Source: Telopea speciosissima (taxonomy: Eukaryota > Streptophyta > Magnoliopsida > Proteales > Proteaceae). From it: a DNA stretch of 64,000 nucleotides. Positions 1-64,000 of this stretch are shown here, piece by piece (positions within the stretch are counted from its first letter, which is position 1; every line of letters begins with the position of its first letter). The stretch is taken from assembly GCF_018873765.1 (NCBI RefSeq), contig NC_057920.1, positions 10,863,307 through 10,927,306 of the forward strand, written 5' to 3'. The position numbers were made by a program, and so were the translations under genes. The notes beneath the pieces were generated by a model. The model saw nothing but the letters and a program-made list of their open reading frames with translations. It ran no database searches and had not been told where the DNA came from.

Positions 1-907
1 ATATTTCATATATAAAAGGGCTGAGTTTTCCTTCAAACCACTGGGAATGAAAATCCATTCACCGTGTGATTCTCTATGGGAGCAAGAGGGTATCGGGAAG
101 GTATTTTGGAAACATACCAAAATCCTATAGGGGTTTTACAAACCCTAGGATGGTGGCTGAACCATTACCACATGATGAAGGAAAAATTTGTCCATAAAAG
201 AAACCAATGTTAAAAAAATATTGAACTTTATCAATTTTATTGGGGTTCTTTCTATTTTTAATTCATGATATCAGTTTCAGTATCGGTCTCCACCGATATT
301 GATATTAATACTGATACGAACTGGCCGTATCAGTCCAGATCGGATGATTTTGCCCCCCTCCATACCAAAATCTAAGAAGCCCATTAAACAGCTCATTACC
401 CTTTTTGAATGATTCGTTTCATACTAAAATCAACTTGCGTGCTCAGCACGTATAATACTATAATATATTAGCAAACAATTCAAATCAGTTTCAAACAAAG
501 AAAGTTCACACCAAATTAGGGATTTTGGGCACATCACTAACGTACTCCACAGGTTTTTGGTTATCATTTTCAGCAACCCTTTCCTTCCCATTTCATGGAA
601 TCTTCCTACCCTAACTCCTAAGCCAAACATTAATTTATGGGGTGCTTCGCAATGAACAAGCTGCCCCCCTGCACTGGCTGCTCATGTGCCTGGGCACAGG
701 CTGCACTGTGGCACAAAGAACATTCTCCCTCAATTTATATAGTTACTAATCCAGATATTTCAAGCTTTCTTTGACTTATAATTAGTTGGAATGATTAAAA
801 CGTGATTTCATTATATTAAACGACCTCATCAACCCTAATTCTCTAACTTGCATATCTTATTCAGTTAATCTTATCGTTTCACTGCCAAATTCTCTACACT
901 TCCCTAA

Positions 908-1000
908 GGCCTCGTTTGGATAGTGGCAAGAATCGGTGAGATAGTTGTCTGTTAACTCTCACCCCACAAAACCCTGTCAAACAAACAGGACCCAAGGAAT
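908..1000. repeat. Short MITE-like element with CGTTTGG-type ends
   Basis: The left end reads GGCCTCGTTTGG and the right end, read inward on the other strand, reads GGGTCCTGTTTGTTTG. This gives an imperfect terminal inverted repeat around about 90 bases. Such ends are common in plant MITEs. No clear target duplication was found, so the superfamily is open. Confidence 0.35.
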
Positions 1001-1194
1001 AGCTTAACAAAGATAAGGATGGATCATGGGTGTCTGGGTGAGAAACTAATGTAGAAGATGAAATGCCCCTTCATTTCTTTTGCAAACATACAAGATTAAG
1101 GAGACAATTTGTTTGTTGATCTTATCTAAATCACTGACAAGGGCACACCCCCAAAAGAAAGGGGGAAAAATTCCATAATTCCTGATAGTGTTCA

Positions 1195-1372
1195 AAGTAT
1201 TGGTATCGTATCGGCTGATATGTATTGCTATTGCCAAAGCCTGATACTGATATGATAAGGATCAGCTGGTATAGACAAAAAGTTCATTAAATAAAAAAAT
1301 GACATCTTGATCTGAAATCAGACCGATATGGACCAATTCAACCGATACGTATTGGTATCGGCAGCCAGAAGT
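1195..1372. repeat. TATCGG-family foldback repeat
   Basis: Both ends are rich in TATCGG/CCGATA words in opposite orientation (GTATCGTATCGGC on the left, ACGTATTGGTATCGGC on the right). Related sequence recurs at about 266-345, 43730-43765, 49436-49660, 54470-54712, 62500-62585 and 63600-63715. It is a dispersed family in this genome and no coding capacity is seen. Confidence 0.5.
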
Positions 1373-4300
1373 CAATATACATGGAAATAGACTAGATATA
1401 CACCCTCACCCTTCCATAGAGGGCAGAAGAAGGATTTAAGGCCAGTACAATCACAAAATTTTCAAACAGAAACTGCCAAATGAAGAAGATAGCAACTAGT
1501 GCCTTCTTGAACATGCAAGATTTGTGGTTCATCTTCCTTATCCAGTAGAGGTTGCAATTTTCATGAGAGGACATGGATAGACCTTGACCCAGCCCAACCC
1601 TAAATATGGGCTGGAATAGAAAGGTCAGACTTTTTGAGCAAGTAGACAAGTGGGTGGAATACTTTGCATAAATTATGCACTTACCAAAAAAAAAAAGAAT
1701 ACTTTGCATTAACTTATTTTGTCCCATATATGAATATAGTGGAAGAACTTTACCAAAAAAAATATATATAGTGGAAGAAAAAATAATCAAATTGACCGGA
1801 CAAGATTGTTTTCCCTACTCCACGGTGAAGAGAGAACATCTTAAGCCACAACATCTGATCTTGCGATTAGATCGGGAAAGGGTATTGTTTTCAACTTCGT
1901 ACAGTAAGGATGGGAGTTAATGATGAAACTCACTAACTCAAAAATCCATTCATAGGATAACATGATGATGGATGAAGAGATTCTCTCTCCATCCTGGGCA
2001 AGGAAAAATCTTTCTCCTAGTTCATATGTAGACAATATATGTATAGAAATTTGGGAGAACACAAGTTGTTTGGATGAGGCTATATTTGCATAAATGTAAG
2101 CATGGTTGAATGGATTGATATATAGAACTTAAAATATTCTTACAATTAATAATATATAAACATTTCGCTTAAAAATGTCAATTACAAATTAAAGTATATA
2201 GAAAAATTAGGGTTGTTAATCTGTCTCATACAAGTCACTCCTTTAATTTCCAGTTTCATCACATGAAGTCCAAGGAAGGCTACTAGCCATCTACCATACC
2301 AAATTACAGACTAGCACTTTCCCAGATAAATACATTTGCTATAATATATATATTATTAACAGACCGAGCATTCCTTTACTCGGGGTCAAGGGAGAATCCA
2401 TTGACCGATGGGCTCGGACGGTGTTCATAAGGTATATGGGAAAATGGTAGGTATTATCGATCATTCATAAATAGGAGCAGATAATATGGTCATTGATGGC
2501 TGTACGGTTCCTTGACCACACGGTGTAGGAAACCTTTCTCCGTCATTAATCCGTATATTTCGAAAGTTGAATCCTAATCCTTTGAAAACCATTCAATTGA
2601 TCTCATTGTTCCTTTGATGAATCTGATCATTGTTTAGATAACTCTAGAGTCAATTGGCTCCAAGGATTATTATGTGGTGGTTGTTTGATAATTTATATCT
2701 TATGGCAACTATGATTGCAAAGGCGGGTTGGTCATCTATTTTTCTATATAAATCCCATTTACTTGTGGTTTTTATGAATACTGGTTATACAGGGAGCACC
2801 TGAGATTCACAAATCAAAAGCATCTTACAAGGATTGCACGAGGTAGAAAAGCAAGGATGAAAAGAGGTAGATCTTTGGACTGAATCGAAGGAAATATCAG
2901 ACTGAATGAGTCAAGGAATCAAGCAGATTTGGCCTTGGGATATTTAATGTTTTGTTACTGGATGGGATTATGACTATCAACCCTTTTAAATCTGTAAATA
3001 TGGGTGTTGCTTGCTAGGGTTCTAGCTAAAAAGTTAAATTATATGGCGTCGGATGTTTCCTGGATTGTTTTGTTTCTCATCAAATAGAAAAAAGGCTCGG
3101 CATGCCATCAGGCTGCCCAGCCATGCCTGTCTCCCTCCCATCCCCCTGCGAATTGATACCCCTGTCCTGCCCATCTCACACATCCCATTGGTGCATGCCG
3201 CCAGCTTGTGGAAAGCAAGCAGTGTGCCCAACCCCACCCAAAAAAGAATGTTAATATGGTATTCATTAACTATGTAGTACATACTACCAGCATTTATGTG
3301 GACAGGTTAATTGGTGGTTGGACCAGGACAACCATAAAGGCCAAACTCAACATACAGTCTTGCCAGGTCAGCCCTAACCAGAAATTGTCACCCTTACTTG
3401 TCTTGACTGAGTTGTCATCTTCAGACAAATCTGAGTGTCTCAGGTGTCAAGGACTGCATTTCTGATCACTAAAATGTCCTTGCAAATCTCACTGCACCTT
3501 AATCTGAAGCAAATTACACCTCTATTGGTTATGGAAATACTTGGTAGGTGTTCAACACTGATGAAGTAGAGGTCACTGAAAGTACATATTTCTGAAGTTA
3601 CCAAAAGGGTCTTAAGTCACTATTAAAGGTCAACCAGTTTCTACCACCCTTTGATCAAAGGGCAAGTTAAAGCCTAAGGTCAGTTCTTCATCTTTAATGG
3701 GCGACCTGTGATACATTACAGCTCCATGAAAATAATAGAAAATGCAATCCTCTAAGCAGGTACCACGAGCGAATTGTCTAACTCATACTAGTGAATCCAA
3801 CATCCTTGTCCATTATTCAAAAACAGAAATGAGAAATCTGACTATTTTTTGCTCCTGTTTTTACCACTTCCATGCCAAAAACTCCACTCCTTGCATGTAA
3901 CTTTAATATCAGAATCTAACTTTAGGGCTAAGAGGCAAGAATTGGAGGGGAAAATGATTATCGAATTTTTTATGGCCCTTAAAAGAATGTCACCTTTATC
4001 CACTTCTAGTTATTTTCTATCAGTATTAGATAAGGTTCAAGAGTTTCAACTTGTAGCATTATCAAAGGTTACATACTTACATGGCTAGTTTAATTATGAA
4101 GTTTGTTTCATCAGAAGTTTAATGAAAGATAGTAAAGTTCTGTAGTGGGAAACGCTATTCTGTGATAAGAGAGGTAAAGGGCTGCGGCCTGCTTTATCCT
4201 ATGAATGATATGAATCTGCCATGTCTATGTCATCCTTATGTGGCTGAAGTACAAGAAACATCTGGTAAAGAGACATAAACAACCCACCTACAAGGATTCT

Positions 4301-5049
4301 TTGGGGAAGAAGGGAGGAAAACCCAGAGCAGCCCTACCACAATTTATCACTTACTGCATCATCAGGGATGATGCTAGACCGGTGCAACCATGATAAGAGG
4401 GATATGACTCACCAGACTCAATCCAGTTGGACTATCAAACCTAGAATATGAAAACAGAGCCAAAGATCCAAACTCGTCCTGTCATCAGACAATGACATTC
4501 CCCATGTTCAGCATTCTGCTTCTTCCACTCCCAACCATCTCCCCCTTTTCCTTCCCTAGGGAGTGAAGCTTCTGGTATAGGGCTGGAAGTTCAGCTCTAA
4601 AGTTCCCCTCACAAAATCACCTTGATTTAACTGATGCCTAATTAGGCTTTTTTTTTTAAAAAATAAAAAATGGGGGGAGTTGGCTTACCTAGACATAGTC
4701 AAATCTACTTGAAGCAAGGGAGGAGTGTCCATTGATCGGGTACTATTGAGAAAGCTTAGAGGTTGGTCTGCACATTCAGTATTAGTTTCTAAAACAGCAA
4801 AGGATCCAGAATTATATGACGGACTTCAAAACAGAATTAGGAGCAATAGAAGGGAGGAAACCACAGAACACCATCATGAATCAAAGACCTCAACCTTTTG
4901 TTTATTTATTTATTCTTTTCACGATCAAGACCTCAGCCTTAAATGCAGTAAATAGCACCATTCAGGCACACAAATAACCTTAACGGATAAATCAGACAGA
5001 CAAATAATATTCATAGATAAAAGAAATTTGGAATTTTATTAATACATGG

Positions 5050-5187
5050 AGAACAATTGCCTAACGCAGTTGGTAGAAGTGTAGAGCGTAAAAGCCCACC
5101 CTACCAGGAGGTCTTGGGTTCAAGCCTCTTGGTTCTCATCTTCCCTCCCTCCCCCATAGCTACCTCTATGGAAACAAAAAAAAAAAA
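5050..5187 (+). mobile_element. tRNA-derived SINE
   Basis: The first 75 bases resemble a tRNA gene: an A-box-like CGCAGTTGGTAGA and a B-box-like TTGGGTTCAAGCC at normal spacing. A pyrimidine-rich body and an A-run follow. The flanks AATACATGG (5041-5049) and AATACAGGG (5188-5196) match at 8 of 9 bases and serve as a target duplication. The A tail and flanking repeats argue for a SINE, not a working tRNA gene. Confidence 0.65.
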
Positions 5188-5485
5188 AATACAGGGCAAA
5201 ACCTCTGGTGCTCCAAAAGGATGCCAAAGATGCCTAAGTTTGAAATCTAATAGTTGTGAATCCTCTTTCACAAAATATTTTCATTTCAAATCTCATTTCT
5301 GACCCATAATTATGTCCTATCCCGTCTTTCCTCATCTTCCATATGTTTCTTTTTCTCTTTTCAGATCCAAATCTTGTTGAGATCTTTAAAAAAAAAAAAA
5401 AAGAAAGAAAAACTCTTCCAATTTGAAATAATATTGACGTCATACTTAATGAGAACTTTACCTTTTCAGATCATGTCATTATGGC

Positions 5486-5565
5486 CTAGAAGAGTGACAT
5501 GCCTGGAGGTGGCCCATAAACAGTCTTCCATGATAATGGAATGACCCATCCACCACCTTCATATC
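5486..5565 (-). pseudogene. PSMG2: PSMG2-like last exon
   Basis: On the minus strand a TTTGTGCAG acceptor is followed by 80 bases. They encode the family's conserved C-terminal tail (GGGWVIP ... VYGPPPGMSLF) and end in TAG. The first two bases complete a glycine codon with the G that ends the preceding exon, so the splice phase is preserved. Confidence 0.8.
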
Positions 5566-5827
5566 CTGCACAAAGCAATCAGAACCATTTAGTACTGAAT
5601 AATAAACTTTTTAAGCCATTCACCATTTTAATCTAATAATCAGGTTTGTTCACATGGTCTTAAGCTGGAGGACTGATGGATGACATAACCATTTCAACAG
5701 GTATTCGTCATTAAAAGGGGGGGGGGGGGGAAAGGACTAGCATAAAGATATTTTACGCAGATGGGTTTCATTAAACAATTATAACTTGGAAGATAAAAAG
5801 GGGAAAGGAACATATTTGGTCCTTTAA

Positions 5828-6374
5828 GGGTTGTCAAGGCAAGGCAACCAGCCAATCCAAGGGGACTAGGTGAGGTCTCACTAGGTAATCGCACATTAAG
5901 TAAAATTAAAGGGCGATTGTTTTCTGCCTGGGAGCACAGGCGCCCAGACACATGGGGCGGTCATTTCAGCCATTCAGGGGAGCGGGGTGGTCATTTCGCC
6001 CACCCCCCATGTGTCTGGGCGCGTCCTACCCCTGGTACAGAGAACATTTGGCCAAAATTAAAATACATAGAAATACAATTCCATCTTTTTCTATTTGTTG
6101 TGTTAATACATATAGTCATGGTGCTAGGCAATACCTAGGTGAGGCCAAGTTCCCCAAGGCAATCACCATATTTGAGGAAGCTGATCCCATTTCCTGGTTT
6201 TGTTTTATTTTTATTCCTTTTCCTTCCCTCTTCTTCTTTCCCTTCTTTACTTTTTCCCACATTTTTACCTTTGTTTTCCTCATCTTCTGACTGAGAATAA
6301 TCTGGGCACCTAGACATGTAAGGCGACCAGTTACCTTGGCCTTCTCTGGTTGCCTAGGCGTCTTGACAACTAGA
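5828..6374. repeat. hAT-like MITE with a second MITE nested inside
   Basis: The ends read GGTTGTCAAGGC on the left and GTCTTGACAACTAG on the right. They are inverted copies and match the ends of the better preserved element at 27270-27401. A different foldback element (5916-6050) sits inside. It lies in the last intron of the PSMG2-like copy. No clear target duplication remains, so this is an old insertion. Confidence 0.45.
5916..6050. repeat. Foldback MITE with GCGCCCAGACACATGGGG arms
   Basis: The left arm contains GCGCCCAGACACATGGGG and the right arm its reverse complement CCCCATGTGTCTGGGCGC. The outer part of each arm carries a TTCTCTG-like end. Similar outer ends occur at 40021-40183, 53390-53525 and 61463-61565, so this is one member of a local Mutator-like MITE family. 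The superfamily is inferred from 9-bp duplications in related copies. Confidence 0.55.
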
Positions 6375-7129
6375 GCTATATAACTATCATAAATACTTCT
6401 TAAATTTATCAATTGAGGAAAAGATTAATATAAATACTGTTCTTTCACTAGTGCTTATTCGTTGATATAGCACATTTACTGTACATGTGTTATGCTATAC
6501 CACATGGTATTAAATTGCCCCAAAATATCTCAAAATCGAGGATTAGAGAACCCTAATACAGTTCATGTTCATTCGGTTTTTTCCTTATTCATCTGCACCA
6601 ATTTATCCTTCTAGATATGTATACCACTTGGGATGGGCATTTATTCAGATCCGGATTCAGGGCCTGACAGAATTGATAGCTATGTATATCTTACATATAA
6701 AATGCTTAGACTGTATTATAAATATCCAAATCTGACTGTCGATCGATTTAGAGTCAGATGCAGTTTCAGATCCGGACTCAAAACTTTACAGATCCAACCA
6801 GTATTATGCCCTAACATGCATCCAGGATGTGGTGAAGTGAAGGCATATCACCTAAGTTTCTAATGTAGGTAAATGATAAAGAGGCCCACATACAGAAAGT
6901 CAGTTGCAGCACCTTCTGTACACATTTATGCACAAAAATTTGAAGAAAACAATAACAAGAATGGGACACTTGAACCCAACGATGTTTATTAGGAGTTTAT
7001 AGCTCAAGGATCTACTTGTCTGCAGTAAAACCATGATCATTGCCTTTGTTCTCCCATATCCATTCTCAAGGAAGAACATCATACCCAACCAGAAGATACA
7101 TGTGAAAGCTTCAAACTAAACAAACTCAC

Positions 7130-7252
7130 CTCGGAAACTGTCAGTGCCTAGCCTCAGAAGTTTGCATGCTGCTTTTGCCAACTGCAAGAATCAGGAATGT
7201 TATCTCCTTCTGAACAGTAGCTTAATACGCAAGTGACCTTCAAACCTTTTGC
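7130..7252 (-). pseudogene. PSMG2: PSMG2-like penultimate exon, one-base frame loss
   Basis: The minus strand shows a CTATCAG acceptor, coding for AKGLKVTCVLSYCSEGDNIP, then AKAACKLLRLG, and a GAG/GTGAGT donor. The two coding halves are in different frames. One base appears to be missing just after the DNIPD codons, in a TCTTGCAG stretch. The length is 123, where the phases on either side call for one more base. Confidence 0.75.
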
Positions 7253-8089
7253 CTGATAGCATAATAATAAAAGCTTTCATGAGACAGATTCCCCTTGTTT
7301 CAAAAAAATATTGATCTTCAACAAACTACAAGCAAGTGATCTGACTTTTAGTGCTTATGGTTGAGAGCTCATATAGCCTAAGGAGGAAATAGTTTAAAAG
7401 GTTGAAGGATGTGCAACAAAAAGAAACTTGACCACAAAAATACTGGAAAGAGATAATAAAGCATGAAAACAGGACAATTTGACTAGCTTTTTACATAATC
7501 CATACTAAAAGATTAGAGAGCATCAGAGAAAATTCTTTATAAAGAAACACAGAGCAATGGCACATAAACTAGCTAATACTATCCAAGTTTAGTGACTTTT
7601 GAGAACATCATTATTTCTAATAAAACAGAATTATTATAAATTACCACTGGCCTTAAAAAAATGCTAAAAGATTAAGTATATTAGAAAGAAATTATAGAAC
7701 TAGCCATGGTTCAAGTCAATCAGGATCATCCAAGACAATCCAGCATTGATACCACAATAATTCAAAAACTTCATTTCATGGTACCTTTTTCACCTAGGAT
7801 CCCAGGAATATATCATTAAAAAGAACAGAAAGCTTCCAAAAATATAGTAGAAGCACATAAAAGAAGAAACCAGATTACATATAATTACAACTATTCTTAA
7901 TCCATTGCGGACAAATCAACTATTCCTTCAAGCTTCCATAGGGACGAAATACCCCTTGCCTGCACTCAAGGATCTAGATTTCTTGACAGGGTAAGAATAT
8001 CTCTAAGGACCATCAGAATTTGACGAAACCCATCCAGCTACTAGCACTGAATCCCCCGCAAGGATCACATCACATGCTGACCCTACTAT
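7253..8089. other. Intron of the PSMG2-like copy, no gene seen
   Basis: This is AT-rich intron sequence between the penultimate exon and the copia insertion. I see no open frame with family resemblance and no clear repeat structure. Confidence 0.5.
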
Positions 8090-8094
8090 ATTTA
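8090..8094. repeat. Target site duplication of the copia element, left copy
   Basis: ATTTA lies directly outside the left LTR and is repeated at 13509-13513 outside the right LTR. Five bases is the normal copia duplication length. Confidence 0.9.
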
Positions 8095-8318
8095 TGTTCA
8101 GAACTAGAATACTAAAAACAGAACTGAGAAAGCTTGAATGATCTATTGTGATCACCCAGGCACCTTTATTTATAATGCTGGAATATGAAATTACATGACC
8201 AAAATACCCCTACCTAGCCGATACAGCTAGGCAGTACATAAACAACTATAAAACATAATACTAAAGCACCCAAAAGACCAGAATACCCCCACGGTATTCT
8301 GGTTTACATTATTCAACA
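8095..8318 (-). repeat. Copia LTR, 3' LTR of the element
   Basis: A 224-bp LTR that starts TGTTCAG and ends ATTCAACA, so it keeps the TG...CA ends. It is nearly identical to 13320-13508 apart from a length difference. It is the 3' LTR because the element reads on the minus strand. Confidence 0.92.
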
Positions 8319-8329
8319 CTCCCCCTCAA
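8319..8329 (-). other. Polypurine tract of the copia element
   Basis: On the minus strand TTGAGGGGGAG lies directly against the 3' LTR. It is the usual priming site for second-strand synthesis and confirms the element's direction. Confidence 0.8.
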
Positions 8330-10040
8330 GTTGGAGCAAATATGTCGATCATGCCCAACTTGACTAGATTAGGGTGAAATAATTTTCCAGGCAGACCCTT
8401 GGTGAAGATATCAACAAGCTGATCCGAAGAAGTCACAAAGGGAATACAAATCTGCCCATCTTCTAATTTCTCCTTGATGAAATGCCTATCCACCTCAACA
8501 TGTTTGGCACGGTCATGCTGCACCGGGTTGTGTGCTATACTTATTGCAGCCTTGTTATCGTAGTACAGCATCATAGGAAGGCGAATAGGGAGACCCAAGT
8601 CTTGTAGCAGCCCTTTAAGCCAAAGTAACTCACAAATTCCTTGTGCCATAGCTCTGAATTCAGCTTCGGCAGTAGAATGAGCAACTACATTCTGCTTCTT
8701 GCTACGCCAGGTAACAAGATTTCCACCTACAAAAGAACAATATCCAGAAATGGACTTTCGATCTGCTGAACCAGCCCAATCAGCATCGGTGTATGCCTCT
8801 ACCCGTAGGTGACCATGTGAGGACAAAAGAATGCCCTTTCCAGGAGCTGACTTCAAATAATGTAGAATACGAAGAACAACCTCCATATGAGAAGTGTAGG
8901 GATCATGCATAAATTGACTCACTGCACTTACAGCAACAGCAATGTCTGGACGAGTGTGTGAAAGGTAAATCAACTTCCCTACAAGTCTTTGGTACCGGCC
9001 TTTATCAACAGGCTCACCACCATTTTCCTTGAGCCAAACAGTAGGATCCATAGGAGTGTCCGAAGGGTGGCAGCCTAGCAAACCGGTTTCAGCCAACAAG
9101 TCTAGGACATACTTTCTTTGGGAGAGAAATATGCCTTTCGCAGATCTGGCCACTTCAATCCCAAGAAAGTATCTTAATTTGCCTAGATCTTTAATCTCAA
9201 ATTCCTGGCCAAGGAAGGTCTTCAACTGTCTGATCTCATCACCATCATTGCCAGTAACCACTATATCATCAACGTAGACTATAAGAACAGTGAGTTTTTC
9301 ACCAACCCTCTTGATGAAGAGTGTGTGATCAGCATTACTCTGCTTATAGCCCACAGAAATCATGGCCTTGTGGAATTGACCAAACCAAGCCCAAGGTGAT
9401 CAAGTTTCAGCCCATACGGTGCACGCTTCACCGCACACTTTTCCTCTATTATGTCACAAGAGAACCCTGGTGGAATGTCCATGTATACCTCCTCCTCCAG
9501 TGCTCCATTCAGGAAGGCATTTTTAACATCTAGCTATTGCAACTCCCAACCAAGGTTGACTGCACAAGATAACAACACACGAACTGTATTCAACTTTGCA
9601 ACAGGTGCAAAGGTCTCCTGGTAGTCTATGTCGTATGTCTGAGTAAAACCCCTGGCAACGAGCCGTGCCTTATATCTATCCACGGTGCCATCCACCTTCT
9701 GTTTCACCACAAACACCCATTTACATCCAACGATTTTCTTCCCAGGTGGAAGAACAACAAGCTCCCATGTGTTATTTTTTTTCAAGGCTTCCATTTCTTC
9801 CATCATGGCTACCTTCCACTTTCCATCTGATAAAGCTTCCTGCCAATTATTAGGAACACGAACAGAAGAAAGAGAAGTAACAAAAGCACGAAATGATGGG
9901 GAAAGGGAGTCATAAGAGACAACATGAGATATAGGATGCTGAGTACAAGTCCTGACACCTTTGCGAAGGGCAATAGGCAAGTCAGGAGAAGGAACATTAC
10001 CAGGTGGAGAGGTAGGTTCTGGATCCAGGTTCGGCAATTG
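8326..10040 (-). pseudogene. Copia reverse transcriptase and RNase H region (fossil)
   Basis: The reverse transcriptase part shows the copia signatures [19 protein letters not shown] and the catalytic YVDD with flanking IVYVDDIVVTG. RNase H follows, with EAYTDADWAG and the copia tail KHVEVDRHFIKEK. The region covers the end of pol nearest the 3' LTR. It is broken, as noted for the whole element. Confidence 0.9.
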
Positions 10041-10089
10041 GATGGGTACAGGAGCAACAGTGGATTGAACCTGATTATGTTTCCTTCCT

Positions 10090-11120
10090 TAGGTCTTCAT
10101 AGTGCTAGCATCAATCCTCCTCTGAAATTCACTAATGGTCCTCTGGACAGGAGTTTGGGCTTGAGGGGTCTGCTCCCCCTGAACAGGAACCTCAGTCTGG
10201 ACTGGAGTGGTCTGCTCCCCCTGAACAAGAACTTCTCCCCCTGACTCGGGGGGAGGACCAGAAGTAGGCTGAACAGACTCATTATAGACAGACTGGAGTG
10301 GAGGAGGATGCTCAACAGTCAACACATCTTCGCTAACACTCTCCCCCTGAAGAGGTGGGGACACATAGTAGGAGAGACGCTCATGAAACACAACATCCAT
10401 GCTGACAAAAGTCCGGCGAGATGGAGGGTGATAGCATTTATACCCCTTCTGAGTAGTAGAGTACCCCAAGAAAATGCACCGAAGACTACGGGGTTCAAGC
10501 TTGCTCGAGGACCTGATATCTCGGGCATAGCACACGCAGCCAAACACCTTAGGGGAACAATAAAGGAGGAAGAGCCAAGTAGTAGCTCAACAGGGGTCTA
10601 GAGTGAAGGACCGACGGGCAGCCTATTAATTAAATAGGCGGCGGTGAGAACAACATCCCCCAATGAAGCGAGGGGACATTCCGGCAAACAAAGGGCCCGA
10701 GCGACCTCTAAGAGGTGGCGGTTCTTCCTCTCGCCACACCATTTTGGGTGGAGTATCAACACACGGTGGTCGATGGAGGATCCCATGGGCAGCCAGGTAT
10801 TTTTGGAACCGACCTTCCATATACTCTCGCCCATTATTACTCCGTAAAATTTGAATAGTGCTATGAAATTGAGTTTGAACCAGCTAGTGAAGTGCTGAAA
10901 ACATGAGAAAACCTCCCTTTTGTTGTGCATCAGATAAACCCAAGTAAACCTAGAATAGCAATCAATAAAGGTGACATACCACCGATGACCCGAAAGGGCA
11001 ACTTTTCTACAAGGACCCCACACATCAGAATGAACAACATGAAATAAAGAAGATGACCTTTTATTAGAAATAGGATAGTTGGAACGTGTCTGTTTGGCCA
11101 AGACACAAGGCTCACAAAAA
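10090..11120 (-). pseudogene. Copia integrase region (fossil)
   Basis: The integrase core is seen in VHSDVWGP and YVTFIDCYSRFTWVYL. The downstream conserved copia block FGCVCYARD ... LRCIFLGYS links integrase to reverse transcriptase. A stretch rich in proline, glutamine and valine follows that block, as is usual for this linker. Confidence 0.85.
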
Positions 11121-11730
11121 AATCTTCTTTATTATAAGTTTTGCCTAATGCGGGAAATAAAGTAGATAAGGTTCCTAAAGGTGGATGTCCTAGTATAGAG
11201 TGCCATAAGTGTAATTCAGAGGAAAAAGATGCTGGTGAACAAAGCCTAGAAGGTAAAGCCTGTGTAGATGCAGGATCTCCATCAAGCAAGTACAATCCGC
11301 CATGCACTTTACCCGATCCAATCATCTTCCCCGAGTCCAGTTCCTGAAAAACACAATGAGTAGGAAAGAATGTCACTTTGCAGTTTAAAGATTTAGTGAT
11401 ACTACTAATGGAGAGAAGGTTAGTAGTAAACTTGGGAATATATAACACAGAAGATAAAGACAATGAAGGAGAACAACCAATGGAGCCCTTCCCAGATATG
11501 GAGGAGAGGGACCCATCAGCAATTTTTACTTTGTCTTTACTAGAAGCAGGGAAGTAGGTATTAAAAAGACTGGAGGAACCTGTCATGTGATCAGTAGCTC
11601 CAGAGTCTATGATCCAAGGAGTGGAGACCACTGATGCACAATGACCAGCAAAGGAAATACCTGTATGGGCAAAGAAGGAACCTGAATTGACAGCAAATGT
11701 AGTGGGGGCAGCAAATGTGTTCAACAGACG
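11120..11730 (-). pseudogene. Copia protease and GAG-pre-integrase region (fossil)
   Basis: WIIDSGATDHMTG is the copia aspartic protease motif (D-S-G). LLSISSITKSLNC and LHLWHSILGHPP mark the end of protease and the GAG-pre-integrase zinc-binding module that precedes integrase. Confidence 0.88.
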
Positions 11731-11739
11731 CTGGAGAGC

Positions 11740-13000
11740 TTGAAGTTCTTCCTAGGAGAAACCAATGTCAGTAGTGGGAGCTGAAGCTACACTTTCAGTG
11801 TGATTGGCCTTGTTTTTAGATTTAACACGACCACGTTTGCTCTCAAAATCAGCTGGCTTCCCATGAAGTTTCCAACACTGAGCCTTAGTGTGATATGGTT
11901 TGTGGCACTGATCACACTTCACAGGCTCTTTACTAGCAGCAGAGCAGCAACATTATCGGCAGAAGTGTCGGTAGTGATGGAACCGTGAGTCGTAAAGCTG
12001 ATCTGTCAACCTTAGGAGTAATCATCATAGCAGCCCTCCTTGTCTCTTTGTGAACATATGAAAAGGTTTCCTCCAAAGTGGGAAAAGGAACCCGACCAAG
12101 AACCTGCACCCGAATAGGGTCATAATCATCATTAAGTCCAGCCAGGAAGTCATAGACTAAACCGATCTACATAAGTGTGGTAGGTCGTAATATCTGCAGC
12201 AGAGTAGGCGAGAATCGAGCATAGTGATCCGATTGCTGCCATAAGCACTTGAGGGCAGCATAGTACTTGGTGATTGTCATCTCTTTCGGGTAGTGTTTTG
12301 AAGAGTCTTTCGGATCTCATAAACCGAGCACCACCCCTGACGACCATAAGTACCCTTGACAAGCAGTCCATATCGAGTCGCAGTTGTCAAGGAGAAGGTC
12401 TGACTAGAAATGTCGATGGTCATAGAATTCGAACAAAAGACATCACCATCGCATCATTAGCTGCCCATTTAGTGCGGGCAACCCCTTCTTGATGGGCTGT
12501 TTGGTGATACCATTAAGGTGGCAGTGAGTCCCCTGCCGCCACGATGAGGGATAAGGATCTGGCCCAAATCGGATAATTGGTACCATCTAGTTTTATGGCA
12601 GAGATAGGGCAGGAAATCAGTCCTGGTCTGATCTCCTCCAAGATGCTGATGTAACCTCTGAGTCACCCATAATGCAGCAAGGTAAAATTCGAGTTTTTTG
12701 AAAAAAACTGAATTTCCAAAAATTCTGCAATAGTCGATCTGAAATTGGACAGAATTCTGATCTTCAAAAAACAGCAGGAATTCAAGGCTGAAATAGTGTC
12801 GAGTACAGCAATATAACCAGGGAATAATCCCTCAAAAAATCTTCCCAAACAGCAGCCTAGAAGAACCAAATCGATAAAGTGTCAGGGTTTTGCAAAACCC
12901 TGACAGTTGAGATCGATAAGAAGAGGAAAGAGGCTGCAGCTGTGGGATCTTCAATCAATGTGAAATCAGAGAGGATAGATGCTGTCGTAGGCCTGCATTG
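11740..13000 (-). pseudogene. Copia gag region with CCHC zinc knuckle (fossil)
   Basis: On the minus strand near 11874-11920 a CDQCHKPYHTKAQC block gives a C-X2-C-X4-H-X4-C zinc knuckle, the nucleic-acid-binding end of gag. The sequence towards 13000 is the rest of gag, less well preserved. A purine-rich leader (about 13207-13262) lies between gag and the 5' LTR. Confidence 0.75.
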
Positions 13001-13307
13001 ATGCTCCAAAGAAACCAATCGATCTCCCAACTGTTATGAGATCGATCTCCAAAAAATCTGAAGCAATCCTGAATCGCAGAGAGAGATAATGGCAGCAGCT
13101 ATCGATCTGAATTAGGTTTTAAAATTGAGGTGAGATGGAGGGCAGCACTCGAACCATAGATGGATCACCTCATGGGTGCTGCCCTAAAAAGGGTTGAATG
13201 GATCAAAGGAAGAGAAGAGAGAAGGGAGAAGGGAGAGGAGAAAGGGGAGAGGAGAGGAATCAAGGGAAAAGGGTTTTTTGAACAATCGAGCAGGTCTTAA
13301 AACCCTA

Positions 13308-13319
13308 GCTCTGATACCA
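13308..13319 (-). other. Primer binding site of the copia element
   Basis: On the minus strand TGGTATCAGAGC follows the 5' LTR directly. This is the common plant copia primer site, complementary to the 3' end of initiator methionine tRNA. Confidence 0.9.
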
Positions 13320-13508
13320 TGTTCAGAACTAGAATACTAAAAACAGAACTGAGAAAGCTTGAATGATCTATTGTGATCACCCAGGATGACCTTTATACCC
13401 CTGCCTAGCCGATACAGCTAGGCAGTACATAAACAACTATAAAACATAATACTAAAGCACCCAAAAGACCAGAATACCCCACGGTATTCTGGTTTACATT
13501 ATTCAACA
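13320..13508 (-). repeat. Copia LTR, 5' LTR of the element
   Basis: A 189-bp LTR with TG...CA ends (TGTTCAG to ATTCAACA). It matches the 8095-8318 LTR closely and is somewhat shorter. The TSD ATTTA follows at 13509-13513. Confidence 0.92.
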
Positions 13509-13607
13509 ATTTAGTTCAATGACTACCCTGCTATATTATAGTTTAACATTGTTGGGCTTCAAAACAACACCTAGCAAGGAACTTAAAATTTATTTTTTTT
13601 TAAAAAC

Positions 13608-13843
13608 CTTGCAACGAGAATGTTGCAGCAAAAGGCAAAGTGGGGAAGTAGTCCTCATCTCCCAGTTCATCATCGATGGACAAATTGTCCTCTAAAAAAG
13701 AATCTCCTTTAGCTAAATCATCAAGATACTTCAAGCATCTTTGAAGAGGATTGTACTCTTGCAGCCTTTCCCATCCTATACTTTCACAATCATGACCCAT
13801 TCCATCGGTATTGGCAGTCGAAAGGTAATAAATCTGCATTTCG
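13608..13843 (-). pseudogene. PSMG2: PSMG2-like exon (QIYYLS ... YFPTLPFAA)
   Basis: On the minus strand a TTTGTCTCAG acceptor leads into MQIYYLSTANTDG, then GWERLQEYNP and ELGDEDYFPTLPFAATFS, with a GCAAG/GTTTTT donor. The end of the exon is about two bases short of the family pattern (S-C-F-K before the intron), so the frame into the next exon is lost. The next intron holds the copia insertion. Confidence 0.8.
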
Positions 13844-13951
13844 CTGAGACAAAGGAATCATGCCCAGCATAAACACAAGTCCAAACTTAGGAAATGATGG
13901 AGAGATATTTCAGTACAGACTGATGACAGGTTACAATTCACATATCTTAAC

Positions 13952-14064
13952 ACGTCAAACTTTTGCCATTTCCCTGAGTCTAAGCTTGAAAGAACAATAA
14001 CATGCTTCTTCCCAGTGGCTGCTGCAAATTTGGCCAAATTCTTTGCAAATTCAATCATCATTCC
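13952..14064 (-). pseudogene. PSMG2: PSMG2-like exon (GMMIEFAKNLA ... SSLDSGKWQ)
   Basis: An AATGACAG acceptor is followed by GMMIEFAKNLAKFAA and HVIVLSSLDSGKWQ, a core block of the family. The donor could be GACGT/GTTAAG. That choice keeps the frame into the next exon, but it is inferred from phase only. Confidence 0.78.
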
Positions 14065-14349
14065 CTGTCATTGTTGATAACCCATTTAAGATAATTTAGT
14101 ACTGGGAAAAGGTTCTGTGGTCTTTTCTTAGGACAACAAAAATAAAGTCAGCTATTGCCCATGAATTTTTTTTTTAAGAATAAAAATCACTAGGTTTGGA
14201 CTCCTCCCACAGGGAGCTGTGAGCTGATCATACACAGTGCCGGTTCCCCCAATTAAATGGACCTTTTACAAATTACTCGGTAGCTTCTAGTGCTGGGGAG
14301 ATCATATTTCAGTGGAAGGATACATTCGGGCTCCCTTCCTATTGAATGA

Positions 14350-14602
14350 ATGGTTTAAAAATGCTGAATCTCATCTCAATCATCATTTGTCAAGACTCTT
14401 CGGACTAAGTTCCTTGACTTGGACAGGGCATTTAGTTCATGTCGCTATTCCCGGCTCCAGGGTTATGTTCGATGGAATAATTTATCAGATGTACTAACGC
14501 ATCCCCAAGGGTTAGGCCCTTTTTTAAAGGGAGACGGGATTGTCATTCTAACTCTTTTCGGGGGATTTCATTCCCAAACGCAAAGTTTATGGCTGCCCGA
14601 TA
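14350..14602 (+). pseudogene. psaB: Plastid psaB fragment in the nucleus (NUPT)
   Basis: The plus strand encodes [14 protein letters not shown] and [13 protein letters not shown], then in shifted frame RWNNLSDVL and HPQGLGP, then [12 protein letters not shown]. These are consecutive pieces of photosystem I P700 apoprotein A2. An internal piece between QGLGP and ILTL is missing, there is a frame change after PGSR, and substitutions are common. This is an old plastid-to-nucleus transfer, lying in an intron of the PSMG2-like copy. Identity is clear; the end points are approximate. Confidence 0.85.
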
Positions 14603-14989
14603 TTGCGAGCAAATGAAGCAAGCAGGAGAGAGAGTGCTGCAAGTGTAAGGTGGTTGGGGGGGTCTCTGATCCTGAAATCGTGGACCGACCCATCAGGAAC
14701 CTATTTCACTTGTTTACAGCTCTTATGGGTCTTTTAGCTGCTTTCACATGATGCGATGTCTGGGCCTCTGAGACCTGCTCTCTCACCCAAGCCTCATAGC
14801 ATTCATATTCCAATCACTAAATATTCCCTGCCTGCTTTCTTGGCTCCAATTCTTCAATCAGGGGTCCCGAGCTTCTGCAAGCTTGGTATGGAGAAGGTAA
14901 ACAAATTTGTTGCCTAGGACTTCCTAGATTACCCCCTTCATGAGATAGTTTTTGGAGTTATGTGGCAGGAATTGGATTCATGTCTTTTA

Positions 14990-15290
14990 TTTTTTGCCTC
15001 TGGTGAGTGGCCTTCTTTTGGAGCTACATAGCTATTCAACAAAGATATTCCCTTTCCCCCTTTATCTTTTCTGCGGTCATGGAAAGTGTTAGTAAACATG
15101 GAGGTGGTCTAGAGGGCTTTCAGACTAGTCCCTCAGGAATGATGGTATTACACTCACACTTTGCTGACAAATTCAGCTTGGCAAAGCAAACAAATCAGAT
15201 CGTATAATGCACTCTGCTCTATTTGAGGACTTTTGTGGTCAGAAATTTAATTATTCAAAGACTGCCTACAGGAGAAATCCTTAATATTGA
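14990..15290 (+). mobile_element. Degraded LINE reverse transcriptase scrap
   Basis: SLSPFIFSAVMESVSK, then GLEGFQTS, HFADKF and, in another frame, LFEDFCGQKFNYSKT follow the order of plant L1-type reverse transcriptases (PLSPFLF..VME, FADD, CGLKIN..KS). The resemblance is weak and the frames change, so this is a decayed fragment at best. Confidence 0.42.
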
Positions 15291-16631
15291 GCACTGGGTA
15301 TTTATGCATAATTGAGTGGAAACCCCTGACTTGGCTGTTCTTTGGGTGCAAACTTATAGTCTGCCTCAAATCTGGACTCTAGTGGAAAGGGATTCAGAGT
15401 ATGTTGGCCGGTCAGGGACCTGAACATCTCTCAGAAGGCAGAAAGCTGGAGTTGAACAGCAGGAGATTCTTTGGAACAGAATAAATGACACTAAGGCTAC
15501 GTTTGGTAAATGGCTGAACGGCGTTCAGAACAGTTCTTACGTTCTTTGAGAACGAAAAAACAGGAAAAAACGTTTGGCATGCCGGTTCATTTTTTCGTTC
15601 TTTTAGAACGAAACGGAAGGATTTTTGCCTAAAAGAACGTTCTTTACAGACTGTCTCAGACACGGTCTGTAAAGAACAAGAACAAATCTATCGTGGAAAA
15701 ATGAAGCGAAGATCGACAAAAAGGGGAAAAAACCCGTGATTGCTAAACGTTGATGAGAAGCTCGCCTTCGTGGTCATCCCCAACCCTCACTCTGCAACTC
15801 GACTCAATTGCCAAGCTCACCTTCGTGCTCCTGGTTCTGCTGCAACTCCACCAAGGTCGTCTTCGTCCTCCAACGAAACAGGTACCTGCTTCCTCGTTCA
15901 TTCCATTTCCCTCTCTTTCTCCGTCATTCTTCTCCTCTACCTCCAACAAACGAGCCTTACCCATCGCTCGACATGTCCACATACAAATCGTCGGTTTCCA
16001 AACCCTAAAAAGTCTCAAAATCCCTAGAAACTCATGCATCTAATCGATCTTCGTCTTCACTCATCATCTCCATCCGTCGTTAGAACCCTTTTCCCTTTGG
16101 ATGATGAGTGGCATCAAACTTAAATATCAGACCAGCTTGATGTGACACAAAATACCTTAAAATCTTAGACATGGCATTTTTTAGGCAAATGATATCCTCT
16201 TATTAAAGCAAGAGTAACCACTGAGTTAGTATCTTAAAATAGAAGAAGCATACATAAAATAAATTAAACACTGATATAACCAAAGCTGGAGAGGAGACTC
16301 CTCAGCTGAAACCATCACGGAAATTGAACTGCAGTCACAATCCGTTCACCCAAAAGGAAATTTGAACATTGTTCTTTCCTCTAACAAAAATGGCCAATCA
16401 AAATACACTGATATTTGACTCATCCAAATAATTTTTTAAAAAAATCGTGGAAGTCATCCTTAAAACCTCAAACTTCTTCATTCCTCAACAACGAAGTGAC
16501 TAGGCAGACCATAAATGATGTCCATAACAAAAATTTGGGAGGGGTCCCATGAACAAAAAATTTGCAACTAGACCCTACATATACAAGGAGCCATATTACC
16601 ATAACCAACTCCTAATGATTTTTTTCTTTTT

Positions 16632-16671
16632 GGGGGGTGGGGGTGGGGGTGGGGGTGGGGGTGGGGGGGGG
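16632..16671. repeat. (GGGGGT)n minisatellite, potential G-quadruplex
   Basis: Five GGGGGT units end in a G8 run, all on the plus strand. Runs of five or more G with one-base spacers are a strong theoretical G4 motif. It also creates artificial poly-Gly or poly-Pro frames on the two strands. Confidence 0.85.
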
Positions 16672-16785
16672 AGGCAATATATGAGATACCCATCTTCAAA
16701 CCTCCACCTCAACGAAAAAGGAAAAAAGAAAAAATAATCAACGTAAATTGAGAGCCCTGTGCAAAAGAGGGAAGTATGCATGAAT

Positions 16786-17066
16786 TAGGGGTATCAATCA
16801 GCCGGTTCAGTCTGGTACTGGGCCAAGCCAAACCGGTAAGTTGGAGTTTTGTCTCGGTCTGTTTCCCTTTTTTGTTTTTGGTTTTCTTAATGGGTTTGTA
16901 TCGGTCTGGCATCAATTCAGTTTTTTCATATATATAAGATTTTTTTGGTCTATTGGTTTCTTAAAACAAAACTAGCTGAAGCCAAACCGGTAAGCATTCG
17001 GTTCGGTTCGGGTTGAACCAGTCATTTTGGTCGGTCCAGGTTTGGGCTGGAATTTAGCACCCCTTA
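16786..17066. repeat. Non-autonomous hAT-like element
   Basis: The left end reads TAGGGGTATCAAT and the right end, read inward, TAAGGGGTGCTAAA. The flanks GCATGAAT (16778-16785) and GTGTGAAT (17067-17074) agree at 6 of 8 bases, as expected for an old 8-bp hAT duplication. The body is rich in GGTTCGGTT/AACCGG words and has no coding capacity. The ends resemble those of the hAT at 44860-49187. Confidence 0.6.
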
Positions 17067-17427
17067 GTGTGAATGTTCTCATTGGTTTTAACTTCACAAA
17101 AGTCTTTTTTTTTCCCTCGTTTAATGACTAACTTCTACATATCATTTTATTCGCACCACTTTAGATTTCTACCCATTGCCACTGTTCTGCCCAATTTTAA
17201 GATACTAAATTAGATTTTCATAAATACCATTTCGGCCATCCTTATGCCACTTTTCCCAACATGGAAATAATGTACGTCTACTTCACATCAAATGTTTCAT
17301 CGAAGAGATCTAAATATCCAATACATTACATCTTCAAAAATATCTTCATCTATTAGATGCCTATATAGGCAAACGCCATGAAAAATGAGCAAGCAAAGCA
17401 AGAGGTGAGTATGGGTATCTCTCCCCC

Positions 17428-17456
17428 CAACCCCCCCCCCCCCCAAAAAAAAAAAT
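17428..17456. repeat. C-run followed by A-run
   Basis: A homopolymer C tract of about 14 bases is followed directly by about 11 A. It is simple sequence, prone to length change and sequencing error. Confidence 0.7.
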
Positions 17457-17622
17457 TTTGGGGCATTTAGTCTTTTTTAGATTCTTATATCTCCCTACCT
17501 TTGACTTCTACTCAAATTTATTATAATTTAAAATGAGAAGTCTAAAAATATCTTTGATGAGTTCATTTACGTGTTCATAATTGGCAAACAGTAGCACAAG
17601 AGAGAAAATGTTGAGGCAATAC

Positions 17623-17681
17623 CTTAACAACAGGGGATCTTTGCTGGATAAGAGTCAGTGCATTAGAAGGAGAATCATAAG
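17623..17681 (-). pseudogene. PSMG2: PSMG2-like exon (AYDSPSNALT ... RSPVVK)
   Basis: A CACTTGCAG acceptor and an AAG/GTATTG donor bound 59 bases on the minus strand. They encode AYDSPSNALTLIQQ and RSPVVK in one open frame. The two leading bases complete an alanine codon with the G that ends the upstream exon (LLALPLE-G), so this exon is intact. Confidence 0.82.
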
Positions 17682-17970
17682 CTGCAAGTGGAAAGTAGAA
17701 TGTTATGCTACGCTTGTCCAATGGAGGTACCAAAAGCATCAGAAAGGTGTATGTTTTCAGAACTTGAATCACACCATTACCAATTAAAAGTTAAACCGAA
17801 CTGTGGTATGAATTGGCTTAATGAATTTCCAATTCAATTGAGCAGCATCACACATTCAATCAAGAGGAAAGCATTCCCATAGAACAAGAAGGACTTCCGG
17901 TCAACAGCTTACAACTAATACAGGCATATGCACAGGGAGTAGGGATACATCATTTCATAAGTCTCACTAC

Positions 17971-17971
<1 letters not shown>

Positions 17972-17998
<27 letters not shown>
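17972..17998. repeat. (CA)n microsatellite
   Basis: An uninterrupted CA run of about 13 units is followed by A-rich sequence. Confidence 0.85.
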
Positions 17999-18002
<4 letters not shown>

Positions 18003-18193
18003 AAACCTTCTAGTGTCAAAGTTGCAGGTAAGAAACTTTGATTGTCAGTCTTAACCATCTGGATCAATTGCACTTTCTTCTATAACAATAAACAAAGTAA
18101 CAATGTCTTTTTTTTTTCCTCGTCTTTATTTATTTATATATTTATTTTTGGGTGGACGCAGAAGTTTATTGTCATCTAATAAGGTAGAATTTT

Positions 18194-18645
18194 CAACAAC
18201 AACAACTCAGCCTTATCCCAACTAAATGGGGTCGGCTACACAGATCCTTACGAGGACAAAAACAATTAATATTAATAATAAGAACAAAGGAAAGGGAACA
18301 CAACAACCACAACTACGAATCAGTCTAAAACAAACTAACTGGGGTCGGCTACACGGATCCTTACCCTCCAATCAGATCTATTTGACGCCATACTAGAAAC
18401 AAGACCTAAATCATGCATGTCTTTCCTTACCACTTCTCCTAGGGTCATTTTAGGCCTGCCCCTAGCTCTTTTAGCACCTTCAATCTGAATCAAGTCACTC
18501 CTCAACGTGGCCATACCACCTCAGGCGATTTTCTCGTAACTTATCTTGAATTGGGGCTACTCCCAAACCAGCTCTAATATGGTCATTCCTTATTTCATCC
18601 ATCTCAACATCCTCATCTCCGCTACTCTTATCTTATTAGCTTATT
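18194..18645 (-). mobile_element. RTE-type LINE, 5'-truncated, with perfect 17-bp target duplication
   Basis: The left end is the (AAC)n / (GTT)n tail typical of plant RTE LINEs, followed on the plus strand by CAGCCTTATCCCAAC and GGGGTCGGCTACAC, the well-known RTE 3' end. The minus strand then reads into the C-terminal end of ORF2 (a GHV-like block and GAKRARGRPK are discernible). The 17-base TAATAAGGTAGAATTTT flanks it perfectly (18177-18193 and 18646-18662), so the insertion is not very old. Confidence 0.85.
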
Positions 18646-18879
18646 TAATAAGGTAGAATTTTATGGTCCTTAATTTTCCCCTTCCATTAAAATCTTCTAA
18701 TTGAGAAATGTAACTACCATTCACCATTAAAAGCACCAATTAACTACGAGTAAAAGAATTTCAGGTCTACGAATATCCTTCACAAACATGTTAAAGTTTA
18801 TCCTACGATCATATTAGGAGTTAAAGGAGAGTGGGATGAAGAAGAAAAAAAAGTTGAGGAGGTGAAACTTGAAAAATAC

Positions 18880-19040
18880 CTTCAAGAGGCAAAGCAAGAA
18901 GGCCTCGACGTTGCCAACGCAGGGCACAACAAAGGGATCATCCAAATAACCGATTTTATCTGCTAACTGACCGACATTTCCAATGGATAATGCAGGCTGA
19001 GCCAAAGAAGTACAACCAAAACCATGATTGTCATTCAAAT
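18880..19040 (-). pseudogene. PSMG2: PSMG2-like first recognisable exon, internally shortened
   Basis: On the minus strand CTSLAQPALSIGNVGQLA, then IGYLDDPFVVPCVGN, then in shifted frame GLLALPLE, ending at a GAAG/GTATTT donor. Compared with the family, a stretch after GQLA and another after CVGN are missing, and the second loss shifts the frame. The upstream limit and start codon are unclear. Confidence 0.75.
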
Positions 19041-19321
19041 CCAAGCTCTTTACACGAAAAACAGGAGATGCAAAACAATACGAAGAAGACAGAAAACCTA
19101 CACTTTTAGGAAAACAAATAACAGACCAGATACGTAGATGGAAAGAGAGACAGAGAGAGTATAGGATGAAACATACTAAAATAAGTGGAGCATTCTTCAT
19201 GGAAACGTTCCCCTTCTTCGACTATGAATTGATTGAATTCCATCACTTGGAGAGAGACACAGAGAGAGAGAGAGAGAAAAACAAACATGAGCAGTTGTCT
19301 GGACTGTCTCTCGCCCACTGT

Positions 19322-19518
19322 GGATCTGGCTCTCCTCGAGCCGTGACGGGAGCTGGAGGTTCCAGCCCTTTAAAACCACCCAAAAAACAGGGGCTGGTGA
19401 GTTGGTCATTTCACAGGTGGGCCCCACCTGTAAATGACCAGCCCACCCTTGTTTTTGCTGTCCTTTTGCGGGGCTGGACCCTCCAGCTCCTGCCACGGGC
19501 CGGAGGAAATACATTTCC
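19322..19518. repeat. Mutator-like MITE with GGAT ends
   Basis: Terminal inverted repeats of about 48 bases are seen (GGATCTGGCTCTCCTCGAGCC against GGAAATGTATTTCCTCCGGCC read inward, then GGAGCTGGAGG in both). The flanks GCCCACTGT and GACCACTGT match at 8 of 9 bases, a Mutator-length duplication. The centre is a near-palindrome around GGTGGGCCCCACC. It has no coding capacity. Confidence 0.7.
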
Positions 19519-19783
19519 GACCACTGTTAGCAAAAATGACACGTTCGTTTTAAACAAGGTCTCGTCTTTTATCGTTTCAAGAGTGGAGCATTCTTTGGTT
19601 TTAAAAAAAAAAAAACATTTCTCCTGTTTATGTCATATTGTTTTTTTTTTCTTTTTATTTTTATAAATAAAACTTTTATTGAAGATAAAAAGAGGCAAAC
19701 AAGCCTAAAGATAGATTAAAGGCAAGAAAGCTAAGGCTAAACAAAGGGACTCAGTCTTAAAACATATTGGCGAGGGCAAAAAA

Positions 19784-22113
19784 CTATGGTGGATCCGTGA
19801 GGCACACCAAGGGGGTCCTTATCCTATTCGATCGTCGGGGAATCTCAGCAAATACACCAGGCTCCTCCTCTGGCGAAAAGGGAGATAGAATTTTTTGCAA
19901 CCCCATTCCTAACTCATTTTCAACTTGATGTTTTTCTACCGCCGCATCCACCACCTTAACATCGAGATTTGCATTCCTTTGACTTCGAGTTCTACCAATT
20001 ACTGGAGTTGCCATACGAAAACCCGCACGACCACCTCGAAGAGCATTTCTACGTTTATTACGATTTTTCCGACCCAACACCTGAGTCCACCCGCCTTGCA
20101 CCTCCTTTTGATCAGATTGATCATAACCCGACCCATGAGAATCCGATCTTTGAACTGATACCACCTCATTAGGCATAATTAAACCGGAAGATTCCTCTCT
20201 AGCGTTCAAATTTGAAAACAAAGGAGCAATTACGTGAGGGTTAATAGAAGTAGTAACCACCACGTCGGAAAATTATCACCTCCAGTTTGCTGACCGGCCC
20301 AGTTCCCCAGTTCCTCTAATAGGGGGATGGTGGACTCCACCCGGGCAGGGTGTTTGGGCATGGGTAGAGAGGTCATTTCAGCCCCCCTTTGTTAGAGGAA
20401 CTGGGCCGATCAGCAAACTGGAGGTGATAAAGATCCCCACCACGTCTTTCTCCACTAAATCAGAGCCCAAACCGGCATTCACTCGATTTCCTTCCAAAAA
20501 ACCTCCAGCCGATTGGAATTGATTAACCAAATCCCCCTCAATAGGATTCCTTCCCAAACTAGACTCCCCAACCCCAACGTCTCTCCTCTCAATCCCTCCA
20601 CCACCTGCAGATTCCGGCACCTTTGAAAGATCCGGCGAGTTCTCCATTCCTCCGCCATTGGCAGACTGAGAAGAAAGTGGCCTAGCCAAAGAACCCTCAC
20701 AACCATCGGCTAATCTAGCTTCTCCACCCTCTTGGACGATCTGCTTCTTCAATGCCTTCTGTGCATAAACATGACCTCCTTCCCTGGAATAATGCCTTCA
20801 CCAGTATTCTCACGGTCTTCTTCGACATCAGAATTCTGCATCCTTTCTGAATCAGTTCCTTCCACCACCGATTTTGTTTCTAAGGAGTCATCCTTGCGCC
20901 AATTAAATCGTTGACCTGTTGGCCTCCAAGACAGCCGATTGCCCTCTGCAATACTTGCCTACCGAGAATCAACCTCACAATCCCCTCCCTGAATATCAGT
21001 GCCACCCCTTGGCCGATGCTCCTTTAATTGAAAAGAGTCCTACGCCTCATCTTGTTGATTTTTCAAAAGAGTGGAAGCCTCCACTAACTTTCTTCCTGCT
21101 GCCAAATGTCTTATTGTTGTGCTTTCATCATTGTTGATAACCACCACCTCTGAGCTTTCCACCACGCCTTCCATTGCAACTTCCATTCCTTTATCAGGTT
21201 TTTGGGCATTGACATTCTTTAATTGGTCCATAACATGCTTATTCCCAAAGTCCGTAACCCATTTACTCTTAGCGTCCTCCTCTCCTCTATTCTTTTTCCT
21301 GCAGCTCGCTAAAGAGTGCCCAATCTTGTAGCAACCCGTGCAATAATCTGGAATGCGCTCATAATCCACTTTTTGAAAGAAACTGGATGCGCCACAACCA
21401 ATCCAGATACGATTTGGATGGCTGGAGCAAAGATCCAACTCAATACAGGCTCGAGCAGCCACCGTACGAGTACACCCTGAAGTCACACCATCAACCTTCA
21501 ACACTTTGCCGATAGTGCCTGCAATCGAAAGGAAAAAATTCCCTTGGTAGAGATTCACAGGCAGATTAGGGAATGAAACCTAGGCAGGAACAATGGGAGA
21601 TTCCACTCCAGCTTTGAAAAACCGTGTCCACTAGAAGAATCTGAACCGGAACCCCTGGATAAACACATGTTCTTTCAACCAAACCCTACCAAAATCAGAG
21701 CGGTTCATAAAACGGAGAAGAAGATGTCTTGAATCTAGCGTAGAGATGATCACATCTGCCGCCAAATGAAAAGAGGATTGCAGGGATTTTTTAATATAAA
21801 AAATTGTAGGCCTCCCATAAGTGCATTTCGCAACCAGCGCAAGTTGAAACGGTTCTTCCGAAATTGCTATTTCCTCAACCGAGAAGAAAATAGCAGGCGA
21901 TCCCATATGGATTGAAGGGGGTTTTACATTAATCCTCGGCAGCGAGGGAGCAGAGTTTTGAGAGACCACAGCGGCAAAAGATCTGGATGGAGTCGAGGGT
22001 GAGAGAGGAGTTGGAAGCACCTTTTCTCTACTCCTGCAGGCCACCGCTTGCAGTAAATCCGGTAGACGATCCTCCCTTGTAGGGGGAGGATCGGCCATGG
22101 CAACCCCGCTCAA
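19784..22113 (-). pseudogene. LINE ORF1 (DUF4283 and CCHC zinc knuckle), interrupted
   Basis: ORF1 of plant L1 elements binds the element RNA. Starting at ATG 22113, an N-terminal tail rich in proline and serine is followed by a DUF4283-like domain (FHLAADVIISTLDSRHLLLRF, about 21560-21930). A C-X2-C-X4-H-X4-C knuckle CTGCYKIGHSLASC lies at 21342-21301, then a long polar C-terminal region to 19784. Two in-frame TAG codons lie between RFRFF and LPVNL. The frame changes again upstream of 20752, and a MITE splits the C-terminal part at 20267-20436. It is not translatable as one protein. Confidence 0.82.
20267..20436. repeat. MITE inserted in LINE ORF1, perfect 10-bp target duplication
   Basis: The terminal inverted repeats pair GGAAAATTATCACCTCCAG with GGATCTTTATCACCTCCAG, then CAGTTTGCTGA in both arms and GGCCCAGTTCC near the inner ends. 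CCACCACGTC flanks it exactly at 20257-20266 and 20437-20446. The length and 9-10 bp duplication suggest a Mutator-like MITE. It splits the LINE frame, so it is younger than the LINE. Confidence 0.85.
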
Positions 22114-22145
22114 ACCTTAAACCCTAGCCATCGCCCTAGCGGCGT

Positions 22146-23400
22146 TACAACAACTATTTCCAACACAAATGCAATATTAATGGAAGCAATATTTAATTAA
22201 CGAATCTTTTTTTCTGTGTTTTTTTGGTCGTCTGCATTACCACGCTTAACTAACCATATCTCTCTCTCCCCAACTTCAATCGACCTTATTTTTTCACTTA
22301 TGTAAAGATGACTCGAAGGACAATATTTCTCATGATATCACCTTCAGCTCAAGGTCAGTACATGGATCCCGAAATCGATCTACAAACTGATGCATCTATT
22401 AAAACAGGTTTCTAAAACGATGACTCCCTACTCCAACTAAACATGCATCACTCCATGAGTTTGAGTGAGTTGGTTGTTTTAACAACAATGAGTAACACAT
22501 CAGTCAAGCCACATTTCTCAACAAAATTTTGGACATTATGGTGTGTGAATTGGGAATTGACGGGTTGTGAAATATATATGGATTAATTTTTTTATGTTTA
22601 CAATTGTTTTGGACATTAGAAGTAGGTATTCAAGTAAAAAATCCTCAATTTATATAAAAATAGTGGCCTTTTTTTTTCTTTCTAAATATACATGTTTAAA
22701 GCATGTACTGTCTGTTTCTCATTTTTTACCATTCTCATTTTATTTTTTTTGTTACTGTTTTATTTAACGGCCCATTTGTAATTTTTTACCTTTTAAAAGC
22801 CAGATCATCTGTTTTTAGTTTTTTTGTTGTTCTAGTTTTTTGCTAACTATGGTCTCGCCTAAAGGCTAATTCGTGTGATTTTTTTTAATATGAAATATAG
22901 AAAATTATAAATTATTGGAAGTAGTATTCTGTCCAAGAGTGTGGTCTATGCCACTCCCATGTGTCTATCTCTTTCCTCACCAAAAGAAAATCTTAAACTT
23001 AAGGTGGAGCTTAAGCTTCCAAAAGAAACTCCACCATGGTGGGTGGAGGTGGGGAATCAGAGACTGAGGATAGGATCTAGATTCTCTCAAAGCTCTAGAG
23101 GCACGGGAAGTTTTGAAGACACCATTATGGGATAGTGTTACCCTTAAAATAATAGGTAGTAAAATTGGGGGAACACAAGTAGCAAAGAGATTTACATTCC
23201 ACTGATGCTCACTAATGAAAGCAGTCACAAGCGAAACAACTGATGCAATAGATATTGAGCTCATCACATGGATAGGGCAGGAAGAAGGGATCCAAGGGAC
23301 ATATTAGAAAAAAGGTAGTCCTGCCATTTCCAATAATCCAGCAAACAAAAGATCTCAGCAGAGGTAAAATGTTGGTTAAACTATTCCATGTCCAAGAAAG
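22146..23400. other. Gene-free AT-rich stretch
   Basis: No coding resemblance is seen. A half copy of the GGGAGTGTGG/CACTCCCATG MITE family lies at about 22926-22990; better copies are at 50234-50387 and 51461-51600. Confidence 0.45.
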
Positions 23401-23419
23401 CTAAAACTTTGGGATAAAA

Positions 23420-23640
23420 AATGGATTTCCTATTATGTTATTCAGGGAGATTAATAGTCTTGCTAACTTCCTTGCTAGGAGGGCCTTGTCTAGTGCGAGT
23501 GAGACAGTTTGGCCCATCTCCACTCCCTGGATCCAAGACCTTTGTCAGTTGGACTTCTCGACTTGTACGCGCTCCTCTTTTCAATGAAAGGATCTTTTAC
23601 CCAAAAAAAGAAAAAAAAAAAAGAATCTGGGCCAATATAG
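23420..23640 (+). mobile_element. Possible LINE 3' end with poly-A
   Basis: In one frame NFLARRALSSASETVWP, then STPWIQDLCQLDF, runs into an A-rich tail (CCCAAAAAAAGAAAAAAA). This resembles the C-terminal end of the RNase H part of plant L1 elements plus the tail. The match is short, so the call is tentative. Confidence 0.42.
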
Positions 23641-23649
23641 AAGATTGCT

Positions 23650-24140
23650 CAATGAGTAATCTCCAACCCAACTTTAGGAGGTGAGCTCTATTTTGTATTC
23701 TACATTATGAAGACCCAACTTTAGAGAGGAGATCTTCAATTGTTGCCATGCAAAAAGTACGTATCATTTGCAAACAAAAGGTGGGAAACTTCAGGTGCCC
23801 TACGTACCACCTTAATATCTCTGAAAATACCTAAATATGATTTCATAGCAGTAATAAAAATGTAAGGATTCAAGGGGCAACCTTGATGAATGTCTCTCAA
23901 ATGACATTTATATTCAGAAGAACTTCAAGCTTGATCGTATAAGAGATAGAGCATAACAATGAACAATCCAATCACACCACTGATTATCAAAAGCTAAAAA
24001 CCGAAAGATACCCATAACAAAATTCCACTTAAGCCTATCATAAGTCTTGGCCATGTCTTGCTTGAGAGTCACATAACCAACTTTCCCCTTCTTACGACGA
24101 AGATAGTGTAACATTTTTTGGGCGATAATTATATTATCAG
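23650..24140 (-). mobile_element. LINE reverse transcriptase fragment
   Basis: The minus strand encodes GYVTLKQDMAKTYDRLKWNF (plant L1 motif LK-DM-KAYDR-EW-F). Then, in changed frame, IHQGCPLNPYIFI and EVSHLLFANDT appear, the QGCPLSPYLF and FADD motifs, with the second catalytic aspartate replaced by asparagine. It is a decayed internal piece, opposite in orientation to the tail at 23420-23640. Confidence 0.72.
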
Positions 24141-24223
24141 AAATTTAACACCTTGGCATGATTGTGAAATTGGTTAAATGTTAGATGTATTCACATTGTT
24201 CAGATGTTACGGTGGCAATTGCT

Positions 24224-24394
24224 GGGATTGAGCTCCCCTTCAGGGAGCCCAACACGCCCAGGGGGTATCCAGCCATTGGGCTATGTCGCACACATCCCTA
24301 GGCATGCATCGAGATGTGTGCGGCACAACCCAACCCTTGGATGCCCCCTGGGCACTCCTTGGGTACTGAGCTCCCTGGAGAGGAGTCTGGTCCC
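24224..24394. repeat. Foldback MITE with GGGA ends
   Basis: The left arm GGGATTGAGCTCCCCTTCAGG pairs with the right arm read inward GGGACCAGACTCCTCTCCAGG. The inner parts CCAGGGGG...ATCC and ATGTCGCACACATC also pair with the other half. Flanking nine-mers do not match well, so the superfamily is open. Confidence 0.55.
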
Positions 24395-24520
24395 ACTTTT
24401 CTGCTGATGTCGAGAGCTTAGTAAGTAAATAAGTGTATAATACATTTATCCATCCATATTGATAAAAAAAAAAGTATTTTTTAAAAGCCACGGATTTTAA
24501 AGGATCAAGGATTTTTTTTG

Positions 24521-24959
24521 GGGTAAAGTACACGTACCCCCCTGTAATGCACCCAATATTCCTCGTACCCCCCTAAGCTTCTGAAAAGTCCACTTACCAC
24601 CCCTCAATATTCCACGTACCACCCCTGCTTTACCCCTCTAATGCCATTTAAGTCCACACCAAGTGTTAAATGCTAAAAAATGACCAAACTACCCTTTCTT
24701 CTATCTTTTCTAAAATTTGAAAAGACCAAATTGCCCTTACCTATTTGCTAAAATTTAAAAATACCAAAATGCCCTCATCTTCCCCAAATCATTATCTTCT
24801 TTTACATACCCAATACCACCACCACCACCCACCATTAACACCATCACCACCGTGAAGCCCCACCTCCAGCACCACCGCCACGTACCACCATTAATACCAC
24901 CAACCATCTTCTTCCCCAGATCGTTTCTCCAAAACATGAAACCCTAAACACATTTTAGG
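24521..24959. repeat. Left terminal inverted repeat of the Pack-MULE-like element
   Basis: A 439-base arm from GGGTAAAGTA to CATTTTAGG. It is the reverse complement of 25804-26226 with scattered substitutions and small indels. Its inner edge supplies the TAA that ends the captured kinase frame. Confidence 0.82.
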
Positions 24960-25602
24960 CTTCCTGTTCCTTACCTGCAACAGATTCCGGTGACATATAA
25001 AGAGGGGTTCCTCTAAAACTCAAAGACTGGCGTTTGTTCATCCTCTTCCTCTTCCTCTGTTCTATCATGGTATTCTTAGCAGAACCAAAATCAGCAATTT
25101 TCGCGACATAGTCATTACGAGTTGTGTCTAAAGAAGAAGACGAGCAAAGCACGAGCATGATATTCTGGGGTTTGATATCGCAATGAACGTAATCACGATC
25201 ATGAATATGGTTAAGACCCTGAAGAATCGAGTGGGTATAGCACCTAACATCAGTTTCAGGCAATCCGCCATGGGAGTTCTTAATCCGAGAAGCTAAGGTA
25301 CCTCCAAAGGCATATTCCAGGAAGACATTGTAGGTTAACTCACCATTCTCCATAGTCATCTCGTTGCCGTAGCAGCGTAGAATGTAAGAACATCCTTTGG
25401 ACCTGGTGAGTATCTCCCTTTCCTTCTGGAGGGTTCCGGAACGAGAGACCTCAGCCCATTTCATAGCCATCAATCGTGGGAGATGGTTTCGATGCTTGAT
25501 GACTTTCTGTTTTGCTGTGGCCAAAGAAATAGTACCGAAGCTCCCTCGACCAATGGTATAGCCTCTCCTCCTCATTCCTCCAGGACTCTTCTGTCGTTCC
25601 AT
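24955..25602 (-). pseudogene. Truncated MAPKKK-like Ser/Thr kinase, captured gene fragment
   Basis: The 215-codon frame begins with ATG at 25602. It shows a glycine loop GRGSFG (18-23), catalytic lysine in AMKW (K48), the catalytic loop HCDIKPQN (140-147), DFG (171-173) and GTPLYMSPE (198-206). HCD in place of HRD and the spacing resemble plant MAPKKK17/18/20-type kinases, which act at the top of MAP kinase cascades. It stops just after the APE-like motif, so the C-terminal half of the kinase lobe is absent. The last codons before the stop adjoin the left inverted arm, which provides TAA. The upstream 200 bases (25603-25803) may be the donor gene's leader. An active kinase is unlikely. The family is clear, the exact orthologue is not. 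Confidence 0.85.
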
Positions 25603-25803
25603 CTTGGTGGAGTGCTCAGAATGCTAGGGTTAGGGCTTCTTTCTTTCAATGTTGAACTTCCAATGTAGAGGGATTTGGGGTTTCCTGGCAAAGCAATAAA
25701 GAATTTAACGATATTAGAAGGATTAAAGAATTAAAGGAAGCCACCACACAGTAAAATTAGGATTAATGGCTGACAGTGTGTGGGGACAGTCGGGTTTTGC
25801 AAC

Positions 25804-26226
25804 CCTAAAATGGGTTTAGGGTTTCATGTTTTGGAGAAACGATCTGGGGAAGAAGATGGTTGGTGGTATTAATGGTGGTGCTGGAAGTGGGGCTTCACGA
25901 TGGTGATGGTGTTAATGGTGGGTGGTGGTGGTATTGGGTATGTAAAAGAAGATAATGATTTGGGGAAGATGAGGGCATTTTGGTATTTTCAAATTTTAGC
26001 AAATAGGTCAGGGCAATTAGGTATTTTCAAATTTTAAAAAAGATAGAAGAAAGGATAGTTTGATCATTTTTTAGCATTTAATACTTGGTGTGGACTTAAA
26101 TGGCATTAGGAGGGTAAAACATGGGTGATACGTGGAATATTGAGGGATGGTACGTGGACTTATCAGAAGCTTAGGGGATTACGAGGAATATTGGGTGCAT
26201 TTAAGGGGGGTACGTGTACTTTACCC
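25804..26226. repeat. Right terminal inverted repeat of the Pack-MULE-like element
   Basis: A 423-base arm running from CCTAAAATGGGTTTAGGG to GTACTTTACCC, paired with 24521-24959. A T12 run directly follows it. Confidence 0.82.
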
Positions 26227-26408
26227 TTTTTTTTTTTTGGGTAGAAAGATCAAGGATTAAACACGTATAAAGCGTATTATACACCATTAAATACGTTGAT
26301 TTATTAAAAAAAAAAAAAAAAAAAACTACACCCACGAAGGAAATCCCAAACAAAACTGTTCACGTTCTCTGGTTTTGGTAACCTAGCCCTTCCCCCTTGT
26401 CTCCATCT

Positions 26409-26563
26409 GAAGTGTGAGGACTCTGAACGTCCCAAACTCCCAATCGAAGTGCAGCGGCGGCCGGCGATATCCCAATCGAGTGCCGTCTCCGTTCTCAAAG
26501 TGTATTGAGTACTCACTGGCAACTGAAGGGCGTGAAAGCAGCCTTGGAGTTTCAGCCTTTTCA
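26409..26563 (+). other. Candidate non-coding first exon of the FAR1-related gene
   Basis: A GC-richer block is followed by TTTTCAG/GTACATTTTCC, a possible splice donor. The next good acceptor before the coding start is TGCTATGCAG at 28211-28220, 22 bases upstream of the ATG. A 5' leader intron of about 1.65 kb is common in FAR1-family genes, but this pairing is inference only. Confidence 0.4.
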
Positions 26564-27269
26564 GGTACATTTTCCTTTTATGTTCTTCTTCTCCTCTTCC
26601 TTTACCGACCCCACAGAAACCTCTTACCTTTCTCCAAAGTAAGGAAGAAGTCGAATGAATTAAGAAAGTAGGTAACTAGCTTCTAAGTATTGAATGCGCT
26701 TGGAATTCGGTGTGTTAAGCATATACATTTGGTTTCGTTTACTTGGTTCTTTATTGTCACTTTTGATTGTATAGTTTAGTTATCCGTTCCAGCCAGCTTC
26801 TCTATTCTGTTCTTCTTCCTTCTATTATACTCTTTCCCTCTCTGGTAACTTTTTGGAGTTTGGAGCTCCCAACAGAACAGCTGCCGAATGACCATGAAAT
26901 CCGGCCAGTTTTGGCCGATGTTTGTTTGTTCATTACTTGGGGGTTTAGGAATCCTTTCTTTGTATGATGGGCCAATGGGAAGAACTGAAGACGACTGTGA
27001 GGGTTGAGAAGGGGTGTATTTGCCCAACCGGCAAGGTCAGCAACCACCCGCCTTCTCCAGGTTATCCTTTTCCTTAGTATTTTCCCTTTTCGTTTCAGGT
27101 TTTAGGAAAGCGTCTGGTCCTTTCCTGTGTTGCTGTGATGGTATCATGAACTTTCTATTATTTTCTTTACTTTCATCTTATTTTGAATGATTGTTGTGGC
27201 ATCAATTGTGGACCAATTGCATGAGATAGATGTGTAACCCTTGATGTTTGAAGGAATATCTGTTGCAGT

Positions 27270-27401
27270 CATAGTTATCAAGGCGGGAAAGCGACCATGG
27301 CATTTTAGAGGGGCAAAATTCAAGGCGACACCGCCATGGCGCCCAAGGCGTCCAAGGCGACCAAGGGGCATGGACGCCATTGCGACGTCTTGATAACTAT
27401 G
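27270..27401. repeat. hAT-type MITE with perfect 8-bp target duplication
   Basis: The ends CATAGTTATCAAGGCG and CGTCTTGATAACTATG are inverted copies. GTTGCAGT flanks it exactly at 27262-27269 and 27402-27409, the hAT duplication length. It lies in the proposed leader intron of the FAR1-related gene. Confidence 0.82.
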
Positions 27402-27762
27402 GTTGCAGTTGCTTCAAAAAATATAGGCTGTAATAATGATTAATGTTATTATTTTGTTTGTTAGTTGGTGTACATGTTTGTTTCCTAGTGCATATATGTC
27501 CGTATTTTTTCTTCAGAGTGGTCGTATTAAACACGTACCGTATCATTGCCATATGCAGTTCATTATGCCGGATTTTTAAAAAGTATTATTGTCGTCTAGT
27601 CCGTTTAATTGTTGTATGTATCCGTACCCGTTTTATTGCTGTTACCCAACTTCATCTGTCATTTCGCAATTTTTCACTTCTCATATTTTTTCCCTCCCCA
27701 CCTTTTCCTATCTCTTCAGTCACTTATTTTGTCTAATCCTCAGCTTTACGTACTTTGTTTGT

Positions 27763-27825
27763 TTGGATCCATGTAGCCGACCCCATTAAGCTGGGATAAG
27801 GCTGAGTTTGTTGTTGTTGTTGTTA
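27763..27825 (+). mobile_element. RTE LINE 3' end, severely truncated
   Basis: GGATCCATGTAGCCGACCCC, then GGGATAAGGCTGAGT and (GTT)n. This is the same 3' end as the RTE LINE at 18194-18645, in the opposite orientation. Confidence 0.72.
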
Positions 27826-28242
27826 TTTCTCAAGATAGAAATTGGAATCTTAATTTCTTGAGATATTGGTATTTCTCAATTTCCAGTTGCAGTGTTAACT
27901 ATCATAACTCTATCACTCCCTTATGGAGCTTTGAATGAGCATAGCTTCATGGAGTGGTATACTGAGATGTTTTGTTTAAGGGTGAATATAATTTTAGGTG
28001 GCTACTGCCTCGTATCGTTTATTGACTTTATTCTGGATATTACAATCAAAGTAATTCAAGAATATCTTTTAGGTTCTTGATTTAGTGTCATGCTAATTTT
28101 TCAAATATAAATTTGATTGAAAACTAGGTGGATGCCTGACATGATTATGTATTTGGTTTGTTCTTATATAGTTTTCCTGTTGTTGTTACCTATGACACTA
28201 ATAATTAATTTGCTATGCAGGCAATTATCGTGTTTTTAAACT

Positions 28243-30249
28243 ATGGGAGACGAAGACATTGGTCTAGATGTTGAGAATCAGCCTCAGATCGGCATGAAGT
28301 TTAATTCAGAGAATGAGGCATATGATTTCTACAATAGCTATGGGGGAAGGATGGGTTTTAGTGTTAGGAGAGAATATGCACATAAGAGCAAAAAAGATAA
28401 GACAATCATAACTTCAAGGAGATTCGTATGTAGTAAACAAGGATATCGAAAAAAAGACAAGCGAGATATTGGTCCAAACAAACCTCGAGCAGAGACAAGG
28501 ACCGATTGTCCTGCACGGATGGGGATTGCACTTTTGGATAATGGACAATACCAGTGTCGTGATTTTGTTGAAGAGCATAATCACCTCCTTCATCTACCGA
28601 TTACCATTCATATGATGCGGTCACAACGGAAACTTTCAGATGTACATGCTTTTGAAATCAATTTGGCTGATGATTCCAGAATCATACCTTAGGCCATGTT
28701 TGAGTGTATGGGTAGGCAAGCAGGTGGGACACAAAACTTTGGGTACATCCGAGAAGATCATAAAAATTATCTCCGAACTAAACGTCAGCGTGACTTATCT
28801 TATGGTGAAGCCGGGAGTTTGTTACTGTACTTTCAAAAACAAATTCGGGTCAATCCCTTTTTTACTTACTCATTGCAGTTTGATAGTGAAGAAAAAATAA
28901 CAAATATATTTTGGGCCGATCCGGAGATGATATTAGATTATGCACAGTTTGGTGATGTTGTTAACTTTGATACTACATTTTTCACCAACAAAGAATATAG
29001 GCCGTTTGGTATTTTTGCTGGATTTAATCATCATAGAGGAGTTGTCATATTTGGGGCTGCACTGTTATACGATGAGACAGTTGAATCTTTCAAATGGTTG
29101 TTTGAGACATTCTTGGAAACTAATGGGCAAAAGAAGCCTATAACCATTTTTACTGATCAAGATGCTGCAATTGAAAAGGCAATACTTGAGGTGTTTCCTG
29201 AGACATGGCATAGATTGTGTACTCGACAGATTATGCAAAATAGTATAAAACATCTAGGGAATTTGATGAAGGATGAAACAAGTTTTTTGAAAGATTTCAA
29301 AACTTGTATGTCTCATTATGAGGAGGAACTAGAATTTGAAAAGGCATGGAAAAAACTGTGTAATGATTATCGAGTTGAAAATGATTTATGGTTGGATCGT
29401 ATTTATGGGCTAAAAGAGAAATGGGCAAAGTGTTATATGAAGAAGACCTTCAGTATAGGTATGCAAAGTACACAACTCAGTGGAAAATTAAATGGGGACT
29501 TGAAGGATTACTTGAAATTCAGTTTGGATATTGTGCAATTTTTTAAACATTTTGAAAGGGTAGTGAATGATAAGCGTGATAAAGAATTAAAGGTTGAGTT
29601 TGATGCAAGAAATAAGCTGCCAAGAAATCTGTTTTCCAAGTCACCCATTATGAAACAAGCAGGAGAAGTTTACACTCCTTGGATATTTGAAGAATTTCAA
29701 GAGGAGTATAAGTGGATTAGTGCTTGCTACATTAAATTTCGGAATGAAAGTAATGCCTTGTATGAGTATGTAGTTGCTGTTGTTGAGCAAGAAGGGGATT
29801 TTAAAGTCTTGTGTAACCTATTTGAGTCTATGGTTGAATGTAGCTGCAGGAAATTTGAGACATTTGGTATTCTATGTTGCCATGCTTTGAAAATTCTAGA
29901 TGTGCTAGATATCAAGTTCATTCCTGAAGCATATGTTTTGAAGAGATGGACGCGGGCAGCAAGAGACATGGTGGTGAAAGATAATAAGGGAAAACAAGTT
30001 GAAGAAGATGTTCATTTGGATTGTACACAACGTTATAGGCTTCTTTGTCCCATACTAATTAAGATAGCATTACAAGCATCTTATTCAGTAGAGGGATATG
30101 CTTTGGCAATCAAAGCTGCTAATGAGTTGTGTAAAAAGCTTAAAAATCTTTACATCGATGCTCCGCATCTAGATGCTTCAAGTAACGGTTCTTATGTGAG
30201 AAAAGCAAAACGACTTAAGAAGAGAAAGGGTTACAAAGTTGGACAATGA
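28243..30249 (+). CDS. FAR1-RELATED SEQUENCE (FRS)-like protein, one in-frame stop
   Basis: FRS/FAR1 proteins are nuclear, transposase-derived transcription factors. The first 149 codons hold a FAR1 DNA-binding zinc finger (FVCSKQG, TDCPARM, HNH; C63, C89, H112, H114). After a TAG at 28690-28692 the same frame continues for 517 codons from ATG 28696. This part has the MULE transposase fold (NFDTTF, IFTDQDAA) and a SWIM zinc finger (CSC ... CCH) at about 380-396, ending at TGA 30247-30249. The TAG sits where relatives usually have AAG (lysine), so one base change explains it. The motif usually C-T-W-H is C-T-R-Q here. Either a young pseudogene or two shorter products; the downstream frame alone would lack DNA binding. 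The start is the first ATG after a plausible 3' splice site (TGCTATGCAG). Confidence 0.88.
28690..28692 (+). other. In-frame TAG inside the FRS-like gene
   Basis: The codon after RIIP is TAG, followed by GCC ATG TTT GAG in the same frame. Coding similarity to FRS proteins runs straight across it, so it is an internal stop and not a natural gene end. Confidence 0.9.
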
Positions 30250-33090
30250 TTGAATAGTTGGGTGGAAAAGTAAGGCACGAGAAAGAAAAAAGTTCTCACA
30301 ACTAATTCCCAAGCTTCTCAGGAATTGTAATCAAGTGCACCCTCCAATTCAGTACAATGGAATCCTTCAGATGGATCTCAAGAAATGGAGAACAACAACA
30401 GTTTTACTTCACTATTAGTGGTACATCTCATTAAACATTGCACATTTCATTAGATATGACTCCAATCCCCTATATTAATTGAATTGTTGTCTTTGTGCAG
30501 GGATCATTTGATCATTCCCAGCCTCTGCAATTTTCCTAACAAGGCTCAACATCTATGGTACACCATACTCAAGCAGAGGAAAGAAATGGTGGATTGAGTC
30601 AACCATCCATGTGCCCTTCTCCTAATGTTACACCTACCGTTCATGATCAAATTTCCAATTTTTTTCATGATTCGGATCATATTTGTATGTACTTCGAAAC
30701 ACATTTGGAGTAGTAAGGAATGATATGTCATTTTTTGGAATCATATGGAATTTGTTGGATTGATATGAAAATTTTTGGAATGATATGGGATTTGTTGGAA
30801 TGTTATAAAATTTTCTGGACTGATATAATTTTTTTTGGAATTATATGGAATTTGTTAGAATGATATCCAGCCCATAGAGCAGAGAACCAGGTTCAGCAGT
30901 GGTTACCACTCCAACAGCCTCCATGCCTGCATCAGATCACTTCTGAACAAATTGGCATCACCTTAACCCAAACAACAAGGATTGACAGAAATAGATTCAT
31001 TTAAACTTGAAGAATGAAATGGACTGTCATCCCAAAAGAAAGAAAAGGGGTGGGGGGAGTAACAGGAATTACTGAATGTGTTAAAATTCTTGTAAACTTG
31101 TATCATTAATTATAGTTTTAGTACTTCTTATCCAAATGGTTCCTTAGGAGATATTTTAATTTCAAAGGTACACATATACATCAAATTGATGTTTATTAAG
31201 TATTTATTTCAGTCCAACTTACAAAAGGTTGGTAAGGAGGCAGGTGACATTGCATGAAGCAAGCTCAAAACTAGGTCTCCTACTGCATGGTCAAGTCAAG
31301 ACAACATGAAGATCCTCAACCCTTTTGTGATATTTTCTTCTCATTAACCTTCGATATGTCTTTTGTAGAAAATCCCCCCCCCCTCTTACCTATTTGAGGA
31401 TAACAATTTTGGAAATTTTTTTCTTTTTCAATTTTCCATAGCTTAGTCCCAAGAGGAAGAATATTCATTGTTTATGTAGTGACAACACTGTCTAACCGAG
31501 TCACTATGGCCTCTGTCCCATTGGTTTACTGAACCGAAATGATTCATTTCCCTGTTACACAAAGTTTGGGCCTTTGGGGGATTGGGGTGTGTTGGAGGTG
31601 GAAGCCTATTCAGTTTTCTTCTCTCGTGTTTTTTTTTTTTTTTTGGGGGGGGGGGTGTGGGTTGTGTTGTCAAGTTACTTATATGTGGTCATCTGCTTCC
31701 TTCACTGTTCTTATATATGGTGCTTGAGATTTCCATTGTGTAACTAATGTAATGCTGAATGGTCTCTAGTTGACAAACTTGATTGGATGCTGCTTTAATT
31801 GGCCATGGCCAATGGTTGTATTGCCATAGAGTCCAAACTGTCAGATAAAATGGATCATCTTGTGTTGTTACATAAATGATTGATGTACAGTCTTAGTTCA
31901 GATGGGTTGGCCCCCGGATATTTTAACTGGTCCAGATTGGGCTGGATTCACTGGTTTAGATGATTATAATGCCTAGCAAATGGCAATGTATCCTGTTCTC
32001 TCCCCCCCCCCCCCCTCCCACACACACATAGAAAGAACTTGTAATTGTGTTTCTTATTTTTGTCCTTGATTCTCGATGCGTGCATCTCAATACTTGTGTT
32101 TTGCTTGATTGAACCTGTTCATGGAAAGGTTGAATCATCTAACCAAGTCATAAAGAGAATTCCATTTTATAGAGTCAGCAAATGCCCTGTGTAATCTTAT
32201 CCGCAATTTAAACAAGTCCTTCGGACAGCTACTCTTAGTGAGTCTTCTGAAAAAATAACATTGTATATAGGATCCTTCCCCACCCCCAACCAAAAAAAAA
32301 AAAACCATGTTGAGAGGCCATTCAGACAAGTAATGTGGAACACAATAGCTTAAACTAGCTAGGGCCTAAGGGATTCCAGGATTTAAGTTAGCTTGTTGGG
32401 AAAATTCATGAATAATCTCTTCTTAGGAACTAAGGGGCTACTAGTATTTTGTGCAACCTGGCAACTCTTGCCTCTGTTTTGCTTCCCTCTTGTATTTACA
32501 CTCAAGGACTTGCTTCCTCATTAAGATCTTACTCCCTGTAAGTAGAACAGTATGAATAAAATGTAATTGAATCACCAGATATAGGTTGAATAAAACTTGA
32601 CTCGCGAAGCCATATTCCAAACTACTTATTGGCTACCCAAATGCTCTTCAGTCATCCCAATATAGTTAAAACTATATAAACATCTCAAAACTGACAAACA
32701 CGTCATGTTGAATAAGGAGGCGGCCAACGAAACATAATTTAGTAGGCTCTCCTTGTTATCCTCGTCTCAGATCTGATTCACTGTTCACTGGTCAAACATT
32801 GCTTCAACATATTTCTTATTTTCTAATTTTCTTGTGGTTATTTTGTTAGTTACTATTTGTTAAGGATGGGAGCTCAGTTGAAAAACCTATTTCCACATTA
32901 ATTGCTCTGTTACTATCTCTGCTAGCTAGTATGATATGATCATATAAAGGAACTGGGCTCATATCATCTCTAGAACTTCTTTAAATTTATTGAATACCTA
33001 GAAAAGAAGCATATGAACTTTACACTTTTGTTGCAGATACATGTAATCACTCAATTACTTAAAATATTGTGGTCTTAGTTTGAGTTCACA
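30250..33090. other. Stretch downstream of the FRS-like gene, no gene seen
   Basis: The first few hundred bases may be 3' leader or untranslated sequence of the FRS-like gene, with an acceptor-like TTTGTGCAG near 30500. The rest holds a minisatellite, homopolymers (31630-31660, 32000-32020) and AT-rich sequence without coding resemblance. Confidence 0.4.
30717..30870. repeat. Degenerate minisatellite, GGAATGATATG-type unit
   Basis: About four imperfect units of about 38-40 bases each contain TTTTTGGAATGATATGG and ATTTGTTGGAATG, alternating. The units have diverged by several bases each. Confidence 0.75.
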
Positions 33091-33350
33091 GTCATGTGGA
33101 AGACTGGGAGGCAGGGGATTAACTGCTTACAGCAACTGAATGCTGCAAATGTCCACACTGCTTTGTTAGAAAAGGGTCAAAATTGTGTCATGGAGGCATC
33201 TCTTACTCTCATTCACGAGATAGAGATTTTGGAAGAAGCTTTGAAGGTGATGAACCATTTGGAGGAGAAAAAGAAAAGGGGCTGCGGACAAAGTTTGGAG
33301 TTGGAAGGAAGAAGGAAGTCATTGGAGTTAAAAGGAGGAAGTTAGGATAC
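33090..33350 (+). other. Unassigned open stretch with charged residues
   Basis: Two overlapping frames are open here and one is rich in Glu, Lys and Gly. No family is recognised and no flanking splice pair is decisive. It may be an exon scrap or chance open sequence. Confidence 0.2.
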
Positions 33351-34839
33351 AGAGGATTTCTTGAACACCGATTTGCGAGGGGGGGAGGGATAGGATCCAA
33401 TAACAACACCTGTGTTTTATTATTCTTCCCTGCCCCTTTATTATTGCATCATCGGATCTTTCCAATGCATAGGGGTATTTCATTGAATTTTGACAGGTAG
33501 ATTATCTCGACCATGACCTCTCTATCCAACGGCTTGAATCGGTTTGGCACTGTGCCGCATCATTCTGATTCAATCTGCAAAAAAGGTTTGAATCAGTCTG
33601 GCACTTTGTACTTTGTAGGCGGTTCAGGTTCAGGGTTTTGAAACGATGGGTTGAACCACTGATGCAAAATTGCAATCTGTAGATAAGAACACTTCCCAGA
33701 ATCACTATTAGCAAGCTGCAATAGTTTTCATTCATAATCTTTATATCGAATACCAACATCCTGATATATAGATTGGCGACAAGTCTGTTATGTGAAAAAG
33801 GAAAGAAAGATTTGATACATAATGTTCTTAATGTAGTTCCTTACCCTCACATTCTTTTGTATGGTTTTATTGTTAAAATATGCAGGGCATGATGAAGAGA
33901 TACAGCTAGTTCAGTGTCGAAATAATGCCAGGTTTTGTTCTTCTTTTCCCATTACTCATCAAGAAAAGCTTTTTTTTATTGGGTATTGTCAAATTCTCAA
34001 AAATTCATACATAATAAGTAGCATTTGTCAACAGAACGTAACAATATCACAATTTCCACCTTCACTCAAGGTAACATTAATCTATTTTCAAATAATCTTC
34101 TGTATCTTTACCTTGTGGCATCAATTGTAGTGGCTGCGTATAGAAGACAGATCCTTATGGATTGTTATTACAGTACCTTAAAATTTTTGTTATGCATTTA
34201 TGCTTCTTCCAACTAAAACTGGTATTGGTGCAGGTTTTGATCATCTGCAAGAGAGTTTGCAGAATTTTTAGACCTATGAAATAGCGAAAACTAGTATAGC
34301 AACATGAAACTTCTCGAAGAAAGTACGCTTGAGCCTATCTCAGCTTTGTTAGTAGGCATGTCAAGCTTTAGGAATCAAATAGGAGAAAGTAAAAGTCGGT
34401 CAAGGGGTTATAGTTGCATCCTCAAGTCTTCTTGGAATAGAACAATTACCATTTCAAGCAAACCCGTAGACTCACATGTGGTGATGAAGTAACAGAAAAC
34501 TGAAATCCTGGTAGTTTTACCTTATTTATGATGTAGAGCGGCAAAAATTTTCTAATTGAAACCATATGACCTCTCTAATGTGTACTTGAGTTTTAGCATA
34601 AATCTCCCACACATGCTTTCAACCATGTCCTTAGTTGAAAATTCATTATTTTTCCTCACCTTTGGCTCACATCCACCTGTAACCTAGTTACAGAATAGAA
34701 GATCTGGTTCTCTGGTCTATTTAATAACTCAAAAAACGAATGGCTTTCCCCTTATTTTTTGGGGTCATAGGGTTATTTTTGGTATTCTGGGATTTAATAT
34801 CTTTTATATGGTGTTTATTCAATTTTATTGTTTTTTTAG

Positions 34840-35016
34840 GAGCCATTGCTTAGAGCAATGGTTAAAGGTTTGGGCTGCCTGGGCAAATGCTGGGTTCGAG
34901 TCTTAAGGGCCATCACTTTGTGTAAAAAATGCAAAAGGTTAGGACTGACTCCAAAGTCACCCCTCCTAGGAACCCTGCATAGGTGGGACCAGCGCTGGGT
35001 AATGGACCCTCTTTTT
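34840..35016 (+). mobile_element. tRNA-derived SINE, T-rich tail
   Basis: An A-box-like GGTTAAAGGTTTGGGC and a B-box-like CTGGGTTCGAGTC lie at tRNA spacing. They are followed by a SINE body ending CAGCGCTGGGTAATGGACCC and a CTTTTTT run. No anticodon-arm structure of a working tRNA is evident. Confidence 0.55.
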
Positions 35017-36129
35017 TATATTTTAGGTTCGTTTAAGGTTCATAAGTTGAAATATGAGCCGATTGAAAACACATCTTTAGACAATGTTTTCAAGAATTTA
35101 CCTTGCCATGGATCATTCAGGTTCAGTGGTTGCCTTTCTGAAGAATCCAATTGCAAGGCAAGTCAATCGACCAGGAATGATCTACAAACCTGTGGACCTT
35201 TTGGTAATTTTCATTGATGACCTGGACAGTTGGACCACAACCGGTCCCCTGGCTCAGTTGTTTTTTAAAACTGTAGTGAACTTCAGAATCAAACTGTCAG
35301 TTCCTTCACATCATGGCTGTCTCCAGTTTAAACCTATGCCCTCTATTGTGAATTGACTTTGCTTATGTTCGTATATCCCACATCGTTTCCTTTTTGAGTC
35401 CGCTACTCTCTTGCCACCTTTGAGACACTTTAATGTTCCAAAGCAGCAGCCCAATATACTCCATCTGGTTAGCACAGTGGAAACTTCTGACCAAGTTATA
35501 GTGCTGAAATCCTTGGACCATCATAGTATGCCCCAGAAGGGTGAAACACGATAAAAACATGCATCTCATGTTCCTAATTACTTGTCGCATGCCTTATATA
35601 AATAATGATTTATTTGTATGGAGTGAAAAGATTTTTTTTAGCTTCTTTTTTGATAAATTATTTTGTTTTGAATTGACCAGACTAATTTTGTGGATTTATC
35701 TTCTTCTAATTAAACATTGGGAAAGTAGGCGAGCTCAAGTTACAATGAAATCTCCAATAGCTCCCTAAATATCAATTGTTTAAGATCTATCTGCCTTAAA
35801 CTGCAGTCATGCATCATATTATTTTCATGTTCTTCTATGGAGGTTCTCCCCCCCGTCCCCCCCCTCACCACACACCCCCAACCCCCCACCCTTCATGCAG
35901 GAAGTGATGGGCTTTAGAAGAGCCCTAATTTAAATAAGTATTTTAAATTATCACCATGGAGGCCCCATGGAGGCAAAATGATGAATTGACTGCTCATAAT
36001 GATACAAAACCGACTAACATCAACTCTTGTATGATGATATAACTATGTGTTGCTTACCGAAAAGGAAGAAATGATATCAAGCGTAGACACCATCTAATCA
36101 GAACATGTATATGGATCCCTTGTGTGTGT

Positions 36130-36158
36130 GTGTTGTGGGGGTTGGGGGGGGGGGGGGT
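36130..36158. repeat. (TG)n and G-run simple sequence
   Basis: TGTGTGTGTG is followed by a GGTTGGGG stretch and a G12 run. It is simple sequence only. Confidence 0.75.
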
Positions 36159-36353
36159 TGGTTGTAATCCATGTACCACGTGTGTGAAGCTTCTTCATGC
36201 CTGTGTATAATGCTAAAAGTTTTGAACCCTTTTATTTTTATGGGATCTTTGCCAAACCCCTTGGAGGAAAAGAATCTCTTTGAACCGTGTATGATAGTAG
36301 ATCTTCATTCATTAATCATCCAAGGATTTGTAAGTAATTTATGCTCTCTTTGT

Positions 36354-36960
36354 AGGGTTGCCCAGGAAGGCAAAGAATGCCGAAGGAGGTGGCTGAAAGG
36401 AGAAAACAACGACTATCAGAAGATCATGAAAATGTTGAACATGAAACAGAACCAGAACAACATGAGTAGGGTCTTGATACACCTGATATGCTTCCAAATG
36501 ATATTGTCAATCTGCTTGCAGCTCGTGAGAAGTATGTGATATTTGGCTTCTTCTTCTTCCTCTCCCTATCTCACACATGCACACACACACACGCATGAAT
36601 TCTTCTACATGCAGGAAAGTCTTCTTGCCAGATTCTGAGGAAGAGAAATTTGAGAAGAAGGGCACCCCCTAAAAGAGAAAGCACAAAAGCTCTGGGTGAG
36701 AATCCTCTTTCTTTCCTTTTGGTGAAGTAATGTTTTCTAGTTTCTTTTATTCAAGACAGTTTTTGAGTTGAATCTACTGGCCCAGGATGATGATCTGCAG
36801 ACCAGAACCTGTGATTTTGAAGGACATACCCCCAGCCCAATGCTTGCAGAACTCACTGGACTTCTTGAATAAAAGGAAAATGCAGGTTTCTAGATCATCA
36901 TCAGTTTTGGACAACCCCAACCAGGCATTACAGTCTCCTTTCGAAATGTGGCTTGTTAAG
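36354..36960 (+). other. Chain of exon-like blocks, unidentified gene remnant
   Basis: A TTTGTAG acceptor at 36354 opens a frame with MPKEVAERRKQR and, past a stop, MLPNDIVNLLAARE, then a GTATGT donor-like site. A second block follows TACATGCAG (36615) with VFLPDSEEEK and ends at GTGAGAA. A third holds LKDIPPAQCLQNSLDFL and VSRSSSVLDNPNQAL. Splice-like borders and coding-like composition suggest a real gene once stood here, but frame stops break it. I do not recognise the family. It might be the tail of the FRS-like gene or a separate gene. Confidence 0.38.
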
Positions 36961-37212
36961 TAAGACGTGAGATGTTAACAGAGCATATGTTATTGTTTCA
37001 ATAGTAATGAACTGAGATACCTTTTCCCAATGCTGTGCAACTAATTATATCGACTTATTGTTAATCTCTCATACTGTTTATATGCTCTTTGTTTGGGGCA
37101 ATTGGTGTCAAGTCTCAATGATTCAATTGAAATTGAAGGAGAGGGAAATGCTAGCCGTGCCTTTGGACAAACGCTCCTGGGGTGCGTTGGTCAATAAATT
37201 GGGCTCATGTGG

Positions 37213-37315
37213 CTGCGAGTATATGTCACGGTGGTTTGACCCCTGCGAGTATATGTCACAAAAATTGTCTACTGTTGATTGTTGACCCCTGCGAGTATAT
37301 GTCACGGTGGTTTGA
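37213..37315. repeat. Three copies of CTGCGAGTATATGTCAC
   Basis: The 17-mer recurs three times in about 100 bases, two copies with the extension GGTGGTTTGA. It looks like a short local duplication. Confidence 0.85.
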
Positions 37316-37729
37316 GTAGTGATTCTTGTGAATTGTGATAGCATTTCCTCATTGAGAAACCTGTTTCCTGGATGAAAATCCATCACAATATGCTTGTGGA
37401 GTGATTGAAATGATTCCATTATTTTTTCTTGGGAGGGGTTCTTGGTCTTATGTCTACTATGGCAAGGTAGATGGTAGTAAAATTTTGGGGACAGGTAGTT
37501 CCAGGGGTTGCCTGGTCACACGTTAAATTTCAGCTGAAACCAGGTAAGTCATATGGCAAAACAAAGCATTTGAAATTGACTAAACATGGGATGCTTACTA
37601 CTCAAGCTGTTGCGAAACATATTGTTAAACCTAATTCTGGTTTGATTAGCATTAATTGTTTTTCCCAACTATCGAAATGTGTTTGGAAAAATGTATATGG
37701 TGTATGATGTATACGTTTTATGTACTTTG

Positions 37730-40010
37730 TTAACCTAGTTTCTTTTTCTGTTCTTTAAAAAAAGTATTCTCTTAAAGGGACACAAGACCAATTTTTTTTC
37801 TTGGAAAGGCTCCCAACTTTGAAACCCTAAGATCATTATACACGGAATCTATCAAATTGGGCAAATCAAAGTTTTCAGACAAGTTGCCATAATTAAGGAC
37901 CCAATATCTATATCTTTATCAAGGATGGTATCAATGGAATGCAACAATTTAAGTTAGATGAATTTAAAGATTAAGTTTGTCAATGAAGCAATATGATGAT
38001 GAATGGAGAAGAAATCAAAGTGAAGTTTGAATATTTCAACTATGGTTAATAATATATATTCATTAGTGGAATCCAACAAAGTTCCCTCACTCAATTTCTA
38101 AAATAAATGGATTCCAACTACAAAACTTGACAAAATCCAAAATTTCCTTTTGACATCATTGGCTATATTAAAGGTCTATTTGTTACTTTGTTCATCTTTA
38201 ATGGAGAAAATATCCTGCAAGCCTGAGATTAGATTGTAAATAGTTCTGAAATATATTTGTTTTGATGTGTGAAAAAGAGAATAAAGGTCCTATAGGTGGT
38301 CCATGTAGCTAGCCAGGCTTGGTTGGATGGATCTGTTTAGTAGCTACATAAAGTGTCAGATCTGGCCATTCGAAACACTCAATAGATAAGTGACTCTTTG
38401 GATTACCCATAGTATTTTCCTTGGGTAAAAGTACAATTCAATTTATGACCTCATTCTTTATGTAAAACATTGATTTTTCCAAGAATTTTTTTTTAAGGAA
38501 AAAGGTTTTCTGAACCGCTACAGGCAGGGTATACTTGCACCTTTGCGTCTGTCTCTCTCTTCACATGAAATATCTTTTCTAGTTTTTAATGTATGATATT
38601 ATTTTGTCGCACTCTATTGGTACGCTCCCTTTGCCGGGTTCTATTGAGTTTGAAATTTACCACTGAATAGAGGTTGTCATGGACTATATCTCCATAGACA
38701 CCATACTATTATAGTAGTATGGGTTTCCATCTTTCCCTATAAAACTCATACGAATGCTCCTATGCTCCTAGTGCCTGGATCAGCTATCCGTATGTCTATG
38801 CTACATGTACAATTAGGTGATGACAAGCATCTACGTACAGGTAGGTGACCCAGTTTCATGCCCTATGCTTATACTCATGGGATCTAGATTTTACTCTTTT
38901 TAAGTTTTTTATAAGAGATTGCTGGCTGGTCGCATGGGCCCTGCACTAGTTCGGGGGCTAATGAGAACGTGTGCCAGAGCATCAACATGGATAGATTTTT
39001 TTTATTCCTTGGGGTGGGTGGTAATTTCACACACTCCTGCATCTAAATGCGAGGGTTCTTCCATTAAATTTTATACTCTTCAAGATCTTCATGTAGTAGG
39101 ACTGTAAGAGGGCAATGACAAAGTTTGGAGATGAGCTAAGGCTGCAAGTGAAACCCATTTTATCAACACTCATTTGGAAGGTAAGGGTAAATATCTTATA
39201 CTATTTAGCCTAGACAGGGAGGGTAAGGGTAAGATTTTTTTTTATGGAAACAAAAATATATTAATTAGGGAAAAAAAGGGTAAGAATTTATTCTGACCCC
39301 CTCCTTACACTTTCACCTACCTAGTTATATTATGGGATAAAGTTTTCTAATGGCGTATCCTATGCTAGCACCCCCTCTCTCTGTCTCTCTCCTCTCCCTA
39401 TGAGATAACCTCTCTACCCCTCTTATTGATTAAATCGATAGTGGTGCTCATAGACTCTCACTTGCCCGCGTAGCCTCTATTATCGGGCAGGTATATATTC
39501 TGTTTAGCTCAACCTGCATATTTTTCGGATGTCTCCGAAGAGACCATCCTGCATATATATTTTTGGCTTAGCCTGAGCCTTACCCATCCTGGGCCCATTC
39601 CTAAACTATGCAAGACCCAAGCATGAAGGAATAATGTAATATTATGTAGGGAAGAGGATTGCTACACTGCCCTTGTATAAATTCCTTTATATCCTCCTTA
39701 CATAATAGATAGAGACCCACACTCACATTTCTCTCTCCTATTCTGACCATATGGGCCCCATATAGATGGTATAATTTTCCAATCCCTCATTGATTGCAGT
39801 GTGCAAATTTCTTCTTACACTGTCCTTGTAAGAAATTCACTATTGTGTATATATTATTAGGGAGAGTGATAGGCACGACAGCTGTGACACCGACGGAAGC
39901 GCAGGCAACGTACCTAACCTTTTCCCATATTTGTTAAATTGTATTAGGAAATTCAACAACAAAAAAAAAATTTGTATTAGGAAATTAGGTACAACATAAT
40001 AAAATATTTT
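37730..40010. other. Gene-free AT-rich stretch
   Basis: No coding resemblance. A degenerate foldback piece lies at about 38915-39065, related in its inner words to 52985-53120 and 55950-56095. A perfect hairpin, CCATACTATTATAGTAGTATGG, occurs at about 38701-38722. Confidence 0.45.
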
Positions 40011-40020
40011 TTTGGTGGAG

Positions 40021-40183
40021 CATTCTCTGTGGGGGAGTGTAGGGACACGTGTGGGGGGCCAACGAGACAGTGCGCAAAAGCACCTTGGGGAGCAGGATTT
40101 CCGCCAATCATAGCGGGTTGGGCGGTAATTTGCCCCCCACTATGTTTGGGTGTGGGCGGTACATTCCCCCACAAAGAACTTTT
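40021..40183. repeat. Mutator-like MITE, TTCTCTGTGGGGG ends
   Basis: TTCTCTGTGGGGGAGTGTA on the left pairs with TTCTTTGTGGGGGAATGTA read inward from the right. The flanks ATATTTTTT and ATATTTTTA are near-identical nine-mers. The end sequence is shared with 53390-53525 and 61463-61565. Confidence 0.65.
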
Positions 40184-40359
40184 CTTCTATATTTTTACCC
40201 TTATCCTGACAGGTAAAGATAAGAACATTTTACCTATGATAGAATTGAATAGGGTCTGATCAAAACCATTTTTAGTTCCTAGGCTTGGATAGAATTGAAT
40301 TGGTTTGATTTAATTAGATATTTTATATCTATTTTTTTAGTCTCTTTTTCCATAAGCTG

Positions 40360-40820
40360 GGAGGTACTTCATTTCAATTTTTGGAGCCCTCTAGGGTGAT
40401 TAGACATGGATACCCGTTGAGTCCATCTATTTTCATTATTGTGATGGAAGTGTTTTCTCGTCTTTTATTTGCTTATAGAGATTCAGGTTTGTTTTGTGAT
40501 ATTAAAGTTTTTATTTTTGATAAAGGTTTCGTAACATTAAAGTAACTCCATCTTCTTTTTGTCGATGATATTTTTATTTTTTATCCTGTCACCACAAATG
40601 ATATTACGACGATTTGTTGTCTTTTTTTTGATGAAAATTATAATTTGTTGTCTGGACTTATAGGACAATATATTTACTTTAGTAAAAGTGGTTTGTTCTT
40701 TAGCTGAAACGTTCCTCAATAGGAGAGGTTTGGACTTGGCTTCTATTATTGGTAGTAAGGAGATGCCTTGTGATTCAATCTACTTAGAAATAATTCTCTT
40801 TTACCCTTTGTTCCCTTGTT
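40360..40820 (+). mobile_element. LINE reverse transcriptase fragment
   Basis: The plus strand reads GYPLSPSIFIIVMEVFSRLL, then, after frame changes, LLFVDDIFIF (the catalytic F-x-D-D block), LSGLIGQYIYFSKS and NRRGLDLASIIG. These are in the order and spacing of plant L1 reverse transcriptases. The fragment has several frame breaks and no LINE ends. Confidence 0.72.
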
Positions 40821-41158
40821 GGGTGACTCAATCACATTATGATACAATTGGTTTGGTAGTTAAAGTTGTGTGATTGTATCATTCAACCTTTTCACAAATT
40901 GATACAATTGTGGGTGAAGATTGAATCTTGTAATTTATTAACCAGAGCTGAAGAAAGACCCGAGAAAATTTGTATGTAAAATGTTCGATTGAAAGTCCCA
41001 AAGAAATCAACTTAATTTCATAGCTCGATTCATATTCTTAACACAGTTTTCTTTTCTAAAGGTAATTGTAGGTAGGGTTGGCTAAACCCATTCCCATTCA
41101 CGTACAAAAGTACAACCAACACAACTTATTACTGTACAAAAACTGAAGAAAGAAACAA

Positions 41159-41213
41159 CCGGCCGGCCGGAAGGTCGTCCGTCCGTCCATCCGTCCGTTC
41201 GTCCATCCATCCG
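41159..41213. repeat. (GTCC)n / (ATCC)n tetranucleotide repeat
   Basis: Alternating CCGT/CCAT units (GTCCGTCCGTCCATCC and similar) cover about 55 bases, next to GGCCGGCCGG. The site is just 3' of the small gene at 41397-41711, probably in its untranslated tail. Confidence 0.85.
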
Positions 41214-41393
41214 GCGAGAGAGCCTTCCCTTCTCCCCCCAAAGAAAAAGGAAAAAGAGAAAATCTGTCGAAGTGAGCGATGAATGTGTGGGTTTTACGCC
41301 GAAACAAACGGAGCCTTGGAAAACCCACATGAGGAACGAGTTAAGCACCGCCAGCAGCTGAGGGTTTAAAATGTTTGCAGGTGGAGATGGCGT

Positions 41394-41711
41394 CTAAGGA
41401 GCAGAGAAAGCATCGTCGAGCCAGCTGTGGCCGTGAATGTGGACGGTGACATTATCAGTAGGTTCAGCTTCCTTCAAGGGGGTGTTCAACAACGCCTGGA
41501 GAGCGTTACTAACCTTGTTTACCCTTTTACGATGACGGATACGACGGAGGATTTGATCTTTGTCGAGGGTCTCTGAGGATTGAGAAGGTTTCAGGTAAAG
41601 GCAGCTGCTCACTGTGTTTAGGGTTTCTGTTTCTTCTCTTTCCTCTGTGTTGGATTTAATCCTCCCTTCTTCTACAAAGCTTGACTTCTTTTTGGAAGCC
41701 ATGAACGCCAT
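41394..41711 (-). CDS. Small uncharacterised plant protein (RRIRHRKRVNKV / WLDDAFSAP type)
   Basis: A single-exon minus-strand frame of 105 codons from ATG 41711. The middle has a basic helix RRIRHRKRVNKV followed by SNALQALL, and the C-terminus is WLDDAFSAP. I recall short unnamed plant proteins with this pattern, but no function. An upstream ATG at 41765 is also open (123 codons), but a TATA box at 41794-41787 puts transcription start at about 41763, too late to include it. The ATG at 41711 has a good context (AAAATGGCG); one at 41702 is a further option. The basic helix could suit nucleic-acid or protein binding, which is speculation. Confidence 0.7.
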   Translation of the reverse strand: MAFMASKKKSSFVEEGRIKSNTEEREETETLNTVSSCLYLKPSQSSETLDKDQILRRIRHRKRVNKVSNALQALLNTPLKEAEPTDNVTVHIHGHSWLDDAFSAP

Positions 41712-41786
41712 TTTTATCCAAATAAAGAATGAATCACTACTTGTAGAACTCGAGAAGAGTGTCACTATGATCTCTGCGTCTTAGTG

Positions 41787-41794
41787 TTTTTATA
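41787..41794 (-). promoter_or_regulatory. TATA box of the small protein gene
   Basis: The minus strand reads CCTATAAAAACAC. It stands about 80 bases upstream of the preferred ATG (41711) and only about 25 from the alternative ATG (41765), which decides the start. Confidence 0.65.
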
Positions 41795-42345
41795 GGGTTA
41801 GTTGATCGGTGGCTTTATGCTTTTTTCTGAGAAGCGGCGGTTTCAAGAATTGGGGTAACACCGGTGGTTTCTGGACGAAAGGCGGTTTTGAGTGGATACA
41901 ATTTTATCTGTACTCAATCAAGTTGGGCCTTGCAACCCCAAAAAAATAAATTTTGGGCCCACCTTGTTTTCATATAAGAATCTGATATGATGTTAGGTGG
42001 GTCCTTCTTTTATATATATGTACTGACGATAATACAGTACCCACTGGGCCCTACAAATTTGATCTCCGTAGATAATTCTAGTAAATTGATCTGAGATAGC
42101 AGATGACCGTCTGATGGTGATCAAAGAGAGAGTAAAACTGTGGGACTCCCACGTGTGCTTTGGTGATTGTGGGACGTTGTTCCCACTGATTCAATTTTTT
42201 AAAAAACAATGGGCACCTACCCATACACAATTCACTTGCTGGTTTGGTATATTGTATATAGTTAGAATGGGAGATTGAACCAAACAATGGGCGCGTTTGA
42301 AACTCTTTTATAGGGTTTCACTTACCTAAAGAAAGCTGATATGTT

Positions 42346-43160
42346 ATGTGTTTAATGGGGTTTGATCTAGTGTATGAACGTTAAATTGGGTTAGCGTAGT
42401 ATGGGATAAGTGAAAAGACTTGATTTAACGTGTTCTATCAATTTTGGAGCTTTTGGTGTATCGATCAAGTATCTAATATTTGGTATTTAAGTCAATCGCC
42501 ACGTCACATATTTAAACCAAGAAAAGAGCTACCTAGGAGTAGAGTGAAAGCCATTAAGAAAGGATTACCTGTCACCAAACAAATATCTTGAAGAATGGAG
42601 CCACTTGGAAAGGGCTACCTACTGTCAGAGTGAGAGCTGCATAGAGTGAGATCCACTAAAGACAACAACTGCGGCAGCGTAGTGGTCTATTATGTATTTA
42701 ATGGGATTTGATCTAGTGTATAGATGATAGATTGGGTCTGTTGAGGTTTTTTGGTGTCTTTGACTTCTGATGATGGACTGTTGTGTGGGTATTTCGGTAA
42801 ATTTTTTGTATAGAGTTTCGCTATAAATCTATAGCGAGAGTTCTTTCTCAGTAATGCAAAATCTGAGAGAGGTGTGAGGAACGCGCGTATGTAATTCTAT
42901 TTTCCCCATTGATAGTAAAACAGATCTCATCTCATCGTGGACATAGACAATCTTACCGAACCACGTAAATCTTTGTGCACATTATGTGATTGTATTTCCG
43001 CTTTTCTATTACTTTCTTGCATCATGTCAGGGTTCAACAGGATCAGCCTAATATGAGATAAATTAAAAATTTTAATTTAATACGTTCCATCAAACTCTGA
43101 ATCTTTTAACAATATCAATCAAGTACCTAACATGAAACCATAAATCAAGAGTCTAATAGA
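42346..43160. repeat. Two direct copies of an unknown unit, about 340 bp apart
   Basis: Copy 1 (about 42346-42485) and copy 2 (42688-42738 plus 43040-43160) share TTTAATGGGGTTTGATCTAG-like sequence, then a GATAAGT/GATAAAT block, GTTCTATCAA/GTTCCATCAA and GATCAAGTATCTAA/AATCAAGTACCTAA. Copy 2 is split by a solo LTR. The nature of the unit is unknown. Confidence 0.7.
42739..43039. mobile_element. Solo LTR, copia type
   Basis: A 301-bp element with TGTTGA...TCAACA ends and no internal region. Its 3' half holds the GTGGACATAGACAATCTTAC / CCACGTAAATCTTTGTG stretch typical of plant copia LTRs. The flanks GGGTC (42734-42738) and GGATC (43040-43044) match at 4 of 5 bases. The matching copy 1 sequence has no insertion at this spot, so it shows the empty site. 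It arose by recombination between two LTRs, and the age is moderate. Confidence 0.82.
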
Positions 43161-44850
43161 GTCAGGTGACGGTGTTATCCACTACAATTTAGGATTATCT
43201 AATTTTAATTTTTTTTGTTTGGGTAAAAGGATTATCTAATCTTTTATCTCCCAATAAGCCGCGCTTCCTTGGGAACCCAAAGTTGATTCTTTGACAAGGA
43301 AAGGCGTCCAGTTTTGCATCTCCGGAGTTTTGAAATTGCCTTTCCTGCCTCGTGGGTTTCTTCAAAAACTGGGGGCCCGTAAGGCCCGAGACCACTTTGC
43401 TCTTTTTCTTTAAAATTTTTATTTGCCAAGAGGGCCCATGGTTTCTAACTTTCTATCTGAAAACTTATACCCCTAAAAAAAATAATATTATATCACATCT
43501 GTCAAACTCGTGTTAACTCAAACAATGTCGGTCACATATATAGCAAATGTATCTGCCGAGCAACTTTTACCAAAAAAAAATTTCTGCCCAACAAGCAACC
43601 CTCAAGTATGGGAGGAATCCCCCGATCCTGATACCATGTTAATACAGTAGTGGTGAAACGGTACGGGTCAGGGGTATAATAGTAAAAAATTTTGATTTTC
43701 TTTTTTAAGAAAAACAAGGAACAAAACTATTTGATACAGACCGATCCGTACCGATATGTATCAATTTCAAGAGTGACTGGTGGTAACTTGTACTAAAACC
43801 ATGTGTCAAATGGTTGGTTTGATTCAGTTTAAATAATTGAGTGGTGTCAACTGGTTTTATCTTATCAGTTTTGGTTGGGCCTAATCAGTCCCCACTAATT
43901 TAAAACCTTGCACCTATATTGACTGTTTAGTTAATCATACCTACTAGGCCAAACATGGACACGTTTCTATTGGATAGGCGATTCGTAATCGGTCTCATGT
44001 TAATCAGGTTATTCGGGATGTGAACGGGCTATAATCAAGCAATAAATGATTAGGTAACAGTGTCGGTTGGGCACCTATTAGGGTACAACCAAAACACCAA
44101 GAACGATCGGTCTAGGTTTGCATTGGGCCGTTTACTAACCAGTTGGTCCAATGTCAAGCTTTATCAGGTCAGTTTTCGGTCGGACTTACCGATTTGGACC
44201 AGTACTTGACACCCCTATTTAGGGGATTACAATCCTCTGCAATTCCTTCATCTTGTGGTGCCTTTGCGAGTCTGCGAGCTCGATTAACCCATATTTTTTT
44301 CTCTTTCTTCTAGAGCTCGACACTGTTGGATGTCGCATCTTCATGTGTCAAGCTCTTAGGCCTGAACTGCAAGGCACCGCAAGATTAAGGCATTTTAGAG
44401 GATTTTTTTTCCCTATATAGGACTACCAAAATGATGCATGAGACTATATTAAGGGGTGCATAGACAAACATGGGGGCAAGGGTCTATACAAATCAGAATT
44501 GCCACATCATTCTTCCATGTGCTAACAATATAGGTCATACTGATTTGAAGATCGGATCCAGGCGTGGTGGAACCATTTCCCCATATTCTGGTAGTTCTGC
44601 TGGAGATGGAGAATTTATTCATCTATGAGACCAAAGGGAGAGAGGGCCATGGGAAATGGTAGCCCATGATATAGGCCCATTGGGAAGACTTTATAAGATT
44701 AGATCAGCCCATTTAGCATCTACAAGTACAATCTGAGGCCCCTAAGGCCCTAACCCATTATACTCCACAGTCCACACTTCCCGCAAAAGAAGGGGACATT
44801 TCTGCTGGTGCCGGTCACCCTAGAAATAAATGCCTTTTTGCATCCTTTAT
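43160..44850. other. Gene-free stretch rich in low-copy repeats
   Basis: No coding resemblance. A TATCGG-type piece (43730-43765) and a right-hand hAT-like end (GACACCCCTATTT at about 44205) are seen. The rest is AT-rich with pyrimidine runs. Confidence 0.45.
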
Positions 44851-45439
44851 GATAAGGGATAGAGGTGTCAATTTCAGGTCTGGCCTTACCGAACCTGCCC
44901 GAATAATACCTGAACCGGACCAATCCGATTTATAATCGGTTGTTCACTTGTTCCCAATGTACAGTTTAGAACCGTGGGGCACCCGACCGAAGCCCAACCC
45001 TTTAGGGAAATACGAATTTCCTAATTTACCCCCAAAGCCCAAAGGATTTGAAACGACCCAAGCCACGACCCTTTATTCAGGCGACTGATTTTGACTGTGC
45101 TTCTTTACTCAGTGCTTCGCCAATGCAACCCACCACGGCACCAATAGTCCACTGATTTGTGCCTTTGCCGCTGCAATCCACCACGGCACGTTGGCACCAC
45201 CATTTTTTGGTTTTCGCCGCTGCAACCCACCACTTCACTTGATTTAGGATATGATGAAAATAAGAGTATGTACTTCTTGCTTCTTAAATTTCTAGTTTGC
45301 ATAAATAATAACTTCAAGCACCATTTATTTAATTTTACTTTAATGTACATGTTTAACAGGATAAAGAGGCATTTGCTATTGCTCAAGCACTGAAGGCAAA
45401 TGACGATTTGGCAAACTGGCAATCATCGTATTTAAAGAC

Positions 45440-45535
45440 CGTTGCACCCCTGGGCATTTCCATCTTTCCAAGGGGCACAGTGGTCATTTCGCACACCCGG
45501 TGTCTGGGCACAGGGGCAGCGTGGGCTGCGTGATA
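45440..45535. repeat. MITE scrap inside the hAT element
   Basis: GGTCATTTCGCACACCCGGTGTCTGGGCACAGGGGCAG-type sequence, with words shared with the foldback at 5916-6050 and the repeat near 640-725. Only one arm is clear. Confidence 0.4.
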
Positions 45536-46176
45536 ACTAATTCAAGGTACATGGTTTCCATTTGTTGAATATTATTGAATTGTGTAGCAGTTCTTTCTTT
45601 CATGTTTTTGCTTTGCTAATTACATTTTTGATTTCCTTCCCAGAGTCTGGTGGGAAGAGGCCGATTACATTTATTGAGTATTTGAGTGTCTTTTTCATGA
45701 CATTCTTTGGTATGGTTCCCCTCTGAACTGCAAATCTTTTGTTGAATATATTTCTTTCTTTCTTTTTTCTTACCCTACTTTAACTATATAGGTTCTATTT
45801 TGCTTTCTATTGTAATTGCTTATGTTTCTTTGATCAAGATTCGTTGTTTTATTTTTGGTTTTCTAAACTGTGCAAAAGTGGATTTATGAACTTTGGTAAG
45901 TTGAATTAAGGCTTAAGCAATGATGATATACCATTTCATGCTTGAACCATGGATTGGTTTCTGATTTGAATTGCTGAAACTAATTTTACCTTTTGCCAAG
46001 TTTGGGGACATCATTTGTTTTACCTTGTCTAGTTTGGGGAAATTACAGTTCTCTTACTACGAGCAATACAAACTTTTTCTTACCTTGATGGAGATTCTTT
46101 CTTGTTTATTATTTGTAGCCTATTGTTAGTCATATATTTTAAACTAGAAATGCCAAATCAAGGAATCCAAGAAGTT

Positions 46177-47935
46177 TAGATGACTGCTAATGAAGGCGCC
46201 CAAATGATATTAAATGGAGGTGATGGGAATCTGACACTTACAAGTAAGAAGATTGAGGCAAAAGTAGTGTGAGATATGATTACCATGCTTATTGTTAGAA
46301 GAGAATTACCTTTAGTATTTGTTTAGTATCAAGAGTTTAGGGATTTGATTACTTATCTTTACCCACAATTCAGCCCGATTAATAGGAATACCCAATTGGC
46401 TAACATCTTGAGTGGCACAATTGAGAGAGTAAGAGGATTAAGGAATTTTTGAATTCCTTCAATGGTAGGATTTCATAGACCACTGATTTGTGGTTCTCCA
46501 TCACGACTAACTCTTATATTTCTCTCACTTGTCATTATATTGACACAAAATGTGTATTGCATAAGAAATTGCTAAAATTTTGCATCATGCCACCATCACA
46601 CACAGGAGTTAACATAAGTCAAATTGCATAAGAGATGTTATTGGATTAGGGGATTGAGAAGAAATTGTTTTCTATTACTCTAGATAATGCTTTTGCAAGT
46701 CTCTCTTTTATTGATCACTTGAAAAGAAATTTGGTATTGAAGAAGGCTTTAATGTGCGATGATGATTTTTTTCACAACCGATCTTATGCCCATATACGGA
46801 ACCTAATTGTACAAGATGGTTTGAAGGTAATTGATAAATCTGTACAATTAGTTCGATCCAGCATAGCATACGTGAAGGCATCTCAGGCAAGGAAAGTGAA
46901 GTCCCTAGAATGCTGCAAGCATGTGGGTTTATCAAATAAGAAAGGGTTGCATGGAGATGTCACCACAAGGTCGAACTCCACATATCGCATGCTTAATTCT
47001 GCTATCTTCTATAAGAGTGCATTTCATGAAAATTATAGTGAGTGTCCAAACAGTGAGGAATGGTGCAAGGTTGAGCAGCTGATGAAAATTTTGAAGCCTT
47101 TTAATGACATCACCGAGTTGTTATCTAGGTCCAAGTACCCAACAACAAATTTGTAATTTTATAATGTATGGAATGTATATAAGTCTTTGTTGGAAGCGAT
47201 AGTACATGGAGATGACCATATGCAGAAGATGGCACAAGAGATGTAATAGAAGTTTGATATGTATTGGGACTCATATAGCATTATTTTAGCTATTGCAATT
47301 GTATTTGACCCTCGGTACAAGTTAGCCTTCGTTTCATTTGCTTTTGATAAGATAAATAGTCTTGACTCCGGATCAAGGGACAAATTTAAACTTGTAAAAA
47401 CAAGTTTAGAATGACTCTTTGAAGAGTACCGGAGCATGGAGGTGACTGAGGGAGAGGGTGGATTACACTCACATGCTATTGAATTTGATACGGTTGGAGA
47501 TGCATCAGACTGGCAGGCATAAATCATTTTGTTTTTATTTATTTTTTATTATATATTCATTTCAATATATTACATTCTTGATAGTGGTTCTTTATTTTAT
47601 AGGAGCTAATCATGTATGAGAGTACCAATAATACAACAAGACCAGATAAATCTGAATTGGAGTTGTATCTGGATGAGCCAAGCATCATAGATGAAACAAA
47701 GCAGTATGATGTATTGGCCTATTGGAAATCACTAGGAACAAAATATTGTAATCTTTCTCGAATGGCACGGGATGTTTGGCTATTCCGGTATCAACAGTTG
47801 CTTATGAATCCATTTTTAGTGTTGGAGGTAGAGTTATTGACAAATATAGAAATAAGTTATTAACTACAAATGCTGAAGCACTGATTTGCCTCCGAGATTG
47901 GATGTTTGGTGTAGACTTTAGAGGTAGTTTCTGAA
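46177..47935 (+). pseudogene. hAT (RICESLEEPER-like) transposase remnant
   Basis: Pieces in order: an N-terminal stretch NLTLTSKKIEAKVV ... FRDLITYLYPQ; TTDLWFSITTNSYISLT; a main open piece 46665-47156 (TLDNAFA, SYAHIRNLIVQDGLKVID, EEWCKVEQLMKILKPF); WDSYSIILAIAIVFDPRYKL; and the hAT C-terminal dimerisation block near 47604-47930 (ELELYLDEP, VLAYWKSLG, LTTNAEALICLRDWMFG). In-frame stops occur after VFV, after YPTTNL, in QEM and after KTSLE. An intron-like gap lies between about 47520 and 47603. Not functional. Confidence 0.85.
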
Positions 47936-49435
47936 AATTTAATTGTACATTTTGTTGAACTTATATTAACTTCTCTCTTTTTTTTATCATATTCTTATTA
48001 TCTTATATGTACTATTGTTCATTTGTATTTCTTTAAAGTTGAACTAGTTGATGATGCCGATGATTTGACTGATGCTTTAAAAAATGTGTTGTCCGTGAAT
48101 GAGAGCGTTGTAACTAATGATGTTCCAGTACCTTCATAAGGATCTTCAGTTGCTTCTACTACAAGCTGCAAACGTCTTGCCTGACCGGGGGTAAAGCGGT
48201 CATTGCATGCACGGCCCAATCTACGCCGCACAAGCCGCTACTGGCAGCTGCGCCATAGATGGTCTGAACTGTTTTTGTTTTGTAAGAACAGGAGATTGAA
48301 ATGTTTGATTGTGTTATCTAATCTACTTTGAAGCCATAAGACTTCATGAACTTGGATGGAATTAATATCCTTTGGCAGAATTTATGAGATGAATTTTTGG
48401 GTTACAACAGTGACTGCATGATGATAAGGTTCTCAACTGAACATGAGACCTCATCACAACAAATATTCGAAATCCTTCAATTAACAAACTAATTTGTCTA
48501 TTTAGACTTGGGTTGAGAAGAGTACTCCTCACATTTGAAATATATATATGGACATTATTGGACAGATTTGCATCAGTTACAGTTTAATAAAAGGATTGAT
48601 TGTCTTAAGCCCCCAACAAAGAATCAATTTTCGCATTTGCTGCAGCTGACAAGAACTTCATGCAGATGGGTGGACTTATCTTATTAGCCAAAGCAAGAAT
48701 GGAAGTGGGCAAAGACCATATCCCATCACCACAGATCAGACCAGAAGCGACTGCAGGTGCAAATATATCTGCCCTAGCCTTGTTCACTTTTTGCCTAACA
48801 TAGACATGCTGTGGTAGACAAGTGTGATGCCCAGGCCTACCCATAATTGCCCTAGCCTTGTTCACCACAAGGTCCACAAGCTGTAAGACCTGCTAGAACC
48901 CCGCCATGTGATTCCCAGGCCCATGCACCAATTGTGAAGATGGCAAGCATCCCATATGTGGAGGCTAGAGACCAATCAGTAAGCCCACATCGTTTAGAGC
49001 CCGTTTACACTTAAACGGCTCACTAGCCCAAATATGGGTAGCCCAATTAAAGACTGAATATCGATCGACCTAAATAAGACAGCACCATGCCTGCCCAATG
49101 CAAGCCCAAATACTTAAACAGTCGGACAAGGTGTGAAGCCTGCAAAATTGGTGAGGCCCGACCGAGCCTGACCGATTGACACTCCTACTAAGGAATGCCT
49201 AAACTTCACCGGAGAACTAATTTTATTAAAGCATATTTTCTTTTAAGGGGGTTTCATATTGATACCCCTTGCCAAAGGATCTATAATTTTATTTTTTCTA
49301 CTTAAAGTATAGTACATTTTTTTCTTTCTAAAAAAGGTAAATAATATTTTTTCACGTGTATACTCTTGCACTATATAAAGCGTGAAATTATAAAAATATC
49401 TTATGTAGGTATTTGTACCATGGATTTATTAATCA

Positions 49436-49660
49436 GAATCGGGAGTCCTATCAATCCTTGCTGATATCAATACGGATCGGCCAGATCGATCTATATCAGA
49501 CCAATTCCAGATCAGAAAACCAATTTTTAACCTAAAATCTTTATATTTTTGCTAACTTATCAAAACCATGACGATCTAGTATCAGTAGACATGACTGATA
49601 CAGATACATATCGACCGATACATCTGATACGATACCAATACCTAAATCCCTGATTTATAC
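49436..49660. repeat. TATCGG-family foldback repeat
   Basis: The left part has GATATCAATACGGATCGGCC, the right part CATATCGACCGATACATC. This is the same family as 1195-1372. No target duplication is evident. Confidence 0.5.
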
Positions 49661-50233
49661 ATGACTCGATAACCAACTTGATAAAACTTTTGCTTGTCAA
49701 TTATCTAACATGGATCGGGTACTGTTTAGGCACCTAGTATTCAACCCACCCAAGCATAAATTTTGAAAATGCATCAACATCAAGTTTGTTAGGAACAAAC
49801 CTTTCCGTCTAATCACTCAAGCTCTTAGGTTGAACATTTTAATATAATAGCAAAGCCACGAGACCCACAACTATCAATAAATTCACTCAATATTTATATG
49901 TACGGCCACTTAAAGATCTTAAAATGACTTCATATATCAGGTGGACCTCTTCACCTAAGTGCTTAAGTTTTTGGGTTAAATTTCTCAAATTATTTTCGAT
50001 AACTTAAGCTTTTGAGTTAGATATTTCAACAAAGTTGGCTGTGGTACATATAGTAGATCTCCATTATTAACTCGACCGACCAAATCAGTACCCTGTAACT
50101 GTACCAAACTTCTAATGTTATGACCATATTTATTAGACAAAGCTTGATTCAATTGACTTTTATAATCAAGTTTTTTTCCTTTACAACAAAGCCAAAATTG
50201 GAAGACTTGGTCCGCTTTAAAAATTGGGAAATA

Positions 50234-50387
50234 GTTTTCTATCTGGGAGTGTGGCCTACGTCAGCACTCCCATGAGTCTATCTTTCTCTTCCTCAAAATA
50301 AAGGGGCAGAGGTATCTTTTCATATGAGAAGAGAGAGATAGACTCATGGGAGTGTAGGGGTAGGCTACACTCCCGGATAGAGCCAAC
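50234..50387. repeat. MITE with GGGAGTGT / CTCATGGGAGTG arms
   Basis: Arms of about 58 bases: TTTCTATCTGGGAGTGTGG and CACTCCCATGAGTCTATC on the left are mirrored on the right. A partial second copy (TCCCATGAGTCTATCTC) follows at 50388-50410. It is the same family as 51461-51600 and 22926-22990. Confidence 0.78.
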
Positions 50388-51027
50388 ATTCCCATGAGTC
50401 TATCTCATGGCGTAGTCTATTTTTCATTCGCCACATGTAGACCTCTCAACCGTTGTAATTCTATCTCTCTCTCTTCATTGAACTAATCCATTATTGTCAC
50501 TGGTGAGCATGCCTAGACTGCTAGACATCTACTCAGGGGGCAGAAACATCATCTTACAGTGCACTGTGAGATTTTAGTAGAGATCTTTTTCCCTTAATAG
50601 ATTTTAAGGTCGCTTAATTTTAATAAATTTTTTTTTTCACCAAAAACAAAAAATCCGCCCTTTGACACCCATGATACATACACTATACCTAATACCATTA
50701 ATTCATATTTTAATATTAAACTAAATTAAGGTTATAAAAAAATAAAGAAATAAACTAAATTAAGATCCAGGTGGACCCACCCAACATGGATAACACACAC
50801 AAGCACATGGGATTGTAATAATATGGATCGCTTAAAAATGTGAAATCCCACGCGTGATGTATGAGATAAGCCGTCGTTTTCAAGCTTAGAGAGCACACGT
50901 AGCAGTGTTCTCATATTACACGTGCCGTTCTTAAGGCACTACACGTATCTTGTACTCTTGTATAGACACGTAATCCTTGTATTGCTCATGTGGTATTATA
51001 TCGTACAAGGCTAATAAGTCACGATGG

Positions 51028-51105
51028 TCCCTAAACAACAACAATAACAATAATCATCACCTTATCTCAACTAAATAGGATCGACTACATCGATCTCAAG
51101 AGTTC
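51028..51105 (-). mobile_element. RTE LINE 3' end scrap
   Basis: CAACAACAATAACAATAATC, then CCTTATCTCAACTAAATAGG and ATCGACTACATCGATCTCAAG. It is a diverged copy of the RTE end seen at 18194-18645. Confidence 0.6.
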
Positions 51106-51129
51106 ATGACACTAATAGAATTACAAGAA

Positions 51130-51245
51130 GTAGAAGGGGTCAGCTCAGTTGGCAAAAGATCAAATCCTCAAATAAGAAGTCATGAATTCAAACCACCTTG
51201 GGGGCTGGGGCCTATCCCCATCCCCTATCCCCGCTCTATTTTGAA
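51130..51245 (+). mobile_element. tRNA-derived SINE
   Basis: An A-box-like TCAGCTCAGTTGGC and a B-box-like GAATTCAAACC lie at tRNA spacing, followed by a pyrimidine-rich body with repeated CCTATCCCC. The tRNA stems do not pair well, so it is not a tRNA gene. Confidence 0.55.
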
Positions 51246-51460
51246 GTTATTGTAAACTATGGGAAATGGTTGCCAAGATGCCAGTGTGGGGATTCTATTG
51301 CAAATTTACACCATAATGGTGTGGGAGACTAATAATGGGACACAAATGATCTAGATAAAAAAAGAATAAAAATATGTATGAGAATGTAATAGTACATTGG
51401 TATTGTGAGAAACTATTTTGGTATTGTGAGAAACTATTTTTTTTATGGTAAAAAAACTAT

Positions 51461-51600
51461 ATCTTGGAGTGTGGACCACACCAGCACTCTCGTGAGTCTA
51501 TCTCTCTTCTCCCCATATGTAAAGACACCTCTGCCCCTTGTTTTGAGGAGGAGAGAGATAGGCATACAAGAGTGCAGGCGTAGGCCACACTCCCAGACAG
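51461..51600. repeat. MITE with GGGAGTGT arms, 8-9 bp target duplication
   Basis: ATCTTGGAGTGTGGACCACAC on the left and GGCCACACTCCCAGACAG on the right are inverted. The flanks share AAAACTAT (51453-51460 and 51601-51608). A 22-bp direct repeat (TTGGTATTGTGAGAAACTATTTT, two copies) lies just upstream at 51394-51440. Confidence 0.72.
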
Positions 51601-51645
51601 AAAACTATTTCTCTTTTTTTTTTTTTCTATCTACTTAATGGAAAA

Positions 51646-51818
51646 AAGAATGCCACTTGATCGCGCAACGCGGTGTGTACCTGCGCCTAGACACAGCTGC
51701 GCTTGAAATGATCGGCACACACCCTGGAAAGGACCAGGGGTGCACCAGTCATTTTGCACGCAGTTGTGTTTGGGCGCAAGTACAGGCCACATTGCGCAAC
51801 TAGGTGGCATTCTTTCTC
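51646..51818. repeat. MITE with AAGAATGCCAC ends, 8-bp target duplication
   Basis: AAAGAATGCCACTTGATCGCG on the left pairs with AAAGAATGCCACCTAGTTGCG read inward from the right. TACTTAAT flanks it on both sides (about 51632-51639 and 51823-51830). The inner words CCTGCGCC and GGGCGCAAGTAC also mirror each other. Confidence 0.78.
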
Positions 51819-51829
51819 CCATACTTAAT

Positions 51830-53380
51830 TATGTAGTTTGTTACTTTTTAGTTGGAAAAAAGATCCCCACAACACAGGAATATAGATTCCTTTACATGAT
51901 ACTCTCAGGCTATATTTGGAAACCAAGAAAACAGAAGAAAAACATAAGAAAACAAAAAGAAGAGGGTTTCTGTGTACAATCGCTTAAAGAACGAAAACTT
52001 CGTAAATAGGGAGGTGGGTTTTGATATTTTAAGAAAAGCTTTTAATACATTTGTTTTTAAATATAATCTTGTATCATACACAACCATACATGAAACCTTT
52101 TGCTAAACAAAAATCATGATGAGATAATAATTGATTAGGCCGAGTTTATGTCCACCCACGGCCATACAAATATCTCACTAATCATTATTAATGAGATTGA
52201 TAATTATCTATTCATTTAAAACCTTATCTAAGAAAAACAAAGGATGGGTTTGTCGACCGGATCATTCCAAAATTTAGAAAAAAAATTGCAAGGTTGAAGC
52301 ATCTATTTGGTCCCTTTTACTTGAACCCACCGCTTTTGTCTTCCCCTTTTTGGCGCATATATATGGTCTCTCAAGTCCACCTTTATGTCAAAACTAAATC
52401 CTCCTTCCTCCTAAGTGCATGATTTATACTGAAAATATAAATATAAATAAGTAGAAACAATATCATAAATATATTCCAAATGCTTATACTTACAATAAAT
52501 AGTCTTTTATTTAGGGTATACCTACCAATTTCAACATCGTGTCATTATTTGAATTAGGAACATGGTCCATCGATAAGCTCTAGCATTAGGTTAACACTAC
52601 CTATTTTTTAAATTAGAAACTTTTTTATTTTTTCTTGTTGATGTGATTGAAAATTGAAACCTTGGATTTAAAGGTGAAGCATGGAATTGGGATGGTGGTT
52701 AGATAGCTGAAACCATTGACTTGTAGACTGAGAGCTATGAAGTTGCTTCTCATTACCCTCTTGTGATCTGTTCAAATCTCAAATCAAACCACACTTTAAC
52801 TTTTGTTGTTTAACTATTAAAATTGAACTATGATTCCATGCAAGGTGAAAATAAGAATCAAGAAATAAAGATATTTATTTTTTGTAGATCCAAGATTTTT
52901 AGAATATTTAAGAGAAATTATTAGCGCCACCCCTGAGTCATCATGTTATTTTAATGCAATTTCACTAAGTATCAAAATATCAAATATGTGTGTCTTGCAC
53001 CATTGTAAAGCCAATGAGAACACACGTAGGGGCATCCAACAAGTGTGGGATTTTTTATTTTACAAGAAATAGGATAGTCATTTCGCCCTTCCTTTGTTTG
53101 GGCGCAAGCAACATGCAGCCTAGTAGCTTTCTTTTTCCTATATTTAAGTAATACTCGCACATCCCAGGCCCAGAGATCATTCCTGCACAAACAATTTCAC
53201 CCTTCCCATGTTGAAACCGATTGATTATGTAGTTGGTTTGTACCATTTGGGTGGCCATCAGTTTGCTACCTTCTTTAAACGTTTAACTAACTAGCTGGAT
53301 CAGTCTTAGTTTTTTTTAATCACGTCAGTTGGTCTAATCGATGCAGTCGATAGTTGACACCCTTACTTGCCAAACTTATT
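51830..53380. other. Gene-free stretch with one degenerate MITE
   Basis: AT-rich, no coding resemblance. A degenerate foldback (about 52985-53120) shares words such as GGGCATCCAACA with 55950-56095. A right-hand hAT-like end, GTTGACACCCTTAC, lies at about 53352-53365. Confidence 0.45.
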
Positions 53381-53389
53381 GGATAAATA

Positions 53390-53525
53390 TTTTTTGTGGG
53401 GAAAGCGAAATGATCGCCTATCCCCACAAAAGGGGGTGATGACTGTCATATTGATGCTATCGCGTGCATTTCCGTGTGTATTTCTATTGGCCCTCGCACA
53501 CGCTCTCTTCCACAGAGAACTTTTG
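53390..53525. repeat. Mutator-like MITE, TTCTCTGTGG ends
   Basis: TTTTTTGTGGGGAAAGCG on the left pairs with AGTTCTCTGTGGAAGAG read inward from the right. The end sequences match the copies at 40021-40183 and 61463-61565. It is followed by an A/T-rich homopolymer run. Confidence 0.55.
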
Positions 53526-53736
53526 CCTAATTTTATTTTTTTTTTTTTTTTTTTTGGGTGGTGGAGCCCTACCCGTAACCTTTTAATCAATGTTTACCGT
53601 TTAGTGTATTAGTCAATGCTGGGTTAGCTACCTACCTTCTGACAGTACATGAAAGCCACCTTATTGCTACCAACATCACTGAAAAATAATGGTAGATATT
53701 TTCCACATAATTTCACACATAAAAAGACTAAGAATC

Positions 53737-53830
53737 CAGGCTGACGTGTTAAAGTGGATAAGCATTGGCCCACACAAGCTGCCAAGCGTCGCAAGTTTCA
53801 AATCCCTTCGTTAAAACAATTCAAAATCCA
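53737..53830 (+). repeat. Possible SINE relic
   Basis: GGCTGACGTGTTAAAGTGG could be an A-box region and CGCAAGTTTCAAATCCC a B box at suitable spacing, followed by an A-rich end. Weak, and no flanking duplication was seen. Confidence 0.35.
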
Positions 53831-53929
53831 AACTCAAAAGAAAGTCTTTACCATGTCAGCCCTACTTCATTTCGTCAATAAAGTACACGTCAGATCAACC
53901 TTTTAAGTTAACGCGTCACGATCACGTAA

Positions 53930-54350
53930 GCATTATTAAATACTTCCACGTGTCTTCTTAATGTAATGGTATAAACTATAAACGTCTTACTTTAAGCCAC
54001 GTGTTTTTATAGGGCGGTACCGTACAGGACCCTATAGCGAATGGAGGATGAAGAATGGAGACAGAAGCAACCACGCAAGAGGACCCCAATTAAGCAAAAC
54101 GGGGCCTGTTAGGTGGCGGCTGTCGGGGTGGGCCCAACTCCAAACTCCTGAGAAATCGTTCTCTGACCCGTTTTTCGTTTTCCGTTTTCCGTTTCCCGTT
54201 TTAAACTCGTTTTTGTGTTTCACGGCGTTAATTGACCGTTGAAGTTTTGGCGCGCTAAAACTTTTGAAGTGTGAACCGCTGAACCGTGAAGAGGTTAACC
54301 GCTAACGTAACGTCTCTTGGCGCCGCCGTCCGACTGCTCGTATGTAGGTA
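53930..54350. promoter_or_regulatory. Orphan promoter-like island with G-boxes and E2F-like sites
   Basis: The island has CACGTG cores in CCACGTGTC (about 53947) and CCACGTG (about 53998), a TATA-like CTATAAAAA on the minus strand at about 54013-54005, an E2F-like TTTTGGCGCGC (about 54245) and GGCGCC (about 54318). It is GC-richer than its surroundings and has no repeats. No gene follows within 1 kb on either side that I can recognise. Confidence 0.35.
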
Positions 54351-54469
54351 AACGTCTGCATCACGGTCGCCCGGTGTTACCCTTTATTACCGGATACTGA
54401 TTTAGATTGGCTAGCCAATAGTCAAACCCGTTCTAGAATCAGATTTGAATCTCCCTCCCTGAGTTTTAG

Positions 54470-54712
54470 GAATTGGTATCGGTTAGAAGATCGGTCTCGA
54501 CTGATACAGATCTGAATTATATCGTGTCGGTCTGGATCGAACAGATTTACCCCTGATTTTCATTTAGGAATAGGTTTTTTTTTACCCTTTTACAGTTTGG
54601 CATATAGTGATCCACCGATATGGGATCGTCTCAGAATTATGATTGACCTCCACCGATATTGATCTGATCTAGATGAATCCTCTGACCTACTACCGATCCC
54701 TAGAATCGTAGT
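54470..54712. repeat. TATCGG-family repeat
   Basis: GGTATCGGTTAGAAGATCGG, then CCACCGATATTGATCTG. It carries the same words in inverted order as the other TATCGG copies. Confidence 0.45.
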
Positions 54713-57700
54713 CCCCTCCACCTAAGTTGTTAATATGGAATCAGAAAGGCAAATTAGCATGATGGACTCCTCTTGTCCAAAACAAATTGAATCGACCGAT
54801 TAAAACACATAACTTATCCCATTTAATTGGTAAATGGGACGGTTTTAGGAGCTGGTTTTGAGATACTTTAATAAATGGGACAGAATGGTTCTAAGACTGG
54901 TTTCCAACAATTCTTGAATTGAAGTACTAATAAGCTACTAATTAGAACCGAAACCGCCAGAACCCGTTTAAGATGTATGTTTAAATTAGTTAATACTTAA
55001 TACTAATAAATTATAAGGATTATATTATAATTGCAAAGAAAAAATTAATGTTTGATTATTTATTTGTTGAGGAATTCAAATTTTGAATAATTATTTGTAT
55101 ACGTAGGAATCTTTGACTCAGTGAACTGTCTTAAGTGCTAAACCCATTGAGGAACAAGAACCAGATCGATTATCTTAAATGGGATCAGATCCTAATTTTG
55201 GAACCATTTAAAAAATGGAAAAATTATAGGATTGGTCCTGTGGAACTGATTAAAATCCATCCCAATTATCTATAACCGTCCCAATCGAAAATCTTACGTC
55301 CACCCAAAATAAAAGAAAAAGAGATTTTCTTATTGACACCTTTTAAAATATCAAGTAATTTATAATTTTACTATTTTACTATTTTACATCTAGGTCTTCA
55401 CATAAATGTGCCCCAAGATATATTTTTTTTTTCGGATGAAATGTGCCCCAAGATTTGACTAAGATCGAAATGCAGTTTCATACAACAGTGGTCTTTTGAT
55501 GCCATTGGATCATATCACTCTTTAGTGTTCTTTAAAGTTTTCTTTTTAAAAAATGCAAGTAGTACTTTGATTTAATCCATAGGGATTCCCATCCATCCAG
55601 TAAACCACTGAACCTGCATGTGGACCATATTCCTGATTGTTATGTTCCATGTTACAAAAGTGGATCTGCTTCTGCGACCATTAACAAGCTAGTGTCTAGG
55701 ATTTTCATCTTATCAAGTATGGTGCACTGTCCACTGCATCAGATGGTGACCACTGTACTTGGGAGGATAAAAATCCAATTCTCAAGTGTGGTGCATCGTT
55801 TGATGCACTTTAAAGGTGCACTGCACTTGAGAGGATAAAAATTGTACTGTCTTCAGCAAAAGAATAACTTATGAACCAAAGATTGAACCATGACAATCAA
55901 AAATATCTTAACTTTGTGAGGGAGATCAGTAGCACACTGTGTGGCCCTCCTTTACTGTGGGGATAAATGAGAGCATATGCAAGGGCATCCAACATGGATG
56001 GAATTTTTCATTTCACGGGGGTGGGGCATTCACCCTTCCTGTGTCTGCATGCTGGTGCTATGTAGCCTCACAACTTTCTTTTTTTCCCCCTTTACCTTTC
56101 AAGTGATTGAAATCTATAGGTGGCCAAAAAATATTCATTAGATGTTCCCCATTGGACATTGTTTCAAGAATCGAGATCCAAACCCAATCCCGGTTCTGGC
56201 TGATCTAGCTCGTTCTATTCTTATATAGAAAAACCCTAAATGACATTAAAACACTGAACTCAGAGCTGATTCAGACCAATTCCAATGGAACCAGAACTTG
56301 ATTCCGTGCTTTTATATCTCGCATTTGGGGAAGGTTTCCCACAATGTTAAGGAATTCTCTCATGCCAATTGCCACACCAATGATAAAATAAAAAATAATA
56401 TAATATATATGAAGGACAATCTATGAGAGTAAAAACAGGAAAAAAAAATAACCCACGTGAGAAAACATTAAGGATGATGGTGGCAAGAAAAAGGCGGCAG
56501 AGAATCCGGCTTCCTCCATGGGGTAGCTCACCAAATTTAAGTTTTCATCCGTTGCTTTGTAATACGGACTATTAATTCATATTAGTTTACGGTAATTAAA
56601 TATATAATATTTGACTTAATTTTTCTTAATTCCATGTACTGCCCCCAAAAAGAATCACAAAAAACAAATAATTTTCACACCATAAAATAAACTTCGTTTA
56701 AAAATAAGTTTGAAAAATACCTCAATTAAAGGTCGTGGTAGCGTGATTTGGACACAATGGAGGGGCACTCCAGAGATTTTCGATAGATTCCTCCTAATTA
56801 AAAAATTAAATATGTTCAAATTACTATGTTTAGTTAATAATTAAGATAATTAATACTGTAACAGATCAGAAGCAGATTGAACAGACAAGTATACAAGATT
56901 ACATTACAAGTCAAGTCATTAGATACCAAGGACAATATTTCAATCTATTTTTTTCCCTAGAGAGAAAAACTCAAACATCCCGTTCGAAAATTTTGTAGTC
57001 CAATGTGAAAGTTCCTACATCCAGTTCCACCAAAATCCCAAATGGTCTAGCAAACTTGTATCAAAAGTTGGCCCGAACTGGTAGAAGTTCGAAATTGGGT
57101 TTAAATGCGTCAGCCTTAAGCAACGATTAATTAATAATTGTATAGTATTAGTGCAATGTGGTGGTTCGACGGTTGCCCAATTGGGATTGACTGGATACTG
57201 TTATTGACCAATAACTAACCATTTATAGTTTGACTAGTCTGTTTAAGAATCTTTTATAGCTCAATTAGTCAATTAACCTGTTAAAAGCTCGATTTTAGCT
57301 TGTTAGACCCCAATTACCTTGAGCTTGATTATGTATCGTTAATCTATCGGCCAATTAAAAATATGTCTATTCCTTGGCCTATGAATTAAATTACCTAAAT
57401 GACCAGAAAATGATGCGGTCCATGCGGGGGCTTAAATTAATGGGGACCTGATTATATCCCGATCAAACTAGACCAGCCCAACCGATTAACACCCCTATCT
57501 GGATGGTTTTGGAATTAGTTAGGAATTTCAAATTTCGAGCGAAATTCGTAACTAATCCCATGCAAGAGGTGTTAATTGATCAGGTCTGACTGAACCAGAC
57601 CCGGCCCAACTGTTTAACTGTGGGTTCGATTCCAATTCTTGAATCCATGGTGGAAAGCTAAAACGGTTCACCGTAGGATCCCAACTATCCTCAAGGCCTT

Positions 57701-57780
57701 AAAATAGTAAAACAACCAGTCATGATAAGTTTGTTTTTACAAAGTCATAACTGGTTTTCTGTACAGGTAGATCAGTACCG
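54712..57780. other. Gene-free stretch upstream of the JINGUBANG-like gene
   Basis: AT-rich with low-copy hAT-like ends (GGGTGTTAATCGG-type sequence near 57490 and 57560). A degenerate foldback lies at about 55950-56095. No coding resemblance. Confidence 0.45.
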
Positions 57781-57781
57781 T

Positions 57782-57790
57782 ACACGTGTC
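57782..57790 (+). promoter_or_regulatory. G-box / ABRE-like element ACACGTGTC
   Basis: A CACGTG palindrome stands 34 bases before the TATA box and about 310 bases upstream of the JINGUBANG-like ATG. G-boxes bind bZIP and bHLH factors and are found in light- and ABA-responsive promoters; which applies here is unknown. Confidence 0.5.
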
Positions 57791-57824
57791 AAGATTTTAA
57801 CTGTCCAGATTTCTTGAGGTGGTT

Positions 57825-57834
57825 TATATAAATA
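57825..57834 (+). promoter_or_regulatory. TATA box of the JINGUBANG-like gene
   Basis: TATATAAATA stands in a promoter-like setting, followed by CCAATCACCAATC. Transcription would start near 57855-57865, giving an untranslated leader of about 230-240 bases. Confidence 0.65.
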
Positions 57835-58094
57835 AAACCTCACCAATCACCAATCTCTGAGTTTTAGTTCTTTCGTTCATTTTTACCCTTTTTTTCGGGT
57901 TTTCCTGACAGTAATCTATCGGCTCTCCGTATTTGCGTCGAAGCTTTCGGCTTTCTTGTGTTCTAAGTTTCGTCTTCATTCCCCCTTTTATCGTTAATTA
58001 AATACAGACTCTTCTTCTCCATTTTCATCTTCAACCTTTAGGGTTCGCCTTCCTTTCGTCCTTTCTTTTTTTATGAGGAACGTTTAGGTAGAGA

Positions 58095-59525
58095 ATGAGA
58101 GAGGAATCGAGAGGAGGTACCATGTTTGCAGAATCAGACGGTGTTTCCCGTTCTAAATTCGGTAATCTCTTACATTCTGATCCAAGCATTCCCACTGCAA
58201 CTGACGAAGACGAAGATTTCAAACCTCGTAAAAGCAGCGTTTCTGAAGCAACTCCACCCTTCTACGATCGTAGCGGCCCCATGAGTCCAGATAGCTCTCC
58301 CTATAACATGTCCCCTTGGGACGCAACTTCATCTCCTTACAGCAAGTCTCCATGGACGAGAAACTCTCCTGTAAGTCCCTTCGATGAGAATTTCCCAACC
58401 AATGGCCTAATCGGATCCCTAGTTCGCGAAGAAGGTCATATTTACTCTTTGGCAGCTTCAGGGGACCTTCTCTACACCGGATCGGATAGCAAGAACATTC
58501 GCGTCTGGAAGAACCAGAAGGAGTTCTCTGGTTTCAAATCAAACAGTGGATTGGTTAAAGCAATTGTTATTCGTGGTGAGAAGATCTTTACTGGTCACCA
58601 GGATGGGAAGATTCGTATGTGGAGGGTTTCCTCTAAGAACCCTAGCGTTTACAAGCGTGCTGGAGCTTTACCGACCTTGAAAGAATTCATCAAGAGCTCA
58701 CTCAATCCGAGCAATTATGTGGAGGTAAGACGTAACAGGAATGGTCTCTGGATCAAGCATTGTGATGCTATTTCTTGTCTTAGCTTGAATGAGGATCAAA
58801 GTCTGCTTTACTCTGGTTCTTGGGATAAAACCTTCAAAGTTTGGAGAATCTCAGATTCCAAATGCTTGGAATCAATAAACGCTCACGACGATGCCGTCAA
58901 CTCTGTTGTCACCGGTTTCGATGGTATGGTCTTCACCGGCTCCGCCGATGGAAGCGTTAAAGTCTGGCGGAGAGAAATACAGGGGAAAGGAACGAAACAC
59001 TTCTTCGTACAAACGTTGCATAAACAGGAATGTGCCGTAACGGCGTTAGCCGTGAACCCATTGTCGCAAATTCTGTATTGTGGTTCATCTGACGGACTCG
59101 TTAACTTCTGGGAGCACGGGAAGCACCTTTCACACGGTGGGGTCATTAGAGGACATAAGTTAGCCGTCCTATGCCTATCTGCAGCTGGGAATCTTGTATT
59201 TACTGGGTCCGCGGACAAGACGATTTGCGTTTGGAGGAGAGAAGGTGGGAATCACTCGTGTCTTTCTGTTTTGACAGGTCATACTGGACCCGTTAAATGC
59301 TTGGCCCACGAAGAAGATCGGGAATCAACGGCTAGTGATCAACGATGGATCGTGTACAGTGGAAGCCTAGATAAATCTGTGAAGGTGTGGAGGGTTTCAG
59401 AGCAAGCACCTGATCTGCAACAATTGGCAGCCATGCAGGAATACATGGCGGAGAATTACACGAATCAAGATGGTCAGAGCTTCTCTTTCCCTGGCACTGG
59501 CACTGGCAAGAAACGGCATTACTGA
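58095..59525 (+). CDS. JGB: JINGUBANG-like WD40 repeat protein
   Basis: Intact single-exon frame of 476 codons, the usual length for this plant family. Arabidopsis JINGUBANG restrains pollen tube germination in moist air, and its relatives are a plant-specific WD40 group. The N-terminal 100 residues are Ser/Pro-rich and probably disordered. Then [17 protein letters not shown] opens seven WD blades at about 115-139, 150-177, 221-251, 262-291, 310-339, 352-380 and 394-432, with clear signatures ([60 protein letters not shown]). ATG 58095 is first; ATG 58122 (GTACCATG, 467 codons) is an equal alternative. Which paralogue is unclear; the name is family-level. Confidence 0.93.
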
Positions 59526-59546
59526 TGTGATTATAAGATTCCAAAT

Positions 59547-59562
59547 GGGGGGGGGGGGGGGG
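59547..59562. repeat. G16 homopolymer just after the WD40 stop codon
   Basis: A run of 16 G starts 21 bases after the TGA, in the 3' untranslated region of the JINGUBANG-like gene. Such a run in an mRNA could form a G-quadruplex, or it may be a sequencing-length uncertainty. Confidence 0.9.
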
Positions 59563-59863
59563 AGGAAGGATTGGAGATGAAGTTTGATTCCCAACATCGC
59601 AACTACGGGCCCACCCAATTGTGTGATCCGAATTTAGACGGTTTGTTTGATCATCGAGAGGGCTAAAGTGTATGGGGTTGAGGTATAATTGGCACGTGTC
59701 AGTAAGAAATGGGGAAAAGAGGGTTAATAAAGGGTTGTAAATAGCCCTTTTCTATAAATTTTTGTTTTGAAGGTAACGCGAAAGGGTGACAACTCGCAAG
59801 AGTGGGGCCCAGTTGTGGTTGTTGTAATCTGTAATTGTAATACTGAAGTTTTTTTTTTTTGGC

Positions 59864-60805
59864 AAATAAAATTTCATTCAAATAAGTTGCATGAAAAACA
59901 AAAAAGTTTGGGTACGAAATATCCAAAACCAAAGAATGGAATATGATCAATCTGTCGTACATGTACTTAATAGGGTCCTCCAAGCTAGGGTATGGGCAAG
60001 CCCACCAATTTCAGATAAAAATCCTCTCCTGTATTGTCGGGTGTGCGGTGTACATCTTGCGGCACAATAGAGGCCATGTGTGCCACGTGGCCTTTGCTGT
60101 GCCGTAAGATGTGCGTCGCACAACCAGTAATACTACAAAGGATCCTAGTCCAGCAATTTCCCTAGATAACACGCTGTAAACACAGCTTACATTACGATTA
60201 CATATATGATTCTTGTGAGTGGTGATGGGCATGGCAGACAACACCATGTGATTACCCATCATAATTAACGATAGCCTATCTAGTCCCCACTTTCCAAAAA
60301 AAGGCATGACAAACAAACCGGGTTTTCCAGCCCATTGTTGGTGACGACGTTTTTTGGACCGTTGTCGGTAGCGGGGGTGTTGGCGAGCCAGCTACGGTTA
60401 GCAGAGTCTTGGAGAAGGACTGGCATGAGCGCACAAACCTCCCATCTTCGGGATCCAGTGACGCACATCTCGGCAGCCACGAAGATGCACCTGCTACCAG
60501 CAACAAGGAAGCGAAAGCTAAGGCGAGCAACGATGAGGTCGTGGCACGCTTCCAAATGGTGCCAAGTGAGGAGGAGGGCGTCGAAGGAGAAGGGGCTGGT
60601 GGAGAAAATGCAGACAGGGTGTTGGGACTGAGAGGATCGGAGTGTTGGGAAGGCGGAAGAGGAGGCGTTGGAGTTGGTGTTGGTGTTGGTGTTGGCGTTG
60701 GTGTTGGCGGTGGAGTGATGGATGTCACCAAAGACGAGGTAAAACCAGATGCGAGAAACAAGGTTGAAAGCGCAGATTGAAGTGAGGGAATGGTAGTTGT
60801 AATAC
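59864..60805 (-). repeat. Local duplication unit A, copy 1
   Basis: About 940 bases repeated at 61565-62490 with high similarity (TTTCATTCAAAT...TTGTAATAC). It contains a foldback (60020-60146) that pairs TGTGCGGTGTACATC with GATGTGCGTCGCACA. On the minus strand two frames stay open across much of 60276-60951, one with a (PT)n or (NT)n run caused by a GGTGTT microsatellite (60664-60712). Conservation of frame between the copies is better in the frame reading CIFVAAEMCVTGSRRWEVCAL. No protein family is recognised. The A/T-run at the left edge would be a poly-A tail on the minus strand. Confidence 0.8.
60664..60712. repeat. (GGTGTT)n microsatellite
   Basis: Seven to eight GGTGTT-like units in copy 1, but only two or three in copy 2 (about 62380-62400), so the run expanded after duplication. 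Confidence 0.8.
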
Positions 60806-60928
60806 ATTTTTTTTTCCCGTAAAACCTCATACACGAATGAATAACATATTTCAATAAAATGCCTTTGATTCCAATTAATGTATTCAATTAAACTTGGACA
60901 ACTTGTGAAGTCTCTTTTATACAATTTG

Positions 60929-61083
60929 GATCCTCTACTGCTGTTGCCCATCCTTCCTCATACAGGTAGGGCCGTAATGACTGCCCTACCCACTGCTGGA
61001 CCACCCTGCCCAAGTGGAGTAGGGGAAGGTGGTCATTGTGCCTTCCTCACACAAGAAGGACAGATAGGCAGCAGTAGAGGATC
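60929..61083. repeat. MITE with GATCCTCTACTGCTG ends
   Basis: GATCCTCTACTGCTGTTGCC on the left and GGCAGCAGTAGAGGATC on the right are inverted. The size (155 bp) and internal GGTGGTCATT words resemble the MITE at 20267-20436. The window ends inside another copy starting at 63988. Confidence 0.8.
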
Positions 61084-61462
61084 AAAATCCTTCTTCTGTA
61101 AGGTCAGCGAAACCTTAAGAAGAAAAAACATTTATAATTAGTATTGAGTGTTGTGTAGAGCAAACTCAAACACATAGTTTCCACTCTCTAAATTTGGTCA
61201 AATTTTATTGTTGCAAGATCTTCTTGACCAAATCCCTTATGCAAGTCTTCTTTCATATTGGAATTATAATATCGATTCTTACCCAAAAAAAAAGAATTAT
61301 AATATCGATAGATGTCCCTTTTGTGCATCTACCATTTTGACAAATCATCTATTTCTTATTTGCTCTTATGTAGAATATATGTGAAAATTCATTCCCTATG
61401 GACATTGGATCACTTCCTATTTCAGAATAAATCACTGGATTGTGCTCCTTCTTACTCCACGT

Positions 61463-61565
61463 GGTTCTCTATATGGGAGGGGTTTGGGTCATCCAAAGGG
61501 TAGGTCGGTCATTTCGCTCACCTCCATGTGTCTAGATACACCCTGCCCCCATGTAGAGAATTTGA
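61463..61565. repeat. Mutator-like MITE, TTCTCTATATGGG ends
   Basis: GGTTCTCTATATGGGAGGGG on the left pairs with AATTCTCTACATGGGGGC read inward. It sits exactly at the left edge of duplication copy 2. Confidence 0.6.
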
Positions 61566-62490
61566 AATAAAATTTCATTCAAATATGTTGCATGAGAAAC
61601 ACAAGGTTTAGGTACGAAGTATTCAAAACCAGGGAATGGAATATGACCAATTTGTCGTACATGCACTTGACAGGGTCCTCCAGGGTAGGGTATGGGCAAG
61701 CCCAACAATTTCGAATAAAAATCCTTTGCAGTACAGCCGGGTGTGTGGTGCACATCCAGCAGCACAGCAGAGGCCATGTGTGTCATGTGTGCCACGTGGC
61801 CTCTGCTGTGTTGCAGGATGTACACCGCACACCTAACGGTACTACAGAGGATCTTGGTCCAACAATTTCCCTAGATAACACGCTGTAAACACAGCTTACA
61901 TTATGATTCCATACATGATTATTGTGAGTGGTGATGGGCATGGCAGACAACACCATGTGATTACCCATCATGATTAACTACAACCTATCTGGTCCCCACT
62001 TTCCAAAAAACAGGCCTGGCAAACAAAGCGCGTTTTCCAGCCCATTATTGGTGACAATGTTTATTGGCCCGTTGTCGATAGTGGTAGTGTTGGCGAGCCA
62101 GCTACGGTTAGCAGAGTCCTTGAGAAGGACCAGCATGAGCGCACAAACCTCCCATCTCCGGGATCCAGTGATGCACAGCTCGGCAACCACGAAGATGCAC
62201 CTGCTACCGGCAGCAAGGAAGTGAAAGCTGAGGCAAGCGACGATGAGGTCGTGACGCGCTTCCAAATGGTGCCAAGTGAGGAGGAGGGCGGCGAAGGAGA
62301 AGGGGTCGGTGGAGAAAATGCAGACAGGGTGTTGGGACTGAGAGGATCGGAGTGTTGGGAAGGCAGAAGAGGAGGCATTGGCATTGGTGTTAGCGGTGGA
62401 GTGATGGATGTCGCCAAAGGAGAGGTAAAACCGATGCGAGAAACAAGGTCAAAAGCGAAGGTTGAAGCGAGGGAATGGAAATTGTAATAC
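61565..62490 (-). repeat. Local duplication unit A, copy 2
   Basis: Matches 59864-60805 nearly throughout, with base changes and fewer GGTGTT units. It includes the same foldback (about 61720-61840). The corresponding minus-strand frames 61978-62265 and 62061-62492 stay open over shorter stretches. Confidence 0.8.
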
Positions 62491-62494
62491 AAGG

Positions 62495-62590
62495 TAAAGA
62501 TGACGATATTGTATCGGCTGATATGTAATGATTATGTATCGGTTTTGGTTACAGTCGATATCGACATGAGTCATTTGTTACGATAGATCT
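62495..62590. repeat. TATCGG-family repeat
   Basis: ATTGTATCGGCTGATATG, then CAGTCGATATCGACATG. It lies directly after duplication copy 2. Confidence 0.45.
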
Positions 62591-63204
62591 GACACTTAAA
62601 AAACTACGAGTGTATTATCGCCAACTCTTTATTGTTTTTCTCTATTGTATTAATCATATGGATCTCATGTGAATTATACCATTCTTTGCACCACCATTGA
62701 TGTAGCATGGGAGATTCTCTTTGGCGTCATGCCAATCCTTCCCCGTGAACTAATTATGTGCACTCTCTCTCCAAAAAAAAAAAAAACCAACTTACTTGGA
62801 CAGACTGGTCCTTTCTCCTTCTCCCAGTTTCGGTCTCTTTTAAACTTTCACTATTTTCTTATATTGAAGATCCCTCTTATTTCTTTGGTGGTGCAAACAT
62901 GTTGTTGCTGTCCTAAGTAGGGAAGCGATGGTATGTTAATTCATTTTCTTATTGATTACAAGTTTCATGCAGGTGTTAATATTCAATGTGGCTGTAATCA
63001 GATTTTTTTCCGTCTTGTGTGTGTCCTTTGTCCGCTTTTGTACATAAATATGTATTCTATGAAATATTTATCAAAGATATTTGACATTTCTGTTAGAATG
63101 ATTCTAAATATTGAACTTGATGTAAAGGTTTAAGAAAAAAATTCAATACATTAAGCTGTCCGAACTCTTCTTCTCAAGATATCTCAAAAAAAAGAGGGCA
63201 AGGA
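62591..63204. other. Gene-free AT-rich stretch
   Basis: I see no coding resemblance and no further repeat structure here. Confidence 0.4.
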
Positions 63205-63305
63205 AGACAATTGTTAGCGCATCTGGCTTGAGGCTAGCCCCCAAGAGGTTCCGAGTTTGCAACCTCCTATTCCTCATCTAGTCTAGGATCCGCCACCACC
63301 CCACA
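63205..63305 (+). mobile_element. tRNA-derived SINE
   Basis: An A-box-like TTAGCGCATCTGGC and a B-box-like GGTTCCGAGTTTGCAACC are followed by a C-rich body and an A-run. The B box is altered (TTGC for TCGA), so it is a SINE relic. Confidence 0.55.
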
Positions 63306-63599
63306 AAAAAGGGAAGGGAGGGGAGGGGAAACAAATAGAGACAAAAGAGACATTTGTAAGCATTTAATTTTGTCTTTCTTACAATGCTTGGTAATTTATT
63401 AAAGTGCTGAATCAAGTAAAACACTTAAGACAATTTGAAAAGCCTAGGGAAGAGGGAAAGAAGAAAGAAAAATTAAATTTTAGGTATTTGATCTTTGTTT
63501 TTGTTTGTATAAAAAAAATTGGATTTGAACTATATAGGGGAATTACCCTAAAGAATTATTGGTGAAAAAAAAAATCTAAGTGGTAATATGCACCAAAGT

Positions 63600-63720
63600 T
63601 TTAAATATCATTATTAGTATCAGTATAAGTCTCCGTCTATATATTAGTATTAGTTTAGGTCTCCGTTTATATTGATATTGATACCGATATGTATCGGTTG
63701 GATCGGCATGTAGCAGATGT
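63600..63720. repeat. TATCGG-family repeat
   Basis: ATTAGTATCAGTATAAGTC and GATACCGATATGTATCGGTTGG. It belongs to the dispersed family. Confidence 0.45.
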
Positions 63721-63806
63721 TGTTTCGCCCTAACAAAATTGATTTCTAAACGATTTTACCTTTATCACAGACTCAGACGTAAGAAGAACAAAATGTTTGC
63801 TAATCT

Positions 63807-64000
63807 CATACATTTTTTTTGGGGGTAAAACCTCATACATTAGTGAATAACATATTTCAAGAAAATACCAGAAAAAAAAATATTATTTTTTATCCCTCCT
63901 ATTTTATGAGGTTCCCAATGCCTTTGATTCCAATTAATGTATTCAATTAAACCTGGACAACTTGTGAAGTCTATTTTATACAATTTGGATCCTCAACTGC
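63807..64000. repeat. Second copy of duplication unit B, cut by the window edge
   Basis: Matches 60800-60945 (AATAACATATTTCAA, TGCCTTTGATTCCAATTAAT, ACTTGTGAAGTCT), with an insertion of about 40 bases. A further MITE copy starts at 63988 (GATCCTCAACTGC) and runs past the end of the window. Confidence 0.8.

Follow-up and report, generated by a model that had tools for sequence, protein, structure and literature searches.

A 1.7-kb unit of probable Pack-MULE type carrying a truncated protein kinase frame upstream of a FAR1-related gene in Telopea speciosissima

A 1.7-kb unit in the genome of Telopea speciosissima, in which two long inverted arms face each other across part of a protein kinase gene, raises the question of whether it is a transposable element with a captured host gene fragment and, if so, whether the frame that it carries still functions. 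Pack-MULEs are a recognised route by which plants copy and relocate gene pieces, and an earlier note on this locus had proposed a Pack-MULE-like element with a recently captured, MAPKKK-like kinase fragment. We analysed the unit within the whole 64-kb stretch of DNA in which it lies (termed the window herein).

Inverted arms and flanking repeats

The left arm (24521-24962, plus strand, 442 bp) begins GGGTAAAGTACACGTACC and contains the stop codon of the kinase frame, and the right arm (25801-26226, minus strand) measures 426 bp. The two are 90.95% identical across 442 columns; 24 of the 426 ungapped columns are mismatched (5.6% divergence), and there are two gaps of 13 and 3 bases. Both arms start and stop at matching points, facing each other exactly. 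Their match reaches 623 bits, compared with at most 33.7 bits after mononucleotide shuffling of the region (30 shuffles) and 147 bits for the runner-up among 38 overlapping window tiles. The pair of roughly 430-bp inverted arms described earlier is thus present and far above chance, and the interior between them was also found, with a length of 838 bp rather than the 844 bases given. Both arm lengths fall inside the range of 100 to 500 bp stated for the terminal inverted repeats (TIRs) of MULEs, which are accompanied by target-site duplications (TSDs) of 9 to 11 bp (excerpt of PMC3310237).

Folding of the 1,734-nt unit gave predicted energies of −935 and −968 kcal/mol for the two strands, with 401 and 409, respectively, of the first 449 positions pairing with the opposite arm; 11 control stretches of the window folded at −413 to −499 kcal/mol. 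A search at E 0.1 yielded no further arm copy within the 64-kb window besides the pair itself, the remaining matches being 15 to 26 bp long and several of them T-runs. The exact 18-base arm end had no match in viral contigs, a collection not expected to contain plant DNA, and a single match, in Hymenobacter, among prokaryote genome contigs (257 billion bases), where plant DNA is not expected either; the latter was dismissed as chance, since several random hits are expected in a collection of this size. Of the arm-end strings that were looked for in the literature, only a 10-base string appeared among the matches listed, in papers whose titles are not on transposons.

Two direct repeats lie in the flanks of the arm pair. 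The exact 11-bp repeat GATCAAGGATT (candidate TSD A, unstranded) occupies 24503-24513 and 26248-26258, 7 bp outside the recognisable arm end on the left and 21 bp outside it on the right. It occurs twice on the plus strand of the window and not at all on the minus strand. As a control, 4,493 overlapping pairs of 40-bp flanks were drawn with equal spacing from other parts of the window; 2 of them had an exact repeat of at least 11 bp. The outer limits proposed earlier, 24503-26259, agree with this repeat to one base, with no mention of the repeat itself. Candidate TSD B consists of T-rich 9-mers that directly adjoin the arm ends: the left one (24512-24520, eight T then G) overlaps the left 11-mer by two bases, and the right one (26227-26235) lies within a T12 run (26227-26238). 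The two agree at 8/9 positions and are of low complexity (276 of the 63,992 9-mers in the window have eight or more T).

TSDs are required to flank the TIR ends immediately (excerpt of PMC3310237) and are 8 to 11 bp long in MULEs (excerpt of PMC6446971). Here, either the 11-mer or the T-rich 9-mer could be the duplicated target site. If it is the 11-mer, the element has 7 and 21 terminal bases that do not form inverted copies of one another; if it is the T-run, the 11-mer is a pre-existing repeat. With two distinct direct repeats in the flanks (24512-24520 and 26227-26258), one of them needs an explanation besides target-site duplication.

The C-T differences between the arms are lopsided, with 10 cases of C on the left and T on the right and 1 of the reverse (binomial P = 0.012), so that the divergence would date the element poorly and we assign no age to it. 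MULE arms, moreover, need not match perfectly when inserted. Given arms that are diverged by 5.6%, and unevenly so, the description of the capture as recent was not upheld. A steeper divergence in the outer arm halves seemed to be present at four cuts (Fisher P = 0.054, 0.006, 0.006, and 0.029; for example, 19/221 versus 5/205), but it was dropped, as 273 of 5,000 permutations reached the observed contrast when the cut was left free.

The window contains several other repeats. A small foldback, an abutting 49-nt inverted repeat with 78% complementarity, lies just left of the element (24256-24353), and four further self-complementary foldbacks (19341-19498, 50238-50381, 51638-51822, and 61718-61855) span 138 to 186 alignment columns with 72 to 77% identity to their own reverse complement. 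A Ty1-copia-like element on the minus strand (8094-13508; RVT_2 domain in 8329-9399) has direct repeats (8094-8318 and 13319-13508) with 83% agreement across 225 columns; this element, the FAR1-related gene, and the general character of the window fit a plant nuclear genome. A direct duplication (59864-60806 and 61565-62491) with 85% identity over 953 columns lies downstream of a WD40-repeat gene (58092-59525). Scans of the window returned no tRNA genes and no Rfam matches.

The kinase frame, its class, and its product

Most of a minus-strand open frame of 215 amino acids plus stop (24955-25602) lies in the 838-bp interior, and it is the only ATG-started frame of at least 80 amino acids inside the element. 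It matches PF00069 (Pkinase) with an E value of 1.9e-27 over profile positions 5 to 172 of 263, and the motifs GRGSFG, HCDIKPQN, DFG, and GTPLYMSPE are legible. The frame was thus rightly recognised as a kinase with glycine loop, HCD loop, DFG, and MSPE, but it extends over about the N-terminal two thirds of the domain rather than a "5' half." The TAA stop (TTA on the plus strand, 24955-24957) is left-arm sequence, as had been claimed: the arm match covers 24955-24959 unbroken, has one mismatch at 24960, and extends to 24962. The term "chimeric open frame" applies insofar as the arm gives the stop and at most the last codon, but it contributes no coding sequence beyond these. Upstream of the ATG, a non-arm stretch of 198 bp (25603-25800, minus strand) may represent the 5' leader or proximal promoter of the donor gene. 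Pack-MULEs are defined as carrying a fragment of a gene for a known (non-hypothetical) host protein (excerpt of PMC4858842); the Pkinase match gives the unit cargo of this kind, presumably captured.

Inside the element, 18 further frames of at least 40 amino acids run unbroken from stop to stop, and none of them gave a transposase in Pfam at E 0.1. Seventeen of these frames had no Pfam match at E 0.1, and the remaining one hit MauE below threshold (E 0.0064; 17.2 bits, cut-off 27).

The earlier label "MAPKKK-like" is plausible. Among the best 60 of 804 distinct matching PDB sequences, the top chain was MAP3K2 (1.2e-11), but PDK1 was nearly equal in second place (1.7e-11), and the published MEKK signature is not exactly matched. 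That signature is G(T/S)PX(F/Y/W)MAPEV in plants and is missing from 3 of 33 tomato MEKK members (excerpt of PMC4103895); the frame reads GTPLYMSPES, with both the A and the V replaced by S. The RAF signature GTXX(W/Y)MAPE from the same excerpt (PMC4103895) fits the frame with one difference. One kinase relative was found in viral contigs; its best segment is 28% identical, which is uninformative.

An active kinase is unlikely, because the part of the C-lobe beyond the activation segment is absent: the frame ends just past this segment and lacks the last third of the profile, where most of the C-lobe lies, including its large helices. The product is probably inactive. It could be argued from the 215 open codons and the presence of the catalytic motifs that selection has kept the frame, which would then yield a working regulatory kinase fragment. 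We consider this very improbable. In neutral simulations with the arm divergence as yardstick, each of three settings was run 20,000 times, and the frame stayed open in 46% of runs with substitutions alone, in 22% once indels were added, and in 5% when both were doubled; its openness is therefore no evidence of selection. In addition, the domain breaks off at profile position 172 of 263. No minus-strand TATA[A/T]A lies upstream of the ATG up to 26400, and three poly(A)-like hexamers are all absent downstream as far as 24301; plant genes often lack TATA or poly(A)-like hexamer motifs. Because the arms are predicted to pair into a long hairpin on either strand, small-RNA silencing of the element would be a likelier product than a protein if the unit is transcribed through.

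Identity of the unit and alternative origins

The long arms, the direct repeats that bracket them, the lack of a detectable transposase, and the gene fragment, which retains a start codon and the stretch preceding it, together argue for a non-autonomous Mutator-like element of Pack-MULE type, which we hold, with good confidence, to be the best reading of the 1.7-kb unit. These features support the earlier designation as Pack-MULE-like; the distance of 7 and 21 bp between the 11-bp repeat and the arm ends, the low complexity and imperfect match of the abutting 9-mers, and the lack of a further arm copy in the 64-kb window speak against it, and neither a relative with a transposase nor a donor was seen. 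An element with TIRs of about 430 bp would have acquired the 5' part of a protein kinase gene, from the leader and the start codon through roughly two thirds of the kinase domain, probably via template switching in repair or replication. It would then have transposed to the site before the FAR1-related gene or may already have resided there. We infer the MULE transposase as mover, the mechanism of capture, and the existence of a donor gene from the structure of the unit.

An origin in another superfamily (for example hAT, with an 8-bp TSD) or in a non-MULE foldback would accommodate the abutting T-rich repeat, which is alike at 8/9 positions and might be taken to be less than 9 bp long. hAT ends are short, and arms of more than 400 bp together with an 11-bp repeat fit MULEs best, making such an origin improbable. 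Still less weight falls on the view that two short elements from the same family landed separately, in opposite orientation, to the left and right of a kinase pseudogene that was already in place. Independent copies might differ as the arms do, by 5.6% in ungapped columns and two gaps, but the arm ends correspond, the arms face each other exactly, and no solo arm exists elsewhere in the window. No such repeat surrounds either arm alone, which disfavours two independent insertions: the 11-bp repeat encloses both arms together, and the 40-bp flanks of the single arms share longest common words of 5 and 6 bp, the same as random pairs.

Within the Pack-MULE-type reading, the kinase piece may have been pasted into a resident MULE or foldback, with the composite never having moved; this is possible, and we give it clearly the smaller share. 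One copy is visible here in 64 kb, and filling of gaps independently of transposition is the route described for most single-copy metazoan Pack-TIRs (excerpt of PMC8277862), but nothing at this locus tells such a paste apart from a capture with later transposition. The same excerpt (PMC8277862) sets out two models of capture, gap filling with template switching and fork stalling with template switching plus transposition, and calls the applicability of either to plant Pack-MULEs worth exploring.

Taken as a Pack-MULE-type unit, the locus is most likely an ordinary example of an already described class of plant elements: a clean single case with kinase cargo, sited 5' of a gene, that adds an instance and not a principle. 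No literature pairing a Pack-MULE with a MAPKKK was found, which says little about novelty, since kinase fragments would be unremarkable cargo and the coverage took in few subscription journals.

Genomic setting and comparison with known systems

The element sits just 5' of a probable FAR1-related gene (28243-30249, plus strand) with FAR1, MULE, and SWIM domains. A TATAAA motif (26266-26271, plus strand), located 7 bp beyond the right 11-mer, is a candidate core promoter for this gene; judging by its sequence, the region that follows may comprise a 5' leader exon up to a CAG/GTACAT donor near 26564 and then a long intron. This presumed 5' intron contains a MITE-like unit (27270-27401) with the ends CATAGTTATCAAGGCG and CGTCTTGATAACTATG, flanked by the exact 8-bp direct repeat GTTGCAGT (27262-27269 and 27402-27409). 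An in-frame TAG (28690-28692) lies between the FAR1 and MULE domains of the gene and might indicate a pseudogene, a shortened product, or a sequence error.

MULEs show a preference for the 5' ends of genes. Insertion of MULEs in or near genes is described in PMC6446971 (excerpt), and the position of the element agrees with this. The element might have replaced the upstream promoter of the FAR1-related gene, so that the MULE arm drives the gene or silences it via hairpin-derived small RNAs, with the kinase leader acting as a divergent promoter; we regard this scenario as quite unlikely. If true, it would mean that a MULE arm controls a gene whose own ancestor was a MULE transposase.

Three known systems invite comparison. 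One is formed by Mu killer and long-hairpin loci in maize, of which Mu killer arose by rearrangement of an autonomous element; the inverted MULE arms described here could, as in Mu killer, yield double-stranded RNA if transcribed through. Ssk-FB4, a foldback-type MULE of Drosophila, also carries gene material between long inverted arms, but it forms a family of many copies that differ in their TSDs (excerpt of PMC8277862), whereas the unit here is a single copy with a truncated gene in a plant host; TSDs of 9 to 10 bp and arms of about 700 bp are given in that excerpt (PMC8277862). Pack-MULEs of rice, tomato, maize, and other plants differ from this unit in that the TSD can here be placed in two ways with respect to the arm ends and a single copy is seen in the window. 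They share with it the long arms, the non-autonomous structure, and the internal gene fragment, as well as a nearby direct repeat whose length suits a MULE and a position just 5' of a gene.
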